Shown in pieces: positions 1 through 45,782 of a stretch of DNA of 45,782 bases. Origin of the DNA: Flavobacteriales bacterium (GTDB lineage: Bacteria; Bacteroidota; Bacteroidia; CAIKAF01). Location: the NCBI GenBank assembly GCA_025055575.1, contig JANWWP010000040.1, positions 1 through 45,782 of the forward strand, written 5' to 3'. The stretch's first letter is position 1, and each line of letters starts with the position of its first letter. A model generated the notes under the pieces. That model saw nothing but the letters and a program-made list of their open reading frames with translations. It ran no database searches and was not told the origin of the DNA. A program made the position numbers and the translations under genes.

Positions 1-118
1 GGGCTGTACCATCCGTGTTGATACCCACGTTCTGGGCCATCCCAACAGGAAGTGCGAAGAATAGATGCAATCCCAGAAGATAAAAGCACAAAATTTTTTT
101 TAAGATATTATTTAGCAT
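1..118 (-). CDS. Secreted surface protein, 5' end only (runs off left edge)
   Basis: The complement starts with ATG at 118 and stays open to the window edge (39 codons). The product opens with a lysine-containing n-region, a hydrophobic stretch (about residues 9-25) and an Ala-Gln site, so a Sec signal peptide is likely. The residues just after it, AQNVGIN followed by a Thr-Asp-Gly turn, match the GQNVGIN segment that follows the signal peptide of the large protein encoded at 603-3842. In Bacteroidota this start is typical of secreted tail-fibre-domain or repeat proteins. The gene is therefore probably a neighbour paralogue of the larger one on the same strand, but only its first 39 codons are visible and the rest of its architecture is unknown. 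Confidence 0.7.
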   Translation of the reverse strand, partial: MLNNILKKILCFYLLGLHLFFALPVGMAQNVGINTDGTA

Positions 119-602
119 AATTATTGAAATTCCGATGCAAAGTTCGGCAAGACTTAGGCCATTTTTTTGATGATAGAAAGAAATCGTGAAGATTTAAGTA
201 TTAATAACCAACAAAAAAGACACTTAAAAAACCATATTAAACTTTTTAACACTCCCCATTGGGTATCCAGAGAGTGCAAAAAATCCTACTTGTTAGTACA
301 GATTCCCTAATCAGAAATCAAAATCCCCCTAACAACTAACTGACTTGGGCTGAGACTCCCAGCAATACATTTTTTTTCACAAAGAATCACAAAGAAGAAA
401 ATCAATTCTTAACAATACAATTCGAGAGAAATTTTCTTACCAAAATATATTCCTTAACGTTTCGTTCCTGATAATAAAAGAAAGTAAGAATATATCCATT
501 GCAAAGCGAGTAAGTTCTTTTTAATATTATTTATTTTTTTAACAATCTTTAAATCCCACGCCAAAATGTCAATAAACTGACAAAAATTTTAGTTACAGTC
601 CA
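119..602. other. AT-rich non-coding gap between two surface-protein genes
   Basis: About 480 bp with long A and T runs and no convincing reading frame on either strand. It lies downstream of the large repeat protein and upstream of the left-edge gene, so it should hold the terminator of the first and the promoter of the second. I see no exact TAnnTTTG box in the leftward orientation. A tandem pair of the 10-mer TCACAAAGAA sits at 377-396. Nothing else stands out. Confidence 0.55.
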
Positions 603-3600
603 TCATTTCTTAGTCGGGGAAAGTGTTGTTGTGTGCCGCGTCACCTGAATTGTTTCGTTCAAATGAAAGTCGGTTTTCTGGTTTTCCAGAGCTGTCAGTC
701 GTTCGGACAGCCATTCCAATTTTTGGGCAAGGATATTATTTTTCTCTACAAGGATTTTATTCTGTTGCTCCAGATTTTGAATTCTTCTGTAAAGCCCTTG
801 AATCCCCAGCAAGGCCACGCCGGCCACATCCGAAGCTGCCAAAGAGGAAGCCGCATCCGGGCCATCCAGAACGCCTGTTCCAAACATTGTGTAGAAATCT
901 TCTGCATAAGGCCCGATGTGATATTCCTGAGATCCTTTGTAAAACCAGCCTTCCACAGGCAATTGCTGCAATTTGTTGAGGACCTCCATGGGATCCAATT
1001 GTTGGAACCTGTCTTTTTTGGAACGGGAGGACGTGTTGGTCCAAACCCCGCCGCCCGAGAGATAGGCTCCATTGCCATTCCAACTGGCATCTCCTACATG
1101 AATAGGGTAATCCCCGTCCTGTCGGTTGATAACCAGAAAACCTGATGGGCTGCCTGAGCCCGATCCGAAGAAATACACGCGATGGGTTTCTGGATTGGCC
1201 GGGGAAACGTTTTGACCAAAAACCAAAGTAAAAGCCGCATTGGCGATGTTGCCGTAGCCTCCGGCCACGGCACTGTGAGAACCGTAGGCATAATTGTTTT
1301 CACCCCCGCTCACCGAACTGCCCCAGCCCTCAGCAACGTTGTTGTATCCCCCACTCACTGTTCCATAATTGCCAATGACGCTGTTTTGCTGCCCCCCTCC
1401 GACGGCCGCATAACTGGCTTCAATAGTATTGCTTTCGCCCCCGGCAATAATGGAACCCGAGAAATCAGCCGAATTAATAATTGTGTTGTTCAGCCCCCCG
1501 CCAATGGTGGCATATTGGCCCTCCGCCGTGTTATTTTCTCCTCCCAAGATTGCAGAATAATTCCCGTTGGTATTATTATTTCCTCCGCCCACCAGCACAG
1601 AGCCAATCCCCACCACAAAGTTTGAAATACCACCCCCGGAAAAGCCATGGTCCCCATCCACAAAATTGTTTTGACCTCCCGTCAGGACGCCGTAGGCGCC
1701 ATTTACTTGATTATTCTGACCTCCCCCAAGGAGGCCATATGGCGCCCATCCCGAAATAGAATTACTGATGCCACCTACCACCGTGGAACCATAAGGATTG
1801 GCTGTATTGCTATATCCCCCCGCCACTGTGGAATATTCACCATAAGCCGTGTTATAGCCTCCGCCACCCACAAACGTTGAAGATCCATAAGCGTTGTTAA
1901 AGCTTCCTCCTGCCACAACGGCGTAGGCGTTGTAAGTGGCATTGGAGGCCCCGCCACCAACCACGCTGGTGTTTCCGAAAGCTTGGTTTGAAACACCCCC
2001 CGATATGGTGGCAGTGGTGGCATGTACTTGATTTTGGAAGCCTCCACCAACTACGCTGGCCGAACCTGAAGCGGCATTATTATACCCTCCACCTACCACA
2101 CTATAATTAGCTAATGCTGTGTTGTAAACCCCACCGCCTATGAAACTGGCCTGATTTTGAGCTTCATTCACTGAGCCGCCTCCAATAAATGAGTAAGTTC
2201 CTCCAGCCTGGTTAAAATTCCCCCCACCCACGATGCTTCCGTAACCAGAGACGCTGTTGTACTGCCCTCCTCCTATACTCCCTGCACTGGTCATGACCGT
2301 GTTGTTTCGTCCGCCTGAGACCACAGACCAGTTTCCGTTGACCGTGTTTTCACTGCCGCCCGTAATTACGGCCTGGAGTCCTTGTGCATTGTTATTATAA
2401 CCCGCCCCCACGAAGGACATCAGGCCCTGGGAAAGATTTAAAGTGCCTCCCCCCACCACACTGCCGCCAGGTCCATAAGCGCCATTGTAAGTGCCCCCGC
2501 CTACAAAAGCATAGGGCGTAGCCGCCACATTTCCTCCACCCCCCGCAATGGTTGTCATGTAATCCGAACATTCATTTTGCTGTCCCCCTCCTATTGCGGA
2601 GAGAAACCCGCTGGCCACGTTTTGTTCCCCGCCTGACACTGTGCTTGTGTTGCCAAAAGCTTGGTTGTAGTTACCGCCGCCCACAACAGTAAAATCGGAA
2701 CCTGCTGTGTTGTTGTTACCCCCCGCCACAATGGCACCATATCCCAGAGCTTGGTTTTGTGTCCCTCCGGAAACAACGGCTGCGTTGCCCAAGGCTGAAT
2801 TATTACTTCCTCCGGCCACAACGCCCACCCATCCGTTGACCATATTTTGAGAACCACCGCAAAGCACCGCATTTATTCCAGCGGGTGATATCTGATTCAT
2901 GAATCCCCCTCCGATGAAACTTCCATCACCGGAAGCTTCATTTAAAAACCCGGTAAAAACACCTCCAGCATACCCCGTCACCTCATTTTGATATCCACCG
3001 GCTATGGTAGCGTACTCCTGGAAAGCTTTGTTGCCATCCCCGCCCAAGATTGAACACCATTTGCCTTTGGTGGTATTCACCATGCCGCCGGCAATCACGC
3101 TCCAGCCCCCCAGGGAGTCGATCAAGTGGCCACCGCCTCCGCCCACAAAAGAGTTTTTGGGGTAAACAATGCTGCCCAACCCCCCAACTACTACACTCCA
3201 GGGGCCCGTAACAATATTATTCTGGCCGCTAAGAATAGCCGAATAATCCCCCGATGCCACCATATCTGCACTATCCCTTAACGCCTGAAAATCCACGGCG
3301 AATGGCCCGCGCAAATGACCACCCCCATCCCTTTGAATGCTTCCGTTCGTATTGAATTTGAAAGCGATTTGATTATGAACCCTGACAACCAATGGCAGGC
3401 TGTCTATGGTTCCCACAAAGTTTGAATCGGGGTCCGTACCAGAATTACCTTTTAATAACCAACCTTGATCTCCACTTGCCGGACTGGATAAGGGGACCCA
3501 TAAACTGCCATCCCAATAATAAAACCCCGGCGCCACATCCGCAGAATTGTTTGTGTTATATACCAAAAGGCCCGTGGCGCAACAAGACGAAACCGTGGCC

Positions 3601-3842
3601 ATGTCCGAAGTGGAGGTAAGACTGACGCGGGGCAGAAGAAAACCTTTATCAGATGCTTTAACGTCCAGAATGGCGCTAGGATCCGGCGCCTCCCCCGTCA
3701 CGTTGATACCCACATTTTGTCCCTGCAGAACAATTGAATTTGTGCAAATTAATACCCCTATGAGAACAATTCTTTGATTTCTAAAAATATTTTTAAGACA
3801 GGTTTTTCTTAGAACCCGAATGGAGAAAGATTCTTTATTCAT
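603..3842 (-). CDS. Secreted YadA-head-like repeat protein with C-terminal peptidase S74 (tail-fibre chaperone) domain
   Basis: The product has 1079 residues. Residues 1-41 hold a long basic n-region and a hydrophobic core ending at LQGQ, a probable Sec signal. Residues 42-120 are the module common in Bacteroidota secreted fibres (GFLLPR, GLLVYNT and FYYWDGSLWVPL motifs). From about residue 200 to 875 there are about 44 copies of a 15-residue unit of the form S-V-V-x-G-G-x-x-N-x-A-x-G-x-x, the left-handed parallel beta-roll pattern of YadA-type adhesin heads. Residues about 945-1030 resemble the peptidase S74 intramolecular chaperone (SSRSKKD start, LPVEGW, YHIGPYAEDF), followed by a leucine/asparagine-rich coiled coil of about 35 residues and a short tail. 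There is no YadA membrane anchor and no recognisable T9SS C-terminal domain. It probably forms a trimeric surface fibre, but the export route is not evident. The start is the ATG after an AT-rich leader. Confidence 0.85.
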   Translation of the reverse strand: MNKESFSIRVLRKTCLKNIFRNQRIVLIGVLICTNSIVLQGQNVGINVTGEAPDPSAILDVKASDKGFLLPRVSLTSTSDMATVSSCCATGLLVYNTNNSADVAPGFYYWDGSLWVPLSSPASGDQGWLLKGNSGTDPDSNFVGTIDSLPLVVRVHNQIAFKFNTNGSIQRDGGGHLRGPFAVDFQALRDSADMVASGDYSAILSGQNNIVTGPWSVVVGGLGSIVYPKNSFVGGGGGHLIDSLGGWSVIAGGMVNTTKGKWCSILGGDGNKAFQEYATIAGGYQNEVTGYAGGVFTGFLNEASGDGSFIGGGFMNQISPAGINAVLCGGSQNMVNGWVGVVAGGSNNSALGNAAVVSGGTQNQALGYGAIVAGGNNNTAGSDFTVVGGGNYNQAFGNTSTVSGGEQNVASGFLSAIGGGQQNECSDYMTTIAGGGGNVAATPYAFVGGGTYNGAYGPGGSVVGGGTLNLSQGLMSFVGAGYNNNAQGLQAVITGGSENTVNGNWSVVSGGRNNTVMTSAGSIGGGQYNSVSGYGSIVGGGNFNQAGGTYSFIGGGSVNEAQNQASFIGGGVYNTALANYSVVGGGYNNAASGSASVVGGGFQNQVHATTATISGGVSNQAFGNTSVVGGGASNATYNAYAVVAGGSFNNAYGSSTFVGGGGYNTAYGEYSTVAGGYSNTANPYGSTVVGGISNSISGWAPYGLLGGGQNNQVNGAYGVLTGGQNNFVDGDHGFSGGGISNFVVGIGSVLVGGGNNNTNGNYSAILGGENNTAEGQYATIGGGLNNTIINSADFSGSIIAGGESNTIEASYAAVGGGQQNSVIGNYGTVSGGYNNVAEGWGSSVSGGENNYAYGSHSAVAGGYGNIANAAFTLVFGQNVSPANPETHRVYFFGSGSGSPSGFLVINRQDGDYPIHVGDASWNGNGAYLSGGGVWTNTSSRSKKDRFQQLDPMEVLNKLQQLPVEGWFYKGSQEYHIGPYAEDFYTMFGTGVLDGPDAASSLAASDVAGVALLGIQGLYRRIQNLEQQNKILVEKNNILAQKLEWLSERLTALENQKTDFHLNETIQVTRHTTTLSPTKK
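1210..3245 (-). repeat. About 44 in-frame ~45-bp repeats encoding YadA-head units
   Basis: Reading the complement, units of about 45 bp each encode 15 residues with a conserved Gly-Gly (usually followed by an Asn three residues later). Most units are exactly 15 residues; a few are 16-19 because of short insertions (for example around SPAGIN, WAPY and NSADFSG). The DNA copies are diverged, not identical, and all keep frame, so selection acts on the protein fold. Arrays like this can change unit number by recombination or slipped pairing. Confidence 0.85.
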
Positions 3843-4254
3843 ATTTTTTGATTAATTTTCCTGGAATGATAAAAATTAGGAAAGATGCTAAACATACGCA
3901 ATTCCATTTTCAAGCTAAAGGTTCCTTTGATTAATGTTATCAAAAGATTATTGTGAAAAACCAAGATATTTATCTACAACCAAGGAGCAAAATAATATCA
4001 AAAAATAGAATTTATTAAAAAAATAACAAAGTTTAACTTATTAAAAATTTAGAATTATTAATAATTGCACATATGATTATTAGCTTTACAAAAGCTATGC
4101 TTTTCAATTTTATTTGTTATGTTCTACATTTTCAAGCTTTTGTCTTATTTTCTAAAAGTTTTCGAGTTTTGTTAAGAGGGTGTGAAAAACCTCCTTTTTG
4201 ATAGGATAATTTAGTTGACCGGTATTACCTTAAATTTGTTTCACAATTTAATTT
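3843..4254. other. AT-rich divergent intergenic region (repeat protein / murA)
   Basis: About 410 bp very rich in A and T, with no credible gene. It must hold the promoters of the leftward surface-protein gene and of rightward murA. A hairpin-capable inverted repeat, TAGCTTT-ACA-AAAGCTA, sits at 4081-4097. The only exact Bacteroidota -7 box found is the one for murA near its right end. No -7 box was recognised for the leftward gene. Confidence 0.55.
4231..4238 (+). promoter_or_regulatory. Candidate -7 promoter box of murA
   Basis: TAAATTTG fits the Bacteroidota consensus TAnnTTTG exactly and ends 16 nt before the murA ATG. No TTTG/TTG -33 element is found at the usual ~19-nt spacing; the nearest TTG is at 4215-4217. 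Confidence 0.45.
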
Positions 4255-5565
4255 ATGAGTTCCTTTGTCATTGAAGGCGGCTACACCTTACGCGGCGCCA
4301 TTGAGCCGCAAGGCGCTAAAAACGAGGCCCTGCAAATCTTGAGCGCCACCTTGCTGACAGAAGAAGAAGTGGTGGTGGAAAATGTTCCGGAAATTTTGGA
4401 TGTCCTCAAATTGATTGAAATTTTAATGGACATGGGGGTTGAGGTAAAAAAAATAGACCGGGGCACCTATTCATTTTGTGCCCGGCATATCCAAACGGAT
4501 TATATTTTTTCTCCCTCTTTTATTGAAAAAGCCTCGCGGCTCAGAGGCTCGGTGATGTTGTTGGGTCCCATGCTGGCCCGTTTTGGGAAAGGCTTTATTC
4601 CCAAGCCGGGGGGCGATAAGATCGGCCGGCGGCGGCTGGATACCCACTTTCTTGGCTTTCAGAAACTGGGTGCGGCCTTTGATTATGACGACACTCAGGA
4701 AAGCTATACAGTGTCTGCAAAAAATCTCAAGGGCGGCTTTGTATACATGGAAGAAATTTCGGTGACGGGTACCGCCAACATGATTATGGCCGCCGCTCTG
4801 GCACAGGGCACGACCACACTGTATAATGCAGCCTGCGAACCCTATGTGCAGCAGCTGTGCCGGATGCTAATGGCTATGGGTGCGCGCATCGAAGGCGTGG
4901 GCTCCAACCTATTGACCATCCACGGGGTGGAACAACTCGGAGGCTGCCGTCATCGTTGCCTTCCTGACATGATTGAAGTCGGCAGCTTTATCGGTATGGC
5001 GGCCCTTACGCAATCTGAAATTACCATCACCAGAGCTGGCGTGGACCATTTGGGCATCATACCCCGCACCTTTGAAAAGCTCGGCATCATCATCGTACGA
5101 AATGGAGATGACCTCATCATACCCCAGCAAAAGAGCTACGCCATCGATACTTTCATTGACGGTTCCATTCTCACCATATACGATGCACCTTGGCCTGGAT
5201 TCACGCCGGATCTCATCAGCATTGTGTTGGTAACAGCCATTCAGGCCAAAGGCAGCGTACTCATCCACCAAAAAATGTTCGAAAGCCGCCTATTTTTTGT
5301 GGACAAGCTCATTGACATGGGCGCGCAGATCATATTGTGTGATCCACACCGGGCCACCGTGATTGGCCTGGACCGGCGCTTTCCCCTGCGCGGCATCACG
5401 ATGAGTTCGCCGGACATTCGGGCGGGCGTGGCACTGCTGATGGCGGCCATGAGTGCGGAAGGACGCAGCACCATCCACAATGTGGATCAAATCGACAGAG
5501 GATACGAACGCATCGAGGAACGGCTCAATGCCTTAGGCGCCCGGATTACCCGCTTTTCTTCTTAG
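4255..5565 (+). CDS. murA: UDP-N-acetylglucosamine 1-carboxyvinyltransferase MurA (Cys-to-Asp variant)
   Basis: A cytoplasmic enzyme that adds the enolpyruvyl group of phosphoenolpyruvate to UDP-GlcNAc, the first committed step of peptidoglycan synthesis. At 436 residues it is the family's normal length. The N-terminus carries the G-A-K-N-E motif (about residues 20-24; Lys22 is the conserved substrate-binding Lys), and the C-terminus the conserved SSPDIRAG segment. The active-site loop reads PGGDKIGRRR, with Asp121 (codon GAT at 4615-4617) where Escherichia coli has Cys115, the residue alkylated by fosfomycin. Asp at this place is known in naturally fosfomycin-insensitive MurA enzymes and keeps activity. 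The gene stands alone, preceded by a TAnnTTTG box and convergent with porT 8 bp downstream. Confidence 0.96.
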   Translation: MSSFVIEGGYTLRGAIEPQGAKNEALQILSATLLTEEEVVVENVPEILDVLKLIEILMDMGVEVKKIDRGTYSFCARHIQTDYIFSPSFIEKASRLRGSVMLLGPMLARFGKGFIPKPGGDKIGRRRLDTHFLGFQKLGAAFDYDDTQESYTVSAKNLKGGFVYMEEISVTGTANMIMAAALAQGTTTLYNAACEPYVQQLCRMLMAMGARIEGVGSNLLTIHGVEQLGGCRHRCLPDMIEVGSFIGMAALTQSEITITRAGVDHLGIIPRTFEKLGIIIVRNGDDLIIPQQKSYAIDTFIDGSILTIYDAPWPGFTPDLISIVLVTAIQAKGSVLIHQKMFESRLFFVDKLIDMGAQIILCDPHRATVIGLDRRFPLRGITMSSPDIRAGVALLMAAMSAEGRSTIHNVDQIDRGYERIEERLNALGARITRFSS

Positions 5566-5573
5566 TTAGTTTC

Positions 5574-6335
5574 TCACAAAGAACCTTCGAAATAAAAAGT
5601 GAGCAGCACCATACGGGAGTAGAGCCGCTCTATGGAGGAAGAATACATATGGTTTTCAGGGTACTTCACATTAAGAAAACCCCACGAAACACGCAGGCTG
5701 GGTGAAAATTTAAAATATTGAAGGTAAAAATCCAAGCCCACGCCCAAATCATAGGACAAATCATGCCGACGCAGTTTGAGCAGGTTGCCGCCTTTATCGT
5801 CTGTGCCGGCTTTGGAGGATAGGTCAAAAGAATATTTGATGCCCGTGTCCACATACACTCTGACATTATTTAAGCGGGCCGACTTAAAACGCAGCAACAG
5901 GGGCAATTCCAGATAGGTGGATTCCACGCTTTTCTGCACGTCATAATACGCGACAGAAGTGTCCGAAATGGTCTCACGAATGGAATAAATGAATTTTCTG
6001 GATCCAAAAGATAAACTGGGAAGGAAACGGAAATTTATGAATTCGTGGATTTTGACATTGCCTAACAACCCCATGGTGAAGCCTCCCTGGGGCCTCAGCT
6101 CGATTCGATAAACACTGTCCACCATTCCTGGATTGGCCACAGGCCGGATGCCCATAGGCATCGCGTTGGCCCCCAGCAAAAAGCCGAAATGAATGGGCTT
6201 TCGGTCCAGCTTGGGGAGATTGAGCGGTTTGGTGAAGCGCTGGGCTTGGCCAGGTAAAATACAATACCCCGTCAGCCATGCTATAGCCAATAGCCTGGAT
6301 AAATAACTAAACCCGCACAAAAAGAATTTTGTCAA
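5574..6335 (-). CDS. porT: PorT/SprT outer-membrane beta-barrel protein of the type IX secretion system
   Basis: 253 residues with a signal-like N-terminus ending in PGQAQ. The LPKLDRKPIHFGFLLG segment is characteristic of PorT, and amphipathic beta-strand patterns run to the C-terminus (aromatic-rich, ending FYFEGSL), as in an 8-stranded outer-membrane barrel. PorT is needed for type IX secretion and gliding in several Bacteroidota; its exact role is unclear. It lies 30 nt downstream of menG/ubiE on the same strand, a neighbourhood widely conserved in the phylum. No ATG is available before the signal sequence. The best start is TTG at 6333-6335; a second TTG five codons later is possible. 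The frame is open back to the menG stop. Confidence 0.85.
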   Translation of the reverse strand: MTKFFLCGFSYLSRLLAIAWLTGYCILPGQAQRFTKPLNLPKLDRKPIHFGFLLGANAMPMGIRPVANPGMVDSVYRIELRPQGGFTMGLLGNVKIHEFINFRFLPSLSFGSRKFIYSIRETISDTSVAYYDVQKSVESTYLELPLLLRFKSARLNNVRVYVDTGIKYSFDLSSKAGTDDKGGNLLKLRRHDLSYDLGVGLDFYLQYFKFSPSLRVSWGFLNVKYPENHMYSSSIERLYSRMVLLTFYFEGSL

Positions 6336-6365
6336 TCCAAAATGTAAACGTACAGAAAAAGCCCG

Positions 6366-7085
6366 TTATTTCCGTGCCTGAAAAAGGTGTACCAAACCTC
6401 CCGAAAAAGATTGGTATTCCACCTCACGCCAACCTTCGTCTTCCAGCATGTCGATGAAATTTCCTGGCGCTGGGAAAGCCATGACAGACCGATCCAGGTA
6501 GGAATAGGCCTGGGCGTCTCCCCCCAGCCAGCGGCCGGCCTGGGGCACAATTTTTGAATTGTAAAAACTAAAAAAGGTTTTGAACAGGGATTTCTGTGGC
6601 GCTGAAAACTCCAGAATGTACATCCGACCCCCCGGTTTCAAAACCCGATGCATTTCCTTCAAACCACGCCGAATATCCTGAAAATTGCGCACGCCAAAGG
6701 CCACCGAAAGTGTATCGAAATACCCGTCTTCGAAAGGCATCTCAAGGGCCGACCCTTGAATGAACAAAGGCGCATTTGGAAGTTCAGCTGCCCGAAGCCG
6801 GGCTTTGGAGAGCATTTGCAGGCTGATGTCCAGCCCTACGACTTCTGGCACGCCCGCTTTGGCAAAGGCCAACGCCAAATCGCCGGTGCCGGTGGCCACG
6901 TCCAAAAGACGAACAGGTTTGTGCAGCAGGGCCTGCCGAATAAGATGCTTACGCCAGCGGACATCCTGCCTGAAAGAGAGCAGGCGATTTAAAAAATCGT
7001 ATCTCGGCGCAATCCGGTCAAACATCTCCCGGATTTGTTCTTCTTTTGAAACTTCGGCGTTGTATGGTTTAATGTGTTCCGACAC
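6366..7085 (-). CDS. ubiE: Demethylmenaquinone methyltransferase MenG/UbiE
   Basis: SAM-dependent C-methyltransferase that converts demethylmenaquinone to menaquinone, the last step of the pathway whose earlier steps are served by menA and menC near the right end of this window. The glycine-rich SAM motif LLDVATGTGDLAL is clear, followed by VVGLDIS and the family signature around VAFGVRNFQD and HRVLKPGG. The frame is open much further upstream, into trkH, but without any methionine. Homology begins at SEHIKPYNAE, so I place the start at GTG 7083-7085. That gives 239 residues, the usual length, 26 nt after the trkH stop. It is co-directional with rfaE1, trkH and porT and probably co-transcribed. 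Confidence 0.93.
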   Translation of the reverse strand: MSEHIKPYNAEVSKEEQIREMFDRIAPRYDFLNRLLSFRQDVRWRKHLIRQALLHKPVRLLDVATGTGDLALAFAKAGVPEVVGLDISLQMLSKARLRAAELPNAPLFIQGSALEMPFEDGYFDTLSVAFGVRNFQDIRRGLKEMHRVLKPGGRMYILEFSAPQKSLFKTFFSFYNSKIVPQAGRWLGGDAQAYSYLDRSVMAFPAPGNFIDMLEDEGWREVEYQSFSGGLVHLFQARK

Positions 7086-7111
7086 AGAAAGAGACCGTAT
7101 TTTATTAACGT

Positions 7112-8956
7112 TCAGGCTACAATAATGTTGGCTTCTGGGAAGGTATACCGATTGGTTAGCGAGGGTCGGGCTAAGGACACAGCCAACGTGAGAATACCCA
7201 CCCGCCCCATGAACATGGCCAGGATGATCACCCAACGGGATGGTAGGCTCAACTGCGGGGTGATGCCGGTGGAGAGCCCCACAGTGCCATGGGCGGACAC
7301 CACCTCAAAAAATACGTTGAGCGGCGGCAGTTGAGGGTCGAAGATCATCACTAAAAAAGTGCCAAAAAACACGACACAACCCGAAAAAAATACTATACCA
7401 AAAGCCTTGCGGGCCAAATCCTGCGACACTTGATGCCGGAATATTTCCGTATGGCGTTTGTTTCGGATACTGGCCAATCCAGAAAAAAGCAGGATACTCA
7501 TTGTGGTGGTTTTTACCCCGCCGCCCGTAGAGATGGGCGATGCCCCCACGAACATGAGAAAAACAAAAAACAATAAAACGGGCGCGGAAATTAGACTGAA
7601 GTCCAATGTGTTAAATCCTGCCGTACGGGCGGATGCGGAATGGAAAAAAGCGGTTATCCATTTTTGAATTATGGTTTGGTATTGGAATCCACCTTCAGCA
7701 TATTGGGCCGGATTTTGGTTCTCAAAAAAATAGAAAACAACAGCGCCCACCACAATTAAAAGGACGGACGTATTCACCACCAGACGGGTGTGAACCTTGG
7801 GTTTTTTCCATGGTTTCCTGAGGCGCTCCCGCAAGGGTCGGATGCCAAATAAATCCTGAATTACAGGAAATCCTAGCCCACCTAAAATAAGGAGGCCCGC
7901 AATGACGATGTGAAGGAAATAGCTGTCTCTGACTCCATTTTCAAATAGATTGTTGGTGAACAAGGAGAAGCCCGCGTTATTGAAAGCGCTGATGCTGTGG
8001 AACAGGGAAACCCAAAATTTATGTAATGGGGTGCTGAATTCCACCTGAGGTCCCCAGGTGAAATACAAAACTCCGGCGCCTAACAATTCAATGGAAAACG
8101 TGACCAACAAAATATCCCGAAGCATGCGCACCGTATCGCTGAGGGATTCGAAACTCATAAAATCCATCACAATGGCCTGCTGTCTTAGACCGATGGCGCT
8201 GCGTCCGGACAACAAGGCAAAGAAGGAAGCAAAAATGATAATATTGAGCCCGCCCAGCTGGATCAAAACCGCCAGCACAAGATGTCCTTTCAGGCTAAAA
8301 AAGGTGGCCGTGTCCACAACGATAAGCCCCGTCACACAAGAAGCCGAGGCCGAAGTGAAGATGGCATCGGTGAAGGACAACTCCGTGCCCGGAGCCCGCA
8401 TTTCCGGCATCGAAAGAAGCCCGGCGCCACCAAAAATGAGAATCAAATAAGACCCTATAAACAAAGTGGAAGGCTTCACACGCAGGCGCGCTATATGTTT
8501 GCCGGCTTTCACCAGGTCAAGCATCACGATGATCAAAAGAAAAATCTGAATAAGAATCATGAACATGCCCTGAAAGCCTGAAATACCGGACCGGCTCAAG
8601 AAAAAGCGCAGAAAGGGTTTGCCCACCACCACTGCGCCCAAAGCATCCACTATAACAGCCAAAAGAAGAAGGCCTTCAAGGGCATTTTCCCTAAAGAACC
8701 TGCGGGGTTCAAAATCGAAAAAGAACCTGAGGAGATAACTGAAAATGAAAAAAACAATGCCAGCCCGCACGATGAGCAGAATCCAGAAACTGGATTGGGG
8801 GGTCTGAGGATACCCCAGAAAATATAGAAAAGCCCCAATCGAGACCAGGGAAACCGTGAGGCGCATTACCCTGAGCACCTGCAAGGTGGCGGCTTTACTT
8901 CCGTAAATAGCCAGGTTGACAGTTTCCCGAAATCGCTGAATGGCGTTTGAGGGCAT
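7112..8956 (-). CDS. trkH: TrkH/KtrB-family potassium uptake channel subunit
   Basis: 614-residue integral inner-membrane protein for K+ uptake. Four pore-loop filter segments can be read in order: SASCVTGL, FNNAGFS, ARTAGFN and GTVGLSTG. They are the fourfold repeated selectivity filter of the SKT superfamily. About 160 residues of extra N-terminal hydrophobic helices precede the first pore unit, an arrangement seen in Bacteroidota TrkH proteins. The stop TGA lies at 7112-7114 and the ATG start 5 nt after the rfaE1 stop, so the two are surely co-transcribed. The family normally works with a cytoplasmic RCK/TrkA regulator; none is encoded in this window. Confidence 0.93.
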   Translation of the reverse strand: MPSNAIQRFRETVNLAIYGSKAATLQVLRVMRLTVSLVSIGAFLYFLGYPQTPQSSFWILLIVRAGIVFFIFSYLLRFFFDFEPRRFFRENALEGLLLLAVIVDALGAVVVGKPFLRFFLSRSGISGFQGMFMILIQIFLLIIVMLDLVKAGKHIARLRVKPSTLFIGSYLILIFGGAGLLSMPEMRAPGTELSFTDAIFTSASASCVTGLIVVDTATFFSLKGHLVLAVLIQLGGLNIIIFASFFALLSGRSAIGLRQQAIVMDFMSFESLSDTVRMLRDILLVTFSIELLGAGVLYFTWGPQVEFSTPLHKFWVSLFHSISAFNNAGFSLFTNNLFENGVRDSYFLHIVIAGLLILGGLGFPVIQDLFGIRPLRERLRKPWKKPKVHTRLVVNTSVLLIVVGAVVFYFFENQNPAQYAEGGFQYQTIIQKWITAFFHSASARTAGFNTLDFSLISAPVLLFFVFLMFVGASPISTGGGVKTTTMSILLFSGLASIRNKRHTEIFRHQVSQDLARKAFGIVFFSGCVVFFGTFLVMIFDPQLPPLNVFFEVVSAHGTVGLSTGITPQLSLPSRWVIILAMFMGRVGILTLAVSLARPSLTNRYTFPEANIIVA

Positions 8957-8961
8957 AAAAT

Positions 8962-9987
8962 TCAGAGTAGTTTCAAGATCGTGGAAGGCGGCAAATGACT
9001 GGCTGTTTCTTCCAGCAAATCCTGGGCCGTGATCACCGAAACCCCCGGCGCTTCACAAACGCGACCCCCGGCCATATTGCACAATACCGCCACGGCTTCC
9101 GGTGGGGCTCCTGTGGCCAAGCCCAGGGCCGCCACAGCAGCCACGGTATCTCCCGCGCCGCTCACATCCCGGACATACCGGGGACGGGCCGGAAAATGCA
9201 TGAAATCCTGTCCCACACGCAAATACACACCCCGCGCTCCGGCTGTGACAAGAGTGAATGTATGAGGCATTTTTTGATGGAGAAATCGAACACCTTCCAA
9301 AAGCTGGGCTTGGCCTTCTAACCCGTTGGCAGAATGCCCGAGCGCTTCGGCCAGCTCCCTCAGGTTGGGCTTGAAAAGTGTGACATTTTCATAACACCAA
9401 AAATTCCGCCGCTTTGGATCCGCCACTACAGGTATCTCGTTTTCAATGGCAAAATTTATGACCCACTGAATGACTTCAGTAAATAAAAAACCTTTGTCGT
9501 AATCTTGAAAGATAAAAGCCTGCCAGGGCAATGCCCGTAGAACCGTGCGCACATGGCCCAGAATATTTTCTTTAAGTTCTTCGGAAGCCGGCTGATTATT
9601 TTCACGGTCCAGGCGCAGTATTTGTACCCCGTTCCCCATAATGCGCGTTTTGGTGGTGGTGGGGCGATCCCGAACTGGCATTAAAAAATCTTTTATGCCT
9701 TTATCGGCCACTAATTGGCGCAACTGGGATGCCGGAGCATCGACGCCACACAAGCCGGCCAGACCGACTTCGGCACCCAATGCCCGGAGATTCAAAGCCA
9801 CATTGGCAGCGCCCCCCGGCATCACTTCAAATCTGTCCACCTCCACCACCGGCACAGGAGCCTCCGGAGAAATGCGGTGCACAGCACCATGCCAATATTC
9901 GTCTAACATCACATCCCCCAACACCAGGACCTGTATCCCTTCAAATTTTTTAATGATTTCCCGAAGTTCCGCTGTGTGGGCAGACAT
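8962..9987 (-). CDS. rfaE1: D-glycero-beta-D-manno-heptose-7-phosphate kinase (HldE kinase domain / RfaE1)
   Basis: PfkB-family sugar kinase, 341 residues, matching the kinase half of HldE; the cytidylyltransferase half (HldE C-domain, RfaE2) is absent here. It phosphorylates heptose-7-phosphate at O1 on the way to ADP-heptose for the LPS inner core. Visible motifs are VLGDVMLDEYW near the N-terminus (sugar binding), PGGAANVALNLRALGA (PfkB signature 1) and RDVSGAGDT near residue 280 (anion hole and catalytic Asp). First gene of the leftward rfaE1-trkH-menG-porT run. A near-consensus -7 box (complement of CAAATTAA at 10006-10013, one mismatch) precedes the ATG by 18 nt. Confidence 0.88.
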   Translation of the reverse strand: MSAHTAELREIIKKFEGIQVLVLGDVMLDEYWHGAVHRISPEAPVPVVEVDRFEVMPGGAANVALNLRALGAEVGLAGLCGVDAPASQLRQLVADKGIKDFLMPVRDRPTTTKTRIMGNGVQILRLDRENNQPASEELKENILGHVRTVLRALPWQAFIFQDYDKGFLFTEVIQWVINFAIENEIPVVADPKRRNFWCYENVTLFKPNLRELAEALGHSANGLEGQAQLLEGVRFLHQKMPHTFTLVTAGARGVYLRVGQDFMHFPARPRYVRDVSGAGDTVAAVAALGLATGAPPEAVAVLCNMAGGRVCEAPGVSVITAQDLLEETASHLPPSTILKLL

Positions 9988-10005
9988 TTTTGGCCGACAA
10001 TGTTA

Positions 10006-10013
10006 CAAATTAA
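10006..10013 (-). promoter_or_regulatory. Candidate -7 box for the rfaE1-trkH-menG-porT run
   Basis: The complement reads TTAATTTG, one mismatch to TAnnTTTG, 18 nt before the rfaE1 ATG, inside the 48-bp divergent gap with thpR. No clear -33 element. Confidence 0.3.
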
Positions 10014-10035
10014 CTTAGTGCGCTTCCGATGATCC

Positions 10036-10617
10036 ATGACTTTTTCGCCCGTAAAAGCCCCGGAAACCCTGCGCTTGTTTGCGGCCATTCCTCCGCCCCA
10101 GGAAATGCTGTGGATTCAAAAAAAATTTCAGGATCATTTAAATAGGGGCGATTGGAAATGGATGCGGACGGAAAATCTGCATCTCACCTTGTGTTTTGTA
10201 GGCAATATCCGTTCGGAAGTCCTACCGGGACTCCTGGAATCCTGGGAAAAAGTCCGCTGGCAGTTCACACCTTTCAGAATATGGAGCGACGGGCCAGCCT
10301 GGATGCCAGAGCGGAAGCCCCGCATGCTGTGGTGGCGCTATAAAAAATCCCAGGAATTCTCGAATCTTCACAAAGCCCTGCACCGCGCTGCTGCGCCTTT
10401 TAAAATTCGTCCTTCGGCATGGGAACCCCACCCCTGGCCCCACATCACGCTTGCCCGTTTCAAAGGCAGCCGCCAGGGACCTGGCTGGCTTCCTGAAGTG
10501 GATGCCTGTCCAGACTATCTTGAAATAAATGAAATTCAAATATGGCAAAGTCTTCTGCACCAGGGTCAAGTGCGTTATGTGCCACTTCCCAACCGATTTC
10601 CACTCTTCGATGCATAG
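10036..10617 (+). CDS. thpR: RNA 2',3'-cyclic phosphodiesterase (ThpR/LigT family)
   Basis: 193-residue member of the 2H phosphoesterase superfamily, which opens 2',3'-cyclic phosphates on RNA ends; in vivo substrates in bacteria are not well defined. Both H-x-T-x catalytic motifs are present: HLTLCFVG (about residues 49-56) and HITLARFKG (about residues 135-143). The opening LRLFAAIPPP is the usual family N-terminus. The ATG at 10036 is the first in frame and lies 48 bp from the divergent rfaE1 gene. A probable terminator follows at 10714-10728. Confidence 0.9.
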   Translation: MTFSPVKAPETLRLFAAIPPPQEMLWIQKKFQDHLNRGDWKWMRTENLHLTLCFVGNIRSEVLPGLLESWEKVRWQFTPFRIWSDGPAWMPERKPRMLWWRYKKSQEFSNLHKALHRAAAPFKIRPSAWEPHPWPHITLARFKGSRQGPGWLPEVDACPDYLEINEIQIWQSLLHQGQVRYVPLPNRFPLFDA

Positions 10618-10713
10618 TTACAAAATCCCACTGAGGGGCTGGTCCGTAGAAATCTCTCCGGCCAAAAGCCCTGCGTCCGACCCAGCTTGAAGCTCTGAAT
10701 AGACAGAAGGGCC

Positions 10714-10728
10714 GGCTGGCTGCCAGCC
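10714..10728 (+). terminator. Probable terminator after thpR
   Basis: GGCTGG-CTG-CCAGCC forms a 6-bp GC-rich stem with a 3-nt loop, followed by TCTATTTTTG. The T-rich tail doubles as the candidate pepP promoter box. Confidence 0.45.
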
Positions 10729-10730
10729 TC

Positions 10731-10738
10731 TATTTTTG
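10731..10738 (+). promoter_or_regulatory. Candidate -7 promoter box of pepP
   Basis: TATTTTTG matches TAnnTTTG exactly, directly after the thpR hairpin and 20 nt before the pepP ATG. It supports pepP as a separate transcription unit. Confidence 0.45.
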
Positions 10739-10758
10739 ACCTCAAATTCCAATTGTCC

Positions 10759-12057
10759 ATGGCCCGCATCCGATACGCACCTTTGCCTGTGGAACTTTTC
10801 ATCGATGGCCGGGAGCGTCTTAAAAGCCGACTTCCGGAAGGCGCTATCGCTATCCTTGCACCTTCGGATGAAATGCCCCGCAGCGCCGATCAAAATTTCC
10901 CTTACAGGCCCAATCCGGACCTTTTTCGGCTCTGCGGCATTGACCAGGAAGACACATTTTTGGTGCTGTGCCCACAGGCTCACGCGCCCCACCACCGGGA
11001 AATTCTTTTTATTCGTGAGACCAATCCGGAAATTGCCACCTGGGAAGGTGCCAAGCTTTCTAAGGAGGAAGCCCGCGCCATCAGCGGAATTCAAACCGTT
11101 TACTGGTCCTCAGAATTCGACAAAATCGTTCACGAACTGATCCTTCGAAGCCAGAGTATTTTTTTGGGTTTGAACGAAAACATCCGCGCCCACACGCAGG
11201 TGCCGGTGCGCGAAATGCGGTTTGCGGCAGCGCTTCGGGAAAAATATCCTTTGCACCAATACGGCCGCCTGGGGCCTATTCTGGATGAAATCCGCGCCAT
11301 CAAGCACCCGGCCGAGGTGGAAGTGATACGCAAAGCCTGCGCCATCACAGGCAAAGCCTTTGAAAGAGTGTTGCGATTTGTGAAGCCCGGCGTGATGGAA
11401 TATGAAGTGGAAGCCGAAATTATTCACGAATTTATTCGATCGGGTGCCATGGGCCATGCGTACCATCCCATCATTGCCAGCGGCGCCAATGCCTGCGTTT
11501 TACATTACAACGCCAACAACAGTCCCTGCCGCGAAGGGGAGCTCCTCCTATTAGATTTTGGAGCAGAATACGCGCATTATGCTTCGGACCTTTCCCGCAC
11601 CATCCCGGTGAGTGGCCGCTTCACAGAGCGCCAGAGAAAAGTGTATGAGAGCGTGCTGCGCGTGATGCAGGCCGCTAAAGACCTGCTGCGCCCAGGCACT
11701 CTGTACAGCGAATACGAAAAAAAGGTTGGAGAATATATGACCGAAGAACTGGTGGGTTTGGGGCTTTTGAATAAAGAAGAAGTGGCCCGCCAGGATCCTG
11801 CACGGCCTTTGTATAAAAAATATTACATGCACGGTACGTCCCATTTTCTGGGATTGGATGTACACGACAGCGGCAACCGTAATTTCCCCATGCAGGCCGG
11901 AATGATGTTCACCTGCGAGCCGGGAATTTACATTCCAGAAGAAGGCATAGGTATCCGGCTGGAAAATGACATTTACGTTTCCGAGACCGGACCTGTGGAT
12001 TTGATGGCCGATATTCCTCTTCGGCCAGAGGAAATCGAAGCCCTGATGGCAGGATAG
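10759..12057 (+). CDS. pepP: Xaa-Pro aminopeptidase (PepP, M24B)
   Basis: Dimetal (usually Mn2+) cytoplasmic aminopeptidase that removes N-terminal residues preceding proline. There are 432 residues from the ATG at 10759; an in-frame TTG two codons earlier is less likely. An AMP_N domain covers about residues 1-140 and the pita-bread catalytic domain about 170-425. All five metal ligands are visible: Asp266 (LLDFGAEY), Asp277 (ASDLSRT), His362 (TSHFLGLD), Glu387 (CEPGIY) and Glu402 (RLENDI). Downstream is a 116-bp gap before sqr. Confidence 0.95.
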   Translation: MARIRYAPLPVELFIDGRERLKSRLPEGAIAILAPSDEMPRSADQNFPYRPNPDLFRLCGIDQEDTFLVLCPQAHAPHHREILFIRETNPEIATWEGAKLSKEEARAISGIQTVYWSSEFDKIVHELILRSQSIFLGLNENIRAHTQVPVREMRFAAALREKYPLHQYGRLGPILDEIRAIKHPAEVEVIRKACAITGKAFERVLRFVKPGVMEYEVEAEIIHEFIRSGAMGHAYHPIIASGANACVLHYNANNSPCREGELLLLDFGAEYAHYASDLSRTIPVSGRFTERQRKVYESVLRVMQAAKDLLRPGTLYSEYEKKVGEYMTEELVGLGLLNKEEVARQDPARPLYKKYYMHGTSHFLGLDVHDSGNRNFPMQAGMMFTCEPGIYIPEEGIGIRLENDIYVSETGPVDLMADIPLRPEEIEALMAG

Positions 12058-12109
12058 CAGAGGGCCATTCTATTTTACCCTATTACCACACTTCAATTTA
12101 TTGATAAAA

Positions 12110-12125
12110 TGTAACTGAAGTTACA
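12110..12125. promoter_or_regulatory. 16-bp palindrome upstream of sqr, candidate Crp/Fnr-family operator
   Basis: TGTAACT-GA-AGTTACA is a perfect 7-bp inverted repeat with a 2-nt centre, 48 nt before the sqr ATG. The length and TGT...ACA ends resemble Crp/Fnr-family sites. No regulator gene is in the window, so the assignment is inference. Confidence 0.45.
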
Positions 12126-12173
12126 CTTGTGCACCATTGAGGCACCTAAGTTGGTGGTCTATTTTCCTTGATT

Positions 12174-13367
12174 ATGAAACACGCAAAACTCCTTATTATC
12201 GGAGGCGGCAACGCAGGAATTTCACTCTCTGCTTATTTAAAACGCCATCAACCTAAGCTCAATATTTCCATTGTAGAGCCGTCCGAAAGACATTATTACC
12301 AACCGGCCTGGACGCTTGTGGGCGGCGGTGTATATGATATTCAAAAGACAGTGAAGCGGGAGGCCGATGTGATTCCAAAAGGTGTGGAATGGATCAGGGA
12401 CTACTGCGAAAGCTTTGATCCAGAAAATAATCAGGTTTCCCTCAGGAACGGCGAGAAAGTTTCCTACGATTACCTGGTGGTGTGCCCTGGTATTCAATTA
12501 AATTGGTCAGAAATCAAAGGGCTTAAAGAAACCTTGGGAAAAAATGGCGTGTGTAGTAACTATAGTTTTGAGACAGCCCCCTACACATTTGACTGCATCA
12601 AGTCCTTTAAAGGTGGAGTGGCCCTCTTTCACAACCCTCACACACCGGTGAAATGCGGTGGCGCTCCTCACAAAATAATGTATCTGGCAGCGGATTTTTT
12701 TAGGCGCCATGGGGTGCTAGAAAAAGCAGAAATTCATTATTGGAGCGGCTCGGGGCGGCTGTTTTCAGTGCCAAAGTACGAAAACACTCTCCTTCGTGTA
12801 GTTAAAAGAGGGCGTATCCAGCTGCATTTTAATTACAAGCTCATTGAAGTGGATGGAGAAAGAAAGGAGGCTGTTTTTGAAGGTATGATACCCGAAAACA
12901 AACATGAAGTGCATAGAATTCAGTTTGATATGATCCATGTGACACCTCCGCAGTCTGCGCCGGATTTTGTGAAGAAAAGCCCCTTGGCCAATGAGGCCGG
13001 TTGGGTGGATGTGGACATCCATACCCTGCAGCATAAGAAATATCCAAACATCTTTTCTCTGGGCGACTGTGCCGCTCTTCCTACCTCTAAAACCGGCGCA
13101 GCGATTCGCAAACAGATGCCTGTTGTGGCACAGAATTTAATGGCTCTCATGCAGGGAGAACCTCTCAAAGGGAACTATGATGGATACACATCTTGCCCGC
13201 TGGTGACGGGGTATGGAAAGCTCGTTTTAGCTGAATTTGATTACCAACACCAGCCCAAAGAAACTTTCCCTTTTGACCAAAGCAAGGAGCGCTGGAGTAT
13301 GTATCAATTAAAAAAAGAAATACTGCCAAGGCTGTACTGGGGACCCATTTTGCACGGAAAGATTTAA
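12174..13367 (+). CDS. sqr: Sulfide:quinone oxidoreductase, mitochondrial SQOR-like
   Basis: Membrane-associated flavoprotein that oxidises sulfide and passes electrons to quinone (here presumably menaquinone). There are 397 residues from the ATG at 12174; a TTG two codons earlier is an unlikely alternative. The N-terminal FAD site reads LIIGGGNAG. Cys161 (in PVKCGGAPHKIMYLA) and Cys341 (in SCPLVTGYG) match in context and spacing the two redox-active cysteines of human SQOR (Cys201, Cys379). Cys127 is a further conserved-looking Cys. The tail with FPFDQSKERWSMY and LYWG is also SQOR-like. The second FAD contact is in SLGDCAALPTSKTGAA. It stands alone between pepP and rpsF, with a palindrome upstream. 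Confidence 0.9.
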   Translation: MKHAKLLIIGGGNAGISLSAYLKRHQPKLNISIVEPSERHYYQPAWTLVGGGVYDIQKTVKREADVIPKGVEWIRDYCESFDPENNQVSLRNGEKVSYDYLVVCPGIQLNWSEIKGLKETLGKNGVCSNYSFETAPYTFDCIKSFKGGVALFHNPHTPVKCGGAPHKIMYLAADFFRRHGVLEKAEIHYWSGSGRLFSVPKYENTLLRVVKRGRIQLHFNYKLIEVDGERKEAVFEGMIPENKHEVHRIQFDMIHVTPPQSAPDFVKKSPLANEAGWVDVDIHTLQHKKYPNIFSLGDCAALPTSKTGAAIRKQMPVVAQNLMALMQGEPLKGNYDGYTSCPLVTGYGKLVLAEFDYQHQPKETFPFDQSKERWSMYQLKKEILPRLYWGPILHGKI

Positions 13368-13480
13368 GTCCTAAGTTAATTCAGCTGAATAAGCATAAGC
13401 AAGGGGCCGTAGGCCGTTACAAGTCTTGAGGTTGAAAATTTGTTTAAAAGACCTAGGAGGAGGTATATAAGATTTTTATT

Positions 13481-13488
13481 TACCTTTG
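13481..13488 (+). promoter_or_regulatory. Candidate -7 promoter box of the rpsF operon
   Basis: TACCTTTG matches TAnnTTTG exactly and is followed by CAGCCC. It ends 18 nt before the rpsF ATG, leaving a leader of about 10-12 nt. Confidence 0.55.
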
Positions 13489-13506
13489 CAGCCCGATTTT
13501 TTAAAC

Positions 13507-13881
13507 ATGAACCAATACGAAACGGTGTTTATCATAACGCCCGTCCTTTCTGAAGACCAAGTTCGGGAAGTGACGTCCAGGTACAAAGATCTGCTCAAGG
13601 AGAGCGGATGCAAGATCATCCACGAAGAGAAGTGGGGCCTGCGAAAGCTGGCCTATCCAGTGGCTAAAAAGACCACCGGTTTTTACCACCTCTTCGAATA
13701 CCAGGCGCCTCCCGGCTTCATTGAAAAGCTCGAAATCAATCTGAAACGCGATGAGCGCATTTTGAGGTTCCTCACCGTCAAGCTGGACAAGCACGGCATT
13801 GAATGGAATGAGCGCCGCCGCAAAAAGATGAAGGAAGCTAAACAAAAACCCGTTAACTCTCCGGAAAAAGCCGAAGCATGA
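13507..13881 (+). CDS. rpsF: 30S ribosomal protein S6
   Basis: 124 residues; starts [15 protein letters not shown], the standard S6 N-terminus, so the ATG at 13507 is preferred over the in-frame codon 21 nt upstream, which would lie in the promoter. [12 protein letters not shown] and the [11 protein letters not shown] strand are typical. The basic C-terminal tail is Lys-rich. It binds the central domain of 16S rRNA together with S18. First gene of rpsF-rpsR-rplI; its TGA overlaps the rpsR ATG (ATGA at 13878-13881). Confidence 0.97.
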
Positions 13882-14165
13882 GTACCACCGATTCCATCAG
13901 CTCAGGATCCCAGGAGGTCCGTTTTCTGACACCCATCCCCGTTCAGGCCAGAAAAAAGAAATATTGCCGTTTCAAGAAATTAGGCATCAAATATGTGGAC
14001 TACAAGGATCCAGAATTTTTGCTGCGCTTTGTAAACGAACAAGGCAAGATCCTTCCGCGCCGCATCACGGGCACTTCGCTGAAGTATCAGCGCAAGGTAT
14101 CCCAAGCCATCAAACGGGCGCGCCATCTAGCGCTGTTGCCCTACGTGACAGACTTACTCAAATAA
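13878..14165 (+). CDS. rpsR: 30S ribosomal protein S18
   Basis: 95 residues. The core [19 protein letters not shown] and [30 protein letters not shown] motifs are those of S18, which forms a heterodimer with S6 on 16S rRNA. The N-terminal ~20 residues are a variable acidic/serine extension. The start overlaps the rpsF stop by 4 nt, implying translational coupling; rplI follows after 14 nt. Confidence 0.97.
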
Positions 14166-14179
14166 AATTACGGACGTTT

Positions 14180-14626
14180 ATGTACGTTATTCTCAAGCAA
14201 GAAGTTCAGAATTTAGGGTCGCGCGATGAAATCGTGAAAGTGCGGCCGGGTTATGCCCGTAATTATTTGATTCCTCAAGGTCTGGCCATTCCGGCCACCC
14301 CTTCCAACCGGAAAGTATTAGAAGAAAATCTTCGTCAGAGGGCTCATAAAGAAAATAAAATTTTAGAGGACGCCCGGGAAATGGCCAGAAAGCTTCAGGA
14401 GACGGCCATCAAAGTGGCTACGAAGGCCGGAGAGAATGGAAGAATTTTTGGTTCCGTCAACACCATCATGGTGGCCGATGCCCTGAAAGCTGCCGGCTTT
14501 CAGGTGGACCGCCGGCAAATCACCTTGGGTGCTGAATCCATCCGTTCCTTAGGTTTTTACAAGGCCAACATCCGTCTGCACAAAGATGTGCAGGTGGATG
14601 TGGAGTTTGAGGTCATTGCCGAATAA
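14180..14626 (+). CDS. rplI: 50S ribosomal protein L9
   Basis: 148 residues, the normal length. The N-terminal domain (MYVILKQEVQNLGSRDEIVKVRPGYARNYLIP motifs) binds 23S rRNA, a charged linking helix follows (about residues 45-80), and the C-terminal domain ends VDVEFEVIAE. The reading frame is open upstream across rpsR, but L9 homology and the 14-nt spacing after rpsR fix the ATG at 14180. Confidence 0.97.
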   Translation: MYVILKQEVQNLGSRDEIVKVRPGYARNYLIPQGLAIPATPSNRKVLEENLRQRAHKENKILEDAREMARKLQETAIKVATKAGENGRIFGSVNTIMVADALKAAGFQVDRRQITLGAESIRSLGFYKANIRLHKDVQVDVEFEVIAE

Positions 14627-14630
14627 TTTT

Positions 14631-15572
14631 TTGAGAGCGTCGGAAGGTTCTTCCTTCGTCGCAGGCGGGCCTTTATTTTCCTTCCGCCATATTTTTCCTT
14701 CGGCCCACTATGCTTTATTGGACAGTGGGGATGGCTTAAAATTAGAACGCTTCGGCGAGGTCGTGTGTATCCGTCCCGAGCCCCAGGCTATTTGGAAGAA
14801 AAAATTATCCGAGGAAGAGTGGTCTCATGCGGCCCACGTCATGTACCGGCCCAAAACTTCCCATAGCGGTTTTTGGGAAAAACTCAGGACGGATGCCCCA
14901 GACTCCTGGCATGTTCAAATACGAACTAACGAACAAATCTTTCGTATCCGGCTGGCTCTGACCGCCTTCAAACATGTGGGGGTTTTCCCGGAACAGGCAG
15001 ACAACTGGGCCTATATTTTAGAACGCAGGAACTACCTGAAAGAAAAGCTTTTTCTAAATCTTTTTGGATACACGGGCGCCGCTACCCTGGCAGCCGCCCT
15101 GGCCACAGCCCATCCCGTGCATGTGGACGCCGTGAAGCAGGTGGTACGGTGGGCTGCAGACAACGCCGCCCTCAATCATTTGGGGGGTATTCGCTGGATT
15201 GTGGACGATGCTCTGAGCTTTGTGCGCAGGGAATTGCGCCGAGGCCGCCGCTACGCCGGTATCATAATGGATCCGCCGGCTTATGGCCATGGCCCTCGTG
15301 GCGAAAGCTGGAAACTGGAAGAACATCTGGGCGCCTTGCTAAGTCACACCCTGGATCTTTTAGAACCGGGCCCCTGCGTGTATATTGCCAACCTGTATTC
15401 TTTAGGGTACTCCCCCACTCTTCTGTGTAATACCCTTCAGCGATGCTTAGAGGAAAAAGGCTACCAAGTCCATGGGCTGGAATATGGGGAACTGCGTCTC
15501 GCTCCACAGGAGGGATATCCTCTTCCGGCGGGCATATTCGCCCGGTTTGATTACATAGATAAAAAATCATAA
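14631..15572 (+). CDS. Class I SAM-dependent methyltransferase, RlmI-like (putative rRNA cytosine methyltransferase)
   Basis: About 313 residues if translation begins at TTG 14631, 4 nt after the rplI stop; no ATG lies between that stop and the conserved YALLDSGDGLKLERFGE segment, so the start is uncertain. SAM motif I is NLFGYTGAAT, the acidic loop is VDAVKQ, and motif IV is IIMDPPAYGHGP. The layout resembles the YccW/RlmI group of 23S rRNA m5C methyltransferases, but this subgroup lacks a clear N-terminal PUA domain, so the target is unknown. Its place directly behind rpsF-rpsR-rplI suggests a ribosome-linked role. Confidence 0.78.
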   Translation: MRASEGSSFVAGGPLFSFRHIFPSAHYALLDSGDGLKLERFGEVVCIRPEPQAIWKKKLSEEEWSHAAHVMYRPKTSHSGFWEKLRTDAPDSWHVQIRTNEQIFRIRLALTAFKHVGVFPEQADNWAYILERRNYLKEKLFLNLFGYTGAATLAAALATAHPVHVDAVKQVVRWAADNAALNHLGGIRWIVDDALSFVRRELRRGRRYAGIIMDPPAYGHGPRGESWKLEEHLGALLSHTLDLLEPGPCVYIANLYSLGYSPTLLCNTLQRCLEEKGYQVHGLEYGELRLAPQEGYPLPAGIFARFDYIDKKS

Positions 15573-15655
15573 GCCTCACGCAACGTACCCAGCAATTGCA
15601 AGGCCAGCTTGTTTCCATCCGGATTAAAAAACAATCTGGTCTAATGTGAATTTTT

Positions 15656-16717
15656 CTAATGGGTTTCGGGGTTTTTTAGTCCTGTGCCTGTGAGTGGCAC
15701 CAGGATGTCTCCATACACCGGGCTTTGCGCCAAAGCAGCTAAGGCTACAGCACAAGTGTATTCAATGTAAAACCCCATTTTACAGGCTTTTTCCCAAGCT
15801 TTCCACAAATCCAATTCCGTGACAGAATACAGTCGGCCACCTGTTTTGTTAACGCAATCCAGGATTTGCTCCCTGCGGGCAGGCCGCTGAACGGCAATAC
15901 CATCCGCACGTGTCGAACCAAAAGGACCGTTCGGAGCAAGGAGGGGTGCACATGCTTCTGAAAAAGCAGCCGATAGAGCCGGCATTCTTGTCAGAAGGCC
16001 AAATTCTTTAAGTTCACTGAAGCCCATCCAGGCTCCCAGAATGAGAGTGCCATTCCCCACGGGGAAAATGATTTCCTCCGGCAAGCTGCCACCGCACTCC
16101 TGCCAAAGTTCGTAGGCAAATATTTTGGTGCCTTCCAAAAACCAGGGACACCACACATGAGAAGCGAACCAACCGTTTTGACTGGCACGAAAAGCGGCAT
16201 CTGTAGCGGCCTGGCGGCCACCCGGCACTTGGATGACGCGGGCCCCAAGACGCTCCATCATCCGTATTTTGGAGGGAGAAGCGGTATTTGGAACAAAAAT
16301 TTGACAATTTAGGCCTCCGTAAGCCGCATACGCAGCCACGGAACAACCGGCGTTGCCGCTGGAATCTTCCAATACCTCGGAAGCGCCTTCTTCCCGAGCC
16401 CGGCTGATCATCACGGCAGCGCCCCGATCCTTAAAAGATCCTGTGGGATTCTGATATTCGGCCTTAACCCACAAGGAACGTCCACCCCAGGAAATTTTCA
16501 GCAACGGCGTCCGCCCTTCCCCAAGGTGGATACGTTGATGGGGATTATCCAAAGGAATGACAGGATCCCAAATGCCGGCTTTTAGGGAACTCACGAGGAG
16601 GGCAGAAGGCCCCTCAAAATTTTTTCTCAATTCAAGCGGGAGGCTCCCTTCGCGGTACCATACGCGATCGGCTTGAGAAAAATTCCGGGATCCGTCCGAA
16701 AGAATGAAACCGTTCAC
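15656..16717 (-). CDS. PLP-dependent enzyme, threonine-synthase-like
   Basis: 353 residues of fold-type II PLP enzyme. The cofactor lysine is Lys96 in NPTGSFKDRGA; the SSGNAGCSVAAYAAY segment binds the substrate/PLP ring, PVGNGTLI the phosphate, and PLTGTGLK closes the domain. These are the marks of threonine synthase, which turns O-phosphohomoserine into threonine, though related lyases share them, so the substrate is not proven. Translation starts with GTG at 16715-16717, overlapping the coaE stop by 4 nt (GTGA), the last gene of the leftward leucine dehydrogenase-nusB-yajC-coaE run. No other thr gene is nearby. Confidence 0.8.
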   Translation of the reverse strand: MNGFILSDGSRNFSQADRVWYREGSLPLELRKNFEGPSALLVSSLKAGIWDPVIPLDNPHQRIHLGEGRTPLLKISWGGRSLWVKAEYQNPTGSFKDRGAAVMISRAREEGASEVLEDSSGNAGCSVAAYAAYGGLNCQIFVPNTASPSKIRMMERLGARVIQVPGGRQAATDAAFRASQNGWFASHVWCPWFLEGTKIFAYELWQECGGSLPEEIIFPVGNGTLILGAWMGFSELKEFGLLTRMPALSAAFSEACAPLLAPNGPFGSTRADGIAVQRPARREQILDCVNKTGGRLYSVTELDLWKAWEKACKMGFYIEYTCAVALAALAQSPVYGDILVPLTGTGLKNPETH

Positions 16718-17331
16718 GTGACCTTTTGAGAGATGGCACCGTTCAATAGCCGCCGATGAATTTCCTGCACTTGAGGGATCGGATCACGCCATCCGTCATT
16801 GAGAATATGAAAAGTGGCCAAAGGCCGCTTTTTTTCATCCGGCCACTGACTTTTCATACGTTTTTCAGCTTCCTCGGGCGCCATGCCGCGTTGGCGCACC
16901 AAACGTTCCAAACGCACTTTTTCGGGCGCCGTGACCAAAATGACGGCATCGAATTCTTTCCACAGCCCTGTTTCAAAATATAGGGCTGCCTCCGAAAGTA
17001 CGTAGGGCGCCTCTTTATGGGCTTGACAAAATTCTTGAAAACGTGCTCTGACCCGCGGGTGAATGAAGGCTTCCAAAGTGTGCCTTAAAGCGGGATCCGA
17101 AAAAATGATTTGAGCCAAGCTGGGAAAGTCCACACGGGCCTTGCCCTCTGGATCCCGTTGAACGGCTCTTCCATGCGTCAGATGGTCCACAAATTCAAGA
17201 ACCTCTGGTTCGGAATAGAGAGCTTTGGCGACTTCATCGGCGTGGAAAACAGGTATACCCAGTTTTTTAAAATATTCGGCCACAAAAGATTTGCCACTGC
17301 CAATGCCGCCCGTCAGGGCCACACGAAGCAT
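16714..17331 (-). CDS. coaE: Dephospho-CoA kinase
   Basis: 205 residues; phosphorylates the ribose 3'-OH of dephospho-CoA with ATP, the last step of CoA synthesis. The P-loop GGIGSGKS lies at residues 8-15, followed by the HADEVAK segment and the lid-region RQRGMAPEEAEKRM, all typical of CoaE. The start ATG is 3 nt after the yajC stop; the stop overlaps the next gene's GTG start. Confidence 0.95.
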   Translation of the reverse strand: MLRVALTGGIGSGKSFVAEYFKKLGIPVFHADEVAKALYSEPEVLEFVDHLTHGRAVQRDPEGKARVDFPSLAQIIFSDPALRHTLEAFIHPRVRARFQEFCQAHKEAPYVLSEAALYFETGLWKEFDAVILVTAPEKVRLERLVRQRGMAPEEAEKRMKSQWPDEKKRPLATFHILNDGWRDPIPQVQEIHRRLLNGAISQKVT

Positions 17332-17334
17332 GGC

Positions 17335-17655
17335 TCAACGCTGCAAGGGCGTCTGCCCGGGCATGGAAAGGGCCGATTTATCCACTCGAATTTTGGATTT
17401 ATCCACCATTTCCAAAATCACAGTTTTTTCTTCCACTTCGGCCACTTTACCATAAATTCCGCCCAAGGTCATCACTTCGTCCCCTTTTTTCAGATTTTCC
17501 CTAAACTTTCTTTGCTCTTTAGCCCTTTTGGCCTGAGGCCGAATCATAAAAAAGTAAAAAATGACCACAATGATGATGAGTGGTAAAAAAGACATGATGG
17601 GATTGGCATTGCCTTGGGCATCCGGAGGCGCCATGAAGAGGATTTGATGTAGCAT
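17335..17655 (-). CDS. yajC: Sec translocase accessory subunit YajC
   Basis: 106 residues. One membrane helix (about residues 19-38, [13 protein letters not shown]) is followed by the conserved [12 protein letters not shown] and [17 protein letters not shown] motifs of YajC, which associates with SecDF-YidC in the inner membrane. It sits between the DUF1573 lipoprotein (17 nt) and coaE (3 nt). Confidence 0.95.
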
Positions 17656-17672
17656 AGAGATTTATTTAAGAT

Positions 17673-18122
17673 TTATGGAAGTCGGATAGTGCCTTTTATT
17701 TTGAGTTCCGTTTCGTTAGGAATGGTGTTGGCAAAGAGGGTGACGGTTTTGGAAACCTGACCTTGTTTGTTTTCGCTGTTGAACTCCACCACCACTTCGC
17801 CTTCTTTGCCAGGTGGCACGGGTTCTTTAGGATATTCGGATACAGTGCATCCGCAGCTGGTTTTGGCGTCGCTGATCACCAAATCGCCCGCGCCAACATT
17901 TTTAAAACGAAAGACATGTCGCACCTTTTGGCCCTGAATAATTTCGCCAAAGTCATACACGGTGGTATCAAATTTAAAAGCGCCCGGCTTTTCCAACAAT
18001 TCCGGGGTGATTTCTTTCGGGCCTCTCTGGCAGGCGGCCAGCCAAACCGTAAAAGCCATACCCACGTTTAGGAGAAGCCGGCTCCAGCGAAGATTTTGTA
18101 AGTATGAAATTGTTTGAACCAT
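17673..18122 (-). CDS. DUF1573 lipoprotein
   Basis: 149 residues. A signal peptide ends in the lipobox WLAAC (Cys about residue 31), so the product is a lipoprotein facing the periplasm. The body is one DUF1573 Ig-like domain with the hallmarks YDFGEI, HVFRFKNVG, SCGCTV and VEFNS. Its function is unknown; the domain is very common in Bacteroidota and regularly sits between nusB and yajC, as here (6 nt after nusB, 17 nt before yajC). Confidence 0.88.
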   Translation of the reverse strand: MVQTISYLQNLRWSRLLLNVGMAFTVWLAACQRGPKEITPELLEKPGAFKFDTTVYDFGEIIQGQKVRHVFRFKNVGAGDLVISDAKTSCGCTVSEYPKEPVPPGKEGEVVVEFNSENKQGQVSKTVTLFANTIPNETELKIKGTIRLP

Positions 18123-18128
18123 CTTTCT

Positions 18129-19097
18129 TTAAAAAGTGCGCATTTTTTTCTCTGAAACGTCGGTCAATCCGCGTCCGCTCTTAGAGAGCATGCCATCTTT
18201 TTGCATATTTCGTGCCAGGCTGTCCAAAACACCATTGAGAAATTGGGAACTTTTAGGAGTGGAATATTCCTTGCTGATTTCTAGGATTTCATTGATGGTT
18301 ACTTTTATTGGGATTTCCGAAAAAGCGTGCAGTTCTGCAGCGCCCATGCGCAGCAGCAGCATATCCAAGGGCGCCACCCGGTCGGGTTCCCAATTTCGCA
18401 GGGAGCGGATAATGTATTGATTAAAAATGTCTTTTTTCTCAAGAGTGATCCGGCCCAGGCGCAAAGCAAAATCAAAATCTTCATCTCCTTCCCCAATTTC
18501 CTGAACCAGATACAATTCCCCGCGGACCGGAGTATTCTCAAGAGTCCTGGCCAGCATACCAAACGCTATTTCTTTATCTTCCGACCAAAAAAGGTATTGT
18601 TCGTCCAGCCATTCATTAAATACCGGGTCCGGAATGACAACCGCATCCAGAATTTGGAGGAGGAAGGCCCGGTCGCGCTTACCTGAATTTTGATCGGCCT
18701 CCAGGTAGGCTTTGTATCCTTCCGTCTCGCGGATGGCCCTGAACAATCGGAGGGGTGCCTCGGGGTGTCGGCTCCAGCTGATGCCTCGTTTTTGAAGGAT
18801 ATGTTGCAGCGTTTTAGAGTCTCTAATTTTATTCAGAAAAATATTGCGCGTGAAAGCGGTTTCCGGCATCAAATCGAAACGATCCGGGAAAAATTTGTTT
18901 TTAACCTCCTCCCTTTCCAGGAGACTTTCCTGGTGAATATCGGCTAAGAGAGCCAGCAACAATAGGTAGAGGTCATACACTCTTTCGAGAGAGGCTTTAA
19001 GCTGTCGATGAAAATACGCAGAGTCCTGAATTTCGGAGGACTCCATGGCGTAGAGCAACTGGAGGACCCGAATGCGCAGCTTGTGCCTGTTGAGCAT
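18129..19097 (-). CDS. nusB: Transcription antitermination factor NusB, long Bacteroidota form
   Basis: 322 residues, about twice the E. coli protein. It opens with the NusB-type LNRHKLRIRVLQLLYAME, and a long insertion separates this from the C-terminal half with WEPDRVAPLDMLLLRMGAAEL, IPIKVTINEILEISKEY and FLNGVLDSLAR motifs. NusB with S10 binds boxA RNA in rRNA antitermination. The long form is normal for the phylum. Starts 6 nt after the leucine dehydrogenase stop. Confidence 0.93.
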   Translation of the reverse strand: MLNRHKLRIRVLQLLYAMESSEIQDSAYFHRQLKASLERVYDLYLLLLALLADIHQESLLEREEVKNKFFPDRFDLMPETAFTRNIFLNKIRDSKTLQHILQKRGISWSRHPEAPLRLFRAIRETEGYKAYLEADQNSGKRDRAFLLQILDAVVIPDPVFNEWLDEQYLFWSEDKEIAFGMLARTLENTPVRGELYLVQEIGEGDEDFDFALRLGRITLEKKDIFNQYIIRSLRNWEPDRVAPLDMLLLRMGAAELHAFSEIPIKVTINEILEISKEYSTPKSSQFLNGVLDSLARNMQKDGMLSKSGRGLTDVSEKKMRTF

Positions 19098-19103
19098 GAA
19101 TAA

Positions 19104-20219
19104 TTAATCCCTATTGAAGGGAATTTTTAATTGGGCGGCCATGCGGAGGCGGGCTTCGGCTTTTTGTTTGGCAGCTGCAAGAGTGGTTTGACCATTGGCA
19201 GCTGCTTTTTGCAGAATCTCAAGAGTCAGGTCATAAATATGACGTGTCTGTTCCATGGCGGCTTCCCGGCTGTAGTTACCAAGATACTCGCTATACACAT
19301 TGATGAGCCCGCCGGCGTTGATGAGAAAATCCGGCGCATACACTATACCTCTCTCCATCAATTCGCGGCTGTGCACATCTTCATCCAACAGTTGGTTGTT
19401 GGCAGCCCCGGCCACCACACGGCAGCGCAGGCGGGGTATGGTGGCATCGTTGAGTGTGCCCCCGAGCGCGCACGGAGAGTAGATATCCATCTCCATGTCG
19501 TAGAAATTGTCGGCATCCGCCACGTGTACATTATGGGTCGCGGTGACTTCCTTTATTTTATCTTCAAAAATATCGGTGACCCAGATGCGGGCATTTTCCT
19601 TCACAAGAAGCGCCACCAAATGCTGACCCACGCTGCCGCAGCCCTGCACCAAAATCTTTTTGTTCTCAAGGCTGTCGGAGCCGAAGGTGTGTTTTGCGGC
19701 CGCTTTCATGCCCATGTACACCCCGAAGGCGGTCACCGGCGAGGGGTTGCCGCTCCCACCCAAATGCGCAGGAAGCCCACTGACATGGGGCGTGGACATA
19801 CGAATATACTCCATGTCGCGGGAGGTCATGCCCACATCCTCCGCGGTGATGTATTTGCCCCCCAAATCGTTTACAAACTGTCCGAAACGTCGCAGCAAAT
19901 GTTCTGATTTGTGCCGGCGAGAGTCTCCAATAATCACAGCTTTGCCGCCCCCAAGATTCAAACCGGAAACGGCGGCTTTATACGTCATCCCACGGGAAAG
20001 CCGCAATACATCCCAAAGCGCTTCCTGCTCAGAAGCATAAGGCCACATCCGTGTGCCGCCCAAAGCCGGACCCAGGGCCGTGTTGTGGACGGCAATGATG
20101 GCTCTAAGACCTGAGGCCTTGTCATGACAAAAAAGCACTTCCTCGTGATCCATCATTTCCATACTCTGCAATACATCCCGGGAAGTCGTCTCCAATTCTA
20201 TGGGATCTTTGATAGCCAT
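19104..20219 (-). CDS. Leucine (Glu/Leu/Phe/Val-family) dehydrogenase
   Basis: 371 residues; NAD-dependent oxidative deamination of branched-chain amino acids (or the reverse). The N-terminal domain has ALGGTRMWPY and the catalytic-lysine segment NLGGGKAVI; the Rossmann motif is VQGCGSVGQHL. The NINAGGLINV-type C-terminal helix is present as LINAGGLINV. The frame is open 40 codons further upstream, but that part covers the promoter box; MAIKDPIELE at 20219 is the sensible start. First gene of the nusB-yajC-coaE run. A TAnnTTTG box lies 46 nt upstream. Confidence 0.9.
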   Translation of the reverse strand: MAIKDPIELETTSRDVLQSMEMMDHEEVLFCHDKASGLRAIIAVHNTALGPALGGTRMWPYASEQEALWDVLRLSRGMTYKAAVSGLNLGGGKAVIIGDSRRHKSEHLLRRFGQFVNDLGGKYITAEDVGMTSRDMEYIRMSTPHVSGLPAHLGGSGNPSPVTAFGVYMGMKAAAKHTFGSDSLENKKILVQGCGSVGQHLVALLVKENARIWVTDIFEDKIKEVTATHNVHVADADNFYDMEMDIYSPCALGGTLNDATIPRLRCRVVAGAANNQLLDEDVHSRELMERGIVYAPDFLINAGGLINVYSEYLGNYSREAAMEQTRHIYDLTLEILQKAAANGQTTLAAAKQKAEARLRMAAQLKIPFNRD

Positions 20220-20241
20220 GTTGAATTTTCCAAATTTTGAC

Positions 20242-20260
20242 TCAAGGTATTGACCCTTGA
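20242..20260. promoter_or_regulatory. Inverted repeat between leucine dehydrogenase and ABC exporter genes
   Basis: TCAAGG-N7-CCTTGA, two 6-bp arms, lies just downstream of the leftward -7 box and near the -33 region of the rightward one. Its position fits an operator for the divergent pair; the regulator is unknown. Confidence 0.3.
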
Positions 20261-20265
20261 CGGCC

Positions 20266-20273
20266 CAAATATA
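20266..20273 (-). promoter_or_regulatory. Candidate -7 box of the leucine dehydrogenase-nusB run
   Basis: The complement reads TATATTTG, an exact TAnnTTTG, 46 nt before the dehydrogenase ATG. It lies 1 nt from the oppositely oriented box of the ABC exporter. Confidence 0.45.
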
Positions 20274-20274
20274 T

Positions 20275-20282
20275 GACATTTG
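20275..20282 (+). promoter_or_regulatory. Candidate -7 box of the ABC exporter gene
   Basis: GACATTTG, one mismatch to TAnnTTTG, followed by CACCC as at several other promoters in the window; 21 nt before the ATG at 20304. Confidence 0.35.
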
Positions 20283-20303
20283 CACCCGGCAACAGGAAAA
20301 GGG

Positions 20304-22067
20304 ATGTTTCGAAGGCTGAATAAATACCTTCTGCCCCATCTGCCTTTATTTGGGGCAGGCCTGTTTTTTGTGTTTCTGAGCAATCTTTTTTCTCTGTATC
20401 CGGCACGGCTCATCAGCCGTTCCATGGATTTACTTATTGATACCCTGAACTTTTACCCTTTCGTTCATGGAACTTTCATGCGTCCTCACTTTGTGAGCGA
20501 TACCCTATGGTTTGTGGGGGTTTTTGCGGGCGCCATCATTCTGATGGCCTTGATTAAAGGCGGATTTATGTTTTTGATGCGCCAAACCCTCATCATCATG
20601 AGCCGCAAGATTGAATATGAAATGAAAAATCAAATTTTCGCCCATTATCAGGCTATGGATCAGGCCTTTTTTAAGCGGCATGCGACCGGCGACCTGATGA
20701 CGCGCATTTCGGAGGATGTATCCAAAGTGCGGATGTACATAGGACCGGCTATCATGTACACGGCCAACATGGTGATCATGTTCGTTTTGGTGGTGTCCAT
20801 GATGTTGTGGGTGAGCCCACGGCTCACAGCCGTGGTATTGCTGCCGATGCCCGTGCTCTCGGTACTCATTTATTTTGTTAACAAATCCATCCTTATTAAA
20901 AGCGATCGGGTTCAGAATCTGCTCTCGGGCCTCACGTCCTTCGTCCAGGAAAGTTTTTCAGGCATCCGGCTCATCAAAGCTTTCAATAAGGAGTCCTTTT
21001 TTAGCCGGGCTTTCGAAGCGCGCTCCATGGAATATCGTGCGGCCGGATTGGCTTTGGCCCGCGTGGATGCCGCCCTTTTTCCAGCCATCCTTTTTTTGAT
21101 TGGAACCAGCACCTTGTTGGCATTGTGGTATGGGGCTGTGGAAGTTGCTTCCGGCCGCATCACACCCGGTGTGATTGCCGAATTTATTGTGTATGTGAAC
21201 ATGCTCACTTGGCCTGTGGCCTCCTTGGGCTGGGTCACTTCCATTATTCAACAAGCCATGGCTTCCTTTCGGCGCATCTGTGCCTTTTTGGACACGAAGC
21301 CGGCCATTACTCCTGGTGGGGCCACGCCTCCCTCCGTGGTGGAAACTTTGGAGTTTGACAATGTATACTTTACTTTTCCAGATACGGGCATTCAAGCGCT
21401 TCGGGGGGTCAGTTTCATCGTGCGACGGGGGGATTTTTTCTGTATTACCGGGCGTACAGGCGCCGGCAAATCTGCCATCGTTCAACTAATCATGCGGTTT
21501 TATGATCCGGATTCTGGCGTCATTCGTTTAAATGGGGTGGACATCCGGACTTTAGATGTCAGAGAATACCGGAAACTCATCTCTTACGTGCCCCAGGAAG
21601 CTTTTCTGTTCTCAGACACGGTGGCGGCCAACATTGGATGCGGCGCTTCGGAAGCGCCTTCGCTCTCCGAGGTTTCTGAAGCCGCTGAAAAAGCGGCGGT
21701 TTTGGATACCATCCGACAGATGCCCCAAGGTTTTGAGACACAGGTAGGTGAAAAAGGAGTCAAAATTTCCGGGGGCCAGAAACAACGTCTGTCCTTGGCC
21801 CGGGCATTCCTGAAAAAACCTCAGGTGTATCTCGTGGATGATGGGCTCTCGGCTTTGGACTATGAAACTGAGAAAAAAATCAGAGACCAGCTTGTGCAGG
21901 CACAAGCATCTATGGTGATCATGACAGGACACCGGGCCAGCGCCTTTCCGGAGAATGCGAGGGTATTGGTGCTCCATCACGGGCAAGTGGTGGCGGAGGG
22001 CACGCGGGAGATTCTGTTGCAGAAAGAAGATTATTTTTCCACTGACTCGATCGAAAAAAATCAATGA
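20304..22067 (+). CDS. ABC exporter, fused transmembrane and ATPase domains
   Basis: 587 residues. An N-terminal six-helix exporter domain (about residues 1-310) is followed by an ATPase domain with Walker A GRTGAGKS, Q-loop YVPQEAFLF, signature ISGGQKQRLSLARA, Walker B VYLVDD and H-loop TGHRAS. The residue after the Walker B Asp is Asp, not the usual catalytic Glu, as in MdlA/TM287-like subunits. The substrate cannot be told; lipid or multidrug export is typical. ATG 20304 has a purine-rich AGGAAAAGGG upstream; an in-frame TTG 24 nt earlier lies in the promoter. Divergent from leucine dehydrogenase. Confidence 0.9.
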   Translation: MFRRLNKYLLPHLPLFGAGLFFVFLSNLFSLYPARLISRSMDLLIDTLNFYPFVHGTFMRPHFVSDTLWFVGVFAGAIILMALIKGGFMFLMRQTLIIMSRKIEYEMKNQIFAHYQAMDQAFFKRHATGDLMTRISEDVSKVRMYIGPAIMYTANMVIMFVLVVSMMLWVSPRLTAVVLLPMPVLSVLIYFVNKSILIKSDRVQNLLSGLTSFVQESFSGIRLIKAFNKESFFSRAFEARSMEYRAAGLALARVDAALFPAILFLIGTSTLLALWYGAVEVASGRITPGVIAEFIVYVNMLTWPVASLGWVTSIIQQAMASFRRICAFLDTKPAITPGGATPPSVVETLEFDNVYFTFPDTGIQALRGVSFIVRRGDFFCITGRTGAGKSAIVQLIMRFYDPDSGVIRLNGVDIRTLDVREYRKLISYVPQEAFLFSDTVAANIGCGASEAPSLSEVSEAAEKAAVLDTIRQMPQGFETQVGEKGVKISGGQKQRLSLARAFLKKPQVYLVDDGLSALDYETEKKIRDQLVQAQASMVIMTGHRASAFPENARVLVLHHGQVVAEGTREILLQKEDYFSTDSIEKNQ

Positions 22068-22114
22068 TTTTTCCTCTTGCCTTATAAATTCATTTTAAAT
22101 AATTTAAAGAGTTT

Positions 22115-23083
22115 ATGGCTCGGGCTGTAATATCACGGGACATTGAGGAAGCGGTGCGGCTTTTGAAAGCCGGCTCCGTGGTGGCCCTTCCCACAGAGAC
22201 TGTATATGGCCTGGCCGGAAATGCCCTAATACGGGACACCGTGATGCGGATTTTCAAAATCAAAGGACGCCCCACTTTCGACCCTTTGATCGTGCACTGT
22301 AAAAATGCGGAAGATGCTTTCCGATATGCTGTGCGGATTCCTTCGGCAGCCATTCGGTTGGCAGAAAAATTCTGGCCGGGCCCCCTGACACTTGTCCTCA
22401 ACTCCACTCGAAAAATTCCATCTGAGGTGACGGCGGGTCTCGGAACGGTGGGTTTAAGAGTGCCTTCCCATCCCCTCTTCCATCAGGTATTGGAAGCCTT
22501 AGATTTCCCTTTGGCTGCACCCAGCGCCAATCCATTCGGCTATGTGAGCCCCACCACGGCACGCCATGTATCCGATCAACTGGGGCACCTGATTGATTTT
22601 ATACTGGACGGCGGCCCTTGCCTCTATGGCATGGAAAGCACCATTGTGGGGTTTGAAAAAAATGTACCGGTTGTATACAGATTGGGGGCCCTGCCGCTCA
22701 AAAAAATACGACAAGTGGCACCCGATGTAACCGTGAAAATACATGCCTCATCCAATCCAAAAGCACCAGGGCAATTGAGCAGTCATTACGCACCTTCAAA
22801 AAAGGTCCTTTGGGCCAACGCGGCGCCCTCCTCTGTATTGGAAGACAGGCTTACTGCCGTCCTTGTTTTTGGTCCTTCCCCCGAGGTGAAACCCCACTGC
22901 CATATCATGAATCTGAGTTCCACTGGTGATTATCACGAAGCCGCCCGAAATTTATACCGTTTACTTAGGGAATTTGATGCGGGCCCCTGGCACACCCTGG
23001 TCATTCATCCCATACCTCAGGATCCTGAAGGTTGGTCTGACGTCCTGAACGACCGGCTGGAAAGGGCGGCTGCTCCGAGGTAG
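22115..23083 (+). CDS. tsaC: L-threonylcarbamoyladenylate synthase (Sua5/TsaC)
   Basis: 322 residues. The YrdC/TsaC domain covers residues 1-200 (LPTETVYGLAGNA, KIKGRP, PGPLTLVL, GLRVPSHP and PSANPFGYVSPT motifs), followed by a Sua5-type C-terminal domain beginning at the APGQLSSHYAP linker. It makes the threonylcarbamoyl-AMP used for the t6A37 modification of ANN-decoding tRNAs. The ATG lies 47 nt after the ABC exporter stop. Confidence 0.93.
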   Translation: MARAVISRDIEEAVRLLKAGSVVALPTETVYGLAGNALIRDTVMRIFKIKGRPTFDPLIVHCKNAEDAFRYAVRIPSAAIRLAEKFWPGPLTLVLNSTRKIPSEVTAGLGTVGLRVPSHPLFHQVLEALDFPLAAPSANPFGYVSPTTARHVSDQLGHLIDFILDGGPCLYGMESTIVGFEKNVPVVYRLGALPLKKIRQVAPDVTVKIHASSNPKAPGQLSSHYAPSKKVLWANAAPSSVLEDRLTAVLVFGPSPEVKPHCHIMNLSSTGDYHEAARNLYRLLREFDAGPWHTLVIHPIPQDPEGWSDVLNDRLERAAAPR

Positions 23084-23190
23084 TCGGGAACGGCACAATT
23101 TTGGACAAGGTAATAGCCGCGCTAATTCAACCTTTTTTAAAGGAACCATTCAGACATTTTGGCAGAAATAATTTTTTTTGACCGTATCGC

Positions 23191-25686
23191 ATGAAAAAAA
23201 CATTGGATTTTTGGACTTTTTCGGGCGGGGAAGGTGAAAGTGACTTTATTCCCGTCATCAACACCAACGAAGATATCAATCTCGGACTCCCTAACTTGCC
23301 GGAAACCCTTCCCATACTTCCCCTTCGCAATATGGTCTTGTTTCCAGGGGTGGTAGCGCCCATCACCGTGGGCCGCGACAAGTCCATACAACTCATTCGT
23401 GATGCCTACAAAGGCAATAAAATCATCGGAGTGGTGGCCCAGAAAGAAGGTTCGGTGGAGGTGCCCGGGTTTTCAGATGTGTATCCTGTGGGCACCATTG
23501 CTCTCATTCTCAAGATGCTGCGCATGCCCGACGGCAGCACCACTGTGATTATTCAGGGCCGCATGCGGATGGCTGTGACCGAGTTTGTGGCCGAAGAACC
23601 TTACATTCTCAGCCGATATCAGGTATTATCCGACCCGCCGGCTCCCAAAGACTCCAAGGAATTTATTGCCCTGATAGATACCATCAAAGACGTAGCGGTT
23701 CAAATTATTGAACAATCTCCTGAGATTCCTTCGGAAGCCGCCATCGCTGTCCGGAACATTGAAAATCCAGAATTCTTAATCCATTTTGTAGCCAACAACA
23801 TCAATATTTCTCTTCCCGACAAACAGAAGATCCTGGAAACCAACGGCATTCAGGAAAGATCCTCCCTGGTGCTCCATCACCTGAACCGGGAACTAGAACT
23901 GCTTGAACTGAAGAATAAAATCCGGAACAAAACCAAGTTAGACATTGACCGGCAGCAAAGGGAATACTTCCTCCACCAGCAAATGAAAGTGCTGCAGGAG
24001 GAGCTGGGCCAAGGCTCCAACCAGGATCTGGAAGAACTTAAAAAGAAAGCTGAAAATAAAAAATGGCCGGAAGCTATCGCCCAGCATTTCCAAAAAGAAC
24101 TGAATAAGCTGGAACGTATGAATCAGCACGCGGCCGAATACCCGGTGCAGCTCAACTACCTGCATCTGCTGACGGATTTGCCTTGGAACGAATACACTCC
24201 CGACAATTTCAATCTAAAAAATGCCGAAAAAATTCTGGACCGGGATCATTTCGGCATGAAGAAAATCAAAGCCCGCATTTTGGAATACCTTGCGGTGCTC
24301 AAACTGAAATCCGATATGAAGGCCCCGATTCTCTGCTTTGTGGGGCCGCCAGGTGTAGGTAAAACATCCTTGGGCCGCTCCATTGCCGAAGCCCTGGGCC
24401 GCAAATATGTCCGTATGGCGCTGGGCGGTCTGAAAGACGAATCAGAAATCCGCGGGCACCGGAAGACCTACGTTGGGGCTATGCCCGGCCGCATCATTCA
24501 AAATCTAAAAAAATGCGGCAGTTCCAACCCTGTGTTTATTCTGGATGAATTGGACAAAGTGGGCGTCTCTTTTCAGGGAGATCCGGCTTCGGCTCTTTTG
24601 GAAGTTTTGGATCCGGAGCAAAATAATACCTTCCTAGACAACTTTCTGGAGGTGGAGTATGATTTGTCGCGGGTGATGTTTATTGCCACCGCCAACACAA
24701 CGGCCACCATTCACCCTGCTTTGAGGGACCGCCTTGAGATCATCGAACTCTCCGGCTACAGCACCGAGGAAAAAGTACAGATCGCCAAGCGGCATCTGTT
24801 GCCGCGACAAACCCGTGAAAACGGACTTGAACCCAAGCAGATTAAAATCACCGACAAACAGCTGGCCTGGCTGGTGGAACATTACACCCATGAGTCGGGC
24901 GTACGCAATCTGGAGCGCGTTCTGGCGAAGCTCGTGCGGACCAAAGCCCGCGAAGTCGCTGAATTCCTGGACTCCAAAAAAGGTGCAGAGCCGGCGCCAG
25001 GATTCACGGAAGAAGATTTCATTAAAGCTCTGGGGCCTCCCCATCCCAAAGAAAAAACCATTGACAACAACTTTGCCGGCGTTGTGACCGGATTGGCCTG
25101 GACTGCCACCGGCGGCGACATTCTCTTCGTGGAAACCTCCGTTTCCGGAGGGCAGGGAAAGCTCACCCTCACCGGAAGCCTGGGGGATGTGATGAAGGAA
25201 TCGGCCGTGATTGCTCTGGAATATTTTAAGAAAATTAGTCCGGAGCTGGGCGTGCCCTATCTGCTTTTCGAGAAAACCAATGTGCACATTCACGTTCCGG
25301 AAGGCGCCGTTCCAAAAGACGGACCTTCGGCCGGCATCACCATGTTCACGGCCATAGCCTCTGCCTACACCCAGCGCAAGGTAAAAAAAGCCTTGGCCAT
25401 GACCGGCGAAATCACGCTGCGCGGCGAAGTGCTGCCCGTGGGCGGTATTAAGGAAAAACTTCTGGCCGCTCGCAGAGCCGGCATTAAGGAAGTGATTCTG
25501 TCCGAAAAAAACAAGCCCGATGTGGGGGAAATCGAGCCTGAATACCTTCGAAACCTCACCTTTCATTACGTGAAACGGGCGGATGAAGTTTTGGAGATTG
25601 CCTTGCTTAAGGAAAAAGTGAAAAAACCGCAGGACTTTGAATTTCTTTTAAATCTTCCCTCCTCCGTTCCAGGGCCAAAAAACTGA
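23191..25686 (+). CDS. lon: ATP-dependent Lon protease
   Basis: 831 residues: N-terminal substrate-binding domain (begins [16 protein letters not shown], about residue 40), a coiled-coil stretch (about 230-310), an AAA+ module with Walker A GPPGVGKT (about residues 385-392) and the sensor-type VMFIATANT, then the serine-lysine protease domain. The dyad is Ser713 (PKDGPSAG) and Lys756 (GGIKEK, by spacing to E. coli Ser679/Lys722). A cytoplasmic quality-control protease. The first 35 residues are a short Gly/Glu-rich extension before the domain. It stands as a single gene between tsaC and the MscS channel. Confidence 0.97.
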
Positions 25687-25764
25687 CAGATTTCACAGCG
25701 CTTTGTGCTCGTCATTCAGGGCAAAACCAGACCGTCTAACTGGTGATACCTGGTATTTCATTTT

Positions 25765-25772
25765 TTCCTTTG
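25765..25772 (+). promoter_or_regulatory. Candidate -7 box of the MscS-family gene
   Basis: TTCCTTTG (one mismatch to TAnnTTTG) followed by CACAAGG, 28 nt before the ATG. Weak but of the same style as neighbouring promoters. Confidence 0.3.
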
Positions 25773-25800
25773 CACAAGGATTTTTGAATACGAGAATCTC

Positions 25801-26874
25801 ATGGAAATTCAAGAATTACTTCAGAGAACCCTTTGGCACAATACTCTGGAACAATGGCTCATTTCGCTGGGCATGGTGCTGGCTTCGGCCCTTTTCGCAG
25901 GGTTGCTGTACCGCATTCTGGATTTTTTCATGCACCAGATCGCGCGGCGCACAGCCACCCGGCTGGACGACCTGATCCTTGACCAGATACGCCGGCCGGC
26001 CATTCTGGCCATTGTACTCACGGGATTATGGTTTGCGCTGGAGCGCCTTCACTTCACCGACACGATCGATCGCCGCATCCACAAGCTCTTTGTCATTCTC
26101 ACCGCCGTCAACCTCACATGGGCAGCCTCCCGCATCATCAGCGCCCTCATTCGGGAACTGCTGCTTCCTTATGCTCAAAAAGAAAATAATGCTTTAGATG
26201 CTCAGCGTATCAAGTTGCTCCAGCAGGTGACCATCCTGCTGGTGTGGGCTGTGGGGCTCATCACCGGCCTCCACAATGCCGGATTTGATGTGGCAGCTTT
26301 TATCGCTGGACTGGGTATTGGCGGCATCGCCATCGCCCTGGCCGCCCAAGACACGGTGAAAAACATGCTGGGCGGTCTCATCCTTTTTCTGGATAAGCCC
26401 TTCCGCATCGGCGACCGCATCGTCATTGAAGGTTTTGACGGGAACGTGCAAGATATTGGCCTCCGCAGCACCCGCATCAAAACTTTGGAAGGCCGAATCG
26501 TCACCATCCCCAACGCCCACTTCAGCGAAAAGCCCATTGAAAACATCACCACAGGTCCGGCCTTTCGAGTGGTCACCGACCTGGGCCTGGTGTATTCCAC
26601 GCCCTATGAAAAGATTCAGGAAGCCTTGAATATTCTCAATCAACTGGCTGCCGAAAGAGTGGAACTCGAAGCTGATTCTATGGCTTTTTTTGCGGATTAC
26701 AAAGATTTTTCACTCAATATTCGTTTCGTATATTTCATCAAGCCCGGCTTCCCTGTATTTCAAACCCGTAACCTTATCAATCTGGAGATATTACGCCGGT
26801 TCAGAGAAGCCGGCCTGGAGTTTGCTTTCCCCACCCACACTGTATTTGTTCATAAAAATGATGGGATTTTTTAA
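25801..26874 (+). CDS. MscS-family mechanosensitive channel
   Basis: 357 residues. Four or so N-terminal membrane helices end in the MscS pore helix (AAFIAGLGIGGIAIALAAQDTVKN motifs, around residues 165-188) followed by FLDKPFRIGDRIVIEG and VQDIGLRSTRIKTLEGRIVTIPNA of the cytoplasmic beta domain. It opens under membrane tension to release solutes. A DUF6263-like lipoprotein gene follows after 31 nt with its own promoter-like box. Confidence 0.93.
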   Translation: MEIQELLQRTLWHNTLEQWLISLGMVLASALFAGLLYRILDFFMHQIARRTATRLDDLILDQIRRPAILAIVLTGLWFALERLHFTDTIDRRIHKLFVILTAVNLTWAASRIISALIRELLLPYAQKENNALDAQRIKLLQQVTILLVWAVGLITGLHNAGFDVAAFIAGLGIGGIAIALAAQDTVKNMLGGLILFLDKPFRIGDRIVIEGFDGNVQDIGLRSTRIKTLEGRIVTIPNAHFSEKPIENITTGPAFRVVTDLGLVYSTPYEKIQEALNILNQLAAERVELEADSMAFFADYKDFSLNIRFVYFIKPGFPVFQTRNLINLEILRRFREAGLEFAFPTHTVFVHKNDGIF

Positions 26875-26880
26875 TCTTTG
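26873..26880 (+). promoter_or_regulatory. Candidate -7 box of the DUF6263-like lipoprotein gene
   Basis: AATCTTTG (one mismatch to TAnnTTTG) followed by CACC, overlapping the end of the MscS gene and 25 nt before the ATG at 26906. Confidence 0.3.
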
Positions 26881-26905
26881 CACCTGTATCCATTAAATTT
26901 TTTGT

Positions 26906-27751
26906 ATGAAAATTTTAAAATTTTACGTTTTTATCTCTTGCTTGCTGTGGGCTCTGGCAGGCTGCCAATCTTCTCCAAAAGGCTCGGATGAAATTTCCTT
27001 GAAAATCGATCTAAAAAAAGGCTCCGCGATGAAAGTGGAAACCCAGATCGACCAGAGCATCATCACCGAAGCCCAGGGTCAGAAAATGAATATTGACCAA
27101 AAAATGGAATTTGTATTTGACTTGGCTGTGGAAGATATTGACCCTCAAAACAATTTCATTTTCAAAAACACCTACCGGCGCGTGGCTATGCAGCAAAACA
27201 TTCCCGGCATTGGGGAAAATGTTCTGGACACCGATCATCCGGAGGCATCCAAAGGAGCTGCCGTGAGCATAATGGAACCCCTTTTCAAAACTTTAATCGG
27301 AAAATCCATTAAAATGACCATGACACCCCGCGGGAAAATCCTGAGCATGGATATGTCTGAAATCCAAAATCTGACCGGTACCAATGAATTCAGTGAAAGC
27401 AATGGCCTCTCTGAGCTTTTCATCGAATATCCGGAAAAACCAATTAAACCCGGCGATACCTGGGAATGCGAGAGGGAAATCAAGGGAAAAATTCCAATGT
27501 GGTTGAAGGCTGGCTACACCTTAAAGGAGGTGAAAAACGGAGTGGCTTTTATTGGTGTACAAGGTTCGTATACATCGGCCGATGAAAAAATACAAATTTC
27601 CGGTACTACGGATGGTCTCATGCAAGTGGATGTGGCCACCGGCTGGACCCGCCGTTGTGAATTGAACCAAAAAATGGACATGCGCATTCAGCAGACGGGC
27701 CTGGAAATGCCCATGAATGTGGAGAGCCGTATCACGATTAACACGTTGTAA
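26906..27751 (+). CDS. Lipoprotein, DUF6263-like
   Basis: 281 residues with a signal peptide ending in the lipobox ALAGC (Cys20). The rest is a soluble beta-rich domain: alternating strands such as LKIDLKKGSAMKVET near the start, a central segment TMTPRGKILSMDMSEI, and EYPEKPIKPGDTWECER, a pattern I associate with the DUF6263 family of Bacteroidota surface or periplasmic proteins. No enzymatic motif is visible and its role is unknown. It is convergent with the alpha/beta hydrolase gene (11 nt between stops). Confidence 0.75.
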   Translation: MKILKFYVFISCLLWALAGCQSSPKGSDEISLKIDLKKGSAMKVETQIDQSIITEAQGQKMNIDQKMEFVFDLAVEDIDPQNNFIFKNTYRRVAMQQNIPGIGENVLDTDHPEASKGAAVSIMEPLFKTLIGKSIKMTMTPRGKILSMDMSEIQNLTGTNEFSESNGLSELFIEYPEKPIKPGDTWECEREIKGKIPMWLKAGYTLKEVKNGVAFIGVQGSYTSADEKIQISGTTDGLMQVDVATGWTRRCELNQKMDMRIQQTGLEMPMNVESRITINTL

Positions 27752-27762
27752 AGAAAGGATTT

Positions 27763-28557
27763 TTAGGATTTTTGCAAAATTTCGCTTAAAAACCTTTCCA
27801 CAGCCTCCAACGTCACGGAAGGCTCTTCTATCATGGCCATGTGGGCTGACCCGCCGGCTTCGAAAAAATGGGCCCCGGCTTCTTTGGCCAAATCCTTCAG
27901 CCGCTCCACATCGAGCAGAGGATCCCATCGCCCGGCCAAGATGGCCTTCGGAATCGGTAATCCGCGCCAGAGGTCCCGGCTGTCGGCCCGGTCCCTTAAA
28001 GCTTCTAAAGTGGCTGTAAAATGGTCAGGATCGAGGCCCAACCCATACTTCATCAGTACTTCTATTTCCCGCTCATAGGCTTCGGGCTGGGCAAATAAAT
28101 TGCGATAGAATTCCCGGAGATACAATTCCGGGTTGTGACGAAAAATCCGGATGCTCTGTTCGCGCTTGCGCTTTTTTTCCTCAGAATCGGCTTCAGGAGT
28201 GCTGTGAAATAAGAAAAGGCCTGCCAGCCAGGACGGAAACCTCCGAGCCACAGCCAAAGCCACATAGCCGCCCATACTGTGTCCCACCCACACGGCAGGC
28301 TGACGCACCTGCTTCTCCACCAACCAATTTTGTAGTTCCTCAGCAAAAAAGTCCAGTTTTTTAAGTTGCACGGCTTCGAAATAACGGGAAGCTCCGGCCC
28401 CGGGGAGGTCCGGGGCGAAGACCCGCACCGGCCACCTGGATGACACCTGCACGGCCAGCGGAGCCCATACAGACGAACTTTCACCCAGTCCGTGCAACAG
28501 AACCACATCAAGCCGGGGAAGGACCTCCGATTCAAAAATTTTTCCAGCCAAAGCCAT
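27763..28557 (-). CDS. Alpha/beta-fold hydrolase
   Basis: 264 residues counting from ATG 28557. The frame is open a further 87 codons upstream, but that part overlaps the divergent prc gene and has no hydrolase features; the domain starts at LDVVLLHGLGES, just after this ATG. The HG oxyanion-hole motif, nucleophile elbow GHSMGG and catalytic His in GGSAHMAMIEEP are visible, with the acid probably in GRWDPLL. Similar enzymes act on esters, lactones or menaquinone intermediates; the substrate cannot be inferred. The nearest pathway genes give no hint. Confidence 0.85.
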   Translation of the reverse strand: MALAGKIFESEVLPRLDVVLLHGLGESSSVWAPLAVQVSSRWPVRVFAPDLPGAGASRYFEAVQLKKLDFFAEELQNWLVEKQVRQPAVWVGHSMGGYVALAVARRFPSWLAGLFLFHSTPEADSEEKKRKREQSIRIFRHNPELYLREFYRNLFAQPEAYEREIEVLMKYGLGLDPDHFTATLEALRDRADSRDLWRGLPIPKAILAGRWDPLLDVERLKDLAKEAGAHFFEAGGSAHMAMIEEPSVTLEAVERFLSEILQKS

Positions 28558-28598
28558 CAAATAAGGATTTCTGACAAAAATGCGGCATAATTTTTCTA

Positions 28599-28606
28599 TA
28601 CGTTTG
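28599..28606 (+). promoter_or_regulatory. Candidate -7 promoter box of prc
   Basis: TACGTTTG matches TAnnTTTG exactly, 26 nt before the prc ATG in the 75-bp divergent gap with the hydrolase gene. Confidence 0.45.
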
Positions 28607-28632
28607 TGCGTTGTAGGATTTTTTGATTCCAG

Positions 28633-30747
28633 ATGCTCCGATTGATTTCCGCTGTGTACTGCGTTTTGGTTCTGAATGCCCTGTGGCCTGAAGGAATCCC
28701 TAAAAAAGCCTCGGATGGGGCCCCAACTCCTGAGGCGGATAGCCTCAAACCTTTGACGCCTTTGCCCTACCATAGCCGTCTGACCGTTGAAATCGTCAAT
28801 ATCCTGCGTTTCCAGCATTATCGCGAGCCGGAGTTCAACGACACTTTTTCAGCCCAAGTCTTCGACAGATATATAGGATACCTGGATCCTGCGCGGTTGT
28901 ATTTCCGGAAAAAAGACATTGAGAAACTGGGCGTGGCCCGTTACCAAATTGACGACATGCTGCGCAGCGGGGATGTGCAGTGGGCCTACGATGCGTACGA
29001 GCTGTACCGCAGGAGGGTGAACGAAAGAATTGATTTCACCCTATCCCTGAAAGAACAATCCTTTGATTATACCGGACAAGAACGTTATCATTACAACCGT
29101 GAAAAAGCACCTTGGCTGGTGACGGTGTATCAGTTGGATTCCCTCTGGACACTCAAAATTAAATCCGAAGCTCTATCCCTCAAGCTCGCCGGCAAAGACG
29201 AAGACGAAAGCGAAACCACGCTGGCCCGCCGTTATGAGAATCTCCGCACCAACCTGCGGAAACAAAAAAGCGAGGACGTCTATCAACTTTTCATGAATGC
29301 GGTGTGCGAAACTGTGGATCCCCACACCAATTACTTTGCGCCCCCCACGGCCGACAATTTTAAAATTTCAATGAGCAACTCTCTGGAAGGCATCGGCGCC
29401 ACGCTGCGCACCGAAGGAGAATTCACCAAAATTGTGGCTTTGTCCAAAGGAGGGCCGGCAGAAAAAAGTAAAGAACTTTCGGTGAACGATAAAATTATTG
29501 CTGTAGCCCAAGGCGACACCGGACGTTTTGAAGATGTCATCGGAATGCGTATTGACGAAGTGGTGGCGCGCATACGGGGCCCCAAGGGCACCGTGGTGCG
29601 GTTGCAAATTTTAGGGGCTTCGGACCCGGCCGGCAGCCCCCCGCGCACAGTACGCCTGGTGCGCGACAAAATCAAACTGGAGGACCAGAGCGCTAAAAGC
29701 GAAATAATTAAAATCCGCATGGGAAATAAAAATTTCCAATTTGGCGTCATTCATCTTCCATCGTTTTACCTGGACCATGAAGCCATGCAGAGAGGTGAAA
29801 AAGACTACAAAAGCACCACACGCGATGTACGCGTGATTTTGGAAAACTTCAGCCATGAAAAAGTGGATGGCGTGATCATGGACTTGCGCGGAAATGGCGG
29901 CGGCTCTCTCTATGAAGCCGTGGAATTGACGGGGTTATTCGTGAACCGGGAGCCCATTGTGCAGGTGCGCAACGCCCAGGGCCAGGTGGAAGTGCGCCAC
30001 GACGAACCAGGGATAGCCTACCGCGGGCCGCTTTTGGTGATGGTGGACCGATTTTCGGCCTCGGCCAGTGAAATTTTCTCGGCCGCTATCCAAGACATGG
30101 GAAGGGGCCTGGTGGTGGGTTCCAAAACCTTTGGAAAAGGCACCGTTCAAAACCTAGTGGACCTCAACCGGGTGCTCCCCCGGGAGAAAGATCGCCTGGG
30201 CCAATTGAAACTGACCATTGCCAAATTTTACCGCATTTCAGGCGGCAGCACGCAGCATGCCGGCGTGACACCCGACATCCCGTTCGCATCCGCCGTGCCC
30301 GAAGAGGAGTACGGTGAAAGCGCCGAGCCCACCGCGCTTCCCTTCGATCAAATCGCCCCTGTGCCCCACGATGGGGCTCCTCTGGATGAAAAGTTGATAC
30401 AAACGCTGCGCAGTAAAAGTGCCGCGCGTCTGGATAAAAATCCCGACTACCAGTGGTATCTCACTGATATTGAAATAAGTCGGCGCAAAAGGGAGGAAGG
30501 CAGCGTCACGCTCAACGAAAACGACATGCTTCGGGAAAGACAGATGGAGGAGGAAAGGCAATTGATGAAAATCAATGCCCAAAGGGCGCGGAAAGGCCTC
30601 AAACCTTTAGAAAAACTGGCCGACAAACCCAAAGATGAAAAAGAAGAAGACTTTCTACTGACCGAAGCCGGCTACATCCTGGCAGATTTCATCCAGCTTC
30701 AGTCTGAAAAAAATGGAGCCGGCGCCAAAGTGGAAAAAAGCCGTTGA
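28633..30747 (+). CDS. prc: Carboxy-terminal processing (tail-specific) protease Prc, S41A
   Basis: 704 residues exported by an N-terminal signal (about residues 1-20). An N-terminal helical region, a PDZ domain (about 245-330; GIGATL, GGPAEKSKELSVNDKIIAV) and the protease core with DLRGNGGGSL follow. The dyad is Ser477 in FSASASEI and Lys502 in TFGKGTVQ (chosen by the 25-residue spacing of E. coli Prc). A C-terminal DUF3340-like region with charged helices ends the protein. It trims periplasmic proteins such as lipoproteins and peptidoglycan hydrolases. Divergent from the hydrolase gene. Confidence 0.94.
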   Translation: MLRLISAVYCVLVLNALWPEGIPKKASDGAPTPEADSLKPLTPLPYHSRLTVEIVNILRFQHYREPEFNDTFSAQVFDRYIGYLDPARLYFRKKDIEKLGVARYQIDDMLRSGDVQWAYDAYELYRRRVNERIDFTLSLKEQSFDYTGQERYHYNREKAPWLVTVYQLDSLWTLKIKSEALSLKLAGKDEDESETTLARRYENLRTNLRKQKSEDVYQLFMNAVCETVDPHTNYFAPPTADNFKISMSNSLEGIGATLRTEGEFTKIVALSKGGPAEKSKELSVNDKIIAVAQGDTGRFEDVIGMRIDEVVARIRGPKGTVVRLQILGASDPAGSPPRTVRLVRDKIKLEDQSAKSEIIKIRMGNKNFQFGVIHLPSFYLDHEAMQRGEKDYKSTTRDVRVILENFSHEKVDGVIMDLRGNGGGSLYEAVELTGLFVNREPIVQVRNAQGQVEVRHDEPGIAYRGPLLVMVDRFSASASEIFSAAIQDMGRGLVVGSKTFGKGTVQNLVDLNRVLPREKDRLGQLKLTIAKFYRISGGSTQHAGVTPDIPFASAVPEEEYGESAEPTALPFDQIAPVPHDGAPLDEKLIQTLRSKSAARLDKNPDYQWYLTDIEISRRKREEGSVTLNENDMLRERQMEEERQLMKINAQRARKGLKPLEKLADKPKDEKEEDFLLTEAGYILADFIQLQSEKNGAGAKVEKSR

Positions 30748-30922
30748 TTTTTCCACATCGAAACCGCTCCCCTGGGAAAAATAATCCGATGAAATTCAGG
30801 ATACTTCGACGGCAACCGCTCACCTATTGTGCGTCAAAACACAAGAAAAGCTTAAGCGCCCCTGTCCTAAAGATCTACATACCAGGAGCTGAGGAGAAGA
30901 GGTTGATTTGGCTTTAAAATTG

Positions 30923-30930
30923 CAATTTTG
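30923..30930 (+). promoter_or_regulatory. Candidate -7 box of the OmpH-like gene
   Basis: CAATTTTG (one mismatch to TAnnTTTG), with a TTG 17 nt upstream at 30903-30905 that could be the -33 element. The start codon is 7 nt downstream of the box. The rest of the 190-bp gap from 30748 shows nothing recognisable. Confidence 0.3.
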
Positions 30931-30937
30931 CCCCCGC

Positions 30938-31519
30938 ATGAATAAAGTTCACACAGCCTGGCTCAGCGTGCTCACTTTGGTTGTGGGTTTCTTGGTATTT
31001 CAACACTACCGTTCTACCACGGGAAATCACCCATCCTTTCAAAATACAGATTCTGTTTCCGGCACAGCCAGCATCCTGTACATTGACACCGACTCTGTGA
31101 TTTCCGGCTACGCATTGGCCGAAGACAAACGAAAATTTTTGGAAGAAAAAAACGAAGCCCGTGAAAAGCAATTAAGAAGCCGTCAGATGGCTTACGAAGC
31201 CGAAGCCCGCAAGTACCAAAAAGAATTGCCCATCATGACGCAGCGGGAGCAAGCCAAGGCCGAAGAAAAACTCATGAAGCTGCAGCAGGAACTTCTGGAA
31301 ATGCAACAACGCTTTCAGCAGGAAGCCCTGGCCGAAGAGCAGGCGCTCGTCTTACTTCTGGCGGATACCTTGGAAACCTTTATGAAAGAGTACGCCCAAG
31401 GCAAAAAGATAGACTATGTGCTGGGCTATCAGCGCAACGGGAGCATTTTTTATAAAAATCCCCATCTGGATATTACAGCGGATGTGATTCGCCGGCTAAA
31501 CGAGCGCTACAAACCTTGA
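30938..31519 (+). CDS. OmpH/Skp-family periplasmic chaperone
   Basis: 193 residues from ATG 30938 (an in-frame TTG 30 nt upstream falls in the promoter region). One N-terminal hydrophobic segment (LSVLTLVVGFLVFQHY) serves as signal or anchor. The sequence ILYIDTDSVISGY opens the Skp domain, followed by a long Glu/Lys/Gln-rich coiled coil (about residues 70-145) and the closing IDYVLGY segment with ITADVIRRLNERY, as in OmpH proteins. Skp-type trimers hold unfolded outer-membrane proteins. It lies 13 nt before the TerC gene. Confidence 0.88.
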   Translation: MNKVHTAWLSVLTLVVGFLVFQHYRSTTGNHPSFQNTDSVSGTASILYIDTDSVISGYALAEDKRKFLEEKNEAREKQLRSRQMAYEAEARKYQKELPIMTQREQAKAEEKLMKLQQELLEMQQRFQQEALAEEQALVLLLADTLETFMKEYAQGKKIDYVLGYQRNGSIFYKNPHLDITADVIRRLNERYKP

Positions 31520-31532
31520 CAGCACGGCCACC

Positions 31533-32345
31533 ATGGATGCGGGCCTGATCCTGAGTTTTCTGACCCTTGTGGGCATGGAAATCGTCCTCGGGGTGGACAA
31601 CATTATTTTCATTTCTATCCTCACGGACAAGGTGCCACTGAAGCAACAACGCCAGACCCGCATTGTCGGACTTTCCTTAGCCATGCTGATGCGCATTGCG
31701 ATGCTTCTGGGGATAGCCTGGATTGCCCGGCTGAGGACACCGGTATTTTCAATACGTTTTGCAGAAAATCCATCCTTTGTGTGGGGCGGAGCGGAAGGAT
31801 TTTTTCCCTTCAGCGGCAGGGATCTTTTGCTGATGGCTGGGGGCGTGTTTCTGGTGATCAAAACCCTGATTGAGATTGTAGAAAAATTGTTGGATACCTC
31901 TGATGAGCCGCCCGCAGGCATCCAGGTCAGTAATCCGGAGGGGGTGAAGCGGCGGGCAAAAGTCCGCTTCCGGTCGGTGATTTTTCAAATCATTCTCATT
32001 GATATTCTTTTCTCGTTTGATTCCATTCTGACCGCCATTGGTCTTGTGCAGGATGTCCGGCTGATGATTGCCGCCGTGATAGTGAGCATGGTTTTTATGA
32101 TGGTGGCCTCCAAGTATGTCAGCGATTTCATTAATCGGTTCCCCGGAATCCGAATGTTGGCCTTACTTTTTCTGGTATTGATTGGAGCTCATTTGTTTTT
32201 TGAAGGCATACGTTGGCATCCTTTTGAGAAAGAACACCTGTATTTCGCCCTGGTATTTGGACTGTTGGTGGAGTGGCTGGACATTCTCTACCGGCGCAAC
32301 CACGATCCCCAAAAAACAAAGGCTCCCAACGGGAGCCTTTCTTAG
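31533..32345 (+). CDS. TerC-family integral membrane protein
   Basis: 270 residues, mostly hydrophobic, seven or so helices. The two Asp-bearing family motifs are visible: MEIVLGVDNIIFISI in helix 1 and DILFSFDSILTAIGL in the middle. TerC proteins are linked to metal (Mn2+) efflux and tellurite resistance; which ion moves here is not known. The last codons (PNGSLS then TAG) are encoded by the hairpin that forms the terminator of the opposite-strand tRNA-Asp. Follows the Skp-like gene by 13 nt. Confidence 0.9.
   Translation: MDAGLILSFLTLVGMEIVLGVDNIIFISILTDKVPLKQQRQTRIVGLSLAMLMRIAMLLGIAWIARLRTPVFSIRFAENPSFVWGGAEGFFPFSGRDLLLMAGGVFLVIKTLIEIVEKLLDTSDEPPAGIQVSNPEGVKRRAKVRFRSVIFQIILIDILFSFDSILTAIGLVQDVRLMIAAVIVSMVFMMVASKYVSDFINRFPGIRMLALLFLVLIGAHLFFEGIRWHPFEKEHLYFALVFGLLVEWLDILYRRNHDPQKTKAPNGSLS
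32318..32340. terminator. Bidirectional terminator hairpin shared by TerC gene and tRNA-Asp
   Basis: AAAGGCTCCC-AAC-GGGAGCCTTT, a perfect 10-bp stem with a 3-nt loop. Read leftward it is followed by GTTTTTTGG, a classic intrinsic terminator for tRNA-Asp. Rightward it lies inside the last codons of the TerC gene and is followed by only CTT, so it would be weaker there. Confidence 0.85.
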
Positions 32346-32419
32346 CGGTCTGGACGGGACTCGAACCCGCGACCTCCGCCGTGACAGGGCGGCATTCTAA
32401 CCAGCTGAACTACCAGACC
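32346..32419 (-). tRNA. tRNA-Asp (anticodon GTC)
   Basis: 74 nt without CCA. The acceptor stem pairs GGTCTGG with CCAGACC, the discriminator is G as usual for tRNA-Asp, the anticodon loop reads CTGTCAC, and the T-loop is GTTCGAGTC. The D-arm has GTTCAGCTGGTTAGAAT. CCA is not encoded (CTA follows). It is preceded by an exact -7 box at 32435-32442 and followed by the 32318-32340 terminator. Confidence 0.97.
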
Positions 32420-32434
32420 CGCTTAAACCGGCTG

Positions 32435-32442
32435 CAAATTTA
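32435..32442 (-). promoter_or_regulatory. Candidate -7 promoter box of tRNA-Asp
   Basis: The complement reads TAAATTTG, exact TAnnTTTG, followed by CAGCC as at rpsF; the mature tRNA 5' end is 15 nt downstream. Confidence 0.5.
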
Positions 32443-32463
32443 CTGTTTTTTATAATTCCACCT

Positions 32464-33162
32464 TTATCCCTGAAAATTTTTTGCTGCAAATTCCCAATTC
32501 ACCACCTTCCACCAGGCATCTATGTAATCCGCACGCTTGTTTTGATATTTTAAATAATAAGCGTGTTCCCAGACATCAATGCCCAAAATGGGGGTCCCGC
32601 GCTGTTCGGCCACATCCATCAGGGGGTTATCCTGGTTGGGGGTGGAGGTGATCAAAAGTTTTCCATCGGAGGTTTTGATGAGCCATGCCCATCCGCTCCC
32701 AAAGCGCCCCAAGGCGGCCTTTTTAAATTGCTCTTTGAAGCTGTCGAACGAACCAAATACCGATACCAAGGCGTCCCGCAAAGCGCCTTCTGGGACATTG
32801 TTTTCACGGGGCGGGCGCATCAGTGGCCAGAAAAAACTATGGTTCCAGTGCCCGCCGCCATTGTTGCGCACCGCCACAGGAAGCGCGGAGACCCGCTTCA
32901 TCAGGTCCAGAATGTCATGACTGTGAACCCCCGCCTCATCCAGAGCTTTGTTTAGATTGTCCACATAGGCTTTATGATGCCGCCCGTGATGGATTTCCAT
33001 GGTCAGGGTGTCAATCACAGGTTCTAAAGCATTTGTGGGATACGGCAGAGCGGGTAGGGTGAAGTGATCATGCCAGGGTTGAGGGGCGGCCCAGAGACCG
33101 GAGGATAGAGGCAATGCCAGCGGAGCCAGCCCGGAAATCTTAAGAAATTGACGTCTTTCCAT
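32464..33162 (-). CDS. Fe/Mn superoxide dismutase with Tat export signal
   Basis: 232 residues. The N-terminus ERRQFLKISG followed by a hydrophobic stretch ending WAAP is a twin-arginine signal, so the folded enzyme should be exported to the periplasm. The rest is the complete SOD: LPYPTNALEP start, metal ligands His58 (EIHHGRHH), His108 (HWNHSFFW), Asp196 and His200 (DVWEHAYY). The GGGHWNHS and STPNQDNPL motifs lean towards Mn, but metal use is not certain. It converts superoxide to peroxide. It lies 17 nt downstream of the aldo/keto reductase and just before tRNA-Asp on the same strand. Confidence 0.92.
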   Translation of the reverse strand: MERRQFLKISGLAPLALPLSSGLWAAPQPWHDHFTLPALPYPTNALEPVIDTLTMEIHHGRHHKAYVDNLNKALDEAGVHSHDILDLMKRVSALPVAVRNNGGGHWNHSFFWPLMRPPRENNVPEGALRDALVSVFGSFDSFKEQFKKAALGRFGSGWAWLIKTSDGKLLITSTPNQDNPLMDVAEQRGTPILGIDVWEHAYYLKYQNKRADYIDAWWKVVNWEFAAKNFQG

Positions 33163-33179
33163 GGGAATAAAAATAGGAA

Positions 33180-34169
33180 TTATCCATAAACCGGAAAATG
33201 CGGTTTATTTCCAAGAAGGGTATCCACTCTTTCCATCACTTCCGGAGTCAGCGCTTCAAGCGCCGCCAGGGCGCCCAGGTTTTCCTTCAGTTGCTCCACC
33301 CGCGAAGCGCCAAGAATGGCTGTGCTTACGTGCGGATTTTTTAGACACCAGGCAATAGCCATTTGAGGAAGTGTGCAGCCAAGATCTTGCGCTATCTGCG
33401 CCAGCTGTTGGATTTTGGGGATGAGTTGGCGCGTTTCTTCACTGGTCATTTTACTTCGAAGCCATTCCAGTTCAGGCAACTGCACCCGGGTTCCTTCCGG
33501 AAGACCCGCATTGTACTTGCCGGTGAGAAGGCCTGAAGCCAAAGGACTCCAAATAGTGGTGCCAAGGCCCAGATGGTCGTAAAGGTGGCGGTACTCGAAT
33601 TCTACCCTTTCGCGATGGAACATATTGTACTGTGGCTGCTCCATCAAAGGGGGTACCAGGTTCTGGGCGCGGGCCACCATATGGGCTTCCGTAATACGCT
33701 GAGCATCCCATTCGCTGGTGCCCCAGTACAGAATCTTTCCCTGGCGCATCAGGTCGTTCATGGCCCACACCGTTTCTTCGATGGGCGTTTCTCGGTCGGC
33801 CCGATGGCAGAAAAACAAATCCAGATAATCCACCTGCAAGCGTCGCAGGGCGGCGTGGCAGGCTTCGGTGATGTGTTTTCGGCTGAGCCCGCGCTGGGTG
33901 GGCCGGTCGCCTCCCCAAAATACTTTAGAAGACACAATATAGGTGTCGCGCGGCCAACCGCTTTCTTTCAAAATACGGCCCATCACCTCCTCCGATCGCC
34001 CATTGGCATACACTTCCGCATTGTCAAAAAAATTGATACCCGCGTCATAAGCGGTGTGCATAAGGTCGCGGGCCGTACGATCGTCAATCTGGTTGCCGAA
34101 GGTCACCCATGTGCCAAAAGAGAGGGCCGAGACCTTAAGGCCGGATTTTCCTAAATTGCGGTATTCCAT
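33180..34169 (-). CDS. Aldo/keto reductase (Kv-beta/YghZ-like)
   Basis: 329-residue NADPH-dependent TIM-barrel reductase. The catalytic tetrad is Asp49, Tyr54, Lys82 and His122 (FFDNAEVYANG, SSKVFW, FFCHRAD). The start MEYRNLGKSGLKVSALSFGTW and GVSRVEQLKENL-like C-terminal NADP-binding segment (here GASRVEQLKENL) fit the potassium-channel beta-subunit group. Substrates are probably reactive aldehydes but are not known here. It follows purC by 85 nt and precedes the SOD gene by 17 nt. Confidence 0.9.
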   Translation of the reverse strand: MEYRNLGKSGLKVSALSFGTWVTFGNQIDDRTARDLMHTAYDAGINFFDNAEVYANGRSEEVMGRILKESGWPRDTYIVSSKVFWGGDRPTQRGLSRKHITEACHAALRRLQVDYLDLFFCHRADRETPIEETVWAMNDLMRQGKILYWGTSEWDAQRITEAHMVARAQNLVPPLMEQPQYNMFHRERVEFEYRHLYDHLGLGTTIWSPLASGLLTGKYNAGLPEGTRVQLPELEWLRSKMTSEETRQLIPKIQQLAQIAQDLGCTLPQMAIAWCLKNPHVSTAILGASRVEQLKENLGALAALEALTPEVMERVDTLLGNKPHFPVYG

Positions 34170-34254
34170 GGAGGGTTTATATTAAAAATTTCAAGCGTTC
34201 ATGATAAAAGGTTATCTCCAAGCCACTTTGTTTTAGTAATACCTTTCAAAAAGC

Positions 34255-35190
34255 TTACCTATTCGCATCAAGGAGTTTTTGAACCAGCAGATTCAATTCT
34301 CGTTCCAAAACGGCTTCTGTGGGCGGTGGCATTTTTTGAAAAGTAAGACCTGTAATTTTTTCATAAAGTTCGATATACCTCCGGGAGACTGTTTCTACAA
34401 AATCCTCCGGCATAGCGGGCATGATGTCCCCAGGCCGGCCCATAAACCCTTGTTGCATGAGCCACTCCCTTACAAATTCCTTGGAAAGTTGCGCTTGTGG
34501 GAGGCCCGCATTCTGCCTTTCTTCAAAGCCTTCCAAAATAAGATAACGGGAAGAGTCGGGCGTATGAATTTCATCTATAAGCATAAGACGGCCGTCTTTC
34601 AACCCAAATTCATATTTAGTGTCCGCCAGGATGAGCCCCCGACTCCGGGCATGGCGCGCGCCGAAATCGAAGAGGGCCAACGCAGCGGATTCCATTTCGT
34701 GGTACAAGGATTCCTCCACAATGTTCTGCTCTAAAATCTCCGCACGGGAGATATCGCTGTCGTGCCCATCTAAAGATTTAATTGCCGGGGTGATGATAGG
34801 TTCAGGAAAGGGATCGTGCGCCCGCATACCTTCAGGCAAAGCGACACCACAAATACGCCTCTGACCCTGTTGATAGAGCCGCCAGGCATGACCGCACAAA
34901 TGCCCGCGCACCACTATTTCAAGGCGTATCGGCTGGCAACGATAGCCGACCGAAACATGAGGAAATGGGGTGTCCAATAGCCAGTTAGGAACAATATTCC
35001 GGGTGCGTTCCAGAAAAAAAGCCGCCATTCCGTTGAGTACCGCCCCTTTGTAAGGAATGGGACGGGGCAGAATATGATCGAAAGCCGAAATGCGGTCCGA
35101 CGCCACCATCACCAGGAAGCCTCCTTCCAATTCATACACATCCCGCACTTTCCCTTGATAAAAGCCTTTTTGATGGAGCAGTTGCAGCAT
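34255..35190 (-). CDS. purC: Phosphoribosylaminoimidazole-succinocarboxamide synthase PurC
   Basis: 311 residues; joins CAIR and aspartate with ATP in purine synthesis. GKVRDVYEL, ASDRISAFD, the substrate-binding RLEIVVRGHLCGHAW and LILADTKYEFG-LKDG motifs with IDEIHTPDSSRY are diagnostic, and the length fits the ~300-residue type found in yeast and many Bacteroidota. First of the leftward purC-aldo/keto reductase-SOD group, divergent from the arginase gene (162 bp gap). No exact TAnnTTTG box was found for it. Confidence 0.95.
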   Translation of the reverse strand: MLQLLHQKGFYQGKVRDVYELEGGFLVMVASDRISAFDHILPRPIPYKGAVLNGMAAFFLERTRNIVPNWLLDTPFPHVSVGYRCQPIRLEIVVRGHLCGHAWRLYQQGQRRICGVALPEGMRAHDPFPEPIITPAIKSLDGHDSDISRAEILEQNIVEESLYHEMESAALALFDFGARHARSRGLILADTKYEFGLKDGRLMLIDEIHTPDSSRYLILEGFEERQNAGLPQAQLSKEFVREWLMQQGFMGRPGDIMPAMPEDFVETVSRRYIELYEKITGLTFQKMPPPTEAVLERELNLLVQKLLDANR

Positions 35191-35327
35191 GGTGGGTCAA
35201 AAGTCCGAATAATGAACGGAATTTCTCCGAAAATAGCCATTGGGCAGCAAATTTTTTCACTCCCAAACCAAGTCATTCAATTTCTGATATTTACAAACGC
35301 AAGGCCCCTGCTACAAGCCCTTCAGAC

Positions 35328-35335
35328 TATCTTTG
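35328..35335 (+). promoter_or_regulatory. Candidate -7 promoter box of rocF-argS
   Basis: TATCTTTG is an exact TAnnTTTG, followed by CACC, 17 nt before the ATG at 35353. It also argues against a more upstream start for the arginase frame, which is open far to the left. Confidence 0.5.
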
Positions 35336-35352
35336 CACCAAAATGTGATGGT

Positions 35353-36426
35353 ATGGGCGCGAAGAAAATTAAGTTTATTGAAGTGAAATCCGAATTGGGC
35401 GCCGGCACGCGTGGCGCCTCCCTGGGACCTGATGCTCTAAAAATTGTGTCGCTGGAATATCCTGGGTATTTCTTTGGTAAATTTAAAAGAAAAGAAATCC
35501 GTGACAGTTCCCGGCTGTTGTATAAGAATCCTATCCGCTCCTACGCCAAGCGCATCCGGGGGATCGTTGAAATTTTCAGAAAACTTACGCGCACCATGGC
35601 CGAGGAGCTTCTGGATGATAAATTTCCGGTGGTGCTCTCCGGGGATCATAGCAGCGCTGGAGGCACCATCGCCGGCATTCGGGTGGCTTATCCTGAAAAA
35701 AGACTGGGCGTCATTTGGATTGATGCCCACGCCGACCTCCACTCGCCTTTCACAACCCCTTCCGGCAACGTGCACGGCATGCCTGTGGCCGTGTCCTTGG
35801 GTATTGATAACCTGCCCGACGCCCAAAACCGTCTGGAAAATGACCACACGGTGGAATATTGGGAAACTTTGAAAAACATGGGCGGCATCTGTCCAAAAAT
35901 TCAGCCCTCAGACCTTGTATTTATTGGGCTGCGTGACATGGAAAAACCGGAAGAAAATTATATCCGCGACAATAAGATCAAAGTGGTCACTGTGGCAGAC
36001 ATCCGCAAAGGAAAAATCAAGGAAATCTGCAACCAGGTGCGGCGATATCTCAGCCACTGCGATGCACTGTACATATCTTTTGATGTGGATGTGCTGGACA
36101 GCAGCATCGTGAAAGGCACCGGCACGCCCGTGCCCAACGGACTGAGCTTAAGTGAAGTAAAAAAAATTCTGGAAAACCTGTGCAAAGACAAACGCCTTGT
36201 ATGTTTTGAAATTACCGAAATAAATCCGCTGCTGGACCAGAACAACCAGACTGCACGCCTGGTATTTCCGGTTTTCAAATCCACTGTGATGGCCATTAAA
36301 AAGCGGCTCGAAAACGAAGAGAAGAAACGGCGAAAGCAGGAACGCAAAGCCTTGAAAGCCGCCCGGGAATTGATACAAGCCGGAATGCATCCAACTCCTG
36401 ACCCAGCAGAAACGGCCCGAACCTGA
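35353..36426 (+). CDS. rocF: Arginase (ureohydrolase family)
   Basis: 357 residues from ATG 35353; the frame is open upstream only because it is antisense to purC. All six metal ligands of the dimanganese site are present: His99 (GDHSSAGG), Asp124, His126 and Asp128 (DAHADLHS), Asp244 and Asp246 (FDVDVLD). The substrate loop SGNVHGMP (Ser137-Pro144) matches true arginases, which split arginine to ornithine and urea. The Asn that binds the arginine carboxylate in human arginase (Asn130) is His130 here, a visible deviation. A Lys/Arg-rich C-terminal tail of about 50 residues is extra. Its TGA overlaps the argS ATG by 1 nt (TGATG). Confidence 0.88.
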   Translation: MGAKKIKFIEVKSELGAGTRGASLGPDALKIVSLEYPGYFFGKFKRKEIRDSSRLLYKNPIRSYAKRIRGIVEIFRKLTRTMAEELLDDKFPVVLSGDHSSAGGTIAGIRVAYPEKRLGVIWIDAHADLHSPFTTPSGNVHGMPVAVSLGIDNLPDAQNRLENDHTVEYWETLKNMGGICPKIQPSDLVFIGLRDMEKPEENYIRDNKIKVVTVADIRKGKIKEICNQVRRYLSHCDALYISFDVDVLDSSIVKGTGTPVPNGLSLSEVKKILENLCKDKRLVCFEITEINPLLDQNNQTARLVFPVFKSTVMAIKKRLENEEKKRRKQERKALKAARELIQAGMHPTPDPAETART

Positions 36427-38192
36427 TGGAAGATTTTCTGCTTCGTTTGAGGGAGGCCGTCAGCCAGGAGTTGCATCTGCCCGCAGAGACGCCGCTGCCT
36501 GTCAGCCACACCCCCTTCGACCAAAAGGGGGACATCACGATCACACTTTTTGGTTTGGCCAAAAGACTGGGTAAAAACCCCGCGGAGCTGGCCCAGCATC
36601 TTCAAGTTATTTTGCCCAGGCGCCTGCCTGAAATTGCGGATACGGAGCTGGTGAAAGGTTTTTTGAACATCCGACTGAGCGACGCTTACCGCCTTGCCTT
36701 TCTCCAGCGCCCGCCCCGTCCCGTAATCGATCCACAGCCAGAAACCATCATCCTGGAATATCCCTCGCCCAACACCAACAAGCCCTTGCATCTGGGGCAT
36801 TTGCGCAACATTTTTTTGGGACAGTCCATTGGCCGGATTCTGGAAGCCCGCGGACACACAGTCATTCCCGTGTGCCTTTTCAACGACCGGGGTACCAACA
36901 TTTGCAAAAGCATGTGGGCATGGAAAGAACTGGCCCACGGCGCCACTCCTGAAACGACCGGCGTAAAAGGAGATCACTTTGTGGGAGATTATTACGTGGC
37001 CTACGCCAAGGCTCAAAAAGAAGCTGTGGAAGCGCTGGTGCGGTCCGGCATGACCCCTGAACAGGCCGAAAAAGAGGCCCGCCCGGCGCGCGAAGTGCTG
37101 AAAATGCTGGAACTTTGGGAGGCTGGAGATCCGGAAACTTTAGCCCTTTGGAAAAAAATGAACCAATGGGTGTACGAGGGTTTCGAAACCACCTTCCGGC
37201 GCCTGGATGTCCATTTTAAAAAATACTACTACGAGTCCGAAGTTTTTCACCAAGCCCGGCACATCGTGGAGCAAGGTCTGGCCATGGGAGTTTTCGTGCG
37301 CCACCCCGACGGATCCGTCCATGCCCACCTGGAGGAGGCCGGACTGGGCGATAAAGTGATCCTGAGGGCCAACGGTACGGCTTTGTACATCACCCAGGAC
37401 CTGGCTGTAGCCGAGCAAAAAAGTCGGGATTTTCAATTCGATCGGTCTGTGTATGTGGTGGGTAATGAGCAGGACTATCATTTTAAAGTGTTGTTCGAGA
37501 TACTTCGACGCTTAGGAGCGCCTGGCAGCGACAAATTATACCATCTTTCCTATGGCATGGTGGAATTGCCCAGCGGACGTATGAAATCCCGCGAAGGCAC
37601 AGTGGTGGATGCCGACCCCCTCCTGGACGAAATGCGCGAAGCCGCCCGCAAAGCGGCCCAAGATGCCGTGAAAAGCCTGACCCTCCCGCCGGAAGAAGCC
37701 GAAAATTTGTATGAAGCTGTGGGGCAAGGCGCTTTGCGATACCACATCCTGCGGGTGGACCCCCGTAAAAAAATTGTTTTTAATCCTGAAGAGTCTGTGG
37801 CTTTGCAAGGGGACACAGGCCCCTTCATCCAGTACACCCATGCGCGTCTTCGCAAGCTCCTGCGCGATGCGGAACTAGCCGGATTCTCCCTTGAAGAAAA
37901 GACTTCAGACTTGAAAGAAGGGCTTATTGAACCCGAACGCGCAATGGTTAAACAACTTTGGCGCTTCAATACGGCCCTGGAGGAGGCCGCCCGGAATTAC
38001 AATCCGGCTGAGGTGGCCCACTATGCATTTCAGACGGCTCAGCGTTTCAGCGCCTACTATCAGCAGGTGCCTATTTTAAAAGAGACCCGCCCAGATGTGC
38101 GGAACGCACGACTTCTGCTGACTCGGCGCGTAGGTGAATATCTGGCCTTAAGCTTGCACCTTCTGGGCATTCAGGCCCCCGAAAAAATGTAA
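36426..38192 (+). CDS. argS: Arginyl-tRNA synthetase
   Basis: 588 residues; class Ia synthetase charging tRNA-Arg. The HIGH-type motif is HLGH (residues 122-125, in NKPLHLGHLRN) and the KMSKS counterpart is MKSREG (residues 386-391). The N-terminal Arg-N domain (about residues 1-90) and C-terminal DALR anticodon-binding helices (about 470-588, GDTGPFIQYTHARLRKLL start) are complete. Translation starts inside the arginase stop codon, so both products are probably coupled. Confidence 0.97.
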   Translation: MEDFLLRLREAVSQELHLPAETPLPVSHTPFDQKGDITITLFGLAKRLGKNPAELAQHLQVILPRRLPEIADTELVKGFLNIRLSDAYRLAFLQRPPRPVIDPQPETIILEYPSPNTNKPLHLGHLRNIFLGQSIGRILEARGHTVIPVCLFNDRGTNICKSMWAWKELAHGATPETTGVKGDHFVGDYYVAYAKAQKEAVEALVRSGMTPEQAEKEARPAREVLKMLELWEAGDPETLALWKKMNQWVYEGFETTFRRLDVHFKKYYYESEVFHQARHIVEQGLAMGVFVRHPDGSVHAHLEEAGLGDKVILRANGTALYITQDLAVAEQKSRDFQFDRSVYVVGNEQDYHFKVLFEILRRLGAPGSDKLYHLSYGMVELPSGRMKSREGTVVDADPLLDEMREAARKAAQDAVKSLTLPPEEAENLYEAVGQGALRYHILRVDPRKKIVFNPEESVALQGDTGPFIQYTHARLRKLLRDAELAGFSLEEKTSDLKEGLIEPERAMVKQLWRFNTALEEAARNYNPAEVAHYAFQTAQRFSAYYQQVPILKETRPDVRNARLLLTRRVGEYLALSLHLLGIQAPEKM

Positions 38193-38193
38193 A

Positions 38194-38224
38194 TTTCGAA
38201 AGCCTTTGCACTCAGGCCTCGAAA
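38194..38224. terminator. Possible bidirectional terminator between argS and the HsdR-N-like gene
   Basis: An imperfect hairpin: outer stem TTTCGA/TCGAAA, inner stem GCCT/AGGC with a small bulge (AA opposite C) and an 8-nt loop, in the 44-bp convergent gap. Confidence 0.35.
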
Positions 38225-38236
38225 AAGAAATACGTC

Positions 38237-38725
38237 TTAGCTAAAATTTGGACCCTCCTCCGCGTGGGACGAAGAATCGATAGGAAAATCCGGCAAACCC
38301 GGCTGCCATCCGACATCCGGATGTGCCAACTCTAAAAAAGTACAGGTAATGCCGTTGCACAGCGCCACGAAACACACCCCCAGCAAAGAAGCATAATGCA
38401 GGGCCTGCGAAGCCGCGTTGTCGTCCAATGGCACATCCGGCGCTTTGCATTCTGCCAAAAGCCAGGGCTTACCTTGTTTCTGATAGACCACAACATCCGC
38501 CCGAAATACCTTTCCAGAACGGCTGAGGCTGTGCTCCAAGGCCGTCAATCCGGCCGGATATCTTTTTTCTGTCACCATATAATGTACTAAAGTGAGACGC
38601 ACCACTTCTTCCGGCCGGGCCCTCACCCACTTTTTCCTTAAAAAATTAAACACCCAAATACCTTTTTCCCGATGCTCAAATTTTAAAGGGGCCCGCGGAA
38701 GGCGGAAGGCAGCTACTCCACCCAT
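38237..38725 (-). CDS. Stand-alone HsdR N-terminal-like PD-(D/E)XK protein
   Basis: 162 residues resembling the nuclease (HSDR_N) domain of type I restriction R subunits, without the helicase. Catalytic residues can be placed: Asp77 (FRADVVVY) and Glu92-x-Lys94 (LAECKAP), with Glu64 upstream. The opening FNFLRKKWVRARPEEVVRLTLVHYMV is typical of the small stand-alone form widespread in Bacteroidota, whose role is unknown. Its ATG overlaps the 3' end of the PD40 protein gene by 13 nt, so the two are transcribed together. It is unrelated in position to the true hsdR at the right edge. Confidence 0.8.
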   Translation of the reverse strand: MGGVAAFRLPRAPLKFEHREKGIWVFNFLRKKWVRARPEEVVRLTLVHYMVTEKRYPAGLTALEHSLSRSGKVFRADVVVYQKQGKPWLLAECKAPDVPLDDNAASQALHYASLLGVCFVALCNGITCTFLELAHPDVGWQPGLPDFPIDSSSHAEEGPNFS

Positions 38726-39813
38726 TCGGCAACGAAAAGATTGGTGTCAAAAGTGCCTCCGTTATTCCGGTTGCTGGAAAAGCTGAGGAAGCGCCCATCC
38801 GGGCTAAACATGGGAAAAGAATCAAAATTTGTATCAAAAGAAATTTGCTCTAACCCTGTGCCATCCAGGTTGATCATGAAGAGATTGAATTTGAATCCGC
38901 GGTCTCCGGCGTGATGGTTGGATGAAAAAATAATTTTTTTCCCGGACGGATGAAAAAAGGGAGCCCAATTGGCTTTACCCAGCTGGGTGACCTGGCGCAG
39001 TTCGCTGCCATCCGCGCGGCACACAAAAATTTCCATACGCGTGGGCGCCACAAGGCCCTGCCTCAAATAGTTTTTGTAAGCCTGGATCTCTTCTTCTGTT
39101 TTAGGGCGGCTGGCCCGAAAAACGATATATCTGCCATCCGGAGAGAAAAAGGCTCCTCCGTCGTATCCCAGTTCATGCGTGATCTGCCTCAAATCGCTGC
39201 CATCAAGGCGACAGGTCCATAATTCCAGGTCGCCACTTCGGTCGCTGGTGAACACAATCCTGTCTCCGCGCGGCGACACGGTGGCTTCGGCATCATAGCC
39301 AAAGCGGTCGGTCAGCTTATACCGAATACGGCCTTTCAGGTCCGTCACATAAATGTCATACTCTGGATAAATGGGCCACAGATAGGGACTGCCGGGTTTT
39401 CGCTCAGGCACAGGAGGACATTTGTCGTGATGCTCGTGGGTGGAAGCAAACAACACCAGCGTATCGCCCGGAAGAAAATAAGCGCAGGTGGTGCGCCCTT
39501 GTCCGGGGCTCAAACGCTGCGGCGGCTCAGAACCATCGGCAGGCATCACGAAAATTTGGTCGCAGAGGGCTTGCCAGTCGGGATTGGTGGCTTGAAAAAT
39601 CAATTTTTTACCGTTAAAACTCCAGTAAGCCTCAGCATTATCGCCTTTAAAGGTGAGCTGGCGCAGATTTCTGAAATGTTTTTCACCCGGAAGCACCAAA
39701 GAATCCGATGGCCGGACGCGGCTCTTTTGAACATTACCTTTGCGAAGCTGAAAATTAAACTTAGCTAAAAGACCTCCGCATATAAGGGTGAGCAATAAAA
39801 AAAACCGTACCAT
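38713..39813 (-). CDS. Exported TolB-like PD40 beta-propeller protein
   Basis: 366 residues with a signal peptide (residues 1-17). Repeated PD40 units such as FSPDGRYIVF, VSPRGDRIVF, FHPSGKKIIF and FSPDGRFLSF, each with a following SSN or TSD turn, make a six-bladed or so propeller like the C-terminal half of TolB. The N-terminal TolB domain is missing, so it is not a normal Tol-Pal TolB. It probably binds protein or peptide partners in the periplasm. Preceded by an exact -7 box and divergent from the choice-of-anchor L gene. Confidence 0.85.
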   Translation of the reverse strand: MVRFFLLLTLICGGLLAKFNFQLRKGNVQKSRVRPSDSLVLPGEKHFRNLRQLTFKGDNAEAYWSFNGKKLIFQATNPDWQALCDQIFVMPADGSEPPQRLSPGQGRTTCAYFLPGDTLVLFASTHEHHDKCPPVPERKPGSPYLWPIYPEYDIYVTDLKGRIRYKLTDRFGYDAEATVSPRGDRIVFTSDRSGDLELWTCRLDGSDLRQITHELGYDGGAFFSPDGRYIVFRASRPKTEEEIQAYKNYLRQGLVAPTRMEIFVCRADGSELRQVTQLGKANWAPFFHPSGKKIIFSSNHHAGDRGFKFNLFMINLDGTGLEQISFDTNFDSFPMFSPDGRFLSFSSNRNNGGTFDTNLFVAEWVE

Positions 39814-39836
39814 TATTTTGAGTTGTAATGAGCTTG

Positions 39837-39844
39837 CAAAGCTA
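39837..39844 (-). promoter_or_regulatory. Candidate -7 box of the PD40/HsdR-N pair
   Basis: The complement reads TAGCTTTG, exact TAnnTTTG, 23 nt before the PD40 ATG at 39813. Confidence 0.45.
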
Positions 39845-39945
39845 AAGGGAGTGGAACCGGCGAATTGGTGAAATTTTAGGTAATCTTTTTTCGAGAGCTA
39901 CACAACGCTTTGTGGCAGTTTTTCATCAATAAAAAAGCCTGTTCA

Positions 39946-39953
39946 TACTTTTG
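39946..39953 (+). promoter_or_regulatory. Candidate -7 box of the choice-of-anchor L gene
   Basis: TACTTTTG, exact TAnnTTTG, ending 8 nt before the ATG at 39962. The start of transcription would be at or within a few nt of the ATG. Confidence 0.45.
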
Positions 39954-39961
39954 TAACATTT

Positions 39962-42595
39962 ATGCGCATTCTTGGAAAAATATTATTTTGTGGAGGCTGG
40001 GTAATCACGTGGCAAAGTCTGGTTTTTGAAGTTAAAGCACAGATAACGGCCACCCAAACTACACCCAACAACGCTGTATTTAATGTTTTATTGGGTTCCG
40101 GCGTCAATGCTTTTGGGGTCACAAGTCTGGGATCCGCCCCCATTTCCATCGGCACGTTTAGCAATGGCAGCGCGGCCATAGGAATGAATTCCGGGGTATA
40201 TTTATCCACGGCCAACATCAACCAGGCAGGGGTATCCCTTTCAGGCCCTGCGGCTTCTAACTTTTTCAGCGAAAACCTCAACGCCCCGGGCGATGCCGAT
40301 TTGCAGGCTATTGTGAACAACACCACTTTCGATGCCGCCATCTTACAATTTTATTTCATTCCGGCAGGGGACAGCATCAAGTTCCGCTATGTATTTGCAT
40401 CCGAGGAATACAACGAATTTGTAAATACCGGTTTCAATGATGTTTTTGCCTTTTTTCTTTCAGGTCCTAACCCGCAGGGCGGCAATTATAACAACACCAA
40501 CATTGCGCTCATCCCGGGTACCAGCACCCCGGTGAGCATCAACAATGTGAATAACGGCAACGCAAACGGGTGTGCTTTTGGCCCTTGTAACAATTGCCAA
40601 TACTATGTAGACAATTGTAACGCCCAGAATTTTGCCTTTGACGGGCGCACGGTGGTTTTAACGGCCAGGGCTGCAGTGATTCCCTGCGATACCTACCTTA
40701 TCAAGCTGGCAGTGGCCGATGTGGGGGACGGCGTTTTTGATTCTATGGTGTTCCTAGAAGCCAACAGCTTCGGTTCGGGCGCCGTGAATGTGAGCGCCAC
40801 ATACAATTACAGCAACGCCAGCGGGGACTCCATTTTGTATGAAGGCTGCTCGGACGTCACGCTCACATTCATTAAGCTGGGCGGCATGTCCAGCGGAGAC
40901 ACTGCCAGTGTCGTGATCGGGGGCACCGCCACCAATGGTGTGGATTATACAGTGAACGGGGGCCCCATGAGCAATCAAATTATTTTTCCGGCCGGGGTGG
41001 ATTCTGTGCAACTGACTCTCACCCCCATGGCCGACAGCGACTTTGGAGAAGGTGATGAAACCGTTATTTTTCAAATTTACAACATCACCCCCTGTGGCGA
41101 TACCATAATTTCTGAGGTGTTTTTCTATATCACCAATGTCACACCCATCAGTGTGAATGCCGGTGTGGATGTGCAAGTATGTCCCGGTGTCACGTTTCCC
41201 TTGTTTGCCAACATCAGCGGGGGGGTACCGCCTTACACAGTGACCTGGGCCGGCCCCGGAGGACCGGGCAACGGCAATCCTTTCCCCATCACGGTGGACA
41301 ACACGACGGCCGGCACCTACACGGTGACCGTGCAGGATGGCTGCGCGCTTTTTCCTCCCGCAACGGATGATATCACCATCACAATTGGCCCGCCCCAATT
41401 TGCCTTGTCGTTTCAAGTGGATTCCGTGTCCTGCTTTAACAACTCCGACGGCGCTATCAATTTAACCGTTACGGGGCAGGTTCCGCCTTTCACTTTCCAG
41501 TGGTCCAACAACGCCACTGGGGAAGACCTGACCAATCTTTCGGCAGGCACTTATACGGTGACGGTTACGGACTCTGTGGGCTGCCAAATAACCGAAACTG
41601 TGACCGTGCATCAGCCTCAGAACCTCAGTTTTCCTTTTCAGGATCAAACCCTTTGCCCTTACGTCTCCTATCCGCTGAATCCTAATCCGGATCCCTCGGT
41701 CACATATTCCTGGTCCCCCACTTCCATTTTCCCAAATCCAAACGCTCCCAATCCTGTTGTCAATATTCCAAATCCGACAGGATCAAATATTAATGTTACC
41801 GTAACGGTTCAATTCACAAAACCCGGCTTTTGCGGGGACACATCTTTTGTGTTGACGGTGCTGCCTGTGCCCCTAGTGCAGGTGGGAGTTTTTGGACCGG
41901 ATACCGCAGCCATCTGTGAGGGCAGCAGCATCATCCTTCAAAACGACACCGTGCAGCCTCCGGGCTATCCCTCCATCACTGGATACACTTGGAACACAGG
42001 GGCCACCACCCCTTCCATCACAGTTTCCGAAGAAGGTCAATACGTCTTGTCCGTGGCCACCACCAACAATTGTATCGCGCGGGACAGTGTGTTTGTCAAT
42101 GTTATGAAACCCATCCAGCCGGTGTTGGGAGGCCCCTATTTTATTTGCGGCAATCAGACGGTTCAAATCAGCGTTCCGGACAGCGTGGAAGGTTTATTTA
42201 TCTGGAACACGGGGGATTCCAGCCGCACCATCACCGTCTCAGACTCAGGAAAATATACCGTCACGGTCCTCAATCCTTGTGGCACTTTCACAGCATCAGC
42301 CCAAGTGGCAAAAGGTATTTTGGTTACTGCGCAAAACTTATACAACATCATCACGCCCTTTGAGGAGGACGGTAAAAACGATATTTGGCACACAGCTTAC
42401 TATTTTGAAGGCGCCGAAGAATTTTCCTGTCATATTTTCAACCGCTGGGGCAACCGGATTTATTCGACATCCGACCCCAAAGTGAATTGGAAACCCAAAA
42501 ACAATTCCTCAGGAGTTTATTTTTATACGATCCGCTATAAAGACTGTTCCGGGAAAGCGGGTGAAGTCAACGGCACCATCACAGTGGTGCAGTAG
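39962..42595 (+). CDS. T9SS type B substrate: choice-of-anchor L, Calx-beta-like and SprB/PKD-like repeats
   Basis: 877 residues. Signal peptide residues 1-26 (cut after EVKA). Residues about 27-265 form a choice-of-anchor L domain (GMNSGVYLSTAN, FRYVFASEEYNEFVNTGFNDVFAFFLSGP, DTYLIKLAVADVGDGVFDS motifs). About 280-390 is Calx-beta-like (ATNGVDYTV, DFGEGDETVIFQI). About 395-560 are Ig/SprB-like repeats (GGVPPYTVTW, AGTYTVTVQDGC). The last ~90 residues are a gliding-motility C-terminal domain (ITPFEEDGKNDIW, IFNRWGNRIY, SSGVYFYTIRY), the type B sorting signal for type IX secretion. It is a probable surface or adhesive protein, consistent with porT in this window. Confidence 0.9.
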   Translation: MRILGKILFCGGWVITWQSLVFEVKAQITATQTTPNNAVFNVLLGSGVNAFGVTSLGSAPISIGTFSNGSAAIGMNSGVYLSTANINQAGVSLSGPAASNFFSENLNAPGDADLQAIVNNTTFDAAILQFYFIPAGDSIKFRYVFASEEYNEFVNTGFNDVFAFFLSGPNPQGGNYNNTNIALIPGTSTPVSINNVNNGNANGCAFGPCNNCQYYVDNCNAQNFAFDGRTVVLTARAAVIPCDTYLIKLAVADVGDGVFDSMVFLEANSFGSGAVNVSATYNYSNASGDSILYEGCSDVTLTFIKLGGMSSGDTASVVIGGTATNGVDYTVNGGPMSNQIIFPAGVDSVQLTLTPMADSDFGEGDETVIFQIYNITPCGDTIISEVFFYITNVTPISVNAGVDVQVCPGVTFPLFANISGGVPPYTVTWAGPGGPGNGNPFPITVDNTTAGTYTVTVQDGCALFPPATDDITITIGPPQFALSFQVDSVSCFNNSDGAINLTVTGQVPPFTFQWSNNATGEDLTNLSAGTYTVTVTDSVGCQITETVTVHQPQNLSFPFQDQTLCPYVSYPLNPNPDPSVTYSWSPTSIFPNPNAPNPVVNIPNPTGSNINVTVTVQFTKPGFCGDTSFVLTVLPVPLVQVGVFGPDTAAICEGSSIILQNDTVQPPGYPSITGYTWNTGATTPSITVSEEGQYVLSVATTNNCIARDSVFVNVMKPIQPVLGGPYFICGNQTVQISVPDSVEGLFIWNTGDSSRTITVSDSGKYTVTVLNPCGTFTASAQVAKGILVTAQNLYNIITPFEEDGKNDIWHTAYYFEGAEEFSCHIFNRWGNRIYSTSDPKVNWKPKNNSSGVYFYTIRYKDCSGKAGEVNGTITVVQ

Positions 42596-42603
42596 CACCG
42601 ACT

Positions 42604-42611
42604 TACTTTTG
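42604..42611 (+). promoter_or_regulatory. Candidate -7 box of menA-menC
   Basis: TACTTTTG, exact TAnnTTTG followed by CA, ending 8 nt before the menA ATG, 9 nt after the preceding stop codon. Confidence 0.45.
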
Positions 42612-42619
42612 CAAAAAGT

Positions 42620-43483
42620 ATGAAGGGCTGGATACAAGCGGCGCGCCCGCGGACGCTGCCTTTGGCTTTCAGCGCTATCACCACCGGGGCCTGCGATGCT
42701 TTCCCAGAATCCTTCTGGCGCCATGAGGTTTATCACTTAGCCCTGTTGACCGCTTTGTTATTGCAAATTGTTTCTAACCTGGCCAACGACTATGGCGACT
42801 TTAAAAAAGGCGTGGACAACCCGACACGTGTGGGACCGGCCAGAGCATTGCAAAGGGGCTTGCTCACTCCGGCGCGGCTGCGCCAGGGCATTTTCTGGAC
42901 GGGCGCTGCGGCCTTTCTTACCGGGATTGTTCTGTTAATTAAAGCCTATGCCACGGTGGGCGTAGCCGTTCTGTTTTTTTTAGCCGCTGGCGTGGCGGCC
43001 CTGGGCGCGGCATTAGCCTACACTCTGGGACGTAAGCCCTACGGCTATCGAGGCTTTGGGGAGTTGGCTGCCTTTATTTTTTTTGGCCCCTTGGCCGTCA
43101 GTGGCACTTTTTTCCTCCTCACGGCCGGCTGGGAAATACATAATCTACTGCACGGGGTTGCCGTAGGCTTCTGGACCGCGGCCGTGCTGCTCACCAACAA
43201 TATCCGCGACATGGCTGGCGATATGGCGCATGGCAAAAGGACGCTGGCTGTGCGCCTGGGCAGTCCGGGTTCCAGAATACTGCTGGCTGCTTTTCTGGCT
43301 TTAGGCGCCGCAGGCTACGTACCTGAGGGCGCCTGGCCTCTCACCCTTTTTGCAACCTTTGGCGCCCTTCCATTAATAGCTATGGCCCTTCTTACACCGG
43401 CTCCCCAGTTGGATCGCCTTCTGAGGCTCATCGTTCTGTATATTATTTTCTGTACTGTGCTTAAAGTGGTCCTGATGGCATGA
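42620..43483 (+). CDS. menA: 1,4-dihydroxy-2-naphthoate polyprenyltransferase
   Basis: 287-residue UbiA-family membrane enzyme that attaches the polyprenyl tail to DHNA, giving demethylmenaquinone. The aspartate-rich metal site NDYGDFKKGVD (residues 56-66) is preceded by ARPRTLPLAFSA; the second motif is NNIRDMAGDMAHGKRTLAV. About eight helices. Its TGA overlaps the menC ATG (ATGA), a coupled operon. Confidence 0.95.
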   Translation: MKGWIQAARPRTLPLAFSAITTGACDAFPESFWRHEVYHLALLTALLLQIVSNLANDYGDFKKGVDNPTRVGPARALQRGLLTPARLRQGIFWTGAAAFLTGIVLLIKAYATVGVAVLFFLAAGVAALGAALAYTLGRKPYGYRGFGELAAFIFFGPLAVSGTFFLLTAGWEIHNLLHGVAVGFWTAAVLLTNNIRDMAGDMAHGKRTLAVRLGSPGSRILLAAFLALGAAGYVPEGAWPLTLFATFGALPLIAMALLTPAPQLDRLLRLIVLYIIFCTVLKVVLMA

Positions 43484-44598
43484 AAAATTTCAATGATATT
43501 CCTTTGAATTTGCGCAGCGTGCTGCAGGATGACCTTCGACTCGAAGTCTATCGGCTCAAATTGGCCTTTAAAGTACCAGCCGTTACCTCACGGAATGTTT
43601 TTCAGGAAAAAACCTCCTATTTTCTGTTTGTGACAGATTCTAAGAAGCGCACAGGCGTAGGGGAATGCGCTCCATTAAGAGGTTTAAGTCCGGAATCGGA
43701 AAGCCAGGTGGAAAATATTTTGGAAGAGCTTAGCGAAAACCCTGGACTCTGGGGCGATTATCTGGAAGAAGGCCTGAGCGGTTTTTCTTCCGTGCGCATG
43801 GGTCTGGAAACTGCCCTGTTGGACCTGTTCAATGGGGGGGCCGGCCTGCCTTTCCCTTCCAAATTCACGCTGGGGGCCGACCGCATTCCCATCAACGGAC
43901 TCATCTGGATGGCATCCGCGGACCTGATGTTTCAGCAGGTGGAACATAAAGTAAAGCTGGGATATCGTGTCATTAAAATGAAAATCGGAAGTCTCAGTTG
44001 GGAGGAAGATTTGGAACTTTTGCACAGAATTCGGCGGGCCTTTCCGCCAGAGCAGGTGGAATTAAGATTGGATGCCAACGGCGCCCTGGCGCCGGATGAA
44101 GCCCAGGAAAAACTGGAAGAATTGGCCACTTTCCATATTCACAGCATCGAACAGCCCATTCCGCCGGGCACCCCCGACTTGATGGCCGACCTGTGCGAAA
44201 ATACCCCGGTTCCCATTGCCCTGGATGAAGAACTGATCGGATGGGAAACCACAGCGGACCGCACCTTCCTTCTGGAGCGCATTATGCCCCATTACATCAT
44301 TCTCAAGCCCTCCCTGTGCGGTGGTCTTCAGGGGGCCACCGAATGGGCGGAACTGGCCGGCCAATTCAACATAGGTTGGTGGGCCACTTCGGCCCTGGAA
44401 AGCAACGTGGGCCTCAGCGCCATAGCCCAATGGGTGTATGTCCAGCAAAATCCGGCTGTCCATGGCCTGGGCACCGGCCAACTTTTCACCCGTAATGTAG
44501 AGACTCCTATCTTTCTGGAAGATGGCGCCTTAGGCTGGAAAGCCGGTGTCTCCCCAAAATATGACCTCATTTTTGAAGAGGGGGAGAGAATTGTTTGA
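43480..44598 (+). CDS. menC: o-Succinylbenzoate synthase (enolase superfamily)
   Basis: 372 residues. The catalytic lysines are Lys166/Lys168 (VIKMKIG) and Lys276 (ILKPSLCGG); metal ligands are Asp198 (LDANGA), Glu224 (IEQPIPP) and Asp249 (ALDEEL). In the menaquinone pathway it dehydrates SHCHC to o-succinylbenzoate. The closely related dipeptide epimerases share the fold, but the overlap with menA supports MenC. It is followed by an AT-rich 141-nt gap with a long inverted repeat. Confidence 0.9.
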   Translation: MKNFNDIPLNLRSVLQDDLRLEVYRLKLAFKVPAVTSRNVFQEKTSYFLFVTDSKKRTGVGECAPLRGLSPESESQVENILEELSENPGLWGDYLEEGLSGFSSVRMGLETALLDLFNGGAGLPFPSKFTLGADRIPINGLIWMASADLMFQQVEHKVKLGYRVIKMKIGSLSWEEDLELLHRIRRAFPPEQVELRLDANGALAPDEAQEKLEELATFHIHSIEQPIPPGTPDLMADLCENTPVPIALDEELIGWETTADRTFLLERIMPHYIILKPSLCGGLQGATEWAELAGQFNIGWWATSALESNVGLSAIAQWVYVQQNPAVHGLGTGQLFTRNVETPIFLEDGALGWKAGVSPKYDLIFEEGERIV

Positions 44599-44659
44599 TG
44601 TTTTTTGAAAGAATTTTCTCTTATTAAATCTATCTTCTAATACATTACTTCGGGGCTTA

Positions 44660-44685
44660 TTATAAAATAATTACTTATTTTATAA
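44660..44685. repeat. AT-rich inverted repeat between menC and hsdR
   Basis: TTATAAAATAA-like arms: an 11-bp perfect inverted repeat around a 4-nt TTAC centre (arms 44660-44670 and 44675-44685), with two more pairs beyond one mismatch. It could be the menC terminator, an operator upstream of hsdR, or both; its centre is about 40 nt upstream of the hsdR -7 box. Confidence 0.5.
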
Positions 44686-44710
44686 AAACTTTATTTCCTC
44701 ATATTAGTAG

Positions 44711-44718
44711 TAAATTTG
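44711..44718 (+). promoter_or_regulatory. Candidate -7 box of hsdR
   Basis: TAAATTTG, exact TAnnTTTG, 21 nt before the TTG start at 44740. Confidence 0.45.
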
Positions 44719-44739
44719 AAGGGGAAAATAAACCGAGGG

Positions 44740-45782
44740 TTGAATAAAAAAAGTTTATCCGAGAGGGACATCTGCACCAAATTTATCACGCCTGCTTTGG
44801 AAAAGGCAGGTTGGGACAAACAGTTGCAGATTTTGGAGGAAGTTTCTTTTACGGATGGTAAGATTTACGTAAGAGGAAAAATCGCAGCAAGAGGGAAAAG
44901 AAAACGCGCTGACTACATTCTGTATTATAAACCGAATGTTCCCGTTGCCATCATTGAGGCAAAGGATAACAATCATTCAGTTGGTGCGGGTATTCAGCAG
45001 GCGCTGAGTTATGCTGAGATTTTGGATATTCCGTGTGCATTCAGCAGTAATGGTGACGGATTTTTATTTCATGACCGTACAGCGACAGATGGGAATATTG
45101 AGATTGAAATAGGTTTAGACAACTTCCCCACTCCTGAAGAGCTCTGGCAGAAATACAAGAAGTATAAAGGCATTGAAACGCCTGAAGCGGAAAAAATTGC
45201 TGCTCAGGATTATTACTTTGACGGAACAAACCGAAAACCAAGATACTACCAACAAATTGCCATCAACAGAACCGTTGAAGCCATCGCCAATGGACAGAAC
45301 AGAATTCTGCTGGTAATGGCAACTGGAACCGGCAAAACCTACACGGCATTTCAGATCGCATACCGGTTATGGAAATCGAAAGCTAAGAAGCGAATTCTTT
45401 TTCTTGCCGACAGAACTGCCCTTATAGACCAAACGCGCAGAGGCGATTTTAGACATTTCAAAGATAAAATGACTGTTGTAAAACACCGTCAGGTGGATAA
45501 AAGCTATGAAATTTATTTGGCGTTATATCAAGGTTTATCCGGCAGTGAGGAGGAAAAAAATATTTACAAACAATTCTCAAGAGATTTTTTTGACCTCGTT
45601 ATTATTGACGAGTGTCATCGCGGAAGTGCAAAGGAAGATAGTGCATGGCGTGAAATTCTTGAGTATTTTCATGACGCAACGCACATTGGTTTAACAGCCA
45701 CTCCCAAAGAAACCCGCAAGGTTTCAAACATCGAATACTTTGGCGAACCCATTTATACCTATTCCCTGCGTCAGGGCATTGA
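44740..45782 (+). CDS. hsdR: Type I restriction endonuclease R subunit, 5' part (runs off right edge)
   Basis: 347 complete codons are visible, open to the window end. The product has the N-terminal nuclease domain (Asp58 in KRADYIL, Glu73-x-Lys75 in IIEAKDNN), then the SF2 helicase with Walker A ATGTGKT (residues 194-200), DECH box (residues 290-293) and motif III GLTATP. It cleaves unmodified foreign DNA after ATP-driven translocation, together with HsdM and HsdS, which are probably beyond the edge. No ATG precedes the conserved [21 protein letters not shown] region, so TTG 44740 is the likely start, with GAGGG close upstream. By eye it is more A+T-rich than the genes to its left, hinting at transfer. 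Confidence 0.92.

Follow-up and report, generated by a model that had tools for sequence, protein, structure and literature searches.

A predicted Sec-exported fibre protein with UspA1-like head repeats and a C-terminal S74 chaperone domain in a Flavobacteriales bacterium, compared with the mosaic adhesive trimers of Bdellovibrio

The closest studied fibres to the protein described here are those of the mosaic adhesive trimer (MAT) family of Bdellovibrio bacteriovorus, which are displayed on the surface of the predator cell and aid its grip on prey (PMC10769870). A MAT protein consists of a signal peptide, a constant domain, a fibre and a tip that is either a self-cleaving S74 domain or something else, e.g., a C-type-lectin domain; in all 21 MATs a conserved beta-rich domain of ~130 aa directly follows the signal peptide, and the mutation S782A blocks self-cleavage of Bd3182 (PMC10769870). 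The surface partner bound by the MAT N-terminus was left open by the authors of that study (PMC10769870). We analyzed a protein with a similar order of parts that is encoded in a window of 45,782 nucleotides (positions 1 to 45,782 of contig JANWWP010000040.1 in the Flavobacteriales assembly GCA_025055575.1), and that an initial annotation had described as YadA-head repeats joined to a peptidase S74 chaperone. Its parts are listed in Table 1.

Table 1. Parts of the fibre gene and the start of the next gene (window coordinates)
Feature	Residues	Coordinates	Strand	Basis
Whole ORF, 1079-aa surface-fibre protein, ATG start	1-1079	603..3842	-	ORF list of the window; own-genome paralogue G000:C59; relatives
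Sec signal peptide; predicted SPI cut G41|Q42	1-41	3720..3842	-	Hydropathy, conserved Gln
Constant N-terminal module QNVGIN...GFYYWDGSLW	42-120	3483..3719	-	Own-genome copies, genomes of the order
Spacer GNSGTDP..NFVGTID..PL..R	121-197	3252..3482	-	41 matching sequences among the relatives collected, including IMG/VR sequence L077
Head/shaft, 44 UspA1/YadA-head-like 15-aa units	198-868	1239..3251	-	Periodicity, UspA1 match, solenoid model
Neck VFGQNVSP...HRVYFFGSG...WTNT	869-937	1032..1238	-	Conserved with paralogue and L029; low confidence in structure model
Predicted self-cleavage nucleophile	Ser938	1029..1031	-	Aligned S74 domains; MYRF S578 equivalent
Catalytic Lys (predicted)	Lys943	1014..1016	-	Aligned S74 domains; MYRF K583 equivalent
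S74/ICA chaperone-protease domain (predicted)	938-1002	837..1031	-	PF13884 score, profile match, fold match
C-terminal coiled coil	1003-1065	648..836	-	Single long helix in AlphaFold2 model
Next gene start: signal peptide and QNVGINTDGTA, cut by contig end		1..118	-	Translation of window 1-123

The C-terminal S74 domain was identified largely through its relatives. Pfam S74 does not match the full-length protein, and the isolated C-terminus falls 0.3 bit short of the PF13884 cut-off (21.7 bits against 22, E=2.5e-4), a borderline match to the domain that the initial annotation proposed; the own-genome paralogue on contig C59 (G000:C59), which is 57% identical over 116 aa of C-terminus and 65% identical over a 201-aa stretch, passes at 22.5 bits, and L123, the closest relative of the same architecture, scores 24.5 bits. 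All 12 members of our alignment A3 match PF13884, and a PDB search with the A3 profile retrieves the ICA domain of MYRF (7dc3) as well as tail fibres of phages. We consider this transitive evidence to be firm support for the S74 assignment. An AlphaFold2 monomer model of residues 866-1066, for which viral relatives were included in the alignment, has high confidence onward from roughly residue 936; the PDB structures that match it best are the three ICA chains of MYRF (probability 1.00 for each, E from 6.5e-3), and chaperone chains of phages T5 and K1F come next with low probability. The coiled coil that had been proposed to follow the S74 domain is present in this model as one long helix, mostly with pLDDT above 95.

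The SSRSKKD segment, previously suggested as a possible self-cleavage site, contains a plausible catalytic pair: Ser938 and Lys943 are five residues apart, which is the spacing of S578 and K583, the published self-cleavage pair of MYRF. All 159 aligned S74 domains, some of which are near-identical, have Lys at the position of Lys943; at that of Ser938, 156 have Ser and the other three, all viral rows, have Cys. The Ser/Lys pair is kept in all 73 rows from the class. In the viral S74 domains L042, L051, L054, L104 and L107, reading by eye showed Cys where the catalytic Ser would be.

The count of about 44 head units also holds: 43 units score against a repeat profile derived from this array, and a further, degenerate unit lies at about residues 290-304; most units are spaced 15 aa apart. 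At lag 15 the head has an autocorrelation of 0.346, and 1000 shuffles reach no more than 0.165 at any lag. In sequence the array resembles the UspA1 head of known structure, 3pr7 (E=1.3e-21; head residues 500-606 and 640-806), whereas Pfam YadA_head PF05658 has no match anywhere in the protein. A model of six units, calculated from an alignment with other units of the same array and the heads of L077 and L029, is a solenoid with a mean pLDDT of 97. Foldseek gave nothing significant with this short model (UspA1 ranked 7th, E=2.1), so the probable trimeric beta-roll fold is assigned by sequence similarity.

How might such a protein leave the cell? The initial annotation saw no known export or anchor domain, which is correct for an anchor or sorting domain and not wholly so for the N-terminus, which has the look of a plain Sec-type signal (top hydropathy window beginning at residue 25). 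Gln occupies the predicted mature start in nine of nine aligned N-terminal modules (this protein and eight related ones), in agreement with the Bacteroidetes Q-rule (PMC5837995). The signal peptide contains no lipobox, and a lipoprotein was rejected on that ground. The YadA anchor profile of Pfam has no match in the protein and none over its cut-off anywhere in the genome, type A and B T9SS sorting domains are not matched in the protein, and no outer-membrane export signal was found in it; the earlier statements that it lacks the YadA barrel and a T9SS domain are thus borne out.

The module that follows the signal peptide (residues 42-120) matches nothing in Pfam or the PDB. A search with a query that took in part of the spacer located it seven times in its own genome at E<=1e-10, and 14 of the 16 genomes from the order have it; the truncated gene at the contig start encodes another copy. 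In its own genome it precedes S74 and a UspA1-like shaft in the window and on C59, and glycine-rich or unassigned bodies on C44 and C79; in relatives of another genus a near-constant N-terminal half is joined to a C-terminal Lcl_C half in ~15 tandem genes. The module thus heads a set of proteins that are constant at the N-terminus and variable at the distal end. In this array (L192, G009:C21:105500-118500) the ~15 genes, ~250-320 aa each, share a near-identical signal, constant module and 'NLATPVNPADAVTKDYVDNQI' segment, and it is in the C-terminal Lcl_C domain that they differ; the 'NLATPVNPADAVTKDYVDNQI' segment resembles phage tail fibres in PHROGs. The array looks like a variable surface-protein array, and similar runs of the module are present in G006, G008 and G010. 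A diversity-generating retroelement was considered as the source of the G009 Lcl_C variation and rejected, as no reverse transcriptase match was found in G009 or G010. Copies of the fibre gene lie at or near contig ends of its own genome (G000), some of them cut (C38 start, which is window 1-118, C45 end, C77 end, C48 start and near the start of C79), so the assembly was probably broken by repeats and shows only part of the repertoire.

Proteins that end in S74 are common in these bacteria: S74 tails are present in 127 of the 395 genomes sampled from the class, and alignment A3 finds 222 viral relatives. Head-like units together with S74 are also present in L123, L152, L157 (16 units) and L164 (38 units), and UspA1-like repeats with S74 in Herpetosiphon (Chloroflexota), on a haloarchaeal plasmid of Halalkaliarchaeum and in IMG/VR locus L077. 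The view that adhesin-head and phage-fibre features form an unusual mixture in this gene is therefore overstated; given this spread across phyla and an archaeon, and the MAT precedent (PMC10769870), the combination belongs to a kind that recurs and has been described before. One relative, L029 (JACSSC010000032.1), is recorded as Candidatus Competibacteraceae and is the same sequence as G001:C13, from the family of the source genome, so its record name is probably wrong. Tails beyond S74 vary in a few relatives: L143 has a long, unassigned one, that of L125 resembles the tail of L151 (below) by eye and has no profile match, and L129 and L033 (Haur_5099) have transmembrane-like ones. MYRF, an animal transcription factor, has this order of S74 and transmembrane-like tail too.

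A shared order of parts, and the pairing of one constant end with varied distal ends, lead us to propose, with a probability of roughly 0.7, that this protein is exported by Sec, is chaperoned by its S74 domain and forms a trimeric surface fibre that functions in the manner of the S74 MATs. The Sec signal would take it out of the cytoplasm, and the C-terminal coiled coil and ICA domain would assemble three chains and start the folding of the repeat shaft. A correctly folded trimer would then cut itself before Ser938 and release a 142-residue ICA fragment. One end of the mature fibre, presumably the one at the cell surface, would be the constant module; the other would consist of the repeat shaft and neck, with the shaft as the distal and probably adhesive part. 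A broader and more tentative idea, for which the odds are somewhat against us, is that Bacteroidota have a MAT-like fibre system of their own, with an undescribed surface-docking module, exchangeable distal parts (S74-chaperoned beta-roll fibres and tandem Lcl_C arrays) and outer-membrane export free of a T9SS sorting domain.

Could the protein instead be secreted by T9SS, its sorting signal either diverged beyond recognition or provided by a partner? The genome does have a T9SS (SprA at 2357.7 bits and 75 Por_Secre_tail matches), and one S74 relative, L151 (G321:C2), has a type A sorting domain after S74 that is over both the Pfam and NCBIfam cut-offs. The predicted cut in L151 falls between the fibre and this sorting domain, and a fibre cut before its secretion would have lost the signal, which suggests that L151 folds and cuts itself once it has been translocated. 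Our protein, however, matches no sorting domain and ends in a coiled coil and a short tail, and in 70 of 73 S74 sequences (taken from the window, from its paralogues and from loci of the class) no more than 150 residues follow the catalytic Ser and no export domain is added; we therefore judge T9SS cargo to be unlikely. It is also rather improbable that the same fibre is made with S74 acting as a trimer-forming chaperone that does not cut, the coiled coil being kept as the distal tip. Cleavage is a prediction here, and the transmembrane-like tails of L033 (Herpetosiphon) and L129 could anchor a fibre only if it stayed uncut, yet MYRF has the same order and cuts; against this idea, virtually all relatives, and every row from the class, retain the Ser/Lys pair.

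The remaining candidates fare worse than a self-cutting, MAT-like surface fibre. A fibre gene of a prophage or an extracellular contractile injection system (eCIS) that is now chromosomal might be imagined from the occurrence of S74 genes in eCIS operons (PMC8213781) and from the match of L123 to the phage tail-fibre family phrog_1980. It is very improbable for a protein that has a Sec signal peptide and a constant module common to many cellular paralogues; its neighbours in the window look like housekeeping genes by eye (e.g., MurA, a TrkH-like transporter and Lon, names read from the sequences), no phage genes were noticed by eye among them, and no tail-sheath gene was found in the genome, so we discarded such an origin on account of the absent sheath gene and the neighbours. 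The only Pfam match to the repeats, LbR_Ice_bind, raises the thought of an ice-binding beta-roll protein, but at 27.1 bits it is below the 30-bit cut-off and UspA1 matches far better, which leaves little chance for that function. A type Vc trimeric autotransporter whose barrel was missed would account for the UspA1-like head; it has next to no chance of being correct, since the barrel was looked for and not found, with no YadA anchor over cut-off in the genome, and the C-terminus is S74 and coiled coil, and it was rejected.

If S74-terminated proteins are self-processing surface fibres, then, being present in roughly one in three of the genomes sampled from the class, they make up a large set of adhesins, and how they cross the outer membrane with neither a barrel nor a sorting domain is a concrete question that they pose. 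The open literature that we searched contained no experimental paper on such proteins in Bacteroidota.

Each known system shares some of these parts. The UspA1/YadA trimeric autotransporter heads resemble ours in repeat sequence and in their 15-residue GG..N units, but those proteins have a membrane barrel where this one has S74. The phage K1F endosialidase, the phage T5 L-shaped tail fibre and MYRF have the ICA fold, the Ser/Lys spacing and the coiled coil after it, and differ in that the present protein is cellular, Sec-exported and has a UspA1-like shaft before S74. Haur_5099 of Herpetosiphon aurantiacus (pHAU01) and WP_259532799.1 of Halalkaliarchaeum, annotated as hypothetical and as tail fiber domain-containing protein, respectively, are alike in an export signal (by eye), UspA1-like repeats and S74 over the Pfam cut-off; iterated search did not detect the Bacteroidota constant module in either, and Haur_5099 differs also in its transmembrane-like end. 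The MATs belong to another phylum and to a predator, whereas the source organism has no known predation, and the solved Bd3182 tip has a trimeric beta-helix in contrast to the UspA1/YadA-like beta-roll shaft predicted here. The S74 subgroup of MATs (Bd3182) nevertheless has the signal peptide, constant N-terminal domain, long fibre and C-terminal S74 with its Ser/Lys motif, within a repertoire that keeps one end constant and varies the distal one, and it is in this order of parts that the two are alike.
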